From NCBI GenBank assembly GCA_012514035.1, contig JAAZBB010000076.1, positions 1 through 64,000 of the forward strand: 64,000 bases of DNA, given 5' to 3'. Shown piece by piece: positions 1 through 64,000 of the stretch; positions within the stretch are counted from its first letter, which is position 1; the number at the start of each line of letters is the position of its first letter. The DNA comes from Lentisphaerota bacterium (GTDB lineage Bacteria; Verrucomicrobiota; Kiritimatiellia; CAIQIC01; Lenti-01). The position numbers were made by a program, and so were the translations under genes. The notes beneath the pieces are model-generated. The model had not been told where the DNA came from. It worked only from the letters and a program-made list of their open reading frames with translations, and did not search any database.

Positions 1-1218
<1,218 letters not shown>

Positions 1219-1345
1219 AATATGGTTTCAAACCTCCGGTTGCCCGGCGGCTTGAGATTGCTGATCCTCATCGACGCCCCGGTTTAGGAATCCGGCGCGC
1301 CGAAAGAATTAACTTATGACTCAACACAAGCTGTTTGTACTTACC

Positions 1346-1371
1346 ACACCGCTTCTGGTTCGAAGCGGTGT
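1346..1371 (-). promoter_or_regulatory. Perfect 10-bp hairpin in the rRNA leader
   Basis: Positions 1346-1355 pair perfectly with 1362-1371 around a 6-nt loop. In the rRNA transcript the hairpin lies between boxA and the 16S 5' end. It could be a boxB-like part of the antitermination signal or an rRNA processing stem. In E. coli boxB precedes boxA, whereas here the hairpin follows boxA. Confidence 0.55.
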
Positions 1372-1390
1372 TACATGAATGTTTATTCCA

Positions 1391-1404
1391 TTTTCCAAAG
1401 AGCA
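1391..1404 (-). promoter_or_regulatory. boxA antitermination element
   Basis: The minus strand reads TGCTCTTTGGAAAA, very close to the bacterial rRNA boxA consensus bound by NusB-NusE (S10). It lies about 170 nt upstream of the 16S 5' end and downstream of both promoters, the expected place for an rRNA antitermination signal. The S10 partner, rpsJ, is also encoded in this window. Confidence 0.8.
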
Positions 1405-1503
1405 AAAACGCACAGAATCCCGTTTCCCTTTCCCTGTTCGTCAAGGGACTTTCGGAACCGTGCAGCGGCAGGACTTCCCACTCGCTTAATGAATCCTGTC
1501 GTG

Positions 1504-1533
1504 AATCTACCCGGAGACTGGCTTAGTTGTCAA
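1504..1533 (-). promoter_or_regulatory. Proximal rRNA promoter (P2)
   Basis: On the minus strand a perfect -35 TTGACA (1533-1528) is followed after 18 nt by TAGATT (1509-1504). It lies about 100 nt upstream of boxA. The assignment rests on hexamers and position only. Confidence 0.55.
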
Positions 1534-1615
1534 CCGGACAAAACACATTTTTCAACAGAACCCAACTTCCGTTTCTTCTGCCATTTTTTCGACACAATCC
1601 ACTGAAGTGTCGCGT

Positions 1616-1680
1616 ACCCTACAGCCCTCCTCACGGTTCGTCAACTCTCTTTTTTGTTTTTTTTACAAAAAGTTTTCGCG
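1616..1680 (-). promoter_or_regulatory. Distal rRNA promoter (P1) with UP-like A/T tract
   Basis: On the minus strand TTGACG (1644-1639) and TAGGGT (1621-1616) are spaced by 17 nt. Immediately upstream (1648-1680) is a run of A and T bases resembling an UP element, typical of strong rRNA promoters. The TAGGGT -10 hexamer recurs before other genes in this window. Confidence 0.55.
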
Positions 1681-1746
1681 CGGATTTGGTGTGCCCCGCA
1701 TCGCTCACATCCCGAACCGACTCGACACCTCACACCCGGGCGGAGC

Positions 1747-1775
1747 TTGCGCCGCTGGGGATAATCCCCTATGGT
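1747..1775 (+). promoter_or_regulatory. Putative promoter of the hydroxyacid dehydrogenase, near-leaderless
   Basis: TTGCGC (1747-1752) and TATGGT (1770-1775) are spaced by 17 nt, and only 9 nt separate the -10 hexamer from the ATG at 1785. Transcription would start at or just before the start codon. No Shine-Dalgarno sequence is visible, consistent with a leaderless message. Based on sequence pattern alone. Confidence 0.4.
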
Positions 1776-1784
1776 CCCAGAGCC

Positions 1785-2753
1785 ATGAAACGTCCGCGGC
1801 TTGTCATTCTGGACGCCTATGCCACCAATCCAGGGGATCTGTCCTGGGCACCCATCGAGAAGCTGGCGGATTGCACCATCCACGATCGGACCGCGCCGGC
1901 TGATGTCGCGGCCCGCGCGGGGAATGCGGATGCGGTGATGCTGAACAAGGCGCGACTGGATGCCCAGGCGATAGCCCAAGCCCCCAACCTGAAATACGTG
2001 GGCATCCTGGCTACGGGATGGAACACAGTGGATTTGGATGCTGCCTATCGGCGCGGGCTGGTCGTCACCAATGTCCCCGGCTACAGCTCCGACTCGGTGG
2101 CGCAGCACACCTTCGCCCTCTTGCTGGAACTGACCAATCACGTCGGACAGCATGCGACAGATGTCCGTGCCGGCGGATGGAGCCGGAATCCCGACTACTG
2201 CTACCGCCTGACGCCGCAGATCGAACTGGCTGGATTAACCCTTGGCATCGTGGGCTACGGCCAGATTGGGCAGGCCGTTGCCCGCATCGGCCGGGCGTTC
2301 GGCATGCGGATATTGGCGCATCGCCGCCATACCGGCACCCCGCCGCCGGTCGATGTCGAATACGTCTCCCTGGATCGTCTTTTCTCGGAGAGCGATGTTG
2401 TCAGCCTGCACTGCCCGCTTTCCCCCGCCACGACCGGACTGGTCAACGGCCAGCGCCTGGCGCTCATGAAGCCCAGTGCATTTTTAGTCAACACCGCCCG
2501 CGGCCCGTTGCTCGTGGAGCACGACGTGGCGGCAGCACTACGGAACGGGACCATCGCGGGCGCCGCGCTGGATGTCCTGTCCACCGAACCGCCGGCGCCG
2601 GACAACCCCCTGCTCTCGGCCCCGAACTGCCTCGTGACCCCTCATCTGGCCTGGGCAACGGCGGCCGCACGCAAGCGCCTGATTGACATGGCGGCGGACA
2701 ACTATCGCGCATTTTTGGATGGCAAGCCGATCCACTGCGTTCCATTCCCGTAA
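1785..2753 (+). CDS. D-2-hydroxyacid dehydrogenase, glycerate dehydrogenase/hydroxypyruvate reductase type
   Basis: Encodes 322 residues, normal for this NAD(P)-dependent family that interconverts 2-oxo acids and D-2-hydroxy acids. The nucleotide-binding motif GYGQIG lies near residue 155. The catalytic set is R239 (NTARGPL), E268 (STEPP) and H287 (TPHLAW). The segment WSRNPDYCY resembles glycerate dehydrogenase (hydroxypyruvate reductase) sequences, so that substrate is the best guess. The ATG at 1785 is chosen because upstream in-frame codons show no family similarity and a promoter sits just before it. The gene stands alone, divergent from the rRNA operon and convergent with the gap operon. 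Confidence 0.9.
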   Translation: MKRPRLVILDAYATNPGDLSWAPIEKLADCTIHDRTAPADVAARAGNADAVMLNKARLDAQAIAQAPNLKYVGILATGWNTVDLDAAYRRGLVVTNVPGYSSDSVAQHTFALLLELTNHVGQHATDVRAGGWSRNPDYCYRLTPQIELAGLTLGIVGYGQIGQAVARIGRAFGMRILAHRRHTGTPPPVDVEYVSLDRLFSESDVVSLHCPLSPATTGLVNGQRLALMKPSAFLVNTARGPLLVEHDVAAALRNGTIAGAALDVLSTEPPAPDNPLLSAPNCLVTPHLAWATAAARKRLIDMAADNYRAFLDGKPIHCVPFP

Positions 2754-2880
2754 GCCGGCTTCCGCGCCCCGTCCGCTGGCGCCGACGGCCCGGAGCGGGT
2801 CAGGTCGTAATTGGTTGTTTTCCAGGGAGTTCTGCATGCCGGAGTGTCGCCTGCGGCCTGCTGGCCCCCCCACTCCAAAA

Positions 2881-2911
2881 AGCGGCCGGAGCCGTCCAAA
2901 CAACAGCCGCT
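2881..2911 (-). terminator. Possible terminator of the gap-secG operon
   Basis: On the minus strand AGCGGC (2911-2906) can pair with GCCGCT (2886-2881), and the second arm is followed by a short T run (about 2880-2877). It begins 4 nt after the stop codon of the last gene. The stem is short (6 bp) with an 18-nt loop, so the call is tentative. Confidence 0.35.
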
Positions 2912-2914
2912 GCC

Positions 2915-4705
2915 CTATGGGCTGACACCGGACTCAACCCCCCAGTATTTTTCCATGCCCCAGGAGAAATCGTGGCGCCGGTAGTTGCGCAAACGATCAT
3001 GATAGACCGCAAAAGCCATGGGATAGGCGGTGAAAATCCACGGGCAATCCTCCAGCATCACCGCCGCCGCGGTCCGGCACAGGGCTTCGCGTTCCGGCGA
3101 TTCGGGCATGCCGATGACTTCCCGGTAGAGCCGATCGAACTCCGGGTTGCAGTAGTTGGCGCGATTGGGTCCCGGAGAAATGTTCTCGCTGGCGAACAAT
3201 TGCAGAAAGTTCTGGGCATCCGGGTAGTCACCAATCCAGGACAGGCTGAACATCTGCGCCTGACGCCGTTCGATCTTCTGCAGGAACGCCGGCCAGTTGT
3301 TGTAGCTGGGCTCGAGAACCACGCCGATCCGGGCCATGAAACTGGCCATCAATTCGGCGGCTTGCCGGACCTCGGGATTGTCCGCCGTCCCCAGCTCGAG
3401 GGTCAGTTTGAGTCGCCGGCCGGTGGCGGGATCCCGGCCAGCGGGATACCCGGCCTCGGCCAGCAGGTTGACCGCCCGGTCGAGATCGAACGAATAGGGC
3501 AGCGGGTCCGGGGAATGTCCGGCAACTCCGGGCGGTACCGGGCCGGTGGGAATCATCATGCGCCCGTTGTGGAAGTCCAGCCAGGCCTGGACGTCAAAGG
3601 CGCACGCCAGCGCCTGCCGCAGTTTCTGGTTGGTGCCCACGACGGGATCATCCATGTTGAAGGCGGTGTAGTTCACGACGAGCTGCGGCGATTTGCTCAG
3701 CACGATGCCGGCCGCCGCCAGCTCGGGCCGCAGTTCCATCGCGGGCGTGATGAGGCTGTCCCATTGATCGCGGCTGACATCCGTCAGGTCCAGTTGTCCC
3801 GACAGGAACATCAGCCAGGCCGTGGAGGGATCGCCCACGACGGACTCCACGATGCGCGGGGTCAGGGGCAGGCGTTTGCCGGCATCGGGACCGGGCACGG
3901 ACACAGGCATGGTTTCCACGCGGCCGGTTTCGGCCCATTTGGGATTGGCCTGGAACTCGTAGCGGTAGTTCTGCCGCGCCGCGGCCAGCACATACGGGCC
4001 GGTGCCGACGGGATGCTGGGCAAAATCCGCGCCGTAGAATTCCACGGCTTCGCGCGGCACAACAAAGGCATATGGCATGGCCAGCACCCACAACAATTGC
4101 GGATAGGGCGCAACGAGGCGGATTTCCAGTTCATGCGGCCCCAGCGCTCGCAGCCCTTCGACGGCGGCATCGTAATCGGTCGGCGCGGGCCCCTGGCTGG
4201 CCTCGCGAAACCGGTCCAAACCCGCGATCCGGTTGCGATAGGCCCAGTATCCTCCGGAGGCATTTTTGGCATCCGCAATGCGCAAGATGGAGTAGATCAC
4301 ATCCCGGGCCACCACCTCGCGCCCTTTGCCGGCGGTCGCTACAAAGCAGGGATCATCCGCAAAATAAATGCCCGGGCGGAGAGCGAACCGCCACACCAGG
4401 CCGTCATCCGTAACCGTGGGCATGGTCCGGGCCAACAGGGGCTCCAAGTGGTAAGGACGGTCCCAATAGGCAAATTGCAGGAGTCCTTCGTAGATTTTGC
4501 CCGCGGCTCGGAGCGAAGCCATGTCGCCGGCATGCGCCGGGTCGAATCCGGGAATGCGCGCCGTCGTCATGCGCAAGGTCGGCACCTCCTCCGGCACCGG
4601 CACCGTTGGATTCCCGCACCCGGCGACTGCAAGGACACAAAGCATACCGGCGGAGATAGAAAGCAAAACCCTGCCCCGTCCGGTCGAATGTCTGAAAAGC
4701 CGCAT
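2915..4705 (-). CDS. Family 5 (OppA/DppA-type) solute-binding lipoprotein
   Basis: About 596 residues of an ABC peptide-binding protein (SBP_bac_5 family), which captures oligopeptides or similar solutes outside the inner membrane. An N-terminal hydrophobic segment ends in the lipobox LAVAGC, so it is probably a lipoprotein. Family-like stretches include PGFDPAHAGDMASLRAAG and the C-terminal NRANYCNPEFDRLY. The ATG at 4705 gives a normal-length signal peptide; a GTG at 4753 in the same frame would add 16 residues and stand 9 nt after the secG stop. A strong hairpin (4706-4728) lies between the two candidate starts. No permease genes are adjacent. Confidence 0.85.
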   Translation of the reverse strand: MRLFRHSTGRGRVLLSISAGMLCVLAVAGCGNPTVPVPEEVPTLRMTTARIPGFDPAHAGDMASLRAAGKIYEGLLQFAYWDRPYHLEPLLARTMPTVTDDGLVWRFALRPGIYFADDPCFVATAGKGREVVARDVIYSILRIADAKNASGGYWAYRNRIAGLDRFREASQGPAPTDYDAAVEGLRALGPHELEIRLVAPYPQLLWVLAMPYAFVVPREAVEFYGADFAQHPVGTGPYVLAAARQNYRYEFQANPKWAETGRVETMPVSVPGPDAGKRLPLTPRIVESVVGDPSTAWLMFLSGQLDLTDVSRDQWDSLITPAMELRPELAAAGIVLSKSPQLVVNYTAFNMDDPVVGTNQKLRQALACAFDVQAWLDFHNGRMMIPTGPVPPGVAGHSPDPLPYSFDLDRAVNLLAEAGYPAGRDPATGRRLKLTLELGTADNPEVRQAAELMASFMARIGVVLEPSYNNWPAFLQKIERRQAQMFSLSWIGDYPDAQNFLQLFASENISPGPNRANYCNPEFDRLYREVIGMPESPEREALCRTAAAVMLEDCPWIFTAYPMAFAVYHDRLRNYRRHDFSWGMEKYWGVESGVSP

Positions 4706-4762
4706 CCCCGCGCAGCAGATGCGCGGGGATGCCGAATTCCGAATGGGATTCACCCGACTGCC

Positions 4763-5293
4763 CTAAGGGGCGGATTCGGACTCCTCGGCCGGCGGGGGTT
4801 CCGTTGCTTCTGCAGCGGGAACCGCTTCGGTTTCCGAAGCGGCGGGAAGGTCATCCGCTGCCGCGGTCGCGGGCACAGGCTCCAGTTCGCCCCCCTCACC
4901 CATTTGCATAACCATGGGGGCCGAGGGTTCAACGATTGGCTCGCCAGCGGGTTCGCCGGCCATCATCGGAGCGGGCTGCATGGGGGCCGGCGCCGGTGCG
5001 GGTGCAGCCGGCATGGCCCGGTCCGCCTTATCCATCACGGATCCGCCGCCGCCATGGCCGCGGGCGAACAGAATACCCAGCACAATGGTGGTCGCCATGA
5101 AGACGGTGGCCAGCGTAATGGTCATGCGGGTCAGCACGTTACCCGCCCGGCTGCCGAACAGGCTTTCGCCCATTCCGCCGCCGAAGGCCATGCCGAGGCC
5201 TTGATCCTTGGACTTCTGCGCCAGAATCACCACGATCAGCAGGAACGCGGTCAGGACTTCGATGATTAAAAGGACGCTGATGAGAATGGACAT
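4763..5293 (-). CDS. secG: Preprotein translocase subunit SecG with long acidic tail
   Basis: SecG is the small accessory subunit of the SecYEG channel. Residues 1-75 match the family: a first membrane helix, the conserved loop with [17 protein letters not shown] and SLFGSRAG, and a second helix ending about residue 74. The remaining 100 residues are a Pro/Ala/Glu-rich, low-complexity tail, making the protein (176 residues) much longer than the usual 70-120. The gene is downstream of tpiA, a common arrangement. ATG start with normal spacing from tpiA. Confidence 0.9.
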
Positions 5294-5329
5294 GGTCGGG
5301 CTGCTCCTGGAAATGGCAAAGTCGTAGGT

Positions 5330-6085
5330 TTAGACCGCGGCGCGGACAATGTCAATGAACGACTTGGCATCGAGGGCGGCCCCGCCGATCAGGCCGCCGT
5401 CGATATCGGGCATGGCAAACAGTTCCCGGGCGTTGGCCGGCTTGACGCTGCCCCCGTACTGGATGCGAACCGCCTGGGCCACGGTGGCATCATACAGGCC
5501 GGTCAGCACCTGGCGGATCAGCGCGTGGACTTCCTGCGCCTGCTCGCTGGAGGCGGTTTTGCCGGTGCCGATGGCCCAGACGGGCTCATAGGCGATCACC
5601 GAGTCCAGCATCTCCTTGGCGGAGAGACCGGCCAGGCTGCCTTGGACCTGGGTGGTGATGACGGCCTCGACCTGACCGGCTTCGCGCTCCTGCAGGGTTT
5701 CGCCCACGCACACGATGGGATGCAGGCTGGAGGCCAGGGCCGCCTGGGCCTTGCGGTTGACGATGGCATCGGTCTCGCCGAAATACTGGCGGCGTTCGCT
5801 GTGGCCCAGGATCACATAGTGGCAATACAACTCCCGCAGCATCCCGGCGCAGATTTCGCCGGTGTAGGCGCCGTTCTTCTCCCAGTGCATGTTCTGCGCG
5901 CCGAGGTCGAGATGCGTACCTTGGATGAGTTCGCTGACCGTGGCCAGGGCGGTGAACGGCGGGCAGACGACCACTTCGACCTCGCGGAAGTTCGCCAAGT
6001 CGGCTTTCAGGGCGGTCACCAAGGTTGCCGCCTCCGCGGTGGTCATATTCATTTTCCAGTTACCGGCTACGATTTTTTTGCGCAT
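5330..6085 (-). CDS. tpiA: Triosephosphate isomerase
   Basis: Interconverts dihydroxyacetone phosphate and glyceraldehyde 3-phosphate in glycolysis. The 251-residue protein has the active-site residues K11 (NWKMN), H95 (GHSERR) and the catalytic Glu in [10 protein letters not shown], plus the phosphate-binding LIGGAAL. The ATG at 6085 is preferred over an upstream one at 6112 because AAAGGA lies at proper spacing and the protein then begins like its family. Third gene of gap-pgk-tpiA-secG. Confidence 0.97.
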
Positions 6086-6126
6086 CTTGAGTCCTTTGCT
6101 TTTTTCCATCACCGCGGCGGCCCGGG

Positions 6127-7371
6127 TTACTTGTCGTTCAGCGCCGCCACTCCGGGCAGTTCCTTGCCTTCGAGAAATTCGAGGCTGGCGCCGCCGCCGG
6201 TGCTGATGTGCGTCATGTGCGCGGCCAGGCCGCTCTGGTTCACGGCGCTGACACTGTCGCCGCCGCCAATGATGCTGGTCGCCCCGCTGGCCGCCACCGC
6301 CTGGCAGACGCCCAGGGTCCCGGCCGCGAACGGCTTCATCTCGAAGCAGCCCATCGGGCCGTTCCAGACGACCGTCTTCGCGCCTTGAATGGCCGCCGCA
6401 TACACCTTGATGGTCTCGGGGCCAATGTCCAGAGCCATCCAGCCGGCGGGAATGTCGTTGCCGACCACCTGGGTGGCGGCCGCCGCATCGAACTTGTCGG
6501 CCGCAATATTGTCCACGGGCAGCAGGAGTTGCCGGCCGTTGGCCTGGGCCTTGGCGATCATCTCGCGGGCGTAGTCGAGCTGGTCAAGCTCGCACAGGGA
6601 ATTGCCGACCTCGTGCCCCTGGGCCTTCAGGAAAGTATAGGCCATGCCGCCGCCGATGATCAGGGTGTCCACCTTGTCCAGCAGGCGGTTCACGACCGCC
6701 AGTTTGTCGCTCACCTTCGCACCGCCGAGAATCGCCACGAACGGACGGTCGGGGTTTTCGACCGCGTTGCCCAGGTACTGGATTTCCTTTTCCATCAGGA
6801 AGCCGGCCACGCACGTGCCGATATACTTGCAGATGACCGCGGTCGAGGCGTGCGCCCGGTGCGCGGAACCAAAGGCATCGTTGACAAAAACATCGCCGTA
6901 GGAGGCCAGCTTCTGCGCCATGGCCTGCTGCTTTTCCTTCAGCGCGGCCTTCTGGTCCTTGTATTCGGCGTCGGTCATCTCGTCGGTCTTCTTGACCTTG
7001 GCCTCTTCCTCTTTGTGGAAGCGGGTGTTCTCCAGCAAAAGGACCTCGCCAGGCTTCAAGGCCGCGACCTCGGCATCCGCTGCGAGGCAGTCGGCGGCAA
7101 AGGCCACCGGCCGGCCGAGCACCTGGGCCAGATGCGCCGCCACGGGCTTGAGGCTGAAGTCCGCCTCGTAGCCCTTGCCTTTGGGCCGGCCCAAATGGCT
7201 CATCAACACGAGGCTCGCACCCTTTTCCAGGACATGCCGGATCGACGGGAGGGCCGCCTGCACCCGGGTATCATCGCTGATGACCCCGCCCTTGATCGGC
7301 ACGTTGAAATCCACGCGCATGATCACGCGCCGGCCGGCCAGTTCCACATCCTTCAGGGTTTTCTTGTCCAT
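6127..7371 (-). CDS. pgk: Phosphoglycerate kinase
   Basis: Transfers phosphate between 1,3-bisphosphoglycerate and ADP. The 414-residue protein carries the N-terminal RVDFNVP substrate motif, the histidine/arginine-rich SHLGRPKG segment, GGAKVSDK of the hinge region and the C-terminal nucleotide-binding GGGDSV. Length is slightly above the usual 390-400 because of a charged insert near residues 120-145 ([17 protein letters not shown]). It lies between gap and tpiA with short gaps, in an obvious glycolytic operon. Confidence 0.97.
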
Positions 7372-7446
7372 GGCTGGGTCTCCTTGCAGACCGATGCGGA
7401 GAGCGGGAAATCGCCGCCCTCCGCATCCGGATTCCGGTTGTCGTCC

Positions 7447-8472
<1,026 letters not shown>

Positions 8473-8542
8473 TCAGTCTCCGTATGTTGTTGTGAGATGC
8501 CGCCGGCGGGCGGGTGCCCGCAAAGTGGCGGAATTGCGCGAG

Positions 8543-8571
8543 ACCATACGCCTGGGCGCCGGCCGCGTCAA
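8543..8571 (-). promoter_or_regulatory. Promoter of the gap-pgk-tpiA-secG operon
   Basis: On the minus strand TTGACG (8571-8566) and TATGGT (8548-8543) are separated by 17 nt, about 75 nt before the gap ATG. The hexamers resemble those before the rRNA and other genes in the window. Confidence 0.6.
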
Positions 8572-8633
8572 TCTTCGATTCGCAGGAATAATCTAGCGAA
8601 AAACGGTTAACCTGCCTCGGCGGCCGGGGCGGA

Positions 8634-8882
8634 TCAAGGGGTCCCATCCTCGCCCGGCATCAGCCGCGGCAGCAGGAACAAACCGGTCAGGAACAGGCCC
8701 GCCGTGACCGCCAGGCCGGCAACCACATCGCCGACGCAAGTGCCTACCGCCACAAAGATGCCGTCTGGTGCCTGGGGGGGCACGCGCTCAAGCCAGGGGC
8801 AATGCCCGCGTCGCTCACCAACTTTCTGGATCCCAATTCCATGTGATTCTTCCTTTTCGTTGTCTCTCGTTGCGCTGATCAT
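8634..8882 (-). CDS. Small putative membrane protein, reading frame uncertain
   Basis: Not recognised. The frame encodes 82 residues; only the second half looks like protein, with one strongly hydrophobic segment (about residues 43-72, including VTAGLFLTGLFLLPRL). An alternative ATG at 8842, preceded by GGAAG at good spacing, lies in a different frame, and a run of seven G (8774-8780, plus strand) separates it from the hydrophobic part. A one-base change there would join them into a protein of about 68 residues, so a frameshift or a sequencing error is possible. An A/T-rich, Fur-box-like site lies upstream. Confidence 0.35.
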   Translation of the reverse strand: MISATRDNEKEESHGIGIQKVGERRGHCPWLERVPPQAPDGIFVAVGTCVGDVVAGLAVTAGLFLTGLFLLPRLMPGEDGTP

Positions 8883-8950
8883 TCCATGCCGGCGCAGTCG
8901 CGGGCCGTTCCCGTTCGCGTACCGCTCGCAACCTTATCTATTAAATATTA

Positions 8951-8969
8951 TTTAATAATAATTATTCCT
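8951..8969. promoter_or_regulatory. Fur-box-like A/T palindrome
   Basis: The 9-1-9 inverted repeat TTTAATAAT-A-ATTATTCCT lies between the end of the fur/perR gene and the small membrane ORF, in a markedly A/T-rich stretch (about 8939-8990). The core AATAATAATTATT is perfectly symmetrical. It resembles Fur operators and could control the small ORF. Confidence 0.4.
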
Positions 8970-8989
8970 ATTAATGAACAAACAAAGAA

Positions 8990-9478
8990 TCAGCTCCGCC
9001 GGCCGGCAGCACGCTTACAGGTCCGGCAGCGGCCCCGCAGCTCGACATGTACGGAATCCACCCGCCCTAGCGCGGCGACCTCGGGTGGGGGCCGGAAATC
9101 ATCCAAGGCGGTGCTGTTGAAGTCGACAATCCGCCCGCAGGCTTCGCAAACGAAGTGGTGGTGATGGTCCATATTGGCGTCGAACCGCGCGCGATCCTGC
9201 CTCGAAGACACGCGGGAGATGACCCCCTTTTTCTCCAGCAGGCGCAGGGTGCGGTAGACGGTGTCGAGCGAGATGGCGGGAATGCGCTGGCGCACCCGGG
9301 TGTAGACCGTCTCGGCGTCCGGGTGCTCGGTGGTGCCGGCTAGCTCGCGCAGGATTTCCATGCGCTGGTGCGTGGCCTTGACCCCCTCCCGGCGGCAGGC
9401 CGCGGTGAAGTCCCCCACCTGCTGATCCACCTGTTTGCGCGTCAGCTTCATGAAATAAGAATCATTCTTATTTGTCAT
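8990..9478 (-). CDS. Fur/PerR-family metal-dependent transcriptional repressor
   Basis: A 162-residue Fur-superfamily regulator. The N-terminal winged helix includes [13 protein letters not shown] and [15 protein letters not shown]. The C-terminal metal-binding part has [17 protein letters not shown] and a second CxxC (GRCRTC), indicating a structural zinc site. The pattern is closer to PerR-like members than to classical iron Fur, but this cannot be settled from sequence alone. The start at 9478 has a GGGGGAG Shine-Dalgarno sequence; an ATG at 9451 has none. A perfect 21-bp operator-like palindrome overlaps codons 3-9, suggesting autoregulation. Confidence 0.9.
9453..9473. promoter_or_regulatory. 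Perfect 21-bp Fur/PerR operator-like palindrome
   Basis: AAATAAGAAT (9453-9462) and ATTCTTATTT (9464-9473) are exact reverse complements around a single central base. The core fits the 7-1-7 architecture of Fur and Per boxes (five of seven positions per arm). It lies within the first codons of the regulator gene if translation starts at 9478, or immediately before the gene if it starts at 9451. Confidence 0.6.
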
Positions 9479-9586
9479 TTTACTCCCCCGGCGGGGGTTT
9501 TCAAGCCGTTCGCCTGAAAATCCCGCCGGTCTGGCGGCCGCGCCGCTCCGCCCCGGGCCGCTGCTCGGGGCGGGGAACCGACGATG

Positions 9587-11710
9587 CTACCAGTTGACCA
9601 GGAAGCGCTTGATGAGCGGCTCCCAGGTCAGCAGGACCGGCGCAATGACGAGGGCCACCACGCTCATCAGCTTCATCAGGATGTTCAACGAGGGGCCGGC
9701 CGTGTCCTTGAAGGGATCCCCCACCGTATCGCCCACCACGGCCGCCTTGTGCCAGGCCGACCCCTTGCCGCCATGCGCCCCGGCCTCGATGTGCTTCTTG
9801 GCGTTGTCCCAACAGCCGCCGGCGTTGCTCATGAACAGCGCCATCAGCACGCCCGAGGCCGTCACGCCGGCCAGCAGGCCGCCGAGCATCTCTTTGCCGA
9901 ACACGAACCCGGTCACCACCGGGGTGAGGATGCCCAGCAGAGCCGGCACGGTCATCTTCATGATGGCCGCGGCGGTCGAAATGTCCACGCAGCGCGCATA
10001 GTCGGCCTTGGCGCCCTCCTTGCCTTCCAGCAGGCCCGGGATCTCCTTGAACTGGCGGCGCACCTCCTCGACCATCGCAAAGGCGGCCTTCCCCACCGCC
10101 TTCATCGCGAAGGCCGAGAACAGGAACGGCATCATGGCGCCGACCAGCAGGCCGGCCATCACCTTCGGATCGGTCACGTCGATGATCTTCAAATCGACGG
10201 TCTCGCGAAACGCCGCAAAGAGCGCGAGGGCGGTCAGCGCGGCCGAACCGATGGCAAAGCCCTTGCCGATGGCCGCCGTGGTGTTGCCCACCGCATCGAG
10301 CTTGTCGGTGCGCTGGCGCACTTCCTTCTCCAGGTGTGCCATCTCGGCGAGGCCGCCGGCGTTGTCGGCGATCGGCCCGTAGGCATCCACGGCCAGCTGA
10401 ATACCCGTGGTGGCCAGCATGCCCAGGCCGCCGAGGGCGATGCCGTAGAGGCCCGCAAAGTAGTAGCAGGCGATAATCGCCACCGACAGCACCAGCACCG
10501 GCGCCGCGGTCGAAATCATGCCCACGCCCAGCCCGGCGATGATATTGGTGGCCGCACCCGTTCCGGACGCATCCGCCACGCTGTTGGAGGGGCCTTTGCC
10601 CTCCGCGGTGTAGTACTCGGCCAGCAGGCCGATCACCGCCCCGGCCACCAGGCCCACCACCGTCGCCAGGAATACGCCGCCGCTGGTGCAGGTCAGCGCC
10701 GAGGCGCCGGCCACAGCGGATTCAATATTGAATGTGCCGGGCAGCATCCACTGGCAGATGAAATAGGTCGCCACCGCCATGATGAGGCAGGCGCCGAAGG
10801 TGCCTTGATTAAGGGCCGTCTGGGGATTGCCGCCTTCCTTCGTCCGGACGAAGAAGGTGCCGGCGATGGAAAACAGGATGCCTGCGCCCGCGATGACCAG
10901 CGGCAGCAGGACAAACGTGATATCCTTGACCCCGTTGACCGTGATGGTGGCGCCCAGCACCATGGCTGCCACGATGGCACCGACATAGGATTCAAACAGG
11001 TCGGCGCCCATTCCGGCCACATCGCCCACGTTGTCGCCCACGTTGTCCGCAATGACCGCCGGATTGCGCGGATCATCCTCGGGGATGCCTGCTTCCACCT
11101 TGCCGACCAGATCCGCGCCGACATCGGCCGCCTTGGTATAGATGCCGCCGCCCACGCGCGCAAAGAGCGCAATGGAACTGGCGCCCATCGAAAATCCGGT
11201 CACAATCGGCAGAATGACGCTCTGCAGGACCGCTACGTCCGCGCCGAACACCTTCAACAGGACCAGCAGCGTCAGCGCCAGCCCGGTCAGGCCGAGGCCA
11301 ACCACGCTCATGCCCATCACCGCTCCGCCGGAGAACGCCACCTGCAGGGCCTCCGGCAGCCCCCGGCGGGCCGCGTTCGTCGTGCGCATGTTGGCAGCCG
11401 TGGCCACCCGCATGCCGAACAAACCCGACAGCGCCGAACAAAAGGCGCCGAACACAAACGCCAGGGAAACCAGCCGGACCGGACCGGTGTTGATGGCGGC
11501 CAGCAGGATCGCCACAATGACCACCACGATGGCCAGAACCTTGTATTCCCGCCGCAGGAAGGCCATCGCCCCCTCCCGGACCGCCGCGCCGATGTCCAGC
11601 ATCCGGGGCGTACCCGGATCCTGGCGGTTGATCCATTGCGTTTTCCACCACGCAAATACCAGAGCGATCAGCCCCGCCCCCAAGGCTCCAAAAATCAGGC
11701 CGTTGTTCAT
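9587..11710 (-). CDS. hppA: K+-dependent membrane-bound ion-pumping pyrophosphatase
   Basis: Couples hydrolysis of pyrophosphate to H+ or Na+ transport across the inner membrane. The 707-residue, multi-helix protein has the active-site motifs [18 protein letters not shown] and [19 protein letters not shown]. The sequence [10 protein letters not shown] has alanine at residue 479 and glycine at 482, the signature of the potassium-requiring class (the independent class has lysine at the first of these sites). Whether it pumps Na+ or H+ cannot be read safely. It is a single gene with its own promoter and an AGGAGA ribosome-binding site. Confidence 0.95.
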
Positions 11711-11752
11711 GGCAACGTTCTCTCCTATTGGGTTGTTGTATTGCTGCGGGGC

Positions 11753-11781
11753 ACGGTATGGATTTTACCGAGCCCTGTCAA
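11753..11781 (-). promoter_or_regulatory. Promoter of hppA
   Basis: On the minus strand a perfect TTGACA (11781-11776) and TACCGT (11758-11753) are spaced by 17 nt, about 43 nt upstream of the hppA ATG. Confidence 0.5.
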
Positions 11782-11827
11782 ATCCGAAGCCCGGCAATTC
11801 GCCGGCAATCCCCCCCCTCCCAGTCCG

Positions 11828-13018
11828 TTACAGCAGATCCCGGAGTTCCCCGCCCAGAAGGATTTCCATCCCGATCCGGAGCGACGGCTTGGGATGGTAG
11901 TCGTCCTCGCGGGGAAATTCCACCTGCGGGGTGAGGGTATAGAAGACCCAGTTGCGATACAAAGGCCTCCGCAACGTTAGGTTCACCAGGAAGTCATCCA
12001 GTTTCCATTCCGAGTGCTTGTAGTGCGGGAACATGCTGGCCTGCACAACCCAGCCCCGCCCCTTGCGGATGCGCAGACTGGCGAACCGGATGGTTTGCTC
12101 CAATTCAAGCCCGTCCGTGGCTTCCGTTGTCCGTTCGGACGTTACCCACTGAAACCATTTGCGATCATCGAGCGGTCGGGTCCACGTCAAGGTGGTCCGC
12201 TGTCCGAATTGGTCTTCGTTGTCGTACCAGAAGCCACGCGGATTCAGTTCCAGTTTGCCGTCAAGCACCGGCCATTTGCCCTTCCACTCCACATCGGCCC
12301 ATGCCACCGGGCGCGCGCTTTGAAAGCGCACCCCGCCCCCCAGGCTCAGTTCATGATGCCGCAGCGTTTCCCACAGAGTCCGGATCCCCAGACGGGTGTC
12401 ATCCTCCCGGTCCAGGGGGTCGGACCCGGGCAATTCATCCCGTCCGGAATTATCCAGGAACAAGTGGAGTTTCTGCTGGAGTCCCGGCAACGCCAGGTCC
12501 GCCCGGAATCGAACCTTGAAATCCCCATTGCCGTCCAGGCTGCGGCCGCCCACCCGGCCCAGGAAGCGGAGCCGGAAGGTGGACAGATCATAATCATAGG
12601 GCTGGACTTCCTCCGTGAGCCACATGGTATCCACCCGACGAACGGCATTGTCCAAACGACGGTACAGGCTATCGTGGGTTCGGTCCAGCCAGCGGGTAAA
12701 CCGGTGGTTGGCCGGTGCCACTACGCCGTTTTCGTTCTGGCGGGCGCCCTCAATGACCTGCGTCTGCAGGCTCAGCACGTGGTTGGTATCCACCACCAGC
12801 CGGTTGGTCCCGTTGGTCCGGCCGTTTCCATTCTGCCGGCCTGCCCCGGGGCGGAATGCAGGCGCCGCCGCTGCCTGGTTTGCATCCGGGACATCGTCCC
12901 CGCCCGGTTTGTGTCCGGCGGCGGATTTTCGGAACCGCGCGCACCCGGACCCGGCAAAGATCAGGCCCAGCACCCCGAAGAACATCCAGGCCATGTGAAC
13001 ATGCGCCATGCGATTCAT
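11828..13018 (-). CDS. Hypothetical lipoprotein with beta-barrel-like C-terminal part
   Basis: Not assigned to a family. The N-terminus has one hydrophobic helix ending in the possible lipobox FAGSGC, then a Gly/Asn-rich linker to about residue 90. The rest (about residues 120-395) alternates aromatic and charged residues in short strands and ends with TPQVEFPREDD...LRIGMEILL, suggesting an outer-membrane barrel. The ATG at 13018 overlaps the rimO stop as ATGA; an in-frame ATG at 13027 is also possible. Co-transcribed with rimO; a functional link is not evident. Confidence 0.7.
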   Translation of the reverse strand: MNRMAHVHMAWMFFGVLGLIFAGSGCARFRKSAAGHKPGGDDVPDANQAAAAPAFRPGAGRQNGNGRTNGTNRLVVDTNHVLSLQTQVIEGARQNENGVVAPANHRFTRWLDRTHDSLYRRLDNAVRRVDTMWLTEEVQPYDYDLSTFRLRFLGRVGGRSLDGNGDFKVRFRADLALPGLQQKLHLFLDNSGRDELPGSDPLDREDDTRLGIRTLWETLRHHELSLGGGVRFQSARPVAWADVEWKGKWPVLDGKLELNPRGFWYDNEDQFGQRTTLTWTRPLDDRKWFQWVTSERTTEATDGLELEQTIRFASLRIRKGRGWVVQASMFPHYKHSEWKLDDFLVNLTLRRPLYRNWVFYTLTPQVEFPREDDYHPKPSLRIGMEILLGGELRDLL

Positions 13019-14385
13019 GGATGCCATGACCTCGCGCGACAGTCATAGCGGCTGGTGCGCGTAATGTTCACCTGAACGAAATCCCCGGGGCGCAACCCGC
13101 GCGCCGGACCAGTCAGCACGGTTTTGCCATCCACCTCCGGGGCCTGCCACGGCGTGCGTCCTTGCCAGCCATCCCGCCCCCGCTCTTCCAGCAGCATCGT
13201 GGTCACCGCGCCTTGGCGGGCGCGGAGCCGGCGCGCGGAAATCCGCGCCTGAACCGTCATCAGATGCGCTCGGCGGTCGGCGGCGACCGTCGGAGGAACG
13301 CGCCCCGGCAACGCAAGCGAACGGGTGCCGGGTTCGGGCGACCACGCAAAAACCCCCAGATGGTCGAAATGTCCTTCCGCCACGAAGGCCAGCAACTCGT
13401 GGAACTCCCGCTCCCCCTCCCCGGGGTGGCCCGTGATGAACGTCGTCCGCAACGCCGCATCCGGCAGATAGCGGCGAATCATGGCCAGCACCTGGTCCAC
13501 CCGTTTCCGCCCGTAGCCGCGCCCCATCCTGCTCAACATCCGGTCATTCACGTGCTGCAAGGGCAAATCCAGATACGGACAGACCCGCGGATCCGACGCC
13601 ATGATCTCCAACATCTCCGCCGTCAGGTGTTTGGGATGGGCATAGAGGATTCGGAACCACAATTCCCCGGACATTTTCAGCAGGCCCCGGAGCAGCGGCG
13701 CCAGTTGCGGTTTCCCGGCCATATCGATGCCATATGCCGTGGTGTCCTGCGCAATCAAATTGAGTTCCTTGACCCCGGTCCCCGCCAGGGCCCGGGCCTC
13801 TTCCAGGATCGCCTTCATCGTCCGGCTCGCCCGCCGGCCGCGAATCAGCGGGATCGAACAGTAGGCGCAGTTGTTCGAACAGCCCTCGCCCAGTTTAAGG
13901 TAGGCCGATCCCGCCGATCCGATCCGCATGCGCGGCCCGTCGAGCCAGCGAAAATAGGGCTTGGACAATTTTCGCCCCGCGTAGCCGCCCGTCCCGCGGG
14001 CGGTCGCCCGTCCGGCAAGCAGATCCCGGCAGATGTCCGGCAGCCGCGGATAATCCGCGAAACCCGCCCGGACATCTGCCGATTCCAGAAAACCCGACAG
14101 TTCAGGCACGCCCCCGCTTCGCTCCACCAGGCAACCGGTCGCCACCAGCAGCGGCCGGCCCCGCCGGTTCCGCCGGACCGCCAGTTCGTGCAGGACCCCG
14201 GCCGCTTCCCGCCGCGCCGCGTCCAGAAATCCGCAGGTGTTGACGAGGCAGATATCTGCGGACGCCGGATCCGCAACAAAACGGAATCCCGCCAAAGACA
14301 TGGCCGCCAGGATGCCCTCCGAATCCACTGTGTTCTTCGGGCAGCCCAGGTTCACCAGGCAAAACAAATTCCGGAACCTAGGCAT
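13015..14385 (-). CDS. rimO: Ribosomal protein S12 methylthiotransferase RimO
   Basis: Radical-SAM enzyme that methylthiolates the conserved aspartate of S12. The 456-residue protein has the N-terminal methylthiotransferase domain (LVNLGCPKNTVDSE and LVNTCGFLD), the radical-SAM cluster motif CSNNCAYCSIP near residue 175, and a C-terminal TRAM-like segment. The LGCPKN and CSIP wording favours RimO over the tRNA enzyme MiaB. It overlaps the upstream flavoprotein gene by 8 nt and the downstream lipoprotein by 4 nt. Confidence 0.93.
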   Translation of the reverse strand: MPRFRNLFCLVNLGCPKNTVDSEGILAAMSLAGFRFVADPASADICLVNTCGFLDAARREAAGVLHELAVRRNRRGRPLLVATGCLVERSGGVPELSGFLESADVRAGFADYPRLPDICRDLLAGRATARGTGGYAGRKLSKPYFRWLDGPRMRIGSAGSAYLKLGEGCSNNCAYCSIPLIRGRRASRTMKAILEEARALAGTGVKELNLIAQDTTAYGIDMAGKPQLAPLLRGLLKMSGELWFRILYAHPKHLTAEMLEIMASDPRVCPYLDLPLQHVNDRMLSRMGRGYGRKRVDQVLAMIRRYLPDAALRTTFITGHPGEGEREFHELLAFVAEGHFDHLGVFAWSPEPGTRSLALPGRVPPTVAADRRAHLMTVQARISARRLRARQGAVTTMLLEERGRDGWQGRTPWQAPEVDGKTVLTGPARGLRPGDFVQVNITRTSRYDCRARSWHP

Positions 14386-14959
14386 TCTTTTCCATCAACT
14401 TCATCAGCCAGGCAATCTGTTCGCCCAGGTCCCGCATGTTCGCCAGGCCCTCCGCATCGTTCAGCACATCGCCCGGCTCCAGGCCCAGCCCGAAATTCCA
14501 GTAGGTCGAACCCGGCACAATCATCTGGTTGCTCAGGAACAGGTGGTTGATCGAATCCACCACGTGCAGGGCTCCGCCGCGGCGCACCGCCGCCACCGCC
14601 GCGCCGATCTTGCGCCGGAACAGACCGCCATTGGCCCGCGCCACGCGTCCGGCCCGGTCGAGCAGCCCCTTCGTCTCCGCCGTCACGTCCCCGAAATAGG
14701 TCGGCGAGCCGATCAAAATGGCATCCGCGGCCACCATCGCGGCAAACACCTCATTGAAGCCGTCCCCGGCGATCACGCAGCGGCGGTCGCGATTCCGCTT
14801 GCAGACCCCGCACGCAGTGCAGCCGCGCAGGCCCGTCCCGCCGATCCGAACCAGGCGCGTTTCATGTCCCGCCTCCGCAAGCGGATCGAGCGCCTTGCCC
14901 AGCAGAATTTCCGTGTTGCCGCCCTGACGCGGACTGCCATTAATTGCCAATGCCTTCAC
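14378..14959 (-). CDS. Iron-sulfur flavoprotein of the NADPH-dependent FMN reductase fold
   Basis: A 193-residue flavodoxin-like protein beginning with the FMN phosphate-binding loop NGSPRQGGNT. The cysteine cluster CTACGVCKRNRDRRC (about residues 47-61) has the compact spacing of the archaeal-type iron-sulfur flavoprotein Isf, so a [4Fe-4S] cluster next to FMN is likely. GSPTYFGDVT is the conserved second FMN-contact loop. Translation probably starts at GTG 14959, preceded by GGAGA at 6 nt. First gene of the flavoprotein-rimO-lipoprotein unit. The electron partner is unknown. Confidence 0.85.
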   Translation of the reverse strand: MKALAINGSPRQGGNTEILLGKALDPLAEAGHETRLVRIGGTGLRGCTACGVCKRNRDRRCVIAGDGFNEVFAAMVAADAILIGSPTYFGDVTAETKGLLDRAGRVARANGGLFRRKIGAAVAAVRRGGALHVVDSINHLFLSNQMIVPGSTYWNFGLGLEPGDVLNDAEGLANMRDLGEQIAWLMKLMEKNA

Positions 14960-14983
14960 GTCATATCTCCAGGCCTGAGGACC

Positions 14984-15088
14984 GTTGGAATGTTGGAACT
15001 GTGGATTGTTGGAATATCGGGAAATCCATTACACATCTCTTTTTCATCATCTGACCTCGTTTCATCATTCCATTATTCCATCCTTCCA
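14984..15088. repeat. Low-complexity octamer repeat element between oppD and the flavoprotein gene
   Basis: The left block (14984-15016) is a run of degenerate 8-mers such as TTGGAATG and TTGGAACT. The right block (15061-15088) is a run such as CATTCCAT, TATTCCAT and CCTTCCAT. The two blocks are roughly inverse to each other and could fold into a long imperfect hairpin. Short reading frames through it give repetitive, protein-like nonsense. It fills nearly the whole gap between the two genes. Confidence 0.6.
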
Positions 15089-16069
15089 TCATGCCACCTC
15101 CCCCTTCCCCGCCATCCAGCAAGCCGCCTCGTGCCCCGGCTCCAGTTCTTCCATCTCCGGCTGTTTTTCCCGGCAAATCGCCTGCGCCAGCGGACACCGC
15201 GGAGCGAACCGGCAGCCCGGAGGGGGCTGAGCCAGCGACGGCAATTGGCCCGGGATGTCCGGCAGACGGTCCATCCGGCCATGCAACCGCGGCATCGCCG
15301 CCAGCAGGCCTCGCGTGTATGGATGGGCCGGGCGATCGAAAACCGCGTCCCGCGGTCCCATTTCCGCCAGCCGGGCCGCATACATCACGTGGACGCGGTC
15401 GCACACATCCCAGACCACGCCCATGTCGTGCGTGATCAACAGCACCGCCGTATCGCCGCCCCGCACCTTGAGCAGCAGCTCAAAAATCTGCGCCTGGATC
15501 GTTACATCCAGTGCCGTTGTCGGCTCGTCGGCAATCACCAGTTCCGGCTCCGGCAGCAGGGTCATGGCCAGCATGGCCCGCTGGCGCATGCCGCCGGAGA
15601 GCTGGTGCGGCCAATCCAGCATCCGTTGTTCCGGATCCGGCAATCCCACGCGCCGCAGCCAATCCAGGGCCAGCGCCCGGGCTTCTGCGACAGAAATCTC
15701 CTTGTGCAGCCGCGCCGCCTCCACCAGCTGGTCGCCGATCCGGTGCAGCGGCGAGAGCGCCGTCATCGGCTCCTGGAAAATCATGCCGATCCGCCCGCCA
15801 CGGATCCGGCGCAGCTCCGCGATCGGCATCGCCAGCAGATCCTGCCCGCGAAACAATGCCCGACCGCCCTCGATCACCGCCGGCGGACGCGGCAACAGCC
15901 GCAGCAGGGCCAGCGCCGTCACCGTTTTTCCGCACCCCGACTCGCCTACCAACCCCAGCACCTCGCCCCTTTGCATCTGAAACGAAATCCCGTCAACCGC
16001 GCGCAAAAAGCCCGCGGGCGTATCGAATCCGACCCGCAGGTTTTCCACATTCAGCAGCATCTCGCTCAT
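15089..16069 (-). CDS. Peptide/nickel-type ABC transporter ATP-binding protein (OppD/DppD family)
   Basis: A 326-residue cytoplasmic ATPase energising a peptide-type importer. Walker A is GESGCGKT (about residues 38-45), the signature LSGGMRQR near 150, Walker B LVIADEPTTALD near 170, and a C-terminal oligopeptide-transporter region with the cysteine pattern CRFAPRCPLAQAIC typical of the OppD/DppD C-terminus. No permease or OppF gene is adjacent, and the binding lipoprotein at 2915 is 10 kb away, so its partners must be encoded elsewhere. Confidence 0.9.
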   Translation of the reverse strand: MSEMLLNVENLRVGFDTPAGFLRAVDGISFQMQRGEVLGLVGESGCGKTVTALALLRLLPRPPAVIEGGRALFRGQDLLAMPIAELRRIRGGRIGMIFQEPMTALSPLHRIGDQLVEAARLHKEISVAEARALALDWLRRVGLPDPEQRMLDWPHQLSGGMRQRAMLAMTLLPEPELVIADEPTTALDVTIQAQIFELLLKVRGGDTAVLLITHDMGVVWDVCDRVHVMYAARLAEMGPRDAVFDRPAHPYTRGLLAAMPRLHGRMDRLPDIPGQLPSLAQPPPGCRFAPRCPLAQAICREKQPEMEELEPGHEAACWMAGKGEVA

Positions 16070-16694
16070 GGCCCCGCATCATCCGATTCCACCCGTCGCC
16101 TTGGCAAGCGTTTTGGCTATCCAAAATGGATGAGATCGGTCCGGCAGATCGCGACACGGGCCATGAAAGCAAGGCGCGGGAAGCGGCGCTTTCCGAAACA
16201 ACCGCAGGGAAATGGCCAACCCGGCCACGTTCATGTCCCCAATCTCCGTGGGGCGAAGGAGCGCGGCTGTTCACAAGAAAAATCCGCCCGGTGCAAATTA
16301 TGGAGTTTATAAACTCCATAATTTTCGAAACCCGCAATGAACTGGATTCGAGGGGGAAATTGTCCGCCGGATAGATGTGGCCACAGACCCACCGGTGGCC
16401 TATCCTTGGCTGGGAATCTCCGCGCCGCCATGCGCTGATGATGACTTCTGCATGGGCAGCCGGCTGCCTGGAACCCGCACCAAAATGTCACGACACTCAC
16501 CAGACACGCCATCTTTCACACCGCCCGATCCAGGCGGACGATCCCAAGCACCTCTCAACCGTAAATCCAAAGAGTCACGGGAACTGATACCGGACCAGTT
16601 CTCGTCGGGCATCGATCTCTGATTCCGTGTCCGCCATGCCGCGGATCTTTTGATATTGGCGGTTGGCCTTGTCGCGCGGTATGTTCCCTGGTCG
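16070..16694. other. Gene-poor interval of about 625 bp
   Basis: Lies between the divergently arranged oppD and rhomboid genes. No reading frame shows a recognisable protein, codon bias or a good start site. The only clear structure is a 30-bp perfect palindrome at 16295-16324. A small decayed gene cannot be excluded. Confidence 0.5.
16295..16324. repeat. 30-bp perfect palindrome
   Basis: The arm AAATTATGGAGTTTA (16295-16309) is followed directly by its exact reverse complement (16310-16324), with no loop. It stands alone in the middle of a gene-poor interval. There is no T run to make it an intrinsic terminator. A dimeric protein-binding site or a cruciform are the main possibilities. Confidence 0.75.
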
Positions 16695-17516
16695 ATGATC
16701 TATCGTCCTTATTATTCCAATTCCGCCCCCTCCCGGCCGCCGGGCTTCTTCGCCCATCTGCCCCCCGTCTGCGCCTGGATCATCAAGGCCAACATTGCCG
16801 CCTTTCTTGTATTCCTGCTGTTGCGACTGGAAGGGCTCTACACCCTGCTGGCTCTTTCCTTTGCCGGCCTCAAGCACGGCATGATCTGGCAGCCGCTGAC
16901 CTACATGTTCCTGCACGGCAGCTTTGCCCATCTCTTTTTCAACATGCTCACGCTGTATTTCCTCGGTCCCGAGACCGAGCGCGCCATGGGCTCGAAGCAC
17001 TTCCTGGCCATGTACCTGCTCAGTGGCTTGCTGGGCGGTCTCGGCTGGGTCTGGCTCTCCCCCCAGTCGCATGCCCTGTGCGTCGGAGCCTCCGGTGCCA
17101 TCTTCGGCGTGCTGGCCGCCTTTGCCACCCTCTATCCCCGGCGCCAGCTTACCCTCCTGATCTTCTTCATTTTCCCCGTCACGATGATGGCCTGGCAACT
17201 GGTCGCCGGCCTCGCCCTGATCGAATTCCTGCTGGCCGGCGATCCGTCCTCCGGCATCGCCCATACCGCCCACCTCGCCGGCGCGTTCGCCGGGTTTCTC
17301 TATATCGACCAGCTCTTCGAAAGCACGCTGCTGCGGCGTCTCTGGGCCCGGGCCCGCGACTACGTCGCCCAACGCCCTCACGCCCCCCGCCCCGCCCCGC
17401 CGCCGCCCGACCAGGACGAGGTCGACCGCATTCTGGACAAAATATCGACTCAAGGCATCCAATCCCTCACCCGCGTCGAGCGCCAGACCCTGCACCGCGC
17501 CTCCCGGACCATGTAG
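16695..17516 (+). CDS. Rhomboid family intramembrane serine protease
   Basis: A 273-residue polytopic membrane protease. Key motifs are HGSFAHLFFNM, the catalytic serine S133 in GASGAIFG, and the catalytic histidine H193 in AHTAHLAG. About six membrane helices are visible, followed by a cytoplasmic tail rich in proline and the charged segment ILDKISTQGIQSLTRVE, common after rhomboid domains in environmental bacteria. An in-frame TTG at 16650 could extend the N-terminus by 15 residues; the ATG at 16695 is preferred. The gene converges on trmD. Confidence 0.9.
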   Translation: MIYRPYYSNSAPSRPPGFFAHLPPVCAWIIKANIAAFLVFLLLRLEGLYTLLALSFAGLKHGMIWQPLTYMFLHGSFAHLFFNMLTLYFLGPETERAMGSKHFLAMYLLSGLLGGLGWVWLSPQSHALCVGASGAIFGVLAAFATLYPRRQLTLLIFFIFPVTMMAWQLVAGLALIEFLLAGDPSSGIAHTAHLAGAFAGFLYIDQLFESTLLRRLWARARDYVAQRPHAPRPAPPPPDQDEVDRILDKISTQGIQSLTRVERQTLHRASRTM

Positions 17517-17627
17517 GAGAGATCAGAGGTCGGAATGTAGAGGCGGACGGCTGTTCGATCCGCCTGGTCAGCGCCATGGCCTGCAGCGGATCCATCCCCC
17601 CTGGGAGACCACTGCGCCGGCGAAAAG

Positions 17628-17678
17628 TTTTTCCACACCGTGGAAAAAATCGGCGTTTTTTTCCACGGTGTGGAAAAA
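17628..17678. terminator. 22-bp perfect inverted repeat, probable bidirectional terminator
   Basis: The arms 17628-17649 and 17657-17678 are exact reverse complements around a 7-nt loop. Each stem ends in A and T runs, so an RNA from either strand would have a hairpin followed by U residues. It lies between the convergent rhomboid and trmD genes. Each arm is itself nearly palindromic (TTTTTCCAC and GTGGAAAAA around three bases), so the region can also fold as two small hairpins. Confidence 0.75.
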
Positions 17679-17712
17679 AACAACGAGCTGGGGTTTTCCG
17701 CGCCGGAGGGTC

Positions 17713-18390
17713 TTACAGGTCGGGGCGGCGGGTTTGGGTGCGGGCGCGGGACTGTTCGAGGCGCCATTTGGCGATCTCGGCGTGGTTGCCGCTGGTGAGA
17801 ATGTCGGGCACGGCGAGGCCGCGAAAGACGGGCGGGCGGGTGTACTGGGGATATTCGAGGCGGCCGGTCGTGAAGGATTCGTCTTCGGTGGCGCCCTCCC
17901 CGCCAAGGACGCCGGGCAGCAACCGCACCACGGCATCGGCGACTACCGCCGCGGGCAGAACGCCATTGGTCAGGACATAGTCGCCGATGGATATCTCCAA
18001 ATCCACGAGAGCTGAGCGGATGCGTTCATCCACGCCTTCATAGTGGCCGCAAATGATAATGAGGTGCCTTTCCCGCGAGAGGGCCAGAGCGGTGGCCTGC
18101 TTGAAGGGCGCGCCCTGGGGGGTCATCAGAATCACCTTGCTTCCCGGCCGGCGCAGGCTTTCGACGGCCTTGAACACGGGTTCGGGCTTCATTACCATGC
18201 CGGGCCCGCCGCCGTAGGGACGGTCGTCGGTGGCAAGATGAACGCCGGTGGCGAAGTCGCGCAGGTTGACACAGCGGATCCGGACCAGGCCGGCCGCTTG
18301 GGCGCGCTTGAGCATGCTCTCCCCCAGCACGCCGTCGAGCATCCGGGGAAAGATGGTGATGATGTCGATCTGCAACGGCTCAGGGGCCAT
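17713..18390 (-). CDS. trmD: tRNA (guanine-N1)-methyltransferase
   Basis: Methylates G37 in tRNAs reading CNN and related codons, preventing frameshifts. The 225-residue SPOUT enzyme has [10 protein letters not shown] at the start, the conserved [14 protein letters not shown], and the knot motifs [11 protein letters not shown] and [14 protein letters not shown]. The ATG at 18390 is chosen because the family begins there; the upstream in-frame extension overlaps khpA and is not conserved-looking. Last gene of the rpmE-trmD operon. Confidence 0.96.
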
Positions 18391-18403
18391 TGGTGGCGCG
18401 AGT

Positions 18404-18634
18404 CTATTCGACCACTTCGAGCATGGCGCGGCGGTTCTGGCGGGCGGCAACGGTGCTCAGCAGGGTCCGGAGGGCCCCGACGGTCTTGCCGCTCTTGCCA
18501 ATCACTTTGCCGACATCCTCGGGATGACAGCGCAGTTCAAACACGATGGTCCGCTCGCCTTCGATTTCGGTGATGCGCAGCTCATCGGGATGGTCCACCA
18601 GGGCCTTGACGACGTATTCAATCAGTTCTTTCAT
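18404..18634 (-). CDS. khpA: KH-domain RNA-binding protein KhpA
   Basis: A 76-residue single KH-domain protein. The RNA-binding [10 protein letters not shown] (GxxG loop) is at about residues 42-51. The family (YlqC/KhpA) is typically encoded between rpsP and trmD, exactly as here, and is linked to ribosome maturation and small-RNA binding. An open frame extends upstream across rpsP, but the conserved start is MKELIEYV at 18634. Confidence 0.92.
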
Positions 18635-18707
18635 AACAGACCTCGGAAGGGGGACAAACGAGAACAACCCGGCCGGCGCCGGGCCGGCCGGGGGCCGCAA
18701 CGGAGCA

Positions 18708-18962
18708 TCAGGCCGTCGGCGCGGCCTTGCGGCTCTTCTTGATGAGAACGGCGACCGTTTCGCTCGGCTGGGCGCCCTTGGCGAGCCAAGCCTCGGCCTT
18801 GGCCAGGTCGAGCTTGTAGTTGTCGGTTTTCTTGCCGGGCTCGTACCACCCGAGTTCCTCGAGGAAGCTGCCGGCGTTGGCGCTGCGGACATCCGCAGCG
18901 ACGATACGGAAGAACGGCTTCTTGTTGGCGCCCATGCGGCGCAGACGAATTTTGACTGACAT
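18708..18962 (-). CDS. rpsP: 30S ribosomal protein S16
   Basis: An 84-residue S16, which binds 16S rRNA in the 30S body. It begins [19 protein letters not shown], and [12 protein letters not shown] is the second conserved block. The ATG at 18962 matches the family start; the upstream in-frame extension is not conserved. Operon position between ffh and khpA is classical. Confidence 0.97.
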
Positions 18963-19050
18963 GTGGGTATCCTTGTTGTTGCCTTGTGTTGCCGCCCCGG
19001 GCGCGGCCAAACCATGCAGAGGCCCGGGCAGGGTGGAAACGGCGCCTCTT

Positions 19051-20388
19051 TTAGCCGAAAAGCCTTCCGCGAGGCAATCTTTTTTGCATCTGCTTCATTT
19101 TCTTGGCCATTTGCCGGGCCTGGCGGAAGCTGCGCAGCAGATCGTTGACGTCGCTGACGGACCGGCCGCTGCCGCGGGCGATGCGCTTGCGCCGGCTGGC
19201 GTCGATGAGGTCGGGATGGCGCCGTTCGCGGGGGGTCATGCTCAGGATCATGGCCTCGGTTTTCTTTAACTGTGCGCCGGAATCGTTGGCGATCCGGGCG
19301 CGGACCTCGCCGGCGATGGCGCCGGTTCCGGGCAGGAGTTCCAGCAGCTTGCCCAAGGAGCCCATTTTCTGGACCTGGCGCAATTGGGCGAGGAAGTCGT
19401 TCAAGTCGAGCTCCTGCCGGCCCCGGAGCTTCTGCTGCAGCTTTTCGGCTTCGTCCACATCCAGGGTTTCCTGGACTTTTTCGACGAGGCTGACCACATC
19501 GCCCATGCCGAGGATGCGGGCGGCCATGCGGTCGGGATAGAACGCCTCCAGGTCCTCCGGCCGTTCGCCCGTGCCGATGCGCAGGATGGGACAGCCCGCG
19601 ACGGACACAACCGACAGGGCGGCCCCGCCGCGGGCGTCGCCGTCGAGTTTGGTCAGGATCAGGCCGGTCAGGCCCAGGGCATCGTGGAAGGTCTTGGCCA
19701 CGTTGACCGATTCCTGGCCGATGGCGGCATCCAGCACGAGCACGACATTCTGCGGTTCGGTGGCGGCCCGCAGCGCCTTGAGCTCGTCAACCAGCTCGGT
19801 GTCGATTTGAAAGCGCCCGCCGGTGTCGTAGAGCACGATGTCGTAGTAGTTCTGCCGGGCGAACCGGAGGGCGCGGCGGGCGAGGTCCGGGACGGTCTCG
19901 CCCGATTCAGGCTTGAGGATGCCGGCGCCGGCCTGCTGCGCCAGCACTTCGAGCTGTTCCACGGCGGCGGGCCGGCGGATGTCGCCGGCCACCAGCAGGG
20001 TTTTGCGGCCCTTCTGCTTCCACTGGCGCGCCAGCTTGCCGGCGGTGGTGGTTTTGCCGGAACCGTGCAGGCCCAGGAGCATCACCTGCGCGGGGATCGC
20101 CGCCAGGTTGAAATCCTTCTGCGCGCCGCCGAAGAGGGCGATCAGTTCATCGTGAATCGCCTTGATAATCTGCTGGCCGGGGGTGACGCTGGCCAGGACT
20201 TCCGCACCGAGGCTTTTGGCCTTGACGCGCTCGATGAAGTCCTTGGCGGTGGCGTAGTGGACATCCGCCTCGAGCAGGGCCAGGCGCACTTCCCGCAGCG
20301 CTTCCTGGATGTTCTGCTCGGAAATCCGGCCATACCCCCGCAAATTGCGGAAGACCGATTGGAGGCGGCTCGACAGGCGATCGAACAT
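19051..20388 (-). CDS. ffh: Signal recognition particle protein Ffh (SRP54)
   Basis: GTPase that with 4.5S RNA targets nascent membrane proteins to FtsY and SecYEG. The 445-residue protein has the N domain, P-loop [15 protein letters not shown] (about 104-118), [26 protein letters not shown] and the C-terminal M domain with [23 protein letters not shown] and a Met-rich helix. The G3 motif reads DTGGR rather than the usual DTAGR. The gene begins 2 nt after the stop of the upstream zinc-finger gene, so translation is probably coupled. Confidence 0.96.
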
Positions 20389-20390
20389 GA

Positions 20391-20834
20391 TCAGTCTTCA
20401 ACCGGCGCCGCGGCGGCATCCGGCGCGGGACTGCGCACAAGACCGCGGCCCCCGCACCGGGGACAAACGCCGACTTCGCCATCGGCGGAAACCCGGCCCA
20501 TGCCGGCGCAGAGCGGACAGAGGTGGTCGGCCGGATCCAGGCGGCGGATCATGTGAAAGCCCACTCCCAGGCAGACCGGACACATGGTCGGCGCGCCCGT
20601 ATCGGGCAGATACGTGCCGGTGCCCAGGCAGGTATCACAGACGATTTTTTCCGCGCCGCCCGGCGCCGTGGCGCCTGGCGCCCCGGGCTCGAGGCCTTTT
20701 TTCATCAACATCCATTTCTGGAGTTTTTCGGCAAAGGGTGAGGGCATGATGTTCTCGGCCCCGGCTTCGCGGGCCCGCTGCATCCATTGAAACTGCAGGT
20801 AGGCGCCCCCCACCACCAGCAGCAGGATAAGCAC
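20391..20834 (-). CDS. Membrane-anchored protein with four DnaJ-type CxxCxGxG zinc-finger motifs
   Basis: Not assigned to a named family. Starting at GTG 20834 the protein has 147 residues: one membrane helix (LILLLVVGGAYLQF), a charged linker, then four cysteine motifs, CDTCLGTG, CPVCLGVG, CPLCAGMG and CPRCGGRG. Four such repeats are the pattern of the zinc-binding domain of DnaJ, but no J-domain is present. It fits tightly between prmC (47 nt gap) and ffh (2 nt gap), suggesting a role near nascent-chain handling. The frame is open further upstream but offers no ATG, so the start is uncertain. Confidence 0.75.
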   Translation of the reverse strand: MLILLLVVGGAYLQFQWMQRAREAGAENIMPSPFAEKLQKWMLMKKGLEPGAPGATAPGGAEKIVCDTCLGTGTYLPDTGAPTMCPVCLGVGFHMIRRLDPADHLCPLCAGMGRVSADGEVGVCPRCGGRGLVRSPAPDAAAAPVED

Positions 20835-20881
20835 CCCGTAGATGCGCTTGCCTTTGGGTTGCGGCGTGGTGAAATGCCGCC

Positions 20882-21748
20882 TTATGTCCGGCTCCGCTCG
20901 GCCACCGCCAGGCGCGGGTTTCCGGCGAAGTCGGATTGGATTGCCACGAACTTGAAATGGGCCTTGGGGCACAGCAACTCCCGAACCGCATCGGCTTGAT
21001 CTTCGCCGATTTCGATCATCAACCTTCCACCCGGCAAGATAACACGGGCGGCCTCGGAAACAAGCCGCGAAATGATGCGCAAGCCGTCCGGGCCCCCGTC
21101 CAGCGCTCCGCGGGGTTCGTAGTCCCGGATGCTCCGGGGCAGGCGAATGCATTCGGCGGTGGATACATATGGTGGATTGGAAACCACGAGATCGGCGCTT
21201 GCGGCGGGCAGGTCCGCCAGCAGGTCGGCATGCAGGAAATCCACGACCACGCCCAGGGCCCGGGCATTTGCGCGGGCCAGATCCAATGTGGCGGCACAGA
21301 CATCCGTGGCCACCACCCGGGCCTGGGGCACACGCTTCGCCAGGGCGCAGGCAATGCAACCGGTGCCCGTGCCGACATCCACCACCACGGGCGTGCCGGT
21401 CCGGCTGCGCAGGAACTCCTCGGCGCACCGGACCAGCCCTTCGGTCTCGGGCCGCGGAATCAACGCCCGGGGGTCGCACTGGATGCGCAGGCCCATGAAA
21501 TCCGTCTCGCCGATGACATACTGGACTGGCTCATGGCGTTCGAGTCGTCCCAGCATCGTCCCGAACTGCCCGGCCTCTGTCGGAGCTGGAACGTCATCGA
21601 GATGCCGCAGCACATCGAGCAAGCCGCAGCCCAGCAGGTGGCCGGCCACCCAGCGCAGCTTGTTGTCCGCCTCATCGATTCCGGCCTGTTCCAGTCGGGC
21701 CCGGCCGCGGGCCAGCAGTTTCCCCCAGCTCGGCGCGCGAGCCGGCAT
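20882..21748 (-). CDS. prmC: Release factor glutamine methyltransferase
   Basis: Methylates the glutamine of the GGQ motif of RF1 and RF2. The 288-residue protein has an N-terminal helical domain, the SAM-binding VDVGTGTGCIACALA and the catalytic NPPYVS. Its ATG overlaps the prfA stop by one base (TGATG), coupling it to its substrate gene. Confidence 0.95.
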   Translation of the reverse strand: MPARAPSWGKLLARGRARLEQAGIDEADNKLRWVAGHLLGCGLLDVLRHLDDVPAPTEAGQFGTMLGRLERHEPVQYVIGETDFMGLRIQCDPRALIPRPETEGLVRCAEEFLRSRTGTPVVVDVGTGTGCIACALAKRVPQARVVATDVCAATLDLARANARALGVVVDFLHADLLADLPAASADLVVSNPPYVSTAECIRLPRSIRDYEPRGALDGGPDGLRIISRLVSEAARVILPGGRLMIEIGEDQADAVRELLCPKAHFKFVAIQSDFAGNPRLAVAERSRT

Positions 21749-22842
21749 CAGCGGGCCGACCCCGTCTGCGCTGCCAGCCGCAGTTCGATGTCGCGCGCCT
21801 GGAGCGCGCCGATCACCTCGTCGAGCTGGCCTTCCAGGATCTGATCGAGCGAATAAAGCGTCAAATTGATGCGGTGGTCGGTCAGGCGATTCTGGGGAAA
21901 ATTATAGGTGCGGATGCGTTCGCTGCGGTCGCCGGAACCGATCTGGGACTTGCGTTCGCTCGCCAGCTTGGCGCTGTCCTGCTGGCGTTTCAGGTCGAGC
22001 AGCCGGGCGGCCAGCACCTTCATGGCTTTTTCGCGGTTGCGGTTCTGGCTGCGTTCGTCCTGGCAGGCTACCACCAGCCCCGTGGGCAGGTGCGTCAGGC
22101 GGATGGCCGATTCGGTCTTGTTGACCTTCTGCCCGCCGGGGCCGGAGGCGCAGAACAGATCCACCCGCAGATCCTCGGGCTTGATCTCCACCTCGCTGAT
22201 CTCCTCGACCTCGGGCAGCACGGCCACCGTGGCGGCGGAGGTGTGGATGCGGCCCTGCGCTTCCGTTTCGGGCACGCGCTGCACCCGGTGCCCGCCGCTC
22301 TCGTAGCGGAGGGTCTTGTAGACATCCGTGCCCTCGACGGAAAAAACGATTTCCTTGTAGCCGCCCAGGTCGGAAGTCGCGACATCGATGATCTGCGTTT
22401 TCCAGCCGCGGGCGTCGGCGAACTTGGAATACATCCGGAAGAGGTCGCCCGCAAACAGCGCGGCCTCCTCCCCGCCGGTGCCGGCGCGGATTTCCATGAT
22501 GGTGTCGCGGCTGTCCTCGGGATCCGGCGGCAGCATCAGGGCCAGAAGCCGGCGCTCCGCCGCGGCCTGCCTCGCCTCCAGTTCCGTTTTTTCCGTCCGG
22601 GCGATCTCCATCAGTTCCGGATCGGCGGCGCCGTCGGCCAGCAGCTCGGCGTTGCCGGCCAGCATTTGGCGCAGGCGGCCGAAGTCCGCCGCGGCCTGCA
22701 GCAGGTCGCGCAGGCGCTGGTGTTCGCGCACCAGTTCCTTGAAGGTGCGGGGGTCGGCGGCCGCGCCCGGCACGGACATGGTCTGCTCGAGCTCCTCGGC
22801 TCGGGCGGCGACTTGCTTGAAATAGGCGGGATCCAGTTCCAT
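21748..22842 (-). CDS. prfA: Peptide chain release factor 1
   Basis: Terminates translation at UAA and UAG. The 364-residue protein has the catalytic GGQ in [16 protein letters not shown] and the RF1-type long N-terminal coiled region. The ATG at 22842 matches the family length (about 360); a GTG at 22872 would add ten residues. Followed directly by prmC. Confidence 0.95.
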
Positions 22843-22926
22843 GGCTTGCGGGAGCGACAGGAATCGATACACAAAACGGGCCGGATGCTCCCACGCAGGG
22901 ACGATCCGGCCCGGCCTGGCGCAACC

Positions 22927-23142
22927 CTACTTCTTGGCGGCGGCTTTGCGGGCGTACCGCTTGTTGAAGCGGTCCACGCGGCCTTCGGTGTCGATGAATT
23001 TCGCCTGTCCGGTGAAATACGGATGACAGGCCGCGCAGGTGTTGATGTTCATGCTCTTGACCGTGGAACGGGTCTTGAGCACGTGGCCACAGGCGCAGGA
23101 GATGGTGGCGTCGTTGTACTTGGGATGGATTTCTTTTTTCAT
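22927..23142 (-). CDS. rpmE: 50S ribosomal protein L31, zinc-binding form
   Basis: A 71-residue L31 beginning MKKEIHPKYNDA. Four cysteines (ISCACG and NTCAACHPYF) mark the zinc-containing type. YFTGQAKFIDTEGRVDRFNKRY is conserved. It is the first gene of the rpmE-trmD run. Confidence 0.96.
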   Translation of the reverse strand: MKKEIHPKYNDATISCACGHVLKTRSTVKSMNINTCAACHPYFTGQAKFIDTEGRVDRFNKRYARKAAAKK

Positions 23143-23247
23143 GAATTCAGGGTTCCGGGTCCGCCACGGCCGGAGGCGGCCAAGGCGAAAAACGCGCGCA
23201 ACCTACCACCCGACCCCGCCCTTGGCAAGCGGCAATTCTGACTTTGT

Positions 23248-23405
23248 CGGCCTTCGGCGCGCATCTGCGATTCGGTGCCCCCCGCCACGATTCAGGGTGC
23301 CATGAACGGGCGCGTGCTAACGCGAGCCCCTCAGGCGACTTCGGTCCGTAGTCCAGCCGTCGGCTGAGTTCCGACACGCAATCGCAGGTGCGCGCCCGGC
23401 CTTCG
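23248..23405. mobile_element. MITE-like element with 17-bp terminal inverted repeats and 9-bp flanking direct repeat
   Basis: The ends GGCGCGCATCTGCGATT (23256-23272) and the reverse complement of 23380-23396 match at 16 of 17 positions. The 9-mer CGGCCTTCG occurs at both borders (23248-23256 and 23397-23405), as expected for a target-site duplication. The interior (about 110 bp) encodes nothing but contains smaller stems (for example CTCAGGCGAC with GTCGGCTGAG). It occupies the 325-bp gap between rpmE and the divergent subtilase gene. Only this copy is visible, so mobility is inferred. Confidence 0.5.
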
Positions 23406-23467
23406 CGTCATTCGCCTTCCTTATCATTGCTTTCCCAACCGGGTGTGCTAGCTTGTCGCAATACCTC

Positions 23468-26400
23468 ATGACACAGCGCGCCTTGATTCGCCTGGCTTGG
23501 ATTCCCGGGCTCCTCCTTCTCGGCCTCGCCCTTTGGCTTGGACGACGGGACGCCGGGCGGCCAGATCCGATCCCCTCCCCGACGCCGGAAGAAGCCAACC
23601 GCCGGGCCGCGCCCATTTTGCAGAAGATCCAACAGCAACTGACCGCCACTCCTGCCGCCCGCCTTCCCGATGGTCCGGCCATCCGCCTGCGATCGGCCAC
23701 CATTTTTCCGTCCGCCGCGCCGCTGAATACAAACCTCCTGGCACACGCTCGCCCCTCCGCGCGCGGATATCCCTGGATGGTTCTATTCGATGGCCCGGTC
23801 CAACCGGAATGGCAAAGCGCCCTCGAAGAGGCCGGGGCCGTCATCCGGTCGTATCTGCCTGACCACGCGCTGCTCATCGAAGCCCGGCTGGATGTATTGG
23901 GAGATCTCGGCCGCCGCGCCCCGCTGGCATGGGTTGGCGAATATCTGCCGCTGCACAAAATCCAGCCGCTGCTGGCCGCGCTGGCCCGTCAGGAACCGGA
24001 CCTGTCCGTGCCGGTCACACTCCAGACCTTTGCTCCGGAAGACGTCCATGACATCGCCCGGCAATTGCAGGCGGCTGGGGCCGCCCATATCCGGACCACG
24101 CCGGCAAAACGCTGGGGGCTGGTGCGGGCCATGCTGCCCGCGCGCGCGGTCATGGAGATGGCGCAACGGCCCGAAGTCCAATGGATCGAACACCGGGCAA
24201 CGCCCCGGCTCCTCAATGATCAGGCGCTCGCCAGCAACCGGCTCAACGTCGCCGCGGCCCGCGATCAATACGGACTGGACGGCTCCGGGCAGATCGTCGC
24301 CATCGCGGACACCGGGCTCGACACCGGCAAAACCAACACCTTGCATCCGGATTTCGAGGGCCGCCTCCTCCATGTCTTCGACATCGGCCGGCTGACGAAC
24401 TGGAGCGACACCTATTACCACGGCACCCACGTTGCAGCTTCATTCGTCGGAACCGGCGCCGCCTCGGGCGGGCAGTACCGCGGGGCCGCGCCCGCCGCGC
24501 AGCTGGTGTTCCAGTCGTTCCTCACGGCCAGCCTGACGCTGGCCGCGCCGGACGATCTCAACGAGCTCTACCTGCCGCCCTACGAGTTCGGGGCCCGCAT
24601 CCATTCCGACAGTTGGGGCAGCGCGGTGGACGGTGCCTATGACTCGGATGCCATGACCACCGACGAATTCATCTGGGACAACCCGGACATGCTGGTGACC
24701 TATGCCGCCGGGAACGCCGGCACCGATGCCGATCGCGACGGCGTGGTGGACACGCTCTCCCTCAATTCGCCCGGCTCGGCAAAAAACGTGCTGACGGTCG
24801 GCGCCTCCGAGAGCGGCCGGCCCCCGGGCAGCGGCGGCAGAACCGCGAGCCTTTACGGCAGCAGTTGGGCGGCGGATTTCCGGACACCGCCGATCTCCAC
24901 CGATCTGATCTCCTCCAGCCCGAATGGAAATCCCCAGGGTATCGTGGCTTTTTCCTCCCGGGGTCCCGCGGCCGACGGCCGGATCAAGCCTGACGTGGTG
25001 GCCCCTGGGTCCGACATCGTCTCGGCCCGATCCCGGGCCTCCAGTGATACCGGCTGGGGGGTACTGGCCGCCAACACCAACTACTGCTTCCTCGGCGGCA
25101 CCAGCATGGCGACGCCGCTGGTGGCGGGCGCGGCCACCCTCGTCCGCCAGTATTGCGCCGAGCGCCTCGGCCTGCCCAATCCTTCGGCCGCCTTGCTCAA
25201 GGCGGCCCTGGTCGGCGGCGCCCGCTCCCTCTCCCCCGGACAATACGGCACCAACGAGTTCCGGGAAATTCCCCCTACGCCGCGGCCGAACAACGTCGAA
25301 GGCTGGGGGCAGACGGACTTGACTGGCACGTTGTTCCCGCCGGCCGGCATGCAGGCCGTGTTGATGGAAGGTTCTGCGGCTCTGCCTGCGGGCAGCAGCC
25401 ATGCGTTCGACTTCTATGTGCATGACTCCGCGCCGTTGACGGTGGTCATGGCCTACAGCGACTATCCTTCCGCCTTGGCGGCGGCCGTCAACCTGGTCAA
25501 CGACCTCGATCTGTTATTGCTGGATCCCGCTGGCACCCCGTACCATCCCAACGGCCTCGACGGTCCCGACAGCCTCAACAATGTCGAAGGCATCGACGTG
25601 GCCGCCGCCGCCACCGGACGCTGGACGCTGGCAGTCTCCGCGCCCAACGTGCCGGAAGGCCCCCAACCCTATGGCCTGTATCTGCGCGGCGCCATTTGGA
25701 TGCCGATCCAGCTCGACCATGAGCCGCTGGCCAACACGTTCGACACCAGCGGCGACTACCTGATCACCGCCGAGGCTTCCTCGGTCGCCGGGGTTGATCC
25801 GGACACGATCCGGCTGCATTGGAACATCACGGGAAGCAGCAACGAATTCACCACCGTCACCATGTTGACCACCAACGGGAGGGTCTTCACGGCAGCCATT
25901 CCCGCCCAGCCGGTCCATACGCGCGTTTTCTATTATCTGTCCGCCGGACCGGCGGAATTCCCGGCGTTTCATCCGCCCGCTGCGCCGGCGGAGTACCATG
26001 CTTTCGATGTCACCATCCCCCTGTCCCTGACAATCGGCGGCTCACCATCAAACAGCTTCACCGCGCAGCCGGACTACGGCGAGCACATTCTGGCCTCCAA
26101 CACCGCCGTCAGCGCCAGCGCCAGTTATCCGCTCGCCGGCACAAACGGCTGGCGCACCGCCTGCATCGGCTGGCAGGGGACCGGTGCCGTGCCGCCGGCA
26201 GGCCCGCTGGATTTCGTGGATTTCAGGCTGACGGCTGATTCCACCCTGACCTGGCTGTGGCAAGACCAGGTCGCATTGATGCACACGTCCTCGCCCTATG
26301 GCGCCATTGGGGCCGTCACCTGGCATCCCGTCGGCGAGACGGCCTCCAGCCTGATCGCGCCGGAGAGTCACGTCTTCAACAACGTCCCGCTGACCTTCGC

Positions 26401-28447
26401 CGGGTGGACGGTTGACGGCAGCCGCTGGCCGGACCCGAACGCCCCCTCACCGCTCCAGATCCATGCCATCCCCATGCCGGTCCCGCGCCTGGCCACCGCG
26501 ACCTATGTGCCTACGGCCCAGGACAACGATGCCAACGGACTGCCCGACTGGTTCGAGCTGCGCCATTACGGCCAGCTCGGACAGAACCGCTATGGCGATC
26601 CCGACGATGACGGTTACGAAAACGAACTGGAGGCCGCCGACCACACCGATCCCTTCGACAACGCTTCCGTGCCTGCCCCGCCTGTCATCGGCCACGAACC
26701 TCTGCACTCGCCCGCTGCGGCCCCCGCTCCATGGCCCATTGCGGCAACCGTCACCGACAACTACCGCGTCGCCTCCGCCACCCTCCACTGGCAGCGCAAC
26801 GGGGGCCTCTGGCGCTCCAGCCCCATGTCCAATGCCGCCCCCGACCTCTTCACGGCCCATATCCCCTCGCCGGCACTTGATGGCGATCAAATCGCCTATT
26901 ATATCTCGGCCGCCGATGCCGCCGGATTCAACGCCCAGTCCGTGACGTGGACCGTGAATGTCACCTATGCCCGCATGGCGTTCTCCCCGCCTGCAGTCGC
27001 ACTTGCCGCGCCGGCGGGCACCGTTACCAATGCCACGCTGGTTTTTCAAAACACCGGCAGCCAGGCACTGGATCTTGTCCTGGAAATCACGCCCGTCGGA
27101 TTCTTTGATGATGTTGAATCCGGAACCAATGGTTGGACCCGGCCCGACGGCAAACCGGATTGGCATATCAGCACGCACGAGGCCCATTCCCCGGACCATG
27201 CCTGGTATTGCGGACAGGAACTGACCCGAACCTATCGCAATTCCACCCATGCCGCCCTCGTGTCACCGCCCATTCAACTGGCCGCCGGCGCTCCCCGCCT
27301 CGATTTCATGCACTGGGCCGGCTTCGAAATCGACCAGGATGAATGGAGCGATGGCATTCACTACTGGGATGCCGGCATCCTGGAAATCACCGACAATGAT
27401 GGCCTGACCTGGCAGTCGCTGGTTCCCGAAGGGGGCTATCCCGGACTCATCACGTCCAACAACGCCTCGCCGTTTGCTCCCGAGACGCCTTGCTTCGTGG
27501 ATACGGTGGGCTGGGAGCCGGTCGGGGCCGACCTGGCCGCCTATGCCGGGCGCCAAATCCGCCTGCGGTTCCGTTTCGGGGCCGATCTGTACACCATCGG
27601 CGAGGGCTGGCGCCTCGACGATATCGCGGTTTCCCCGCGTACGGAATTCGCGGAGGGCCTGGCCCTCGCCTGGACCAACACAAGCCTGGCCGCGGGCATG
27701 ACCAATGAGCTGACCCTGACGCTGGACACCGCCTTCCTGCCGCCGATGGCCTCCGGACATTGGGCCATCGCCATTCACCACAACGATCCCGAAAAAGCAT
27801 CGCCGATTGTCGTGCCTGTGGCGCTGCACAACACCACCCGGCGCGTCCGCGTCACCACCGATGGCCCCGGCGAAGCCGATCCCGCCGGCGAATCCCTTGT
27901 CCAGGAAGCCCAGCCCTTTGCCGTGGACTTCACAGCGGCTCCCTGTTCATTCATCGCCGACATTCGCACGAATTCCATGCCGACGCCCCTTCCAGAGGTA
28001 GTGGCCACGCAAAACTTCTCTTGGACTTCGCTGTCCACCAACCTGGATATCCATGCCGTTTTTGCGCCGATCCTCGAAGATGGCCTCGTCCCGCTCGACT
28101 GGCTCGCGCTATATGGCCTTACCAACCGCCATTGGATGGCCGAGGCCAGCCTGGACCAGGACGGCGACGGCCTGCTGACCTGGCAGGAATACCAGCTCGG
28201 CAGCGACCCGACCGATCCCGCCGATGCCCGGCTCGTGGTGAACTTCGTCCCCAATCCCCATGGCAGTAATGCCTGGCGCGTTACCTGGCATGCCTTCACC
28301 AACCGCGCCGCCATCTACGACGTTCTGGGCTCGACCAACATCGTTGAAGGCTTTGTGGCCTTCACCAACCTCCCCGCCGCCCCGCCCGTCATGACGTCCC
28401 CGCCCCTGCCCCCGAACTACCGCGTTTTCGGCTTGCGCCGCCACTGA
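23468..28447 (+). CDS. Large secreted subtilisin-family (S8) serine protease
   Basis: A 1659-residue extracellular protein. After an N-terminal hydrophobic signal segment (about residues 6-25) and a propeptide-like region, the S8 catalytic residues are D281 (AIADTGLD), H321 (HGTHVAAS), N416 (oxyanion, YAAGNAG) and S546 (GGTSMATPLVAGA). A beta-rich domain with YSDYPSALAAAVNLVNDLDL follows, then several Ig-like or adhesion modules, a jelly-roll-like segment near residues 1200-1400, and a DQDGDGLLTWQEYQLGSDP calcium-binding-like repeat near the end. No autotransporter or PEP-CTERM sorting end is evident. A TTG at 23453 is an alternative start. Probably degrades environmental protein. Confidence 0.9.
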   Translation: MTQRALIRLAWIPGLLLLGLALWLGRRDAGRPDPIPSPTPEEANRRAAPILQKIQQQLTATPAARLPDGPAIRLRSATIFPSAAPLNTNLLAHARPSARGYPWMVLFDGPVQPEWQSALEEAGAVIRSYLPDHALLIEARLDVLGDLGRRAPLAWVGEYLPLHKIQPLLAALARQEPDLSVPVTLQTFAPEDVHDIARQLQAAGAAHIRTTPAKRWGLVRAMLPARAVMEMAQRPEVQWIEHRATPRLLNDQALASNRLNVAAARDQYGLDGSGQIVAIADTGLDTGKTNTLHPDFEGRLLHVFDIGRLTNWSDTYYHGTHVAASFVGTGAASGGQYRGAAPAAQLVFQSFLTASLTLAAPDDLNELYLPPYEFGARIHSDSWGSAVDGAYDSDAMTTDEFIWDNPDMLVTYAAGNAGTDADRDGVVDTLSLNSPGSAKNVLTVGASESGRPPGSGGRTASLYGSSWAADFRTPPISTDLISSSPNGNPQGIVAFSSRGPAADGRIKPDVVAPGSDIVSARSRASSDTGWGVLAANTNYCFLGGTSMATPLVAGAATLVRQYCAERLGLPNPSAALLKAALVGGARSLSPGQYGTNEFREIPPTPRPNNVEGWGQTDLTGTLFPPAGMQAVLMEGSAALPAGSSHAFDFYVHDSAPLTVVMAYSDYPSALAAAVNLVNDLDLLLLDPAGTPYHPNGLDGPDSLNNVEGIDVAAAATGRWTLAVSAPNVPEGPQPYGLYLRGAIWMPIQLDHEPLANTFDTSGDYLITAEASSVAGVDPDTIRLHWNITGSSNEFTTVTMLTTNGRVFTAAIPAQPVHTRVFYYLSAGPAEFPAFHPPAAPAEYHAFDVTIPLSLTIGGSPSNSFTAQPDYGEHILASNTAVSASASYPLAGTNGWRTACIGWQGTGAVPPAGPLDFVDFRLTADSTLTWLWQDQVALMHTSSPYGAIGAVTWHPVGETASSLIAPESHVFNNVPLTFAGWTVDGSRWPDPNAPSPLQIHAIPMPVPRLATATYVPTAQDNDANGLPDWFELRHYGQLGQNRYGDPDDDGYENELEAADHTDPFDNASVPAPPVIGHEPLHSPAAAPAPWPIAATVTDNYRVASATLHWQRNGGLWRSSPMSNAAPDLFTAHIPSPALDGDQIAYYISAADAAGFNAQSVTWTVNVTYARMAFSPPAVALAAPAGTVTNATLVFQNTGSQALDLVLEITPVGFFDDVESGTNGWTRPDGKPDWHISTHEAHSPDHAWYCGQELTRTYRNSTHAALVSPPIQLAAGAPRLDFMHWAGFEIDQDEWSDGIHYWDAGILEITDNDGLTWQSLVPEGGYPGLITSNNASPFAPETPCFVDTVGWEPVGADLAAYAGRQIRLRFRFGADLYTIGEGWRLDDIAVSPRTEFAEGLALAWTNTSLAAGMTNELTLTLDTAFLPPMASGHWAIAIHHNDPEKASPIVVPVALHNTTRRVRVTTDGPGEADPAGESLVQEAQPFAVDFTAAPCSFIADIRTNSMPTPLPEVVATQNFSWTSLSTNLDIHAVFAPILEDGLVPLDWLALYGLTNRHWMAEASLDQDGDGLLTWQEYQLGSDPTDPADARLVVNFVPNPHGSNAWRVTWHAFTNRAAIYDVLGSTNIVEGFVAFTNLPAAPPVMTSPPLPPNYRVFGLRRH

Positions 28448-28502
28448 CGTTTTTTCGATGCCGCACAAGCCCGCCGCACGTGGAGCGGGGACATGAAAAG
28501 GA

Positions 28503-29723
28503 TCATGGCGCGCGCTCCAGCAGGCTGTAGAAGGCCATCGGCGACTCCGCGCCGGGGCGCAAGCGGATGAATTCCACCTGCATCCGGTCCGCCGAGAGAA
28601 TCCGGAAACGGAACTGCGCGCCCGCCTGGGCTAGTACGCCGGAGTTGGCCGCAGGGTGAAGGCTTCCGCGCAAGGACTCCCGCACGATCATGGCTCCGGG
28701 CTGACCACTGTCGGAACCTAACGGGTGCCAAACATTCTCGGCCCAGAGCAAAGGTCCGTCCTGCCTGGATATTTCGATCCGGAAGGCATTGGTCTTGACT
28801 CCATCGGACTGCGGAAAGCTCGCGGTGCCGGCCCATGAACCCATCAGGTCGGGCCATTCCACTTCGGTTGCCGATTCGGTTTCCCCATTGCGACGGAGGA
28901 TGCAATAAAACGCCATGGTGTGTTCCACGCTTCCGCCCATGCGGGCGAATTCCACCTGCATGCGATGGTCATCGAGCCGTCGGAAGGCAAACCGGGCATC
29001 CGGCTTGGCCAGAATGCCGCGCATCGCATCCGGGGCAAAGCCGCCGATCACGCGATCCCGGGTTTCGGCTGCGCGGGGCTGGCCGCTGTCCGGATCGAGG
29101 GCGTGCCACACGTCATCCATCCAAAGGATATCGGCCTCCTGTTTGGCCAAGTCCAGCCGAAACACGTCGTTGATCGCGCCCTCCGGTGCCGGGTAACGAT
29201 ACGTTCCCTGCCAGGAGCCGGTCATGTCCGGACACTCCGGGATGGGTGGTGTTGCGGGCGTGCCGCCCCGGCGAAACATGGTGGTCACGAAAGCGCGCGG
29301 AGCCGCTTGGCCAATTCCGACATATTCCAATTCCATTCGGCCGGGGTCGAGAAACCGGAAGGAGAAGGAAGCCCCCTCCTTGACCAGCACTCCACCCGTG
29401 CCCTCGGGATTGAGACTGCCCATCAGGCGGACGCCAAGGGCCTCAGTGGATACCGCGCCGGTGGGGTCCGTGGGCCGCCAGACGTCATAGCCCCAGAGCA
29501 GGGCGCCTTCCTGCCGGATGATTTCAATCCGCAACGGACAGGGCACCGGCCGGTCGCCCTGGATTTCGACGGCGCGGCCTTCCCACGAACCCAGCATGAA
29601 CGGCATTTCCGCCGCCATGACCAACGCGGGCCCAAAGGCGCTTGCGGCCCCCCATCCAACCGCCAGACCCACCAGTGCGCCAACGCGCCTCCAAGTCGTC
29701 AGCCGCATCCGTCTTGCCTTCAT
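28503..29723 (-). CDS. Exported protein of three tandem ~110-residue repeats
   Basis: Not recognised. The 406-residue protein has a signal peptide (cleavage near VMAAE, about residue 38) and three homologous repeats starting at MLGSWEG, MTGSWQG and LMGSWAG. Each repeat shares the pattern GSWxG, then an ExxxQ(E/D)xxLLW segment, a (D/N)VWxPL/LDPxSGQP loop, GSL or GGF, G(V/I)L and a terminal RMxxEF motif. This looks like a triplicated lipocalin-like or beta-barrel domain. The ATG at 29723 has a strong AAAGGAG ribosome-binding site. It converges with the subtilase gene. Confidence 0.75.
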   Translation of the reverse strand: MKARRMRLTTWRRVGALVGLAVGWGAASAFGPALVMAAEMPFMLGSWEGRAVEIQGDRPVPCPLRIEIIRQEGALLWGYDVWRPTDPTGAVSTEALGVRLMGSLNPEGTGGVLVKEGASFSFRFLDPGRMELEYVGIGQAAPRAFVTTMFRRGGTPATPPIPECPDMTGSWQGTYRYPAPEGAINDVFRLDLAKQEADILWMDDVWHALDPDSGQPRAAETRDRVIGGFAPDAMRGILAKPDARFAFRRLDDHRMQVEFARMGGSVEHTMAFYCILRRNGETESATEVEWPDLMGSWAGTASFPQSDGVKTNAFRIEISRQDGPLLWAENVWHPLGSDSGQPGAMIVRESLRGSLHPAANSGVLAQAGAQFRFRILSADRMQVEFIRLRPGAESPMAFYSLLERAP

Positions 29724-29743
29724 GGAAGTCTCCTTTGCCGCGG

Positions 29744-29772
29744 ATACTAAAACGCTGGCTATGCTTCGTCCA
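29744..29772 (-). promoter_or_regulatory. Putative promoter of the triple-repeat protein gene
   Basis: On the minus strand TGGACG (29772-29767) and TAGTAT (29749-29744) are spaced by 17 nt, 20 nt before the start codon and just upstream of the ribosome-binding site. Confidence 0.4.
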
Positions 29773-29863
29773 CCTGAATCCCGGTCATGCCGATGTGGAC
29801 GGTTTGCAGATGTCCCCTCGGGATTCTGGTGGCCACCGCGGGGAGGTGGCATGCGAGATGCGG

Positions 29864-32800
29864 TTATTCTTCCTCGCTCTGGATCAGGTACATCCCGATG
29901 CGGCCGGCGTCTTCGTCGAGGTACTCGTTCTCCGGCGGGGTGGCGGGAATGCCGGTGGCGATCGGCCGGAAGCCTTCCTTGCCGGCGAGCAGGTTCGTCG
30001 AACGCAGGATCCGGTAGTACTCGTCTGCGCGACTCAACCAGCGCAGCAATACGCCGCGGTCGGTCGTGGCGATGGGATTTTCTTCGGTGAAGTCCATCAT
30101 GGCCGCCGTCCGCTGGAACGGCCCGTGGATTTGCCGGTTGCCGTCGCTCTCAAGCTCGATCAAGCGGTAGACGTAGGTGCCGCCAGGCACGGCGCCAGGA
30201 TCCACAAGCGCGTATGCGGCGCCCAGACCGTCTTGGCCCCGGGCATACAGGATCAGGCTGTTCACCTGCATCCAGGCGTTGCCTTCCTGACGCTCCAGGT
30301 AGAAACCGACGGTTTCCGACTCCGAAGCCGTGTGCCAGCGGGCGACCACGACGCCGTTTTCTGCTGCGAGGCTGAAGTTATACAACACCACACGGGTGGG
30401 CGTCGTGTAAGTCACCACGATGGTATCGCCCCACTGCTCGATATCGAATGTGCCGGGGGCCGTCCAGGTCGTGCCCAGCACCATGTTCGCGTCGTTCGCT
30501 GAACTGCCGCTGGCGATCACCCAGTAGTACGGGGTGTTGCCGTTGAAGCCTGGGGGCGCCGCCGCCGGCAGATTGACGGTGAAGGTCGAGGCGGCCGCGA
30601 CAGCGCCGCTGGCCTCGATCAAGTCGCAATCCGTTGGCGAAGTACTGGCGATTTCGCAATCATAGGTGCCCCCGCCCAGTGCGGCGCTGCCGTTCACGGA
30701 CAGCGTACCCACCGAATTGCCGGGGCTGATGGTACCGGCCAGCGACGCGATCGGTCCGACGGTCCCGGTACCGGCCAAGGTTGCACCGCTGGCAACCGAA
30801 ACGGTCGAGTTGGCAATCGAACCGTTGACGACCAATTTCCCCCCGCTGACGGTAGTCGCACCGGAATACTCGTTGGTTTGGCTCAAAATCAACGTGCCCG
30901 CACTGGATTTGGTCAGGGCACCGCCGGATGCCGTCTGGGTGATCTTGCCGTCGATGGTCAGGGTGGCGCCGCTGGCCACGTCGAATGTCGCCGTCTTACC
31001 GGCGGTGATCACGAAGCCCACGCGGTCCCCGTTGCTTACGTAGCGCCCCAGGGTCACCGTGCCGGAACTTAGCGCCAACGTGGCGTTGTCGCGGAAGTTG
31101 AACTTGTCAGGATAGCTGTACCCCGTAGGCCCGCCGATGGCGCCGGCCGTGGAGATGCTGATTATGCCCCCGCTATGGTTGAACATCAGCTCCGGATCAG
31201 TGGCGATATTGCCCAGCGTCAAGGTGCCGGAGCCGGACTTGGCCAGAATGTCAGCACCGCCGGCGGCATTGATAATGTTTCCATTGAGGGTCATCCCGCC
31301 GCTGCCGGCAATGGCAAGCGTCCGCCCATTGGCCCCGCCCATGTCCACGGTGCCTGCGATCGTGAGCGTGCCCGAGTCGGAGGCGATCATCGCGTTGCTG
31401 GCCAACGCAACGTTGCCGCCCCAGGCGTTGTGGCCGCTGGTGTTCTGCAGGGCCCCGCTGTCGGAGATGCCCGTGCCGCTCAAGGTCAGCGCCTCGGCGC
31501 CGATCGTAATCCCGCCAGAAAGCTGGATCCGCCCGCCGGAAGTCACCGTGACCCCGCCGGCCGTGGTTCCAAAAGCGGTGGCATTCTGGGCTTTTGCCGT
31601 GGCATTTTCATTCACGATCGCAGGGCCGGTGAACGTGTTGGCATCGTCCAGCGTCACCGAGGTGCCGGAGTTGCCCCCGATGTACACGGCGTTGACGCTG
31701 AGCGTCGTCCCGTCGCAGGCGTCCAAGCCGTCCGTAACCTTGCCGGGATTGAAGTCGCCGCTCGCCAGCCAGTAACCCAACTCGACTCGCTTGGAATTCT
31801 CCACGCTGGTGTTCTGCTTCCAGTAGATGTTCTGATTGGCGCCCCCGTCCCAATCGTCGGCCAGATAGACGGAATAGGCGTTGATATTGGTGCCGGCGCT
31901 GCCGTTCATGGTCAGGTTATAGGCGTGGTAATCCGATCCATCCACGGTCAGGTAGGCATCGGCCGTCGTCTCGGAGGTAATCCGGAACGTGAACGCATAG
32001 TCCTTGTAGGTGCCCTGGATGGGATTGTAGCCAGCGCCAAACGTCGTATTGCCGCCGGAGCGGTTGACGTACCAGGCCCCGAAGTTGTCCGTGTTCGCGT
32101 AGAGCCGCGAACCGCTGATGCGGTTGTCCCAACTGCTGCCCTGCGTGCCCGAAGCATTCAGTGACAAGCCAATCTGGCCATACGCGCGGGTCGCCGACAC
32201 GGTGATCTTGAACACATCGCCGATCTGGAGGTTGCGGTTGTTGCCGCCGCTTCCGCCTTGCGTCCGGAAATTGCGCCAACGGACCGTCTGCTTGGCCCCG
32301 CCGCCGTTGGCCCACATGCCCATTTGGACCCCATCGGGATCAAAGGCCCCTCCGCTGTTGTCGTAGGAGGCATTGTAGTTGCCGGTTTGCTGGACCAAGG
32401 TCACCGTGCATCCACCCTCGCCGAGCGTGATGTTGTCGCTCACATAATACGCCCCGCTGCCGTCGGCCCAGTATTGGACCTGGAGCGATTTGGTGCCGTC
32501 GCCTTCCGGCAGGGTGAGAGCGGTCGTGGCGGCGTAGGTTTGCCAATTGCCCCAGACGCCATCGGCATTCTTGACGCGGAGTTTCTCGGCCCCGGTGGCC
32601 TTGTGGTACAGGGTAACATCGCGGGATGTTGTGGAAGCAGCCCCGTTGTTGATCAGGGTGGAGTCGGACGTCGCGGCCGCGTTGGCGATGATGTTCTGGT
32701 CGGTGCCGCAGCGGAAGCGGGAACGGAATTTCGCGCCGTAGAGGCCGTTGCCGACGGAACTGACGGCGTTCGTCAGGATCTCAATCGTGTGGATGCCTTC

Positions 32801-34939
32801 GGTGATCGTGGCGGAGTAGCTCAGTTCGCGTGTCGTGCCGTTCCAGGTCAGGGCGGACGCGGCAACCCGTTTTCCGTCGTAGCGGAAGGCATTGGTGACA
32901 GAGGCGCCGTCCATGGCTTCGCTGAACTGGATCTTGACCGTATCGGCGCCGGCACTCACGCGCGCGTCGTGCGCCGGATAGACGTTGGTCACGACGGGAT
33001 TGAGCGCCTTGAGGTTGTCCTGCCGCACGAACACCTTGGTTTCAAACGGCCCGACCCACAGCGAACTCAATTCCCCTCCGGTGGCCAGGGTGTAGGTTTC
33101 GGCCGGATTCAGCGCATTGACGATCACGTCGCTGGCATTCCAGCCAGTCCAGAAATCGCCGAGGCTACCGCCGGCTTCGAGGGAGGAATCCCAGGTATTG
33201 AACGCCACGAGGGCCCAATCCTTGACATTGGCGCCATATGCCCGCGTGAAGGCAAAGATGCCGTTATTGCCGTAGCCGTCCTGCGCCCAGCGCTCGTGGA
33301 CCGTGTCCGTGGCTTGCAGGGCCGGATACTTGTCGCGGATGTTCATGCACTTCTGCACGTACAGGTACTGCGGGTGGCACATGTCGAAGTTGTCCTTGAT
33401 CGCGGGATTCGGCGATACCAGTGCGCTCACGTTGTTCCACGCCAGGCTGGTCATGAAATCCTCGCGCGACCAGCCGTCGAGGGCCGTGCCGGACGTGCAG
33501 AAGCCCTGCTCGTCGCCGTAGTAGAACAACGGAATGCCGGGGAAGAAGGCGAGGATGGCGCTGCCCAGATCTGTTTTTTTGACGCCCTCGGAGTAGCCGC
33601 CGGGGTTGTGGATCATGCGCCACTGGTCGTGATTGTTGTAGAAATTCAGATGGGTGTAGCGCACCTCGCTGCGGACCGGGTCGTAGAAATCGAAGCGGTT
33701 GTTCATGTCCGTCTGGAACCCGGTCAGGGCGTTGCGCAGGCTGCCGCCGGTCTGATCCTTAACCGCCGGCTGGAAGAAGTCGAAGTAGATGCGGTAGTTG
33801 ATGCCGCCGTCCATGGTGTAGGTGCTGTTGATGAACGAGTAGGGATCGCCGTACTGGGCCGGGGTGCGCCCGCGGCCCACCATGGTCACGGCCCGTTCGC
33901 GCGAGCAGTAGAACTCGCCGAAGATGAAGAAGTCGTCCTTGCCCAAGGTCGCCGCATAGGCCTTGACCGCTGTGCACCAGTTTTCGAAGAAGTAGCGCGG
34001 CACCTGCATCGGCGTATCCATGCGGATGCCGTCAACGTCGCACGAGGCGATCAGCGCCTTGGTCATGGCGGTGATCTTGCCCTGGACGCGCGGGTGGGTG
34101 GTGCGCACGTCGTCAAGCGTGCCGTAGATCTTGCCGAGGTGGTTCTGCCATGGGTCGCCGTAGTCCCCCAGGTCGCCGTTGTGGTGCAGATCGCTGTCCC
34201 AGAACGAGCCGGCGCCCGAGTCCGAGCGGACATAGCCGTCGTCGCCGTACACGTCGCAGTACTGCCCGGTTTCGTACTTCGTGTTGACAACCGGAAAATC
34301 CACATAGGTTTCCGAGGTGCGCTGGATCAGATTGTACTCACCGGAGTGCAGCTTGAACGGGGCGCTGCCGCTTGGATAGCCCTCGAAGTAGTACAGGTCG
34401 CTGATGTGATTCACCACGATGTCCACGATCACATACAGCCCGAGCTCGTGGGCCTTGTTGACCATGGCGCGGAAGTCCGCGACGGTGCCGAACCGCTTGT
34501 CGAGCAGGGTGAAATCGATCTGCCCGTAGCCGTGATAGGAATTGTCGCGGTTCTGGAAGACCGGCGAAATCCATACTCCTTTGTAGCCCAGGGCCCGGAT
34601 GTATTCCAGTTTGTTGCTCACCCCGAGGAAATCGCCGCCGTGGCGTGTGCCGACGGAAGTCAGGTCATAGCCGCCGTAATCCAGTTCGTTGTTCTCGGGC
34701 TGGCCATCGTTCCAGCGATCGGTGATCAACTGGTAGATGGGAATCTTGCGCCAGTCGTCGGGTGAAGGAAAATACGTGTGCCCGCTCCAGGCCCCGTAGT
34801 AATTGGCCGGAATGGCTTCATCCTCCAGATTGACATTCCAGTCCGCGTTGCCGGAAGTCCACGGCGCCGCCTGCGCTCCCGGTGCGGCCAGCAGCTGAAT
34901 GGCTCCGAACAAAGCAAGGAATCGGGCAACGGTTCTCAT
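29864..34939 (-). CDS. Secreted GH13 alpha-amylase-family protein with autotransporter-associated beta-strand repeats
   Basis: A 1691-residue exported protein (signal peptide ending about AQAAP). The GH13 domain occupies about residues 50-630: region I DIVVNHISD, nucleophile D308 (GIRMDTP), acid/base E342 (FIFGEFY) and transition-state D438 (NNHDQW). An Ig-like domain (about 646-735) and beta-rich carbohydrate-binding-like segments (about 760-1060) follow. Then come repeats of the autotransporter-associated type (about 1090-1490; GTLILSQTNEYSGATTVSGG and GTISPGNSVGTL) and a C-terminal FnIII-like domain. No barrel translocator is present. A ribosome-binding site AGGGAG precedes the ATG. Likely cleaves alpha-glucans. 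Confidence 0.9.
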   Translation of the reverse strand: MRTVARFLALFGAIQLLAAPGAQAAPWTSGNADWNVNLEDEAIPANYYGAWSGHTYFPSPDDWRKIPIYQLITDRWNDGQPENNELDYGGYDLTSVGTRHGGDFLGVSNKLEYIRALGYKGVWISPVFQNRDNSYHGYGQIDFTLLDKRFGTVADFRAMVNKAHELGLYVIVDIVVNHISDLYYFEGYPSGSAPFKLHSGEYNLIQRTSETYVDFPVVNTKYETGQYCDVYGDDGYVRSDSGAGSFWDSDLHHNGDLGDYGDPWQNHLGKIYGTLDDVRTTHPRVQGKITAMTKALIASCDVDGIRMDTPMQVPRYFFENWCTAVKAYAATLGKDDFFIFGEFYCSRERAVTMVGRGRTPAQYGDPYSFINSTYTMDGGINYRIYFDFFQPAVKDQTGGSLRNALTGFQTDMNNRFDFYDPVRSEVRYTHLNFYNNHDQWRMIHNPGGYSEGVKKTDLGSAILAFFPGIPLFYYGDEQGFCTSGTALDGWSREDFMTSLAWNNVSALVSPNPAIKDNFDMCHPQYLYVQKCMNIRDKYPALQATDTVHERWAQDGYGNNGIFAFTRAYGANVKDWALVAFNTWDSSLEAGGSLGDFWTGWNASDVIVNALNPAETYTLATGGELSSLWVGPFETKVFVRQDNLKALNPVVTNVYPAHDARVSAGADTVKIQFSEAMDGASVTNAFRYDGKRVAASALTWNGTTRELSYSATITEGIHTIEILTNAVSSVGNGLYGAKFRSRFRCGTDQNIIANAAATSDSTLINNGAASTTSRDVTLYHKATGAEKLRVKNADGVWGNWQTYAATTALTLPEGDGTKSLQVQYWADGSGAYYVSDNITLGEGGCTVTLVQQTGNYNASYDNSGGAFDPDGVQMGMWANGGGAKQTVRWRNFRTQGGSGGNNRNLQIGDVFKITVSATRAYGQIGLSLNASGTQGSSWDNRISGSRLYANTDNFGAWYVNRSGGNTTFGAGYNPIQGTYKDYAFTFRITSETTADAYLTVDGSDYHAYNLTMNGSAGTNINAYSVYLADDWDGGANQNIYWKQNTSVENSKRVELGYWLASGDFNPGKVTDGLDACDGTTLSVNAVYIGGNSGTSVTLDDANTFTGPAIVNENATAKAQNATAFGTTAGGVTVTSGGRIQLSGGITIGAEALTLSGTGISDSGALQNTSGHNAWGGNVALASNAMIASDSGTLTIAGTVDMGGANGRTLAIAGSGGMTLNGNIINAAGGADILAKSGSGTLTLGNIATDPELMFNHSGGIISISTAGAIGGPTGYSYPDKFNFRDNATLALSSGTVTLGRYVSNGDRVGFVITAGKTATFDVASGATLTIDGKITQTASGGALTKSSAGTLILSQTNEYSGATTVSGGKLVVNGSIANSTVSVASGATLAGTGTVGPIASLAGTISPGNSVGTLSVNGSAALGGGTYDCEIASTSPTDCDLIEASGAVAAASTFTVNLPAAAPPGFNGNTPYYWVIASGSSANDANMVLGTTWTAPGTFDIEQWGDTIVVTYTTPTRVVLYNFSLAAENGVVVARWHTASESETVGFYLERQEGNAWMQVNSLILYARGQDGLGAAYALVDPGAVPGGTYVYRLIELESDGNRQIHGPFQRTAAMMDFTEENPIATTDRGVLLRWLSRADEYYRILRSTNLLAGKEGFRPIATGIPATPPENEYLDEDAGRIGMYLIQSEEE

Positions 34940-35223
34940 GGTGTTTCTCCCTGGGCGGGCGGCTTGAAATCCAGATGCCGCATTGCATCATTCAACCTGG
35001 CCGACATCATCCTCAACCGGTCCCCCGTTAGCAATCAAAACCGGTTTGCCCAACCAGAGCCCCCCCGCCCCGTAAAAAATAACTGTCCGGGCCTGACAGG
35101 CGCATGCCACGACATCCCGCGTCCCAAGAATGGATTGCGCCTGGGAAAACCATGCCGCCCATACCGCATGGCGAGAAAAAGCCCCGGCCGATGCCGTTGT
35201 TTCATGAAGCCGGATCCAGGCCT

Positions 35224-37194
35224 CTACCACCGGTTCCAGCGCGGGGTGCGGGCATCTCCTCCGGCCTGGTCGATTTGAAGCAGGCTGGGATCGATTTCAT
35301 CCACAAATCGCGACGAGGAGCACAGCATGATGCCGCCGTCCCGGGCCTTGCGCATGCGCGGAACGCACAGCCAGAGGTAATCCTTGGCACGGGTGACGGC
35401 GACATAGAACAGGCGGCGCTCCTCGGCTTCGTTGGCGGCTTCCTCCAGCGATCGGGCCGCGGGAAACATGCCGTCGACGAGCCACAAAACGATGACCACC
35501 TTCCATTCGAGCCCCTTGGCCTGGTGGATGGTCGTGAGGCGGATGGCGTGGGCGGGTTGGCCTTTGTGGCGATCCTGTTCGGCTTCCAGGTTGGTCAGCA
35601 GCGCCATCTCGTTCAGGAAAGCCGTGGTATTTTCATAGCGCGTGGAAAAAGTCATGAGTTCCTCGACATCCTCGAGGCGCTGGCGGGCGTTATCGAAGGT
35701 GTCTTCGGCATATTCCCCGTAGAAAGCCTCCACGAAGCGGAAGACCAATTCGTCTGGATGCTCGAGCACCGTCCCGTCTTCCTCGCCGGGCGGGAAGACT
35801 TTCTGGAGAATATCCTGCCAGGGCAGTCGGGCCTCCGCGGGCAGCAGGTCGCCAAGCCGGGCGCGCTTGTCCGCATCGCGCAGGGAAAAACGCTCCCCAA
35901 GGGCTTTCCACAGCGACTGGGCTTTCTTGGGCCCGACCTTGGGAAACATCTCGACCAGCCGGGCAAAGGCCAGGCTGTCGGCGGGGTTGGCCGCCAGTCG
36001 CGGCAGGGTACAGACGTCCTTGATGTGGGCCTGCTCGAAAAAGCGCACCCCGCTCATCAGGACATAATCCATGCGGGCCCGGGCCAGTTCCATCTGCAGT
36101 TCCATCGAATGGTAATGCGAGCGGTAGAGCACCGCAATCTGGCCGGGGGCCGCCACGCCCGACTCCAGCAGGCGCCGGATCTTCTCAACCACGTACCGCG
36201 CCTGGTGGCTGCCGTCGGTCAAACGGACCAGAACCGGCTTGACGTCGGCGGGCCGCGTGGCGCGCAGAACCTTCTGATACTGCTCGGGATTGCCGGCAAT
36301 GACCTGGTTGGCCACCTCGAGAATCCCGGGCGTGCTGCGATAGTTTTCCTCAAGCTTGAAAATGCGTGCATCGGGATACCGCGCGCGAAACGAGAGGATG
36401 TTTTGCACCTCCGCGCCGCGCCACGAGTAGATGCTCTGGAAATCGTCGCCGACGGCTAGCAGGTTGCGGTGCCGGCCCGCAATCAGATCCACGAAATCGG
36501 CCTGCAGCCGGTTGGTGTCCTGGTATTCATCCACCAGCACGTGCTGCATGCGTTCCTGGTACCGGACGCGCACGGCCTCCTGCTCGCGCAGCAGGCGCAG
36601 ACCGTTGACCAGCAGATCGTCAAAATCCATCGCGTTCTGGGCACGCTTGCGCTGTTCATAGAGAGCATGCACCCGCAGGACGGCTTCGACATTCACCGCA
36701 TGCCCCTCGAAATGCGCCTGGACGACCGGTTCCAGGGGCGTGCCCCGATTGGCCGCCAGTCCGAACACGGAATTCAGAACCTGCGGCTTGGGAAACTTCT
36801 TGTCTTTGAGGCCCAGTTCGGTGATGCAGGCCCTGAGCAGGCGCAGGGAATCGTCCTCGTCGAGGATGGTGTAATCGCTGCCGTAGCCGAGCAGGGCGGC
36901 ATGGCGGCGCAGCAGGCGGTTGGCCGTGTGATGGAAGGTTCCGCCCCACAGTCCGCCCACGTCTCCCCCGATCAAATGCGCGGCCCGCTCCAGCATTTCG
37001 CGCGCGGCGCGGTTGGTGAAAGTCAGCAGCAGGATGTGACGCGGATCCACGGCGCATTCCCGCACCAGCCAAGCCACCCGATGCGTCAGCGTGCGGGTCT
37101 TGCCCGTTCCGGCGGCGGCGATCACCAGCACAGGACCGGGCGGCGCCGTCACGGCGCGCAACTGCTCTTCGTTGAGGTGGCGGGCAAAATCCAT
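35224..37194 (-). CDS. UvrD/Rep-family superfamily 1 DNA helicase
   Basis: A 656-residue 3'-5' DNA helicase, probably in repair or replication restart. Motif I is AAAGTGKTRT (about 26-35), motif II VDEYQDTN near 222, then SIYSWRGA, the ENYRST-type motif IV and the C-terminal LTTIHQAKGLEWKVV and YVAVTRAKD motifs. It is somewhat shorter than E. coli UvrD, with a reduced C-terminus. UvrD, PcrA and Rep cannot be told apart safely. Last gene of the mnmA operon. Confidence 0.93.
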   Translation of the reverse strand: MDFARHLNEEQLRAVTAPPGPVLVIAAAGTGKTRTLTHRVAWLVRECAVDPRHILLLTFTNRAAREMLERAAHLIGGDVGGLWGGTFHHTANRLLRRHAALLGYGSDYTILDEDDSLRLLRACITELGLKDKKFPKPQVLNSVFGLAANRGTPLEPVVQAHFEGHAVNVEAVLRVHALYEQRKRAQNAMDFDDLLVNGLRLLREQEAVRVRYQERMQHVLVDEYQDTNRLQADFVDLIAGRHRNLLAVGDDFQSIYSWRGAEVQNILSFRARYPDARIFKLEENYRSTPGILEVANQVIAGNPEQYQKVLRATRPADVKPVLVRLTDGSHQARYVVEKIRRLLESGVAAPGQIAVLYRSHYHSMELQMELARARMDYVLMSGVRFFEQAHIKDVCTLPRLAANPADSLAFARLVEMFPKVGPKKAQSLWKALGERFSLRDADKRARLGDLLPAEARLPWQDILQKVFPPGEEDGTVLEHPDELVFRFVEAFYGEYAEDTFDNARQRLEDVEELMTFSTRYENTTAFLNEMALLTNLEAEQDRHKGQPAHAIRLTTIHQAKGLEWKVVIVLWLVDGMFPAARSLEEAANEAEERRLFYVAVTRAKDYLWLCVPRMRKARDGGIMLCSSSRFVDEIDPSLLQIDQAGGDARTPRWNRW

Positions 37195-37207
37195 GGCCAG
37201 GCCGGGC

Positions 37208-38536
37208 TCAGGCTCCCGGTTCGGGGGCGGCCGCCACCATGTCCGCCAGCGTCATGTCCCCGTAGCCATGGGCCAGGCCCGCGTCGATATTCCCGAGGGC
37301 TTTTTGGAGGGGGCCGTCCAGCCGCAGCGCGTTCTCCATCCCAGCCTCCCCGCCGCCCTCGCTCAGCAATTCCCCCAGCACGTCGCGGATGCGGATGGAA
37401 GCCGGGGCGCGCAGCAGGACGTAGCCGGCATCGCGGCTGGCGATCTGGGCCAGATAGCCCCGGCGCACCAGCATCGCCACCACGGAATTGATCAGGCGGA
37501 TGGGCGCCTTCTGCCGCCGCGCGAAGTCCGCGGCGTCGAAACAGCCCTCGCCGCCGCCCATGGCGCGGCCGGCCCCGCGCAGGATCATCAGGGCCACCAG
37601 GATGCGCACCCGCATGCTGGCCGTGTCCGCGGCGCTTTCCAACTGGTAGGTATCCGAATTCTGCAACGCGAACGAGAATTCGGCGCCCAGCAGCAGGATG
37701 ACCCAGGTCACGTACATCCACAGCATGAACACCGGCACCGCGGCAAACGCCCCGTAGATGCGGTTGTAGTTCGTGACGCCCACCTGCAGGACCGTGAACA
37801 TCCGCATCCAGCCCAGGAACAGCAGGGTGGTCAACAGGCTGCTGACCACGGCGGGACGCAGCCGGACGCGGGTGTTGGGCACGAAAACATAGAGGAATCC
37901 GATGGCCAGCCACAGGATGGCGAATGCCGCCAGGTTTTGCGCCCAGGCATTGGCATCGATGCCCAGAAACTGCTGGTTGATGGCGATCCGGGCCTTCAAG
38001 GCTCCGACGAGGCCGATCAGTACCGGCACCAGTACCAGCACGCTGGTATAGTTCGCCACCTGCCGCAGCAGACTGCGGTTCTTGTCCACCCCCCAGACGC
38101 GGTTGAAACTCTTCTCCACATTGACCAGCAACAGCACGGCGGTCAGGACGAAAAACGCCAGGCCGATCCAGCCCAGGGCGGCGAAATTCGTCGTGTTGAC
38201 GATGTCGAGCACCTTCTGCACGAACTCCTGCCATTGCACGGGCATCTGGTTGAACCATTCCATCTGTGAGACGTTGGCCAGTTGTTCCTGCCCCATGCCA
38301 AACCCCTTGATCAAGGCAAACCCCACCGCCAGAATCGGAACCAGCGAGGCCAGGGTCACAAATGTCAGCGACGAGGCATGGACGGCGAGGTCGTCTTCGG
38401 CATAGCCCCGGAAAAGCAGGTGGCCGACGCGAATCAGACGGGCCGGCAGGCTGCCGCCGCCCTCGTCGCCCGGCAGCGAGCCGATCGCCCGCCGCGCGAA
38501 ATCCTGAATCCGGCCCACTCGTTCCTTGACTGTCAT
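37208..38536 (-). CDS. YihY/BrkB-family membrane protein with C-terminal winged-helix-like domain
   Basis: A 442-residue protein. The YihY/UPF0761 part (about residues 25-300) has six membrane helices and the motifs YAEDDLAVHASSLTFVTLASL, GAFAAVPVFMLWMYVTW and ILLLGAEFS. The C-terminal 120 residues (RQKAPIRLINSVVAMLVRRGYLA...YVLLRAPASIRIRDVLGEL) resemble an Rrf2-type winged helix. Its ATG overlaps the stop of the exporter gene upstream as ATGA. The transport substrate is unknown. Confidence 0.85.
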   Translation of the reverse strand: MTVKERVGRIQDFARRAIGSLPGDEGGGSLPARLIRVGHLLFRGYAEDDLAVHASSLTFVTLASLVPILAVGFALIKGFGMGQEQLANVSQMEWFNQMPVQWQEFVQKVLDIVNTTNFAALGWIGLAFFVLTAVLLLVNVEKSFNRVWGVDKNRSLLRQVANYTSVLVLVPVLIGLVGALKARIAINQQFLGIDANAWAQNLAAFAILWLAIGFLYVFVPNTRVRLRPAVVSSLLTTLLFLGWMRMFTVLQVGVTNYNRIYGAFAAVPVFMLWMYVTWVILLLGAEFSFALQNSDTYQLESAADTASMRVRILVALMILRGAGRAMGGGEGCFDAADFARRQKAPIRLINSVVAMLVRRGYLAQIASRDAGYVLLRAPASIRIRDVLGELLSEGGGEAGMENALRLDGPLQKALGNIDAGLAHGYGDMTLADMVAAAPEPGA

Positions 38537-39990
38537 GGTTTCCGCCTTTCCAAGGCCTCCCCGCCGCCCGCCTCCCCGGCCGCCCCCAGGGCCAGTTCCC
38601 GCAGCAGATCGTACCCCAGGGCCAGCAGCACCGGCCCAAGAAACAACCCAATGAAACCAAACGCGATCATGCCGCCGGCCACGCCGATCACCATGATCGC
38701 AAACGGCACGCCCTCCTCCGTCCGCCGGACCCGGTCGGAAGCGCCCGCCACGGTTTCCGGCACCCAGCGCCGCACGGCCGAAACCAGGAAGGGCGAGGCC
38801 AGCAGCAACCCGCAGGCGAACAGAAACAACCAGAGCCCGTTGATCAACGGGCCGGTCGCAAACAGCCAGATGCTCCCGCCAAGGAACGCCACCACGCCCG
38901 CCGAGGCGAAGGGGGTCAGCCCCACCGCCGCCGCCACGGCCACCCCGATGAGCCAGGGCAGGCCCGCAAAAGCCATCCCCGCGCCCACCAACAGGCCTGT
39001 GATGGCCCCCAGCGCCAGCGCCCGGCGGCGCCGCCAGACGACTCCGAAATCCCATGAACCCGCAATCAGGATTGGCCGCACCACGTTGTCGATGCCGCTG
39101 ATGATCACGCCGCCATACAGCAGCAGGCCGATGCCCGCGCCAATGCGTTCATTCCCCAGCAGCCACAGTCCCAGCGGGATCCACACCAGCGGCGGCCCCA
39201 GGGGCAGCATCCCCAGCACGAAAACGATCGCCGTGAACAGGGGGATGTTGGGCACATCAAACAAGGTGAATCCGATCGCCGCGGCCACGGCCTGCGCAAA
39301 CGCCGTGCCGACCGTTCCGCGCACCACGGTATTCAGGGTCAGTTCCATCCGCTGGCGCAGGCGCGCCATGAAGGGCCCCGCCAGCCGTTCCATCAAGGCT
39401 GTCCCCGTGTCGGCCACCGCCTCGCCGCGCAGGTAGAAGAAAAACAGGAAGATCAGGCTGAAGACGATCTGGAAGAGCCCGGCGCCGATGCTCACGCCCC
39501 GCTGCACCAGCCAGGCCACGGCAACCTTCGAGGCGTTCGCCGCCCAGCCCGTCAGGCGTGCCGTATCGCTGAACAGCTCTTCCAACGCGGTCCGGACCGG
39601 CTCCACATACTGGCTGAAAAACGGATGGGCCTGGAGCGCGGCCATCAACCGGGGAAAGCCCGTTTCCCGCAGGTCCTGGAACCGGCCCACCCCCCACGCC
39701 ACCACATCCAGCGACGAGGCCGCCAGCATCCACAGCGGGATCACCAGCACCAGGGTTGCCATCAGCGTCATCAGGCCGGCCGCGACCAGCGGGTTGCCTC
39801 CCGCCAGCCGGCGCTTCACAAACTCGAACACCGGCCAGGAGGCGAAGGCCAGGATCGCCGCCCAGAGAATCGCCGACACGAACGGCTTCAGGACCAGCAG
39901 GCAGAAAAAGACCAGCAACCCCACCAGGGCCACTCCCGCGGCCTGTTCGATCATTTTCCGGTTCTTGAGAGACAAGGATTCCATCGGCAT
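38533..39990 (-). CDS. AI-2E/PerM-family transporter
   Basis: About 485 residues, a polytopic inner-membrane protein of the AI-2E (PF01594) family with roughly eight helices. Family-like stretches include the central FRQRMELTLNTVVRGTVGTAF-type segment near RLRQRMELTL, then GLTPFASAGVVAFLGGSIWL toward the end. Members have been linked to autoinducer export or Na+(Li+)/H+ antiport; the role here is open. ATG 39990 is preferred; ATG 39984 is equally possible, and a GTG at 40020 would abut the mnmA stop. Confidence 0.85.
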   Translation of the reverse strand: MPMESLSLKNRKMIEQAAGVALVGLLVFFCLLVLKPFVSAILWAAILAFASWPVFEFVKRRLAGGNPLVAAGLMTLMATLVLVIPLWMLAASSLDVVAWGVGRFQDLRETGFPRLMAALQAHPFFSQYVEPVRTALEELFSDTARLTGWAANASKVAVAWLVQRGVSIGAGLFQIVFSLIFLFFFYLRGEAVADTGTALMERLAGPFMARLRQRMELTLNTVVRGTVGTAFAQAVAAAIGFTLFDVPNIPLFTAIVFVLGMLPLGPPLVWIPLGLWLLGNERIGAGIGLLLYGGVIISGIDNVVRPILIAGSWDFGVVWRRRRALALGAITGLLVGAGMAFAGLPWLIGVAVAAAVGLTPFASAGVVAFLGGSIWLFATGPLINGLWLFLFACGLLLASPFLVSAVRRWVPETVAGASDRVRRTEEGVPFAIMVIGVAGGMIAFGFIGLFLGPVLLALGYDLLRELALGAAGEAGGGEALERRKP

Positions 39991-40020
39991 TGATTTAGCA
40001 GAACCGGCCGGCCACCGCAC

Positions 40021-41127
40021 TCATATTCGGGCAGTCCGTTGGATCACGCCCGACACCAGCACCCGGTCGTCATCGTAGAATACCGCGATCTGTCCCGGCG
40101 TCACGGCCAGCTGCGGCTCATCGAATTCCACCTGCAGGCCATCGTCTGCCGCCGTCACCGCCGCCAGCGCCGCGGGGTGCCGCTGGCGGATCTGGACCCG
40201 GCAGCGAAAAGCCGTTGAAGGCATGGCGGCCAGCGCCACCCAGTTCAGGTCCCGGGCAACCAGATGGCGGGAATACAGTTCCGCGCGCGGTCCCACCACC
40301 ACGCGGTTGCGGGCGGCATCGATCTCCAGCACATACCACGGCGCCCCCCCCCCGCCCAATTCCAGGCCTTTGCGCTGTCCGATCGTGTAATGGATGATGC
40401 CCCGGTGCCGCCCCAGTACCCGGCCATCCTTCGTCGTGAAATCCCCCGGACGCGCATCGCCGTTCCGGAACAGCACCGAGTAATCCTCGCATTCGATAAA
40501 ATCCTGACTCTCCGCCCTTTCCGCCAGATCGGCCCAACCCAGCTCGCGTGCGATCGCCTTCACCTCGTCCTTCTGCAGGTCGCCCAGCGGGAAGATCAAC
40601 CCCGCCAGTTGATCCTGAGCGAGGCGGGCCAGGAAATAGGACTGGTCCTTGCCCGCGTCCCGGCCCCGCAGAAGCTGCCAGCGCCCGCGCGTATCGTCAT
40701 AATTCGTCCGGGCATAGTGCCCCGTGGCAAACTTATCGAACGCCACCCCTTGCGCCCGCGCCTGCTCGAGCAGGAACCCGAACTTCATCCGCTGATTGCA
40801 GCGAACGCACGGATTCGGCGTCCGTCCCGCCAGATATTCTTCCCGGAAATAGTCCAGCACGGTCCGCCGGTACTCTTCCGCCAGGGCCACCACTTGATGT
40901 TCGATGCCCACCCGCGCCGCGACCTCGCGCGCCGCTTCCAGATCCCGCGCCTCCCCCGGTCCAAAACAGCCCGAAATCCCCAGATCCGGAATCGGTACCG
41001 CTCCGTCCCAGATGCTCATGGTCAGGCCGATCACCTCCCATCCGGCACGCTTCAGCCGCCAGGCGGCGACAGCCGAATCCACGCCGCCGCTCAGGCCCAC
41101 CGCCACGCGCTGCCGCTTCTTGTTCAT
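40021..41127 (-). CDS. mnmA: tRNA-specific 2-thiouridylase MnmA
   Basis: Thiolates U34 of Lys, Glu and Gln tRNAs. The 368-residue protein has the PP-loop GLSGGVDSAVAAW (about 11-23), the first catalytic cysteine in RTPNPCVRCNQRMKFG, GHYAR, GKDQSYFLARL and the second cysteine in SQDFIECEDY. The ATG at 41127 begins at the conserved MNKKRQRVAVGLSGG. First gene of a four-gene operon; -10-like TAGAAT lies about 10 nt upstream of the start. Confidence 0.96.
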   Translation of the reverse strand: MNKKRQRVAVGLSGGVDSAVAAWRLKRAGWEVIGLTMSIWDGAVPIPDLGISGCFGPGEARDLEAAREVAARVGIEHQVVALAEEYRRTVLDYFREEYLAGRTPNPCVRCNQRMKFGFLLEQARAQGVAFDKFATGHYARTNYDDTRGRWQLLRGRDAGKDQSYFLARLAQDQLAGLIFPLGDLQKDEVKAIARELGWADLAERAESQDFIECEDYSVLFRNGDARPGDFTTKDGRVLGRHRGIIHYTIGQRKGLELGGGGAPWYVLEIDAARNRVVVGPRAELYSRHLVARDLNWVALAAMPSTAFRCRVQIRQRHPAALAAVTAADDGLQVEFDEPQLAVTPGQIAVFYDDDRVLVSGVIQRTARI

Positions 41128-41176
41128 CCGGGGTATTCTATCCCGTCCCCCGCATCCTGCTACCCTAAATCTCTCA

Positions 41177-41205
41177 TTGTCGCCCCGCCGCCTTTTTCGT
41201 AGGGT
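41177..41205 (+). promoter_or_regulatory. Putative promoter of the glycosylphosphotransferase gene
   Basis: TTGTCG (41177-41182) and TAGGGT (41200-41205) are spaced by 17 nt, and only 13 nt separate the -10 box from the ATG at 41219. The -10 hexamer is identical to that of the distal rRNA promoter. A very short or absent leader is implied. Confidence 0.4.
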
Positions 41206-41218
41206 TTCCGGCGCACCC

Positions 41219-42655
41219 ATGCAAGCGCCTCGCGACAATTTCGATGCCCTGTGCAGCATCCTGGCCGGCGTGACCGACGCGGTAGCCGCCTTTCTGGGAG
41301 TGTTGCTGGCCACGTGGATCCGCTTCGACTCCGGACTGGTGCCCCTCCATCACCGTGAAATCTTTCCGCCGCGGGTCATGTATGTGGCCGCCGCAATTGC
41401 GTTGGCGCCCATGCTGGTGTTCATTTTCCGGCAAGTCGGGCTCTACATCCGTCCGCAACTGGGTCCGTTCGGGGACAAGCTGCCGCGCATTGTGCGCGGG
41501 GTGGCGATTACGCTGTTGGTGGCACTGGCGCTCTCGTTCGTGGTACGCCCCGCCGACTGGCCGCCCTATTCGCGTGCCGTGGCCTTCATCTCGTTTTTTA
41601 CGGTCCTGGCGCTGGTGCTGCTGGAGCGCTTCGCTCTGTTCCGGATTGAGCTGCACTGGGCCCGCCGGACTGCGCCCATCCGCCGCATACTGATCATCGG
41701 GGTGGACGAGCTGGCCGCGCGCATTCGCCGCGCGCTGGAACGCGAGCCGCGCCTGCGCTCGCGCCTCGGCGGCTACCTCCTGCCCGCCGACCCCGGCGGC
41801 CGCCAGATCTCCCTCTCTCCCTCCATCTCCCCTGACCTGGTCAAGGGCAGCATCGGCGAACTGGAAAAAGTCGTGGCCACCGAGCAGATCGACGAAGTGA
41901 TTCTGGCCGATCCCGGCATTTCCCGGCACCGCCTGACGCAGATCCTGTTCCACTGCGAACGCAATCTCATTCCCTTCCGCATGGTGCCCGACCTTTATGG
42001 GGTGCTGACCTCGCGCGTGCGGGTCAACCACATTTCCGACATCCCCCTCATCGGCATGGCAGCCTGGCCCCTGGATGCCTTCTGGAACCGGGTTCTCAAG
42101 CGCGCGGAAGACATCGCGGGCGCAGTGCTGGGCCTGCTGGCCAGCGCACCTGTCATCCTGCTCATCGCTCCGCTGATCAAGCGCAGCTCCCCCGGCCCTG
42201 TGTTCTATCGCCAGACCCGCTGCGGCATCGCGGGCCGGTCGTTCACCATCTACAAGCTGCGCACCATGCCGGTGGACGCCGAGGAGGAGACCGGCCCGGT
42301 CTGGGCGCGGCCTGACGATCCCCGCCGGACCACCATCGGCCAGTTCCTGCGCCGGTGGAATCTCGACGAATTGCCCCAGTTCTGGAATGTTCTCAAGGGC
42401 GACATGTCTTTGGTCGGCCCCCGTCCGGAACGGCCCCATTTCGTCGAACAGTTCAAGGATGACATCGGCCACTACATGACGCGCCATGTGTCCCGGCCCG
42501 GCATGACTGGCTGGGCACAAGTCAATGGCCTGCGCGGCAATACGTCCATTCAGGATCGCATCCAATACGATCTGTACTACCTGGAAAACTGGTCGCTGGC
42601 CTTCGATCTTAAAATCCTGATCCAAACCCTCTTCAGCCGCCAAAACGCGTACTAG
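41219..42655 (+). CDS. Polyprenyl-phosphate sugar-1-phosphate transferase (WbaP/WcaJ type)
   Basis: A 478-residue initiating enzyme that moves a sugar-1-phosphate onto undecaprenyl phosphate in exopolysaccharide or O-antigen synthesis. The N-terminus has about four membrane helices and a CoA-binding-like domain (about 150-270). The C-terminal catalytic bacterial transferase domain starts near 285 with KRAEDIAGAVLGLLAS, SSPGPVFYRQTRCG, LDELPQFWNVLKGDMSLVGPRP-like sequence and RPGMTGWAQVNGLRG. The sugar cannot be read from sequence. It is followed by a glycosyltransferase gene in the same direction. Confidence 0.92.
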   Translation: MQAPRDNFDALCSILAGVTDAVAAFLGVLLATWIRFDSGLVPLHHREIFPPRVMYVAAAIALAPMLVFIFRQVGLYIRPQLGPFGDKLPRIVRGVAITLLVALALSFVVRPADWPPYSRAVAFISFFTVLALVLLERFALFRIELHWARRTAPIRRILIIGVDELAARIRRALEREPRLRSRLGGYLLPADPGGRQISLSPSISPDLVKGSIGELEKVVATEQIDEVILADPGISRHRLTQILFHCERNLIPFRMVPDLYGVLTSRVRVNHISDIPLIGMAAWPLDAFWNRVLKRAEDIAGAVLGLLASAPVILLIAPLIKRSSPGPVFYRQTRCGIAGRSFTIYKLRTMPVDAEEETGPVWARPDDPRRTTIGQFLRRWNLDELPQFWNVLKGDMSLVGPRPERPHFVEQFKDDIGHYMTRHVSRPGMTGWAQVNGLRGNTSIQDRIQYDLYYLENWSLAFDLKILIQTLFSRQNAY

Positions 42656-42676
42656 AGCCCCTGCCCCCGCATCAAC

Positions 42677-43381
42677 ATGCCCAAACCGCCCCTCAAATCC
42701 TGCATCCTCATCCCCGCATACCGGGAAGAAGCCCACATCGCCCCTGTCGTCCGCGAGGTCCTGGACTACTGTTCCGATGTGATCGTCATCGATGACGGTT
42801 CCCCCGATGAAACCGCCAAGATGGCCACCGCGGCCGGGGCAACCGTGCTGGCGCACGTGCGCAACCAGGGCAAAGGCGCCGCCCTGCAGACCGGTTTCGA
42901 TCACGCCCGCGAGCAGGGCTTCGACCTCGCCATCACCCTGGATGCCGACGGCCAGCACGCCCCGTCGGACATTCCGGCTTTTCTTCAGGCCTGGGAGCGC
43001 ACCCGCAGCCCGGTCATTGTCGGCAACCGCATGGGCAGCGTGGACCGCATGCCCTGGCTTCGCCGCGTTGTGAACCGGTTCATGTCCTACCTGTTGTCGC
43101 GCGTGATGGGCCAGTACGTGCCCGATACCCAATGCGGATTCCGCCTCTACCACCGCTCGGCCTTCCCCGAAGCCCTCTACGATAAACACTCCCGCCGCTT
43201 CGCCGCCGAATCGGAAATCCTGCTGCGCCTCTCGCTCCAGGGGCGCAAGATCGACGCCGTCGCCATCCAAACCCTCTACGGCGATGAACGCAGCAAGATC
43301 CGGCCCTTCGCCGACACCCTCCGCTTCCTCTGCATGCTGCGCCGATTTCGCAAAATCAAAAAGGAATTTCTCAACCCATGA
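42677..43381 (+). CDS. Family 2 glycosyltransferase
   Basis: A 234-residue GT2 protein beginning ILIPAYREEAHIAPVV, with VIVIDDGSPDETA and the metal/donor-binding DAD motif (D89-A-D91, LDADGQH). The layout is like DPM1-type polyprenyl-phosphate glycosyltransferases, without a membrane domain. It overlaps the next gene by 4 nt and lies 21 nt after the sugar-phosphate transferase. Donor and acceptor are not known. Confidence 0.9.
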   Translation: MPKPPLKSCILIPAYREEAHIAPVVREVLDYCSDVIVIDDGSPDETAKMATAAGATVLAHVRNQGKGAALQTGFDHAREQGFDLAITLDADGQHAPSDIPAFLQAWERTRSPVIVGNRMGSVDRMPWLRRVVNRFMSYLLSRVMGQYVPDTQCGFRLYHRSAFPEALYDKHSRRFAAESEILLRLSLQGRKIDAVAIQTLYGDERSKIRPFADTLRFLCMLRRFRKIKKEFLNP

Positions 43382-44124
43382 AACGCCTCCTTGCCCTCGT
43401 CCTCATATCCCTCTGCGCCATGGTTGGCGCGGCTCCGGCGCCCCTGAACCCGGATTCCCTGGACCCGGAACCCGCGATCCTGGAACGCGCCAGCGCCGAT
43501 CGCGCCGTGGCCGTCCCCCACCGCAGCACCGGACAGAAAATCGCTGACCAATTGCGGCAGATGGGTGTTTCCAAGGATGGCGTGATTGTCGCCATTTCCA
43601 CGCTCCCCATCGTCGAACTCCGCGGTGCTATCCCCGTCGGCCATGTCCTGCTGCCCGATGCCAACAAATCCACCCGCCTGGGCCGGGATGACCTGCAACG
43701 CTCAACGCGGATCTTCCTCTGGGCGGTCCTTGGCAACATGCTGCCTGTCCCGTTCATCCTGCTGCTCCTCGGCCCGTTGTCCAATTTGTGCATGCGAGTT
43801 CCCATCGGCCGGCGGTTCTTTGAATGGCTGTTCGCCCGCACCCGTCGCAAAACGGCCGACATCGAAAAATATGAAACCCTCGGCCTGACGGTCTTCGTGG
43901 CCATCCCCCTGCCCGCAACCGGCGCGTGGACCGGCGCCATGGCCGGTTGGTTGCTGGGCATGAGCTTCGCCCATTCCATGCTCTCCATTTTCCTGGGCGT
44001 GCTGATCGCCGGCGTCATCATGACGGCCCTGGCCCTGCTCGGCTGGATCGGGGCGACCATTGCCGGCATTGTGCTCCTTGTCATGTTTGTCGGCGTGCTG
44101 GCCAAAATCCTCCAACGGCCCTGA
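43378..44124 (+). CDS. COG2426/small multidrug export-type membrane protein
   Basis: A 248-residue inner-membrane protein with an N-terminal signal-like helix. The family core begins at VAISTLPIVELRGAIPVG, then ILLLLGPLSNL and PLPATGAWTGAMAGWLLGM. Members are named small multidrug export proteins, but the experimental basis is thin. It overlaps the glycosyltransferase stop by 4 nt (ATGA), so the two are probably co-translated. Confidence 0.85.
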   Translation: MKRLLALVLISLCAMVGAAPAPLNPDSLDPEPAILERASADRAVAVPHRSTGQKIADQLRQMGVSKDGVIVAISTLPIVELRGAIPVGHVLLPDANKSTRLGRDDLQRSTRIFLWAVLGNMLPVPFILLLLGPLSNLCMRVPIGRRFFEWLFARTRRKTADIEKYETLGLTVFVAIPLPATGAWTGAMAGWLLGMSFAHSMLSIFLGVLIAGVIMTALALLGWIGATIAGIVLLVMFVGVLAKILQRP

Positions 44125-44204
44125 TCCGCCCCCCCCCCACGATTCTGCGCTCGCCACGCCCCGGCCAGGGTGCCAGAATGCCGGCCTCAAACCGGGAGCC
44201 TGCC

Positions 44205-44915
44205 ATGAAGCCAAATATCCTTGTCCTGTTGATACTGTTTCTGGGCCTGCCGCTGGCCGGTGCGCAGGAAATCCGCACCTGGACCAGCGCCAGCGGCAAG
44301 ACGCTGGAGGCCGCGCTGGCGGACGTCAAGGGCGACCAGGTCGTTCTGCGTTCGCCTGCGGGCGAACTGATCCAAATCCGCTTGAACCAGCTCAGCAGCG
44401 CCGACCAGATTTTTGTCGGAAGCCACAGGACCGGCCGGCCTCCGGTCGCGCCGGGCGCCGGGGCGGCGGCACCCGAGGCCCCGGCCTCCCCCGTCCTGGA
44501 GGAATTGTTCGGCCGCCGCCTGGAAGGCGTCAAGGGCCGGCGCATGTCCACCGGCGAACTGGCCGGCAAGAAAATCGGCATCTATTTTACGGCTTCGTGG
44601 TGCCCGCCCTGCCGCGCCTTCACTCCGGAACTCGTCAAGGTCTACAACCAGCTCCAAGCCGACCACAAACCGTTCGAAGTCGTGCTGGTGACCAGCGACA
44701 AGGACGAACGGTCCATGGACAAATACATGAAGGACTACGACATGCCCTGGGTTGCGGTTCCCTTCGGCGACAAACGCATCGATCTGCTCAAGAAGAAATT
44801 CAGCGTCTCCGGCATTCCCAAGCTGGTGGTGATCGATGACGCCGGACAGATCCTGTCCGCCAATGCGCGCGGGGAAGTCACGGCCCAGGGGGTCCAGGCG
44901 TTTGACCGCTGGTAG
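44205..44915 (+). CDS. Exported SHD1-thioredoxin (nucleoredoxin-like) protein
   Basis: A 236-residue protein. A signal peptide (LLILFLGLPLAGAQ) is followed by an SHD1-like segment (about 22-68: RTWTSASGKTLEAALADVKG) and then, after a Pro/Ala linker, a thioredoxin fold with the redox motif WCPPC near residue 129 and VSGIPKLVVIDD. The arrangement resembles tryparedoxin/nucleoredoxin proteins and SHD1 fusions known in planctomycetes and verrucomicrobia. Probably reduces disulfides in the periplasm. Start at ATG 44205. Confidence 0.88.
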   Translation: MKPNILVLLILFLGLPLAGAQEIRTWTSASGKTLEAALADVKGDQVVLRSPAGELIQIRLNQLSSADQIFVGSHRTGRPPVAPGAGAAAPEAPASPVLEELFGRRLEGVKGRRMSTGELAGKKIGIYFTASWCPPCRAFTPELVKVYNQLQADHKPFEVVLVTSDKDERSMDKYMKDYDMPWVAVPFGDKRIDLLKKKFSVSGIPKLVVIDDAGQILSANARGEVTAQGVQAFDRW

Positions 44916-44953
44916 ACGCCGGGCGGACTGGTGCCGGACCCCGCAAAAGCCGA

Positions 44954-44977
44954 ACGGCATCCGTAACCGGATGCCGT
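44954..44977. terminator. 10-bp hairpin terminator at the end of the ribosomal protein cluster
   Basis: ACGGCATCCG (44954-44963) and CGGATGCCGT (44968-44977) pair perfectly around TAAC. Read on the minus strand it is followed by TTCGGCTTTT, giving a plausible intrinsic terminator 25 nt after the rplQ stop. It also lies after the thioredoxin gene on the other strand, without a T run there. Confidence 0.65.
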
Positions 44978-45001
44978 CGGACGCCTGGGCTGGACAACCG
45001 C

Positions 45002-45487
45002 TTATTTCTTGTCGTCCTTTTTGGATTTCTTGTTGGGTGGGGCTTCCGGAGCTTTTCCGGCTTTCTTCTCCGCCTTCTTGTCCGGCTTGGAGGCTTCCTC
45101 TTTCACCTTTTTGGCTTTCTTGGCCTTCGGGACAAAGTCCACCCACTCCAGAATGCACATCTCGCTGCTGTCGCTCATCCGCTTCCCTAGCTTGATGATG
45201 CGGGTATAGCCGCCGGCGCGTTCCTGCAGGGCCGGGGCGACGGCCCCGAAAAGCTCAGCCACAGCCGGCACATGTTTCAGGCGCGACAGGGCCAAACGAC
45301 GGGCAGCCAAGGTGCCCTTCTTGCCGACGGTGACCATTTTGTCGGCCAGGCGTTTGGCCGCCCGGGCCTTCGGCAGCGTGGTGGTGATGCGCTTGGCGAG
45401 GATAAGGTTGCTGACCAGACTGGCGAAGAGGGCCTCGCGCTGGGCGGTCGTGCGGCCCAACTTGACGGTGTTCTTGCGATGGCGCAT
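45002..45487 (-). CDS. rplQ: 50S ribosomal protein L17
   Basis: L17 lines the peptide exit region. The 161-residue protein starts MRHRKNTVKLGRTTAQREAL. The conserved domain ends about residue 118; the last 40 residues are an unusual Lys/Ala-rich tail (KAKKAKKVKEEASKPDKK). Last gene of the ribosomal supercluster, directly after rpoA. Confidence 0.96.
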   Translation of the reverse strand: MRHRKNTVKLGRTTAQREALFASLVSNLILAKRITTTLPKARAAKRLADKMVTVGKKGTLAARRLALSRLKHVPAVAELFGAVAPALQERAGGYTRIIKLGKRMSDSSEMCILEWVDFVPKAKKAKKVKEEASKPDKKAEKKAGKAPEAPPNKKSKKDDKK

Positions 45488-45506
45488 ATGCGGACTCCTG
45501 GCTCGG

Positions 45507-46514
45507 TTATTCTTCGGCGGGCTTGGACATCTTTAGCAGTTCCGCGTCGAAGGTCATGCCCAGCGACAATCCCAGCTCCGCCAGCTTCTGCTTGATTTCA
45601 TTGAGCGACTTCTTGCCGAAGTTGCGGTACTTGAGCATCTCGGCTTCGGTCTTCTGAGCCAGCTCGCCCACCGTGGTGATGTTGGCATTGTTGAGACAGT
45701 TCGCCGCGCGCACGCTCAACTCGATTTCGTTGACGCTGATGGCCAATTTCTTGGCCAGCTCCTCGCGGGCGGGATCCACCGCCTTTTCGCTCTCCTGGAA
45801 CTCGACGATGTCCTTGTCATAGTTGACAAACACGTCCAAGTGATGGCGCAGGATGGCGGCGGAAAGCGTCAGGGCCTCGTCGGGCGTGATGCGTCCATCG
45901 GTCCAGACCTCCAGCACGAGCTTGTCGTAGTCGGTGCGGCGGCCAACGCGGGTGTTGTCCACGGCATACTTGACGCGGCGCACGGGGGAAAAGAGCGAAT
46001 CAATGGGGATCAGGCCGATTTCCTGCTCCGCCTGCTTGTTCCACTCGGCCGGGCAATAGCCGCGCCCGATCTTGACCTCGATTTCGGCATCGAATACGCC
46101 ATCGGCATCCAGCGTGCAAATGTGCTGATCCGGCGTCAGGATCTCGACGGCGGGATCGGCCTGGATATCGGCGGCGGTGACGTCGCCCGGACCCTTCACC
46201 TTGATGCGCAGCATCTTGGGCTGGCGGATGTACATCTTCAGCAGGACCTTCTTGAGGTTCAGCACGATGTCGGTCACGTCCTCGACACAGCCTTTCAGGT
46301 GGCAGAACTCATGTTCCGCGCCCTGGATGCGCACGGAGGTGATGGCGGCGCCTTCCAACGACGACAAGAGGACACGGCGCAGGGAATTGCCTAGGGTGCG
46401 GCCGTAGCCGGCCTCGAAAGGCTCGGCGGTGAACTGGGCATAGGTGTCGGTGGCCGAGGCTTCGTCCTTGACGACGAACCGGGGCATTTCGAACCGGTTG
46501 AGGCGGGTATTCAT
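45507..46514 (-). CDS. rpoA: RNA polymerase subunit alpha
   Basis: A 335-residue alpha subunit. The N-terminal assembly domain includes GRTLGNSLRRVLLSSLEGAA, and the C-terminal DNA/activator-contacting domain (NNANITTVGELAQKTEAEML and FGKKSLNEI) lies about residues 268-320. A complete alpha-CTD implies normal UP-element recognition, in line with the A/T tract before the rRNA promoter. Between rpsD and rplQ as usual. Confidence 0.97.
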   Translation of the reverse strand: MNTRLNRFEMPRFVVKDEASATDTYAQFTAEPFEAGYGRTLGNSLRRVLLSSLEGAAITSVRIQGAEHEFCHLKGCVEDVTDIVLNLKKVLLKMYIRQPKMLRIKVKGPGDVTAADIQADPAVEILTPDQHICTLDADGVFDAEIEVKIGRGYCPAEWNKQAEQEIGLIPIDSLFSPVRRVKYAVDNTRVGRRTDYDKLVLEVWTDGRITPDEALTLSAAILRHHLDVFVNYDKDIVEFQESEKAVDPAREELAKKLAISVNEIELSVRAANCLNNANITTVGELAQKTEAEMLKYRNFGKKSLNEIKQKLAELGLSLGMTFDAELLKMSKPAEE

Positions 46515-46574
46515 GTGTTTCTCCTTCCAGCCCCGGGCGTTGGCCGGAGCGTATGGCGGATGGGTTGGACTTGG

Positions 46575-47201
46575 TTACTTCGAATAGAGTTCGACGATCA
46601 GCTGTTCGTTCACCACCGGCGCGATTTCCTCGCGGGTGGGAACATGCAGGACTTCGGCCTTGAAGACGCTCTTGTCGACATTGAGCCAGCTCGGCCAGCC
46701 CCGGCTTTCGGCCGCGTCCAGATGCGCCTTGGAATAGTCGCGGCTGCGCTTCACATCCCGCGCCTGGATCACATCGCCGGGTTTGACCTTGAAGGACGGA
46801 ATGTTGACCTTGATGTCATTGACGCGAACGTGGCCATGGCGCACGAACTGGCGGGCGGCACGCCGGGAAGGCGCCAGGCCCATGCGATAGACGATGTTGT
46901 CGAGGCGCATTTCCAGCGCCTGGAGCAGGATCTCGCCGGTGACGCCGCGGGTACGCAGCGCCCGCTGGAAAAACAGCCGGAACTGCCCCTCCTGCATGCC
47001 GTACATGTTGCGAAGGCGCTGTTTTTCCTGAAGCTGAATGCCGTAATCCTTCAGTCGGGGCCGGCGTCCGCCGTGCTGCCCAGGAATGGGATGGCCCTGC
47101 TCGATGGGGCACTTGGCCATGTAACACCGGTCGCCCTTCAAAAAGAGCTTCATGCCCTGCCGGCGGCAACGCTTGCACGCCGGTCCAATGTATCTGCCCA
47201 T
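46575..47201 (-). CDS. rpsD: 30S ribosomal protein S4, zinc-binding form
   Basis: A primary 16S-binding and assembly-initiating protein of 208 residues. The N-terminal cysteines (GPACKRCRRQG and DRCYMAKC) mark the zinc-containing type. The S4 RNA-binding domain (MRLDNIVYRMGLAPSRRAARQ) is at about 95-160. Confidence 0.97.
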   Translation of the reverse strand: MGRYIGPACKRCRRQGMKLFLKGDRCYMAKCPIEQGHPIPGQHGGRRPRLKDYGIQLQEKQRLRNMYGMQEGQFRLFFQRALRTRGVTGEILLQALEMRLDNIVYRMGLAPSRRAARQFVRHGHVRVNDIKVNIPSFKVKPGDVIQARDVKRSRDYSKAHLDAAESRGWPSWLNVDKSVFKAEVLHVPTREEIAPVVNEQLIVELYSK

Positions 47202-47228
47202 GGTAAGTTCCTTCCTGTCTTGAAATGG

Positions 47229-47699
47229 CTATACCCGCCGGCGCTTGCGCGCCCGGCAGCCGTTGTGCGGAATGGGGGTCAGGTCGCGGATGCCGGTGAT
47301 GCTCAGCCCTGCGGCCTGCACGGCACGAATGGCCGATTCGCGGCCGGATCCCGGGCCCTGCACCAGGATCTCCACCTCGTGCAGCCCGAACCCCAACGCC
47401 GTCTTGCAGGCCTCCTGGCACACAATCGTGCCCGCATAGGCGGTGCTCTTGCGCGACCCCTTGAATCCGCAGCGGCCGCCGCTGCTCCAGGCGATCACAT
47501 TGCCGCGCGGATCGGTGATGCTGACCGCGGTGTTGTTGAACGAAGCCAGGATGTGCACAACGCCCACGGGCACGTTCTTGGCGCCCTTGCCCCGGCGGCG
47601 GACCTTGGCCTGACCTTCGGCGGGGGCGGCTTCCGCACTGGCGGCGGGAGCGGATTCGGCCGGAGCGGCCTTCGGTTCATCTTTGATTTCTTCTGCCAT
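47229..47699 (-). CDS. rpsK: 30S ribosomal protein S11 with acidic/Ala-rich N-terminal extension
   Basis: A platform protein of the 30S subunit. The conserved part starts near residue 40 ([20 protein letters not shown]) and ends [10 protein letters not shown]. The first 35-40 residues are an extra Ala/Glu/Pro-rich stretch, so the protein (156) exceeds the usual 125-130 residues. A later start is not supported by any in-frame ATG. Confidence 0.95.
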
Positions 47700-47714
47700 G
47701 GTGCGGTTCCTCTA

Positions 47715-48149
47715 TTACTTGCCGGCCGGAGCGGCAGCCGATGATCCGGGTCCGGTCGACTTGGCGGCCGAACGGGCTTCCTTGCCGCGGACGGCCCCCA
47801 CCGTCTTGCGGGGGCCCTTGCGGGTGCGCGCATTGGTGCTGGTGCGCTGCCCGCGAACCGGCAGACCCTTGCGATGGCGGATGCCCCGGTAGCAGTTCAC
47901 CGCGATCAGACGCCGGATGTTGCCCGACACTTCCCGGCGCAAATCGCCTTCCACCACATACTCCTCCTGGAGCAGCTTCGAAAGACCGGCAATTTCCTCG
48001 CCAGTCAAGTCGTCGGCCTTGGCCGCCGGCTTGATCTTCAGGCGTTCCACTAGTTCCCGGGCGCGTTGCGGCCCCACGCCGTAAATGTACTGCAGCGCAT
48101 ACTCGACGCGCTTCTTCCCCGGAATATCGACACCAATCACTCTGGGCAT
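47715..48149 (-). CDS. rpsM: 30S ribosomal protein S13
   Basis: A head protein contacting the 50S subunit and P-site tRNA. The protein begins MPRVIGVDIPGKKRVEYAL at ATG 48149 and has CYRGIRHRKGLPVRGQRTSTNAR. A 20-residue Ala/Gly/Lys tail makes it 144 residues instead of about 120. The upstream in-frame extension overlaps rpmJ and is not part of the gene. Confidence 0.96.
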   Translation of the reverse strand: MPRVIGVDIPGKKRVEYALQYIYGVGPQRARELVERLKIKPAAKADDLTGEEIAGLSKLLQEEYVVEGDLRREVSGNIRRLIAVNCYRGIRHRKGLPVRGQRTSTNARTRKGPRKTVGAVRGKEARSAAKSTGPGSSAAAPAGK

Positions 48150-48168
48150 GTGCGTTGTTCTCCTGACC

Positions 48169-48282
48169 TCATCCCTGCCGCTGCTTGTGGCGCAGGTTGG
48201 TGCAGATGACCCGCACCACTCCTTTGCGACGCACAATCTTGCAGCGCTCGCAGATCCGTTTCACCGATGTTCGTACTTTCAT
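48169..48282 (-). CDS. rpmJ: 50S ribosomal protein L36
   Basis: A 37-residue protein beginning [15 protein letters not shown]. CxxC, a later cysteine and a histidine ([12 protein letters not shown]) make it the zinc-binding form. Its ATG overlaps the infA stop as ATGA, and it lies 19 nt before rpsM, the standard infA-rpmJ-rpsM order. Confidence 0.95.
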
Positions 48283-48515
48283 CTTCCGGCCTCTATCTTC
48301 ACACTTTCCACAATCTCTCCGCGCGACAGGTCGAACGGCGACATCCGCACCCGGATCCGCGCGCCGGGCAGGTACAACCCTTCATTCGCGGACGCTCTCT
48401 CCCGCGGAACAAACGCCGTAAACTCGTGTCCGTTGCCTAGTCTGGCACGGAAAGCGCGATGTTCTATCACAGCCTCCACCTCCGCGTCCAGTTCAATTAT
48501 TTCTTTTCCGCGCAC
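48279..48515 (-). CDS. infA: Translation initiation factor IF-1
   Basis: A 78-residue S1-fold protein that occupies the ribosomal A site during initiation. It starts at GTG 48515 ([16 protein letters not shown]), with the conserved [14 protein letters not shown] and [12 protein letters not shown]. The start lies 19 nt inside the map gene, so the two overlap in different frames. No ATG is available in this frame within map's 3' end. Confidence 0.9.
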
Positions 48516-49255
48516 GTCAGGATTTCCGCCGGGCCGGCCGCGACCACCAGCACCGTGTGTTCGAAATGGGCGGAACGCTTCCGGTCCCTCGTCTTGACAG
48601 TCCACCCGTTGGCCATGACCTCCACCCGGCAGGTGCCCTGGTTGATCATCGGCTCGATGGCCAGGGTCATCCCCGGCTTCAGGACGGGGCCCCGCCCGGG
48701 GTTCCCGAAATTGGGCACCTGGGGATCTTCGTGGAGCCGGCGGCCCACGCCGTGTCCGCAATAGTCGCGCACCACGGAGAATCCGGCGGCCTCGGCCACC
48801 GTCTGCACGGCATGGCCGATGTCCCCCACGTGGTTCCCGGCGCGCGCCGCCGCAATGCCCGCCGCCAGCGCGGCCTCGCAGATCCCGCAAAGACGGACGG
48901 ACTCTGCGTCCATCTCCCCCACCATGACGGTCGTGGCGTTATCGCCGACAAAGCCGTCGGCCGTTACGCCCAGATCCACGCTGACCAGGTCGCCGGCGTT
49001 GATCGCGCGCGGGCCGGGAATCCCGTGCACCACTTCGTCATTGAGAGAGATGCACGTGTGTCCCGGAAATCCCCCGTAACCCAGAAATGCGCTGGTAACG
49101 CCCAATGCCCGCATGCGTTGCGCGGCGAAGGCATCCAGTTCTCCCGTGGTCATTCCGGGACGGACGGCGGCCGCGACTTCCGCCAGCAGCCGGGCGGACA
49201 GGCGGCAGGCGTGGCGCATGCTCTTCAGGTCCGCCGGGCTCTTGATCGGAATCAT
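48497..49255 (-). CDS. map: Methionine aminopeptidase, type I
   Basis: Removes N-terminal methionine from new proteins. The 252-residue metalloenzyme has metal ligands in SVDLGVTADGFVGDNA, YCGHGVGRRLHEDP, AIEPM and FEHTVLV. The ATG at 49255 follows adk by 14 nt. Its 3' end overlaps infA. Confidence 0.97.
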   Translation of the reverse strand: MIPIKSPADLKSMRHACRLSARLLAEVAAAVRPGMTTGELDAFAAQRMRALGVTSAFLGYGGFPGHTCISLNDEVVHGIPGPRAINAGDLVSVDLGVTADGFVGDNATTVMVGEMDAESVRLCGICEAALAAGIAAARAGNHVGDIGHAVQTVAEAAGFSVVRDYCGHGVGRRLHEDPQVPNFGNPGRGPVLKPGMTLAIEPMINQGTCRVEVMANGWTVKTRDRKRSAHFEHTVLVVAAGPAEILTCAEKK

Positions 49256-49269
49256 CGGCTCGGATCGAA

Positions 49270-49914
49270 TCAGGCAAGGCGGGCCAACAGTTCTGCGGTC
49301 GCCGCCTGGGGAGTCGTCCCGGCATTGATGCGAACCAGGAGGCCCTTCTGCGCGTAGAATTCGATGAGGCTGGCGGTCTGCCGCTGGTAAACCTCCAGGC
49401 GGTTGAGCACAGTCTCCTCGGAGTCGTCGGGACGCTGGTAGAGCGGACCGCCGCACTGGTCGCAGACACCCGCCTGTTTCGGCGGGATATTGGTGAGGTG
49501 ATAGACGGCTCCGCACGTCTTGCAGATCCGCCGGCCGCTCAGGCGGCTGACGATGACCGGTACGGGCACTTCCAGCAGGAACACCTGGCGAACGGATCCG
49601 CCCAGCGCCGCCAGCGTGGCATCCAGCTGGCGGGCTTGCTCGAGGGTGCGGGGAAATCCGTCGAACATGTACCGGTCATCCGGCTTGCCCTGCGCCAGCC
49701 GTTCACCAACAATGCGCAAAATGACATCGTCCGGCACCAGCTCGCCTTTTTCCATGTAGGCCTGGGCTTCCCGGCCCGTCGGCGTGCCGGCCTTGACCGC
49801 TGCCCGCAGCATGTCGCCCGTGGAAACATGAATGAGCCCCGTGGCGTTGCGAACCCCTTCGGCCAGGGTCCCTTTGCCCGCGCCCGGCGCACCCAGCAGG
49901 ATGATGGCTTGCAT
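49270..49914 (-). CDS. adk: Adenylate kinase, zinc-LID type
   Basis: Interconverts ATP + AMP and 2 ADP. The 214-residue protein has the P-loop LGAPGAGKGT (about 6-15), DGFPRTLEQA, and a LID domain with four cysteines (CKTCGAVYH and CDQCGG), which bind structural zinc. Between secY and map, as in many spc operons. Confidence 0.97.
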   Translation of the reverse strand: MQAIILLGAPGAGKGTLAEGVRNATGLIHVSTGDMLRAAVKAGTPTGREAQAYMEKGELVPDDVILRIVGERLAQGKPDDRYMFDGFPRTLEQARQLDATLAALGGSVRQVFLLEVPVPVIVSRLSGRRICKTCGAVYHLTNIPPKQAGVCDQCGGPLYQRPDDSEETVLNRLEVYQRQTASLIEFYAQKGLLVRINAGTTPQAATAELLARLA

Positions 49915-49938
49915 GCGGTATCTCTCTTTCCCGGCGCC

Positions 49939-51291
49939 CTAGCGGCGGCCGCGCAGATGGCCCTTGCGGAGGAACCCGTCATAGTGGCGGGTCACGAGAT
50001 GCGATTCCACCTGCCGCATCGTATCGAGCATGACGCCCACGATGATTAGCAGACTGGTGCCGCCGAAAAACTGCGCGACCATGCCGGGGATGTGGAATGA
50101 ATTGGCCAGCACCATCGGCAGGACCGCGATGGCCGTCAAAAAGACCGCGCCGGCCAGCGTGATGCGGGTCATCACCCGGTCCAGGAATTCCGCCGTGGGT
50201 TTGCCGGGACGGATCCCGGGCACATAGCCGCCGTACTTCTTCAGGTCATCGGCGATCTGCACCGGATGGAACTGGGTGGCAACCCAGAAGTAGGAGAAGA
50301 ACAGGATCATCAGGGAATACAAGCTGATGTAGAGGGCCCCGCCGTACTGCAGGTGGACCTGGGCGAAGGTTTTCACGGACTCCAGGGGCACCATCATCAG
50401 GATGCGCTGGGGAAACATCAGGATGGCCTGGGCGAAAATGATGGGCATCACGCCGGAATAGTTCACGCGCAGGGGCATGTAGGTGCTCTGTCCGCCGTAG
50501 GTCTTGCGGCCCACGACGCGTTTGGCGTATTGCACCGGGATCTTCCGTTGCGCCTGCGTCACCGCGATCACTCCGCCGATCACCAAAAACACCAGGATCA
50601 GCATGGCCACCAGCATGAAGATGTTGGCCGATCCCTCCCGGAACATGCTCGCCGCCTGGGAAATCGCTCCGGGCAGCCGGCTGACGATGCTGATGGTGAT
50701 GATCAGCGAAATGCCGTTGCCGATGCCGCGCGCAGTGATCTGCTCACCGAGCCACATCAGCATCATGGTGCCCGTGGTCATCGTCAGAATCGTCAGCATC
50801 AGGAAAGGAATCCGAGCCATCGTCACGATGACCTCCCCTTCCATGACCTGCAGCCCCAGTGCTTCGGGCCGCAACAGCACCGCCGCCATGGCGTACCCCT
50901 GCACGATGCAGAGAGCCACGGTCAGATAGCGGCCATACTGGATGATCTGCTGGCGGCCGGCGTCGCCTTCGCGCGCCAGCTTCTCCAGCGAGGGGATCAC
51001 CGCGGTCAGCAACTGCAGGATAATCGAGGCGCTGATGCTGGGCATGATGCCCAGCGCGCCGATCGCCGCCTGCGTCAGCGCCCCGCCGCTGAACAGATCC
51101 AGCATCCCCATGAACCCGATGTTGCCGCCGGCCGCCGCCATGCGGTCCATGATGGTCCGGAGCATCGCCGCATCCACACCGGGAGTCGGGATCACCGAAA
51201 TCAGCCGGCAGACGAAAATCAAGGCGACCGTGAAGAGGATGCGCTGCCGCAGCTCGGGGATCTTCAGACTGTTGGTGAAAGCAGAAAGCAT
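49939..51291 (-). CDS. secY: Preprotein translocase channel subunit SecY
   Basis: A 450-residue, ten-helix channel protein. Conserved stretches include the plug/helix 2 region GALTQAAIGALGIMPSISASII, GIGNGISLII and the cytoplasmic loop RVVGRKTYGGQSTYMPLRVN. The ATG at 51291 is preceded by GGGGCCGAG; a longer in-frame extension into rplO is not conserved. It forms the channel with secG (this window). Confidence 0.97.
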   Translation of the reverse strand: MLSAFTNSLKIPELRQRILFTVALIFVCRLISVIPTPGVDAAMLRTIMDRMAAAGGNIGFMGMLDLFSGGALTQAAIGALGIMPSISASIILQLLTAVIPSLEKLAREGDAGRQQIIQYGRYLTVALCIVQGYAMAAVLLRPEALGLQVMEGEVIVTMARIPFLMLTILTMTTGTMMLMWLGEQITARGIGNGISLIITISIVSRLPGAISQAASMFREGSANIFMLVAMLILVFLVIGGVIAVTQAQRKIPVQYAKRVVGRKTYGGQSTYMPLRVNYSGVMPIIFAQAILMFPQRILMMVPLESVKTFAQVHLQYGGALYISLYSLMILFFSYFWVATQFHPVQIADDLKKYGGYVPGIRPGKPTAEFLDRVMTRITLAGAVFLTAIAVLPMVLANSFHIPGMVAQFFGGTSLLIIVGVMLDTMRQVESHLVTRHYDGFLRKGHLRGRR

Positions 51292-51307
51292 CTCGGCCCC
51301 TTTCGGT

Positions 51308-51754
51308 TCAAGTCGTCCGGGCGATCGTCTCGCAGGTGCCGCCGGCCTGTTCAATCTTGGCGCGGGCGGTCGTGCTGAAGGCATGCGCCTTGACGGTGCG
51401 GGCGGCGGTCACTTCGCCCCCGCCGAGGATTTTCACCAGGCTGCGGGGACCGATCCGGCCGGCCGCCACGAGCGTCTCGGGGGTGATGTCGCCAGGCAGG
51501 ATCTGGATCAGGTCGCCGATATTCAGCGCGGCATAGACCACCCGGTTCGGCCGCTTGAACCCCCGCTTGGGAATCCGGCGGATCAGTTTCATCTGGCCGC
51601 CCTCGAACAGAGGTTTGCGCTTGTGGCCGGTGCGGCTCATCTGGCCCTTGTTGCCGCGCCCGGAGGTGCGGCCCTTGCCGGAGGATTCGCCGCGGCCCAC
51701 GCGCATGCGGCGTTTCTTGGCCCCGGGAGTGTTCTTCAACGAATGCAGATTCAT
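51308..51754 (-). CDS. rplO: 50S ribosomal protein L15
   Basis: A 148-residue late-assembly 50S protein beginning MNLHSLKNTPGAKKRRMRVGRG, with SGRGNKGQMSRTG and the C-terminal globular domain. It directly follows rpsE with a 22-nt gap, leaving no room for rpmD (L30). Confidence 0.97.
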   Translation of the reverse strand: MNLHSLKNTPGAKKRRMRVGRGESSGKGRTSGRGNKGQMSRTGHKRKPLFEGGQMKLIRRIPKRGFKRPNRVVYAALNIGDLIQILPGDITPETLVAAGRIGPRSLVKILGGGEVTAARTVKAHAFSTTARAKIEQAGGTCETIARTT

Positions 51755-51776
51755 GGTGTGTCCTGCCCTTTCCCTG

Positions 51777-52274
51777 CTACTGGCGCAGCGCCGCCATCTC
51801 CTCGCGGGAGCGCAGCTGCCTCAGCCCGTCCATGGTGGCCTTGACCACGTTCAGCGCGCTGGTCGCGCCCAGCGACTTGGCCAGCACGTCGCGGATGCCG
51901 GACAGATCCAGCACCGCGCGGGCGCCGCCGCCGGCGATGACGCCCGTCCCCTTGGAGGCGGGCTTGAGCATGACGCGCGAGGCGCCGCAGCGGCCCATCA
52001 CTTCGTGCGGAATGGTGCGATCGTTCATGGTCACCTTGATCATGTTGCGCCGGGCCATCTCGGTGGCCTTGCGGATGGCATCGGCGTTTTCGCGCGCCTT
52101 GCCGAGCGCATATCCCACCTGGCCGTTGCGGTCGCCCACCACCACGAGGGCGGAGAAACTGAAGCGCCGGCCGCCCTTGACGACCTTGGCGCAGCGGTTC
52201 ACCGCCACCACGCGTTCGGTCGCCTCGCCGGGACTCTTGGGTTCTTCGGTCTTCTTGAATTCGCGTTTCATCAT
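51777..52274 (-). CDS. rpsE: 30S ribosomal protein S5
   Basis: A 165-residue protein of the decoding-site region. The double-stranded-RNA-binding part includes [19 protein letters not shown] and GYALGKARE; the C-terminal part has the conserved [19 protein letters not shown]. In-frame ATGs at 52274 and 52271 are both possible. Confidence 0.97.
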
Positions 52275-52298
52275 CCGGGATTCCTCAGGTTGGACGCT

Positions 52299-52655
52299 CT
52301 AGAATTTCAATCCGCCGGCCCGCGCGGCATCGGCCAGCGCCTGGAGTCGGGCGCGATAGGCGGAGCCGCCGCGGTCGAAAACGACCGTGGAAATGCCTTT
52401 GTCCTGCGCGACCTTGGCGGCCAGGGTGCCCAGCTGCTTGGCCGTGACAGCGTTGAGCTTCTGCCCCCGCAGCTCGCCGGACAGGGTGGACACCGCCGCC
52501 AGGGTCTTGGCCGCCGCGTCGTCGATGAACTGCACATAGAGGTGCTGGTTGGAGACGAACACGCTCATGCGCGGACGCTCGGCCGTGCCCTGCACTTTGC
52601 GGCGCAGCCGCAGGTGCCGGCGTACGCGGTAATCCTTCAAGTTCTTCATTTTCAT
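52299..52655 (-). CDS. rplR: 50S ribosomal protein L18
   Basis: A 118-residue 5S rRNA-binding protein. RPRMSVFVSNQHLYVQFIDD and the C-terminal FDRGGSAYRARLQALADAARAGGL are typical. The gene lies 2 nt after rplF, suggesting coupled translation. Confidence 0.97.
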   Translation of the reverse strand: MKMKNLKDYRVRRHLRLRRKVQGTAERPRMSVFVSNQHLYVQFIDDAAAKTLAAVSTLSGELRGQKLNAVTAKQLGTLAAKVAQDKGISTVVFDRGGSAYRARLQALADAARAGGLKF

Positions 52656-52657
52656 GT

Positions 52658-53194
52658 TTACGCCACCGTCTTGCCCGCTTTCCGGCGCACCCGTTCACCC
52701 TTGTACCGCACGCCCTTGCCCTTGTAGGGTTCGGGCGGATAGAAGGAGCGAATGCGCGCGCTCACCTGCCCCACCAGTTGCTTATCAATCCCGCTGACCT
52801 TCAGCTGCGTGCCGTCGGTCACCGTCACGGCGATGCCGTCCGGCACCGTGTATTCCACCGGATGGGAATAGCCCAGATTGAGGGTCAACTGGCGTCCCGC
52901 AATGGCCGCCTTGAAGCCTACGCCCTGGATTTCCAGTTCGCGGCTGTAGCCCTCGTGGATGCCCACAAGCATGTTCTGCAGCAGGGCCCGGGTCGTCCCG
53001 TGGTCCGCCCGACTCTGCTTGTCATCGCCCCGGCGGGTGACGGTCAGCACGGCGCCTTCCAGGGCCACCGCGACGGTACTGGGCACCTTCAGCGCCAGTT
53101 CACCCTTGGGGCCTTTCAGGGTGATGCGTCCGTCGGCCACGGTGGCCGATACGCCCGCCGGCAGCGTCACCGGTTGTTTTCCGATTCTCGACAT
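52658..53194 (-). CDS. rplF: 50S ribosomal protein L6
   Basis: A 178-residue, two-domain protein near the factor-binding site. It begins MSRIGKQPVTLPAGVSATV and ends with YKGKGVRYKGERVRRKAGK. Confidence 0.97.
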   Translation of the reverse strand: MSRIGKQPVTLPAGVSATVADGRITLKGPKGELALKVPSTVAVALEGAVLTVTRRGDDKQSRADHGTTRALLQNMLVGIHEGYSRELEIQGVGFKAAIAGRQLTLNLGYSHPVEYTVPDGIAVTVTDGTQLKVSGIDKQLVGQVSARIRSFYPPEPYKGKGVRYKGERVRRKAGKTVA

Positions 53195-53213
53195 ATTGTT
53201 CCTCGCCTCCGGA

Positions 53214-53612
53214 TTACCACACCTGGCAGAGCACTTCGCCGCCCACGTGGGCCGCCCGGGCCTCGCGGTCGGACATCAGGCCCCGGCTGGTGCTCAGCAC
53301 GGCCGTGCCCAGACCGCCCCGCACGCGCGGGACCGCCGTGGCCGCTACGTAGCGGCGCAGACCCGGCCGGCTGACGCGGCGCAGCTGCTGAATGATGGGT
53401 TTCTCGTTGTAGTCGTACTTCAGGACCACGCGCAGGGTCTTGTGGCCGGCGGCGGCGCCTTCGGTCACATCGGCGATGTAGCCCTCTTTCTTGAGGATCC
53501 GGGCGATCTCCGCCTTCAAGCGGGAATGGCCCATTTCCGTGACCGGCAGCCCGGCCCGGCTTGCGTTGCGAATGCGCGTCAACATGTCCGCGATGGGATC
53601 AGAACAGCTCAT
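53214..53612 (-). CDS. rpsH: 30S ribosomal protein S8
   Basis: A 132-residue 16S-binding protein, starting MSCSDPIADMLTRIRNA and ending with STSRGLMSDREAR and a divergent tail. In some bacteria S8 autoregulates the spc operon at rplE; no clear target stem was identified here. The ATG at 53612 fits the family. Confidence 0.97.
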   Translation of the reverse strand: MSCSDPIADMLTRIRNASRAGLPVTEMGHSRLKAEIARILKKEGYIADVTEGAAAGHKTLRVVLKYDYNEKPIIQQLRRVSRPGLRRYVAATAVPRVRGGLGTAVLSTSRGLMSDREARAAHVGGEVLCQVW

Positions 53613-53626
53613 CGTTTCTCTCCGTC

Positions 53627-53812
53627 CTACCAGCTGGCTTTGACGACGCCGGGAATCTTGCCCTCGGACGCCAGTTCCCGGAAGCAGATGCGGCACAACT
53701 GGAACTTCCGTATGTAGGCGCGGGAACGCCCGCACCGCCGGCACCGGCAATATCCGCGCACGGCGAACTTCGGTTCGCGCGCCGCCTTCACCATCCATGA
53801 TATCTTAGCCAA
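53627..53812 (-). CDS. rpsN: 30S ribosomal protein S14, type Z (zinc-binding)
   Basis: A 61-residue short S14. The zinc ligands are in YCRCRRCG and LCRICF, and it ends GVVKASW. The start is a TTG at 53812, with AGAGG six bases upstream, which gives the usual family N-terminus (AKISWMVKA). A TTG at 53833 would add seven residues and abut the rplE stop. Confidence 0.93.
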
Positions 53813-53833
53813 GGTCTGCCTCTCTTTCCCCAA

Positions 53834-54373
53834 TTACGCGGTTGCAAACGGCACGCCCAGCAGCTGCAGCAGCTCCTTGGCGTCCGCGTTGTTCTTTGCG
53901 GTGGTTACGATCGTGATGTCCATGCCCTGAACCCGCTTGACCTTGTCCGCCTCGATTTCGGGGAACAGGGTCTGCTCCTTGAGGCCCAGGGTGTAGTTGC
54001 CGCGGCCGTCGAACGACTTCGGCGACACGCCGCGGAAGTCACGGATGCGCGGCAGGGTCGCGTGGATCAGCCGTTCCATAAACTCGTACATCCGGGCGCC
54101 CCGCAGGGTCACCTTCGCGCCGATGGCCATGCCTTCGCGCAGCTTGAAGTTCGAGATGCTCTTGGTGGCCTTGCAGATCACGGGCCGCTGCCCGGTGATC
54201 TTGGCCAGGTCGTCCGCTACCACCTTGAGGGTGTCGCGGTCCACCAGGGCATTGACTCCCATGTTGACCACGACCTTGACCAGCCGGGGAATGTCCATGC
54301 GGGAAGGGAACCTCCCGGTGGCCTGGAGGGCCTTGACCACTTCCTTTTGATATTTCTCTTTCAGGATTGACAT
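53834..54373 (-). CDS. rplE: 50S ribosomal protein L5
   Basis: A 179-residue 5S rRNA-associated protein. The conserved blocks are RLVKVVVNMGVN, TGQRPVICKATKSISNFKLREGM and RIRDFRGVSPKSFDGRGNYTLG. Confidence 0.97.
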   Translation of the reverse strand: MSILKEKYQKEVVKALQATGRFPSRMDIPRLVKVVVNMGVNALVDRDTLKVVADDLAKITGQRPVICKATKSISNFKLREGMAIGAKVTLRGARMYEFMERLIHATLPRIRDFRGVSPKSFDGRGNYTLGLKEQTLFPEIEADKVKRVQGMDITIVTTAKNNADAKELLQLLGVPFATA

Positions 54374-54385
54374 GCTGTCACCGTT

Positions 54386-54652
54386 CTATTCCTTGTCCGC
54401 CTTTTTCGCGGGCGTGACCACCGCCAGCTTGGAGACTGCCAGCGGCGCCTCCTTGGTGATGATGCCGCCGTTGGGGTTGTCCTGGGACTTGCGCAGGGCC
54501 TTCTTCACGAAATTGAACCCTTCGACCAGCGCGCGCCCGGTCTGGGGATACACCTTCAGCACCTTGCCGGTTTTCTTGGCGACGGCATCCGCGCCGGAAA
54601 TCGCCCGGACGATGTCGCCGCGCCGCACGTGCAGCTTGACCTTTTTCATCAC
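54386..54652 (-). CDS. rplX: 50S ribosomal protein L24
   Basis: An 88-residue assembly-initiating protein with a KOW motif ([23 protein letters not shown]). The ATG overlaps the rplN stop as ATGA. Slightly shorter than the usual 100-105 residues. Confidence 0.95.
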
Positions 54653-55014
54653 AGCACCTCCGGGGCCAGCGAGATGACCTTCATGAAGTTCAGTTCGCGC
54701 AGCTCGCGGGCGACCGGCCCGAAGATCCGGCTGCCGCGCGGGTTCTTCTGGTCATCGATCAGGATGACCGCATTGTGGTCGAAGGAGAGGGTCGAGCCGT
54801 CCGGCCGGTGGATCGGCGCGGCCGTGCGGATGATCAGGGCCTTGTGGACCTCGCCCTTCTTGACCATGCCCACGGGCTGCGCCTCGCGGATGGACACCTT
54901 GATGATGTCCCCGATGCGCGCCACCGTCTTGCCCTGGCCGAGCACCTTGATGCACTTGGCCAGGCGGGCGCCGGTATTGTCGGCCACCGGCAGTTCGGTT
55001 TCCATCTGGATCAT
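54649..55014 (-). CDS. rplN: 50S ribosomal protein L14
   Basis: A 121-residue protein at the subunit interface, beginning [17 protein letters not shown], with [21 protein letters not shown]. Both ends overlap neighbouring genes as ATGA. Confidence 0.97.
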
Positions 55015-55292
55015 GACGACACCTCGCTCCCGCCCGCGCGGGCGGTGATCTCCACCAGGCGCCAGCGCTTGGTCCGGCTCAGCGGGCGGGTTTCGGCGAT
55101 GACCACCTTGTCGCCCCGCTTCGCTTCGTTCTTCTCGTCGTGCGCGTAGTATTTCTTGCTGCGGCGCATGATTTTCCCGTAGACCGGATGGGCGATGCGG
55201 CGTTCGGCCTGCACCACCACGGTTTTGTTCATGGCATCGCTCATCACGATGCCGGTGCGCTCTTTGCGCACATTCCTTGTTGCTGTCGCCAT
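55011..55292 (-). CDS. rpsQ: 30S ribosomal protein S17
   Basis: A 93-residue OB-fold 16S-binding protein: [37 protein letters not shown] and [14 protein letters not shown]. Confidence 0.97.
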
Positions 55293-55297
55293 AATGC

Positions 55298-55492
55298 CTA
55301 CCTCGCGGCTTTCGCCTGGTTCAAGACCGTTTTGATGCGCGCAATCTCCCGCCGGACCAGGCGGACCCGGTCGGGCTTCTCCAGCTGCCCGGCGGTCTGC
55401 TGGAGGCGCAGGTTGAACAATTCCTTTTCGGCTTCGGCAAGCTTCTGCGCCTGCTCGTCCGCCGACAAATCCCGGATTTCTCTGGCCTTCAT
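55298..55492 (-). CDS. rpmC: 50S ribosomal protein L29
   Basis: A 64-residue two-helix protein at the exit-tunnel rim, contacted by SRP and trigger factor. [20 protein letters not shown] is the signature. The gene sits in the usual place between rplP and rpsQ. Confidence 0.95.
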
Positions 55493-55511
55493 GGGAATCT
55501 CGCTTTCCGGT

Positions 55512-55931
55512 TTAGGGGCTGACCCCGCGCCGCACGAAGACCGTGCGGATCGGCAGTTTGGTGGCCGCCAGCCGCAGGCATTCCATGGCCTGCTTTTCCG
55601 TCACGCCGTCCATCTCGAACAGGATCCGGCCGGGCCGGACCACGGCCACCCAGCCTTCGATCGCGCCCTTGCCCTTGCCCATGCGGACCTCGAGCGGCTT
55701 CTTCGAATAGGATTTGTCGGGAAAGATGCGGATCCACAGCTTGCCCCGGCGCTTCATTTCGCGGTTCATGGCCACGCGGCAGGCTTCGATCTGGATGTTG
55801 GTGATCCAGACGCGCTCCATCGCGCGCAGGCCGTATTCGCCGAACGCCAGGGTGTTGCCGGACATCGCCATGCCCTTGCGCGATCCGCGCTGGCTCTGGC
55901 GGTACTTCACTCGTTTAGGCATGAGGGGCAT
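55512..55931 (-). CDS. rplP: 50S ribosomal protein L16
   Basis: A 139-residue protein near the A site. [29 protein letters not shown]-type sequence and [18 protein letters not shown] are typical. The ATG at 55931 has AAGGAG seven bases upstream; a second ATG at 55922 lacks one. The start overlaps the end of rpsC by 17 nt. Confidence 0.96.
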
Positions 55932-56583
55932 ATGTCCGCTCCTTCCCCGGGGTCTTGGCCTCCTCGGGCTTCTGGCAGATCCAGCATTTGATGCCGATCT
56001 TACCGGCCATGGTGTTGGCTTCCGCAAACCCGTACTGCACATCGGCGCGCAGGGTCTGCAGGGGCACTTTGCCGACCATGTAGTGCTCGGTGCGGGCCAG
56101 TTCGGCGCCGCCCAGGCGGCCGCAGGCCTGAACGCGGACGCCCAAGGCGCCCATATCCATCGCCAGTTGCAGGGCGCGCTTCATCGCGCGGCGGAAAGCC
56201 ACGCGGCGCTCCAGCTGCAGCGCGATGTTCTCCGCCACCAGTTGCGCGTTGGCGTCGGGATTGCGCACTTCCTTGATCTCCACGTAGACCTCTTTGCCGG
56301 TCTTGGCGCTGAGTTCTTCGCGGAGCTTGTCGATGCCTTCCCCTTTGCGGCCGATGACCACGCCCGGCCGGGCCGTATAGACCGTCACGCGCACGCGCTG
56401 GGCGTAGCGTTCGATCACGATGTCGGCCACCGCCGCGTCTTTCAGCCTGGCCCGCACCAGATCGCGGATCACCAGATCCTCGTTCAGCAGGTCGCCGAAC
56501 TCTTTTCTCTCCGCGAACCAGCGGCTTTTCCACTCTTTGGAAACCGTGGTACGGAACCCGATGGGATTGACTTTCTGGCCCAA
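55915..56583 (-). CDS. rpsC: 30S ribosomal protein S3
   Basis: A 222-residue protein of the mRNA entry site. [20 protein letters not shown] starts it; the KH domain has [18 protein letters not shown]; the C-terminal domain has [20 protein letters not shown]. Confidence 0.97.
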
Positions 56584-56619
56584 ATTGCGCCTCCTTGCTC
56601 TCTCTTTACAACCGGCCGG

Positions 56620-56967
56620 CTACTTCCGGGACGGCGGCTCGTCCGTCAACGTCACGCGGATATGGCACGTCTTCTTGCGGATCGGCGCAGCCGACCCGCG
56701 CGCGCGCGGCCAGTACCGGGGAATCGTCGGCCCGTTTTCCACGACGGCCCGCGCCACCCAGAGCTTGTCCGCCGACAGCTCGGCATTGTTCTCCGCGTTG
56801 GCAATCGCCGATTTCAGGGTCTTGCCGAGGCAGACCGCTGCCTTGCGTTTGTTCAGTTCCACCACCTGCAGCGCCTCGCCCACGCGCCGGCCCTGGATGG
56901 CCCGCGTCAGGTCCCGCGCCTTGGTCGGCGACAACCGCACATATTTCGATACTGCTCTGATTTCCAT
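56620..56967 (-). CDS. rplV: 50S ribosomal protein L22
   Basis: A 115-residue tunnel-lining protein. AVSKYVRLSPTKARDLTRAI and DKLWVARAVVENGPTIPRYW with the C-terminal ARGSAAPIRKKTCHI loop are family features. Unusually, the preceding gene is not rpsS but an unrelated ORF with a 10-nt gap. Confidence 0.96.
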   Translation of the reverse strand: MEIRAVSKYVRLSPTKARDLTRAIQGRRVGEALQVVELNKRKAAVCLGKTLKSAIANAENNAELSADKLWVARAVVENGPTIPRYWPRARGSAAPIRKKTCHIRVTLTDEPPSRK

Positions 56968-56977
56968 GTCTCGTTCC

Positions 56978-57730
56978 TCAGGGACTTGGCGGCCGGATCA
57001 GCACCGCCCGGTCCCCTGTTTGGGGGTAGTCGCCACGGGCGGTCTCTTCCACCGCCGCGCCGGCAACATTCTCTCTCACATCCACGACGCGAACCCGCGC
57101 CACCCGCCGCCGGTCCCGCAGGACCGTCAACGGCAGCCCGTAGCGCACGCCCTGGCGCGCACCCCGGTCCACGATCACCAGCCCGAGGTCCGCATTCGCA
57201 TCCACGATGCGCGCCTCGACCGGCGCATCCACCGGCGCTTCCGGGGCGGAACCCGCGGCCGACGCCCGCCGGGTCTCGACCACGTCCAGCGCAGCCTGGG
57301 CCTCGGCCAGCGCCTCGCTCAGCTTCCGGATTCGTCGGTCGCGGTCCTCCAGGTCGTGTCGCAACCTGTCGATCTCCTGCGCCAGGCGACCCGTTACCAG
57401 GCGGGATTCTCCCGCCAGCAGGTCCAGCCATTCGTCGTTCTGGCCATCCGCCGCGCCGCCCTCGGCCGCTGCTGCGTGCCCGTCCGTGCGGATGGTGTTT
57501 GCTTCCTCATCCTGCGCGGACTGCACCGAAACCTCGGCCGTCTCCGCCTCAACCAGGGGTTCCGGAACAAGCCCGGCCCCTTCCTCAAGACGCGCCGGCG
57601 CGGACGCCGGCCCGATCATCAAAGAACTGCTCTCCACCGGCCGCCGCGAGCCGAACCACCAGCCCGCCGCCACCGCGGCTCCCAGCACTCCCGCGACGGC
57701 GATCAGCCCGCTTGCGCGCCGGAAACCCAT
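56978..57730 (-). CDS. Unknown membrane-anchored coiled-coil protein inserted in the S10 operon
   Basis: Not recognised. The 250-residue protein has one N-terminal membrane helix (about residues 8-26), an acidic Ala/Glu-rich linker (about 40-100), a coiled coil (about 108-155, LAQEIDRLRHDLEDRDRRIRKL), and a C-terminal beta-rich domain (about 170-250: LGLVIVDRGARQGVRYGLPLTVL and VRVVDVRENVAGA). The C-terminal domain resembles small beta-barrel modules seen in other PVC envelope proteins. The gene lies between rpsS (12 nt gap) and rplV (10 nt gap) in the same direction, so it must be part of the operon. Codon use looks like its neighbours. Possible role: envelope anchoring or regulation near translating ribosomes; no direct evidence. 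Confidence 0.8.
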   Translation of the reverse strand: MGFRRASGLIAVAGVLGAAVAAGWWFGSRRPVESSSLMIGPASAPARLEEGAGLVPEPLVEAETAEVSVQSAQDEEANTIRTDGHAAAAEGGAADGQNDEWLDLLAGESRLVTGRLAQEIDRLRHDLEDRDRRIRKLSEALAEAQAALDVVETRRASAAGSAPEAPVDAPVEARIVDANADLGLVIVDRGARQGVRYGLPLTVLRDRRRVARVRVVDVRENVAGAAVEETARGDYPQTGDRAVLIRPPSP

Positions 57731-57742
57731 CCAACCAAATCT

Positions 57743-58027
57743 CTACTTCAGGGCGACCGTCTTGTCCGTCGCCGCGCCGTGCTTGCGGAAGGTCCGCGTG
57801 GGCGCGAATTCGCCCAGGCGGTGCCCCACCATGTTCTCGGTCACGAACACGCTCGTGAAGACCTTGCCGTTATGGACCGTGAAGGTATGGCCCACAAACT
57901 CCGGCAGGATCATGCTGCGGCGCGACCAGGTCTTGATCGGTCGCTTCGCCCCGCTGGCGCCCAGCGCCTCCACCTTCTTCAGCAGGTGGGCCTCGACATA
58001 GGGACCTTTTTTGATTGAGCGCGTCAT
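57743..58027 (-). CDS. rpsS: 30S ribosomal protein S19
   Basis: A 94-residue protein of the 30S head, beginning [19 protein letters not shown] and containing [19 protein letters not shown]. The ATG at 58027 is 4 nt after rplB. The usual downstream neighbour rplV is displaced by an inserted gene. Confidence 0.97.
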
Positions 58028-58031
58028 GGTA

Positions 58032-58862
58032 CTATTTCTTTCTCCGCTGCACAATGAACTTGCCGGAGGACTTGCGGCCGCTGCGGGTCCGCTTGCCCTT
58101 GGTCAACTGGCCCCAGGGCGTCACCGGGTGCCCGCCACCCGAACTGCGGCCTTCGCCGCCGCCCATGGGGTGGTCCACCGGATTCATCGCCACGCCGCGC
58201 ACCGTGGGGCGAATGCCCTTCCAACGCTTGCGGCCGGCTTTGCCCAGGGAAATGTTTTCGTGTTCAAGGTTGCCCACCTGGCCAATGGTGGCATAACACC
58301 CGGCGTTCAGCTTGCGAATCTCGCCCGAAGGCAGCTTGATGTGGGCATAGGTTTCATCGCGGGCGGCGATGCGCGCCACCATGCCGGCGCTGCGCGCGAG
58401 CTTGGCGCCGCCGCCCGGGATCAGTTCGATGGCGTGAATCGGCATTCCGATGGGAATGGCGGACAGCGGCAAGGCATTGCCATCCACCGGCTCGGCCTGG
58501 GGGCTGGCCAGCAGGCGGACGCCAACCTGCAGTCCGTTCGGCGCCAGGATGTAGCGCTTCTCGCCGTCCGCATACGCCAGCAAGGCCAGGCGGGCCGTGC
58601 GGTTCGGGTCATATTCAATCGCTTGCACCTTCGCCGGAATATCCAGCTTGTCGTGCCGCCTGAAATCCACCAGCCGCAGGAACTTCTTATGTCCGCCGCC
58701 GCGATGGCGAATCGTGATCCGGCCCTGCGAATTGCGTCCGGCCTGGCTCTTCTTGACCCGGCGCAACCGGCGCTCCGGGCGCTTCCGGCTGATTCCTGCA
58801 AAATCCGACAGCGTGGTGAAACGCAGGCTGGCCGTCTTCGGCTTGTATTTTTTCAGGCCCAT
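58032..58862 (-). CDS. rplB: 50S ribosomal protein L2
   Basis: A 276-residue protein of the peptidyl-transferase region. [19 protein letters not shown]-type N-terminus, [15 protein letters not shown] and the C-terminal [20 protein letters not shown] are conserved. Confidence 0.97.
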
Positions 58863-58874
58863 CGTCGATCCTCG

Positions 58875-59153
58875 TTATGCCATTTCAATGGTTTGACCGG
58901 CCGCAAGCGTCACCACCGCGCGTTTCCACGTCGGGGTCTGGCCATACGTCATCATCCGCACGCGCTTGGCCTTGCCGGGCCGCTGCATCGTGTTCACATC
59001 CTTGACCTTGACGTTGAACTGCTGTTCCACGGCCCGGCGGATTTCCAGCTTGTTCGCCCGGCGGTCCACTTCAAACAGGTATTGGTTGACCGCCTCTTTC
59101 AGGCGCGTGCCCTTTTCGGTCACCAGCAGTTTCTTGACAACCGGCGCCTTCAT
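58875..59153 (-). CDS. rplW: 50S ribosomal protein L23
   Basis: A 92-residue exit-tunnel protein that docks SRP and trigger factor. [40 protein letters not shown] and [10 protein letters not shown] are typical. The ATG at 59153 overlaps the rplD stop as ATGA. Confidence 0.96.
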
Positions 59154-59788
59154 CGCTCCACCCCTTCCGCCAAGCGCTTGGTCAGCGCGTCCCATCCAGC
59201 CCCATCCGTAATGATCACCGGGTAGCGCGTCACCTGATAGGGATGCACCTGCGCCGCGGTCGTCACTTCCACCCGGGGCAAATTCCGCGCGGCGCGGGTC
59301 AGGTTGCGGCTCGCAGCGCCCGTTGCCAGCAGCGTGGCGCGTCCGTTGGCCACTTTTTTCAGCAGGCCGGCCACCGCCTTGGTTTTCGGTTCGATCGCCG
59401 CGAGCTCCTCGACCACCACCACGGCACCTGCGGCAATTTTCTCGCTCATGGCCCGCCGGAACGCCAGGGCCGCGGTCTTCTTATTGACCTTTTTGGAGAA
59501 GTCCCGCGGATGGGGCCCGAACACCACGCCGCCGCCGCGCAACAGGGGCGAACGGATCGATCCCTGGCGGGCCCGGCCGGTCCCCTTCTGCCGGAATGGC
59601 TTGCGGCCGCCGCCGCGGACATCCGCGCGCGTCTTGGTGGCGGCCGTGCCCGCGCGGAGTCCCGCCCGGTACGCGGTCACCACGTCCGCCACGGCCTGCG
59701 AACCACGCTTCAATTCCAGCAGCCCGGCGGCGACTTCCTTTTCGCCGGCGGCCGTGCCGTCCAACTGATATACTGTCACTTTGCTCAT
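59150..59788 (-). CDS. rplD: 50S ribosomal protein L4
   Basis: A 212-residue protein with the tunnel loop [20 protein letters not shown] and [19 protein letters not shown]. The ATG at 59788 (MSKVTVYQ) is preferred; a GTG at 59797 overlaps the rplC stop and is also possible. L4 autoregulates the S10 operon in E. coli; no such leader is evident here. Confidence 0.96.
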
Positions 59789-59793
59789 GACCT

Positions 59794-60423
59794 TCACGCC
59801 TTCTTGATCGCCTTACGCACCAGCACGATGCCGCCCGCCGGACCGGGCACCGCGCCCTCCAGCAGCAGGGCGTTGTCGTCCGGCAGGACCTTGACCACCC
59901 GCAGGTTCTGGGTGGTGATGTCCACCGAACCCATGTGGCCCGGCAGCTTCTTGTTGGCGAAAATCCGGCCGGGCCATTCGCGGTTGCCGATGGATCCAGG
60001 CTTGCGTTGCCAGCCGCCGCCGTGCGACGCCCGGCCGCCGCCGAACCGGAACCGCCTCACGACGCCCTGGAACCCGCGCCCTTTGGTGTGACCCAGCACG
60101 TCCACATATTTCACGCCTTCGAAAATCTTGGCCGTGAGCACGTCCCCGGCCTGGGCCGCCTCGTCCGCTGTCACGCGCACTTCGCGCACCACCTGGGCGG
60201 GTTTTGCGCCGGCCTTCTTGAAGTGTCCTTGCGCGGGCTTCGTCAGGCGGGACTCTTTCTGCTCGCCGAATCCGAGTTGGAGGGCCTCATAACCGTCCGG
60301 TTTGGCCCCCTTGCGCTGAATCACGGTGCACGGGCCCACCTGCACAACCGTCACGGGCACCTGGACGCCGGCGTCGTCATAGACGCGGGTCATGCCGATT
60401 TTTCTGCCGATCAATGCTTGCAT
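59794..60423 (-). CDS. rplC: 50S ribosomal protein L3
   Basis: A 209-residue early-assembly protein: [19 protein letters not shown] at the start, and the conserved [22 protein letters not shown] plus [21 protein letters not shown]-like segment. Confidence 0.97.
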
Positions 60424-60436
60424 GGACGCGCTCCCC

Positions 60437-60745
60437 CTAGATCTTGATTTGAATGTCCACCCCGGCGGGGAGATTCAGCTTCTTCAGCTCGTCCACCGTC
60501 TTGGCCGTGGGATCGATGATGTCCAGCAGGCGCTTGTGCGTGCGGATTTCAAACTGTTCCATGGACTTCTTGTCCGCGTGGACGCTGCGGTTGACCGTAT
60601 AGCGCTCGATGCGGGTCGGCATCGGGATCGGCCCCGCCACCCGGGCGCCCGTGCGCTTGGTCGTCTCCACGATCTCGCCTGCCGACTGGTCCAGGATCCG
60701 GTGGTCGAACGCCCGCAGCCGTATTCTGATTCGTTGTCCGCTCAT
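60437..60745 (-). CDS. rpsJ: 30S ribosomal protein S10 (NusE)
   Basis: A 102-residue protein: [20 protein letters not shown] and [20 protein letters not shown]. It also acts as NusE with NusB at boxA, a match for the rRNA leader element at 1391-1404. Directly follows fusA, with no tuf gene between. Confidence 0.97.
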
Positions 60746-60755
60746 GTCTTTTCTT

Positions 60756-62852
60756 TCAACGGTTCCTCAATGCCTGACTCAGATTTTCCGGCACCACTTC
60801 GAACCGGGTCGGCTCCATCGCATACCCGGCGCGTCCACGTGTCAAAGAACGCAATGTCGTGGCGTAGCCGAACAGTTCCGCCAGCGGCACCGACGCCTCG
60901 ATCACCCGCATTCCATCCCGCTGCGCCACGTCTTTCACCTGGCCGCGGCGCATGTTCAGGTCGCCCAGCACGTCGCCCAAATGTTCTTCGGGCGTCATAA
61001 TCTCGAGCGCCATAATCGGCTCGAGCAGGGCCGGACGGGCTGCCTGCGCCGCCTCGCGCAGCGACATCGAAGCCGCCGATCGAAACGCAATTTCCGACGA
61101 ATCGACCGGATGCCATTGGCCATTGACCACCGACACCCGGACGTCGACTAGCGGGAAACTTCCCAGCACACCTGTGCTCAGCCCGTCGCGGATTCCTTCC
61201 TCCACAACAGGCCGAAAATCGTGCGGGATTAAATCAGATGAAACGTGGAAGTCAACACTATTTCCAGCGCCCCGCTCATTTTTTTCCAGGGCCACGCCCA
61301 CCAGCGCAAAATGGCGCTTCCCGCCCAGCTCCCGGTCGAAGGCGAAATCCGCCCCCGCGGCCGCGGTGATCGTCTCGCGGTAGGCCACCATGGGCCGCCC
61401 GGCATTGGCCTGGACCTTGAACTCCCGCAGCATCCGGTCGCGCAGGATTTCCAGATGCAGTTCGCCCATGCCCTGGATGATGGTCTGGCCGGTCTCCACG
61501 TTTTGCCCCACTCGGAACGTGGGATCCTCGTCGGCCAGATCGGCCAGCGCGGCCTGCATTTTTTCCTTGTCCGCCTGGGTCTTGGGCTCGATCGCCATGG
61601 ACACCACCGGCTCCGGAAAAACGATCCGCTCCAGCGCGATGGGCTTCTGCTCCGCGCAGAGCGTGTCGCCTGTGCCCACGCCCTTGATGCCCGCAATCGC
61701 CCCGATTTCACCGGAATAAAGCGTGTCGATTTCCTCCCGCTGATTCGCGTGCAGCCGGATCAAGCGCTGGAGGCGCTCCCGCTTCTGCGTACGCGGATTC
61801 CAGACGTTCATTCCCTTCTTCAATGTGCCCGAATACACCCGCATGAAAATCAATTTGCCCACGAAGGGATCGGTCGCCACCTTGAACGCCAGCGCCGCCA
61901 GCGGCTCGAAATCGCCGGTTGCCCGTTCCAGTTCTTCTTCGGTCTTAGGGTGGCGGCCCTTGATCGGCGGGACGTCCAGCGGCGACGGCAGAAACGCGAC
62001 CACGGCATCCAGCAACGGCTGGATGCCCTGGTTGCGCAAGCTCGTGCCGCACAGCACCGGTACCATCCGGCCGGACACCGTCGCCTGGCGAATGCCCGTC
62101 TGCAAGGCCTCGACCGACAGGTCCCCTTCGTCCAGATACGCGTTCAGCAAGCCTTCGTCGGTCTCGGCCACCGCTTCCAGCAAGGTTTCGCGGGCTTGTT
62201 GCGCCGCAGCCTGCAGCTCGCCGGGAATGTCCTGTTCGCTCATTTGCGCACCCAGCGAGGCCGCATCGAAGGCCCATGCCCTCATCCGGACCAGGTCGAT
62301 CACGCCCCGGAAATGCTCTTCGGCGCCCCAGGGAATCTGGATGGCCACCGCCGGGGCCTGCAGCTTGGCGCGCATTTCCGCCACCACCCGGTCGAACGAA
62401 GCCCCCACCCGGTCCATCTTGTTGACAAAGGCCATGCGGGGCACGCGGTACTTGTTGGCCTGCCGCCAAACGGTTTCCGATTGCGGCTGCACGCCGCCCA
62501 CCGCGCAAAACACTCCCACCGCCCCATCCAACACCCGCAGGGCCCGTTCCACTTCCGCGGTAAAATCCACGTGCCCCGGAGTATCAATGATGTTGATCTG
62601 GTGTTTCTTCCAGAAACAGGTTGTCGCAGCACTGGTGATGGTGATGCCCCGCTCCTGTTCCTGGGCCATCCAATCCATCACCGCCGTGCCGTCGTGCACC
62701 TCCCCCATCTTGTGCACCTTGCCGGTGTAGAACAGAATCCGTTCGGTGGTCGTGGTTTTTCCGGCGTCGATATGGGCAACGATCCCGATGTTCCGGATCG
62801 CGGTCAGCGCGTGTCCGCGCCCCACCGCCTCAATCTTGACCTCCTTTGCCAC
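60756..62852 (-). CDS. fusA: Elongation factor G
   Basis: Ribosomal translocase GTPase of 698 residues. The G domain has [13 protein letters not shown] (about 20-32), the DTPGHVDF G3 motif and NKMD. Domains IV and V ([19 protein letters not shown] and [11 protein letters not shown]) are complete. GTG 62852 is chosen: it gives the family length and lies 44 nt downstream of a promoter. The upstream GTG at 62897 lies within that promoter. The gene is separated from rpsL, rpsG and tuf, which are not in the window. Confidence 0.96.
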
Positions 62853-62895
62853 CGTACGCCTGCGCTTTCTCTTCTGCTGCCGAACATGGGGGGGC

Positions 62896-62925
62896 ACCCT
62901 ATCACGCGTCTGCCGCCGCCGCCAA
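62896..62925 (-). promoter_or_regulatory. Putative promoter of the fusA-rplQ supercluster
   Basis: On the minus strand TTGGCG (62925-62920) and TAGGGT (62901-62896) are spaced by 18 nt, 43 nt before the GTG at 62852. The -10 hexamer equals that of the distal rRNA and glycosylphosphotransferase promoters. Confidence 0.45.
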
Positions 62926-63008
62926 GAAAAGACTGCGGGAGAGGAAAGGGCCGGGGATATCCCGTCGCGACCGCGGCGCCCCCTCCTTCTCCCCCGGAGC
63001 CATCCGCA

Positions 63009-64000
63009 TCACATCAGCGAAAGCGCATCCACATCCACCGCGATGGAAATCCCCTTGGGCGGCTTGCAGGCCTTGAGCAAGGCCCGCAGAAATGGAACAT
63101 GTTCACTTGCCTTGCGGGACCACAGCATGAACTGGGCGCGGTGGAATCCCTTCGCCTTGGCCAGCAGTGCCGGCGCCGGTCCGGTCAGGCGCACGGCGTC
63201 CGGCAACATCGGTTGCAACCGTTTGGCAAATTCCTTGGAGCAGGCATCCACCGCCCGTTCGTCCTTCCCTTTGAACAACACCGTGGTCAGGCGCACGAAT
63301 GGCGGATAATGCATCTCCCGGCGCATTTCGATCTCCTGGTCGTAGAAGGTCGCGTAATCCGCATGGCGCGCGGACTGCACGGCGGGATGGAAAGGGGTAT
63401 AGGTCTGGATAAAGACTTCCCCGGGCACATCCCCGCGGCCGGCGCGGCCCGCCACCTGGGTCAGGAGTTGAAAGGTTCGCTCCGCGGCGCGGAAATCCGG
63501 CATTTGCAGGCTCAGATCGGCGTGGATCACCCCCACCAGCGTCACGTTTGGAAAATCCAGTCCCTTCGCAATCATCTGCGTCCCGATCAGGATATCGATG
63601 TCGCCGCGCCGGAACTGCCCGAGAATCCGGGCATGGGCGTCCTTGGGGCCGGTGGTGTCGGAATCCATCCGCGCCACGCGCGCCCCGGGAAAAATCCGTT
63701 TGACGGCGGCCTCAACCCGCTGGGTGCCGACCCCGGTCATCTTGATGTTCGGCGCCCGGCACTCGGGATTGGAACAAAAACCCGGAACCGGCCGAACCAC
63801 GCCGCACACATGGCACTGCATGGTCTCGGATTGCCGGTGATAGGTCAGCCGGACGCTGCAGTTCGGGCAGGTTTCCACCAACCCGCAGGCCGGGCACATC
63901 ACCGTGGTGGCGTAGCCGCGGCGATTCAGGAACAGGAGGGTCTGCTCGGCCTGGGCCAGTCGCAGACGGATGGCTTCGACCAGTTCCTGCGACAGCAGAT
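63009..64000 (-). CDS. priA: Primosomal helicase PriA, C-terminal part (cut by right window edge)
   Basis: Replication-restart helicase. About 330 C-terminal residues are present. LLFLNRRGYATT near the cut edge leads into a zinc-binding cysteine series (MCPACGLVETCPNCSVRL, QCHVCG and FCSNPEC), then the helicase C-terminal motifs DSDTTGPKDAH, IGTQMIAKGLDFPNVTLV and QVAGRAGRG. The N-terminal domain and Walker motifs lie beyond the window. Transcribed in the same direction as fusA, with a 156-nt gap. Confidence 0.95.
   Translation of the reverse strand, partial: LLSQELVEAIRLRLAQAEQTLLFLNRRGYATTVMCPACGLVETCPNCSVRLTYHRQSETMQCHVCGVVRPVPGFCSNPECRAPNIKMTGVGTQRVEAAVKRIFPGARVARMDSDTTGPKDAHARILGQFRRGDIDILIGTQMIAKGLDFPNVTLVGVIHADLSLQMPDFRAAERTFQLLTQVAGRAGRGDVPGEVFIQTYTPFHPAVQSARHADYATFYDQEIEMRREMHYPPFVRLTTVLFKGKDERAVDACSKEFAKRLQPMLPDAVRLTGPAPALLAKAKGFHRAQFMLWSRKASEHVPFLRALLKACKPPKGISIAVDVDALSLM

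Follow-up and report, generated by a model that had tools for sequence, protein, structure and literature searches.

A decayed MITE between rpmE and a subtilase gene, from an unusual lineage of promoter-targeting transposons

The element and its insertion site

The window, i.e., the whole 64,000-nt stretch of DNA that was analysed, contains a short segment with no credible gene between rpmE and a subtilase gene. The features around it are as follows.

22927–23142, minus strand: rpmE (ribosomal protein L31), read from the probable target promoter; name from the earlier note, consistent with orthologues
23200–23228, minus strand: predicted rpmE promoter, TTGCCA (23228–23223), 17-nt spacer, TAGGTT (23205–23200); the best-scoring site on this flank
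23248–23256, no strand: left copy of the target duplication CGGCCTTCG, 9 bp, the duplication length of the family
23257–23396, no strand: body of the miniature inverted-repeat element (MITE), 140 bp
23257–23272, plus strand: left terminal inverted repeat GCGCGCATCTGCGATT; family consensus GGGCGCATCTGCGATTCGGTGCA
23304–23332, no strand: decayed GTAG-REP-like palindrome, consensus GAACAGCCGCACGCTGAAGCGTGGACTAC, placed by alignment; the unit also occurs outside the MITE
23348–23366, no strand: GTAGTCCAGCCGTCGGCTG, a further GTAG-REP-like palindrome in the opposite orientation to the first
23380–23396, minus strand: right terminal inverted repeat AATCGCAGGTGCGCGCC, one base more than the consensus
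23397–23405, no strand: right copy of the target duplication CGGCCTTCG, 9 bp
23468–28447, plus strand: subtilase gene, flanking the insertion opposite rpmE

The earlier note had described this segment as a MITE-like element with a 9-bp target duplication, and both the anatomy and the duplication were borne out: the repeats GGCGCGCATCTGCGATT (23256–23272) and AATCGCAGGTGCGCGCC were identical at 16 of 17 positions, CGGCCTTCG was present in exact form on both sides, the ends recur in other copies, and 9 bp is the rule across the family. In that description, base 23256 was common to the left repeat and the left duplication. Since the family has a 9-bp duplication on each side, we placed the element at 23257–23396; the repeats and the duplication stood, and the one-base overlap was corrected. 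The left end of the window copy carries a G-to-C change relative to the family. Hence, the segment is firmly identified as a MITE with a 9-bp target duplication, now decayed and otherwise an ordinary kind of object.

The insertion site was compared with those of relatives. The distance from the rpmE start to the subtilase start was 160–166 nt in the four same-genus genomes with that gene order, all of which lacked the insert at the orthologous place, so that the insert-free site sought by the earlier note was found. The spacing of 327 nt in the window falls to 178 nt when the insert and one duplication are left out. The flanks of the four relatives aligned around the gap, with a divergence that hides the single 9-mer itself. 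Orthologues of rpmE in 18 relatives were 65–96% identical, which is consistent with its naming, and alignment with relatives favoured the ATG at 23468 over the listed TTG at 23453 as the subtilase start.

If rpmE or the subtilase gene had a structured RNA or a regulatory leader, kept for its function at this locus, it might have a similar appearance, and a strong fold was indeed predicted for both strands of the element, the fold of the window strand being more stable than that of shuffled sequences (z of −3.5 and −3.8). Such a fold is, however, expected from long terminal inverted repeats. The insert was missing from the four same-genus genomes, an Rfam search of the window element matched no family, the covariation term of the aligned subfamily was unfavourable, and copies were present at unrelated sites with 9-bp duplications. 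A functional RNA is therefore a most improbable account of the segment.

A dispersed family and its partner insertion sequence

Within the window, the ends of the element did not recur elsewhere beyond chance. The search for other copies that the earlier note had called for succeeded at a wider scale: the 15-bp end, searched in the whole genome of the same organism with up to two mismatches, gave 50 matches against four for the reversed control, and the copies in this genome showed 69–72% identity to the window element over most of its length (approximately 70% between the window copy and its nearest relatives). Within the genus, three other genomes gave matches with E-values up to 0.01, as did three within the family, and two genomes, G006 and G016, contained dozens of ends apiece. 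An exact search for GGGCGCATCTGCGATTNGGTGCA in 84,980 species genomes yielded 87 contig stretches, nearly all from metagenome-assembled genomes (MAGs) labelled Kiritimatiellae, Lentisphaerae, Verrucomicrobia, or similar; from these labels, we infer that the MAGs all belong to Kiritimatiellota. One element with these ends was located in a MAG labelled Bacilli; a Kiritimatiellae MAG came from that sample series too, and the placement of the element is probably a binning error.

Target duplications were assessed in 69 distinct elements with both ends, using flanks paired at random as a control. Exact flanking 9-mers were present in 18 of the 69 elements, and 29 matched at eight or more of nine positions; in the shuffled control, the mean was 0.43 and the highest count 4. 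For every other length between 4 and 13 bp, no more than one element had an exact flanking repeat. Because of the excess over the shuffled pairs, the 9-bp duplication was regarded as the rule of this dispersed family. The interiors of the elements fell into several unrelated subfamilies in which only the ends were common, which is the pattern to be expected of MITEs mobilised in trans.

The core of the window element holds a pair of GTAG-REP-like palindromes. GTAG repeats have been reported in PVC bacteria (PMC3733652), and the likeness to these GTAG-tagged REPs/BIMEs lies in the palindromes beside a GTAG tetranucleotide and in their tail-to-tail pairing, although the stem-loops are decayed in the window copy. 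The same pairs, GAAGCGTGGACTAC / GTAGTCCAGCCTTC, were observed outside the MITE in G006 (contigs C203, C352, and C467) and G009 (contigs C4, C74, C98, and C112); we therefore take the window-type core to be a REP pair that was captured by, or nested in, the element. The own genome, 2.8 Mb in size, also contains 17 Y1_Tnp (RAYT-like) matches, many for its size. The pairs and these matches would agree with a RAYT (Y1 transposase) mobilising a REP or BIME element. However, the mobile unit is bounded by terminal repeats (GGGCGCATCTGCGATT ends) and 9-bp duplications rather than by palindromes, and the pair was not found in the copies checked from three further subfamilies that have these ends. Furthermore, the REP motif was absent from 20 Y1_Tnp loci examined, so that the RAYT association of known GTAG-REPs was not seen there, and the ends are carried by an ISKra4-like insertion sequence (IS), as described next. 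Mobilisation by a RAYT is thus very unlikely, and the palindromes appear here as passengers of one subfamily inside a DDE-type MITE.

An IS with the same ends and its relatives were identified at the following loci.

L194, 2680–4408: partner IS with both ends, approximately 1.73 kb, two genes; predicted mobiliser
L194, 4008–4349: DUF6788 gene, divergent from the ISKra4-like transposase gene
L299, 69–401: DUF6788 gene, divergent, confirmed with Pfam
L010, 1531–1869: DUF6788 gene, divergent
L295, 941–1273: similar small divergent ORF, by resemblance only

The transposase of L194 aligned with NF033572 (ISKra4) at an E-value of 4.7e-47 and 161 bits, the cut-off being 205 bits, and scored above the cut-off of Pfam UPF0236. 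NF033572 was the best-scoring family for these transposases, and the ISLre2 model scored lower. The ISKra4-like transposases reached 161, 160.4, and 169.4 bits, which is below the curated cut-off even with an intact frame; we accordingly use "ISKra4-like" and not strict ISKra4 membership. No mention of DUF6788 was found in the literature searched.

The N-terminus of the L194 transposase is out of frame, the frame being broken at a run of nine A (around 3811–3819). A −1 shift at this run would join the upstream frame; the run may be a sequencing indel or a site of programmed frameshifting like that reported in the ISMich2 group. In other families of the class, related ISs with the same two-gene plan had an unbroken frame (L299, and L295 by resemblance). 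The transposase on contig C42 of genome G175 likewise has an intact frame, with matching ends and a small divergent DUF6788-like protein. The IS copy at L194 had no matching target duplication; an exact 9-bp duplication, CCGCGTTTT, was present at L296. In the own genome, a truncated 901-bp relative of the IS with remnants of both genes was located on contig C19, and no intact partner transposase was found in the assembly.

The earlier note had suggested comparing the ends with those of resident transposases or RAYT proteins. Judged from its ends and gene content, the mobilising partner is predicted to be an ISKra4-like IS with a UPF0236-type DDE transposase; the RAYT part of that suggestion did not hold. 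Origin of the MITEs as deletion derivatives of the IS was considered and rejected, as their cores clustered apart from the IS and its remnant; only approximately 23 terminal bases are common to the MITEs and the IS. The window element is very probably a non-autonomous MITE of this ISKra4-like IS of the Mutator superfamily, mobilised in trans. Its terminal repeats match those of the IS that carries the transposase gene, and the copies produce 9-bp target duplications; the transposase would bind the near-identical ends and join them to a staggered target cut.

Insertion upstream of promoters

We then scored the flanks of the family for promoters, using 178 distinct flanks from which the window copy was left out. 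Outward-facing sigma-70-like promoters peaked with the start of the −35 box 26–28 nt from the element edge, and inward promoters showed no peak there. The trinucleotide TTG was present at offset 27 in 42 of the 178 flanks, whereas a typical offset had it in approximately three. T, A, and T were mildly enriched at offsets 50, 51, and 55, respectively, as expected for a −10 box. A promoter score above 5 at offsets 25–29 was obtained for 62 flanks (shuffled mean 9, maximum 16). Counted per element, a promoter at the offset accompanied 20 of 37 elements whose duplication was clear and 17 of 30 that lacked one. The flanks from the own genome taken alone gave weak support, with a promoter at the offset in three of 15.

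A different family, with the ends GGCGCATCTGCGTAATTCAC, was also analysed in the genome G175, where 11 of 29 flanks had TTG at offset 27 and no other offset had it in more than two. This sibling IS/MITE family comprises approximately 41 ends, many near contig ends, and its promoters at offset 27 come close to the consensus. The copies of a third sibling end family, GGCGCATCTCCGTTTCCGG, were too few for an offset count.

It might be argued that the MITE is real and its nearness to the rpmE promoter a matter of chance: MITEs survive in intergenic regions, divergent regions hold promoters, and selection against insertion into genes would generally enrich promoters near the copies. The enrichment was, however, confined to approximately 26–28 nt and to outward promoters, the neighbouring 5-nt bins (0 to 6 elements each) and inward promoters being near background, and the sibling family with other end sequences repeated the offset of 27. 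Coincidence is thus an unlikely, though not a negligible, explanation. The evidence is strong that the family targets promoters at a near-fixed distance rather than at random, and the window MITE belongs to this lineage.

The window copy conforms to this pattern, at a site that is empty in relatives. The −35 box of rpmE starts 28 nt from the element edge, in by far the best outward site on the rpmE side, and the promoter region is conserved in four relatives. Its −10 box, TAGGTT, is weak, and for this reason the promoter did not appear in a strict consensus scan. The rpmE promoter was likely the target of this insertion. The subtilase promoter was rejected as the target, since no good promoter was present at 25–29 nt on that side (best score 2.5). 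The insertion was probably close to neutral, as it left both flanking promoter regions whole. The reading of the segment as a MITE in the earlier note is supported, and promoter targeting had not been seen there; the border between the core translation operon and the secretome block, which it had pointed out, is incidental, the site being one that fits the distance to the rpmE promoter.

As for the mechanism, promoter DNA, or RNA polymerase bound to it, may guide the transposase, and the symmetric ends would permit insertion in either orientation.

Relation to known promoter-targeting elements

Insertion upstream of promoters at a fixed distance is rare among bacterial transposons. Some elements of the ISKra4 group (p-MULT 4), which are prokaryotic Mutator-like ISs, insert upstream of sigmaA promoters with 13–17 bp from the junction, and symmetric-ended elements of this group have promoters on either side (PMC3942029). 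The transposases described here are homologous to this group over nearly the whole NF033572 profile, and the elements resemble those of the group in their near-perfect inverted repeats, in lying upstream of sigmaA promoters on either side, and in occasional extra genes. They differ in transposase scores below the NF033572 cut-off, in the divergent DUF6788 gene (L194 and L299, and L295 by resemblance), and in being mostly short and non-coding. Promoter targeting as such is already known for ISKra4-group ISs, and it is the offset of approximately 27 nt that differs from the reported 13–17 bp.

The TnGBS / ISLre2 family (p-MULT 3) likewise inserts at a fixed distance, approximately 16 bp, upstream of sigmaA promoters, with the orientation set by unequal ends (PMC3942029). 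The family analysed here resembles it in its fixed distance from promoters; the distance and the oriented, unequal ends of TnGBS / ISLre2 are distinct, and the ISLre2 model scored below ISKra4 for the transposases.

We tentatively propose, as a plausible rather than a probable reading, that a DUF6788-bearing ISKra4-like lineage in Kiritimatiellota inserts itself and its MITEs so that a constant 27 nt separates them from the downstream −35 box, approximately one helical turn more than the 16 bp reported for TnGBS / ISLre2, perhaps because it docks on RNA polymerase bound at the promoter. If this is true, scattered MITEs would mark promoters in unculturable bacteria. This MITE family of an uncultured phylum offers a clean sequence rule and numerous natural insertions, a good many of which point at a promoter. 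The offset of 27 differs from the published values of 16 and 13–17 by about one helical turn, a gap that could in part be a counting convention, as the offset is 18 if the 9-bp duplication is excluded; the difference from 13–17 could reveal how the transposase gauges its distance from a promoter.

Follow-up and report, generated by a model that had tools for sequence, protein, structure and literature searches.

An ancestral exported coiled-coil and barrel protein of the Verrucomicrobiota S10 operon, with a boxA-like site in its coding sequence

Few bacterial operons are as well conserved as the S10 operon. Why, then, would it hold a gene for a membrane protein between rpsS and rplV? This is the arrangement in the DNA analysed here, a 64,000-nucleotide stretch from a Lentisphaerota bacterium (contig JAAZBB010000076.1, positions 1 to 64,000; "the window"), where an earlier note had pointed to an open reading frame, here called X, with gaps of 10-12 nt on either side. 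Reading the translations by eye, we found the operon order fusA-rpsJ-rplC-rplD-rplW-rplB-rpsS-X-rplV-rpsC-rplP ... rpoA-rplQ, with secY, adk and map at their usual positions; X is the sole gene of the operon that was not recognised as usual there.

57743 to 58027, minus strand: rpsS (S19), the neighbour upstream of X
56978 to 57730, minus strand: gene X, an exported or anchored coiled-coil and barrel protein of 250 aa (open reading frame, same-place orthologs, selection)
56620 to 56967, minus strand: rplV (L22), the constant neighbour downstream of X

The X frame begins with ATG, runs for 250 codons and is set off by 12 nt on the rpsS side and 10 nt on the rplV side, in the same place as in relatives. 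A scan of 56600-58100 found no sigma-70-like promoter, in agreement with the claim that X has none of its own. X is very probably co-transcribed with the ribosomal genes, in line with the proposed tie between its expression and ribosomal protein synthesis.

Could X be a one-off insertion or an assembly join, absent from all relatives, as the earlier note had allowed? We found X at the rpsS-rplV junction in Kiritimatiellae and, far beyond them, in Verrucomicrobiae. The genomes nearest the window carry it between rpsS and rplV at 45-79% identity; in order- and class-level relatives identity is 30-43%, and the place is the same wherever the locus holds both flanks. Named rpsS loci with X include those of Chthoniobacter/Spartobacteria, Verrucomicrobiaceae and Akkermansiaceae-labelled assemblies, and at the rpsS loci of Omnitrophota, Nitrospirae and Zixibacteria the junction measures only 0-50 nt. 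Selection was estimated by region: the linker has a dN/dS of 0.95 and the N-terminal segment one of 0.70, against 0.27 for the coiled coil and 0.23 for the C-terminal part. The coiled coil and C-terminal domain are under purifying selection. Since X is conserved in place and these domains are under selection, it is not an assembly join, and its conservation at the same locus across relatives likewise rules out a recent insertion. X is confirmed as a real gene.

When 289 genomes from across the phylum were searched with a profile, the 30 best loci all lay at rplV, with rpsS elsewhere in one of them (G037). Where both genes could be placed (130 genomes, counted by hand from the listing), 32 have an insert the size of full X, 11 an insert of ~370-430 nt and 41 a shorter junction, and in 46 rpsS and rplV lie apart. 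The medium inserts that we inspected encode a short X, consisting of signal peptide and barrel without the coiled coil. In the split clusters of Lentisphaeria, an X homolog lies directly before rplV in 28 of the 45 genomes inspected (L173-L217) and heads its operon; X is separated from the rplV-rpsC-rplP that follows by 15 nt in G144 and 23 nt in G062. Because X stays directly upstream of rplV where the cluster is split, we conclude that it goes with rplV, not with rpsS. X is absent from the Methylacidiphilaceae-like family f41, from Limisphaerales and from several Kiritimatiellae. With many clades lacking it, X is not essential to the phylum.

Other junctions are recorded here for their own sake. 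G150 has an X of 236 aa between rpsS and rplV (L298, 3441..2731, minus strand). Two genomes of ~0.9 Mb (family f45; L281, L282) have rpsS-rplV junctions of 148 and 313 nt without an X-like frame, possibly remnants. Four X-less Kiritimatiellae loci (L283, L294, L284, L285) hold inserts of ~90-100 nt with TATAGT or TAGACT boxes; by eye, these resemble internal promoters that would serve the operon from rplV onward in the absence of X.

How old is X? On a tree of rplB plus rpsS from 130 loci, X occurs in Verrucomicrobiae, Opitutae-like genomes (as the short form), Lentisphaeria and Kiritimatiellae, with outgroups lacking it, and its presence implies at least 13 state changes. The simplest reading would be a single gain at the base of the phylum followed by repeated losses; the tree by itself cannot separate gain from loss. 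Across 44 loci, X-barrel distances track those of four neighbouring ribosomal proteins (Mantel r 0.895; maximum in 2000 permutations, 0.19), which argues for an ancestral gene with many losses and against a recent insertion. That X is ancestral to Verrucomicrobiota, where it was never annotated, is well supported.

X also has a widespread family of paralogues in Verrucomicrobiota, alike in architecture (membrane segment, coiled coil) and with a homologous barrel marked by WNFVVLDIG. They differ from X in that their neighbours are not ribosomal protein genes, and in the barrel-domain tree the rplV-linked forms stand apart from most of them, at a weak deep node (70/88). The Lentisphaeria forms and the short forms make starred clades in this tree, and a few paralogues fall on the rplV-linked side. 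Owing to the weak node and these strays, the case for orthology of Lentisphaeria X draws on position in addition to sequence. By the translations read, one paralogue in the window's own genome (G000:C11) lies beside an M23-like peptidase and frr, and Akkermansia-like genomes have two in tandem next to dnaX (loci L233 ~5100-7800 and L234 3984-5623).

What kind of protein does X encode? Its domains map as follows.

57647 to 57724, minus strand: N-terminal signal anchor, residues 3-28, N-in/C-out (AlphaFold helix; family survey of hydropathy and charge)
57254 to 57445, minus strand: coiled coil, residues 96-159 (AlphaFold helix, pLDDT mostly >90; dN/dS 0.27)
57002 to 57217, minus strand: six-stranded MreC/FlgT-type barrel, residues 172-243 (structure model; dN/dS 0.23)

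The membrane helix, coiled coil and beta-rich C-terminal domain claimed from the translation all appear in the AlphaFold model, which has a helix at 3-28, then a disordered stretch of low confidence over ~34-95; residues 96-159 form a long helix and 172-243 a confident beta domain. The family survey agrees on the N-terminal segment. Of the "acidic linker" also claimed, the linker is there, as the low-confidence stretch, and it is conserved mainly as nucleotides, not as protein. Invariant residues of the barrel are G190, G194, G198, R219, G239 and D240. Each member surveyed has one strong N-terminal hydrophobic segment, usually positive on its N side, the few exceptions having an uncertain start (L022, L213). 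This signal sequence is common to the full, Lentisphaeria and short forms, and many relatives of X have AxA sites typical of cleavable signal peptides. Export of X is thus well supported by sequence features: the N-in/C-out charge pattern and the signal-peptide look of many relatives would place the coiled coil and barrel outside the cytoplasm. In the window's genome X would stay in the inner membrane by its anchor, whereas signal peptidase probably frees it in many relatives. The coiled coil probably makes X a dimer, and the protein may serve as an envelope scaffold.

We wondered if X might belong to a known family. None of 47 orthologs scanned reaches a curated Pfam or NCBIfam cut-off, as the earlier note had expected. 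Pfam MreC (PF04085) is absent among the matches of these orthologs at E 0.01; NCBIfam MreC matches weakly, in 2-4 members only. FlgT_C (PF16538) also matches weakly, below its gathering score, in 4 of the 47 (best E 1e-3), and is absent for the window's protein. A structure-based search, which the earlier note had proposed for the beta domain, did return MreC and FlgT barrels, at weak scores. With full-length X, Foldseek gave MreC and FlgT as the best PDB partners (best E 8e-4); with the isolated domain, FlgT came first (8z5n, 3w1e; E 3.6e-3, TM 0.63 over the query) and MreC after it. Rotary ATPase beta-barrel domains come next in the lists at similar scores; hence the fold of the X barrel is a common one.

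X shares with MreC an N-terminal membrane anchor, a coiled coil, which in MreC forms dimers (PMC8804602), and a six-stranded periplasmic barrel. However, X has one such barrel rather than two and does not lie beside mreB. A genuine MreC is encoded next to mreB on a different contig of the window's genome, and this, with the absent Pfam MreC match, rules out that X is MreC. The C-terminal domain of FlgT, from the flagellar H-ring, may be like X in its barrel fold, but X lacks the other FlgT domains, stays below the gathering score and sits among ribosomal genes. Another group-specific, unannotated protein, the PVC signature protein CT421.2, is ~53-80 aa long and unrelated to X by length and description (PMC3444138). 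Our literature search found no report on the X gene or on boxA in Verrucomicrobiota; a transposon (TraDIS) study of Verrucomicrobium spinosum exists, and its main text does not mention the X gene (PMC12283558).

Perhaps, then, the S10 operon once captured the gene of an ordinary envelope protein, X, and has kept it since because its loss would disturb rplV expression, with no functional tie to the ribosome? Such a history is possible, if rather unlikely. The many losses without visible cost fit it, but X keeps rplV beside it when the cluster splits, and Lentisphaeria X leads its operon, where loss should be easy. Likewise, the fast evolution of the N-terminal segment and linker and the existence of short forms without the coiled coil would be expected of such a protein, whereas the purifying selection that persists on the barrel and coiled coil would not.

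The linker, which evolves fast as protein (dN/dS 0.95), changes little at synonymous sites: pS is 0.19 there versus 0.37-0.45 elsewhere in X. At residues 61-70 the third codon positions change less (0.07) than the first and second (0.12 and 0.16), and the aligned linker DNA shows blocks of constant nucleotides. Constraint at the RNA or nucleotide level is thus well supported. It is drawn from the comparison of relatives, since the fold of the single linker strand is not significant (z -1.18) and the DNA is GC-rich. Stops in the other sense frames, in 12 of 12 family sequences checked, rule out an overlapping second frame, and a search of 57380-57800 against Rfam returned nothing up to E 10. 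Candidate structures are listed below.

57594 to 57611, minus strand: putative conserved linker hairpin GCCGGCG-TCCG-CGCCGGC (read from the alignment)
57516 to 57547, minus strand: RNA element GCGGAGACGGCCG..CGGTGCAGTCCGC with stem, internal loop and apical hairpin (alignment, RNAalifold)
57444 to 57495, minus strand: possible long stem CCATCCGC / GCGGATGG at the end of the linker (alignment reading in the closest relatives only; weak)

The second of these (57547..57516, pattern GCGGAGAC..CCG....CGG..C.GTCCGC) is nearly invariant in 15 aligned sequences of the window's family and occurs once in the genome. RNAalifold found one pair changed on both sides, and the apparent covariation in this element is thin. 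A further helix, CGTCTT/GGAGACG from the MFE fold, was dropped, as in our reading it is broken in relatives.

The RNA site boxA, bound by NusB and S10 (NusE), controls ribosomal gene transcription. A boxA-like site lies inside X, and the earlier note had missed it.

57619 to 57627, minus strand: boxA-like GTTCTTTGA within the X coding sequence, residues 35-38 (identical codons, position scan, window scan)
60842 to 60850, minus strand: second boxA-like GTTCTTTGA, at the 3' end of fusA, ~100 nt before rpsJ (S10/NusE)
1395 to 1403, minus strand: boxA GCTCTTTGG from this genome's own 16S rRNA leader, a comparison reference

The X site matches the GYTCTTTR core, and the same core is found in rrn leaders of these genomes: 16S leaders carry TGCTCTTTGG (the window's own genome), TGTTCTTTGA (G037), CGTTCTTTGG (G119) and TGCTCTTTAA (G018), the core reading GCTCTTTGG in the window's own genome and GTTCTTTGA in G037. 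The 16S rRNA in the window (1-1210, minus strand) is incomplete, at the contig end. What sets the X site apart from boxA is its setting, within a coding sequence and in the middle of an operon; NusB-S10 binding to it is a prediction. The codons NGT TCT TTG are identical in X genes of Kiritimatiellae and of Chthoniobacterales-like Verrucomicrobiae; in nine window genes counted, TCT makes up 3.5% of Ser codons (0.035) and TTG 17% of Leu codons (0.17). Because these rare codons are invariant across two classes and synonymous divergence in the linker is low, the site is conserved beyond protein constraint.

By our own count from the position scan, in which the sequences are phylogenetically dependent and the core is short, X holds GYTCTTTG at 34 distinct loci: 14 of the 16 belonging to the window's family, 4 in neighbouring families, 14 Chthoniobacterales-like and 2 in family f49. 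It is nearly absent elsewhere on the sense strand of those loci, and family f57 has it with one mismatch. Over the whole window GYTCTTTGR occurs 4 times against a shuffled mean of 1.4, which is not far above. X has no such site in families f2, f11, f15, f48 and the Akkermansiaceae-like f40, in the Lentisphaeria forms, in the short forms, or in 2 of the 16 genes of the window's family. The scanned Lentisphaeria, short and X-less junctions have no exact core, save one L202 match in an unrelated upstream gene, and show only one-mismatch matches in varying places, such as GTTCTTTTAAA in f46. Hence a boxA role cannot be general, given that the Akkermansiaceae-like, Lentisphaeria and short forms do without the site. 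Of the 11 family genomes picked up by a codon-degenerate pattern, 10 keep the fusA string unchanged, rare codons included; the remaining one and a genome of another family differ, so this second site is clade-limited. Before rpsJ, boxA-driven (NusB/E) autoregulation has been predicted in gamma-proteobacteria (PMC5725501).

A separate RNA precedes rplV in Opitutaceae-like genomes. Family f42 has a structured element ~18-52 nt upstream of rplV, CAAAAGGGYAGGG-hairpin-CTRTCGCC-hairpin-GGAATC, with or without a short X (L301-L304, L306-L326; for example L309:1501-1534). In 25 aligned rplV-linked copies its Y:R pair is C-G in 12 and U-A in 13, with 0 mixed, and the covariation score is 0.375 versus 0.138 when shuffled. 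Out of 194 genomes of the phylum, a covariance model picks out 10, all f42, with a single copy in each. The element has no Rfam match; it is new, and a candidate ribosomal-protein leader.

Might the conserved entity between rpsS and rplV be a regulatory RNA, made of boxA and hairpins, with the protein secondary? We consider this improbable. The nucleotide-level constraint on the linker, the TCT TTG codons invariant across classes and the unrelated covarying RNA at the rplV start in Opitutaceae-like genomes, with or without a short X, all point that way. However, many X genes have no boxA-like site, and the barrel is conserved as protein (dN/dS 0.23) also where no boxA is seen. It is extremely improbable that the signal sequence, translated from the middle of a long mRNA, serves to pull the polysome to the translocon and so bring ribosomal-protein synthesis to the membrane: X does sit within a long operon, and the signal sequence is common to its full, Lentisphaeria and short forms, but a tether would not need the conserved barrel, and in Lentisphaeria X is the operon's first gene. 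The earlier note had suggested a link between ribosome production and the envelope or the SecYEG/SRP system; the link to ribosome production holds up, probably at the RNA level through the boxA-like site, but nothing favours SecYEG/SRP or direct contact with the ribosome.

From what was computed (the gene, its position and ancestry, the export signal, the fold, the nucleotide constraint and the boxA core) we infer a growth-coupled envelope scaffold, native to the S10 operon since the ancestor, whose mRNA hosts a Nus-factor site; we would give this reading an even chance. The exported protein, a putative dimer through its coiled coil, would serve as an envelope scaffold by displaying an MreC/FlgT-like barrel on the periplasmic side. 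As its gene is transcribed with the S10 operon, X would be made in step with ribosomes, and we propose that envelope building thereby scales with growth. In several clades the boxA-like site would act just after the signal codons, with hairpins added in the window's family. NusB may load there on RNA polymerase together with S10, which the operon itself encodes as rpsJ, and this loading could spare rplV and the essential genes downstream the Rho-dependent polarity that an exported, poorly translation-coupled X frame would bring. The level of S10 could in turn feed back on the operon.

A bolder version, that X is a phylum-wide dual-function gene encoding an exported envelope scaffold in a coding sequence that is also a NusB-S10 control point of the S10 operon, is unlikely and held tentatively. 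If it were true, free S10 would sense and tune, together, the operon that encodes it and how much of an envelope protein is supplied, a direct growth link from ribosome to envelope in Verrucomicrobiota. An exported protein fixed in the S10 operon since the origin of the phylum is unexpected. With a boxA-like site in a ribosomal operon, on the very mRNA that carries rpsJ for S10 (NusE), autoregulation through Nus factors could be tested in bacteria other than Proteobacteria, and X offers a concrete handle on how envelope growth is matched to ribosome production.
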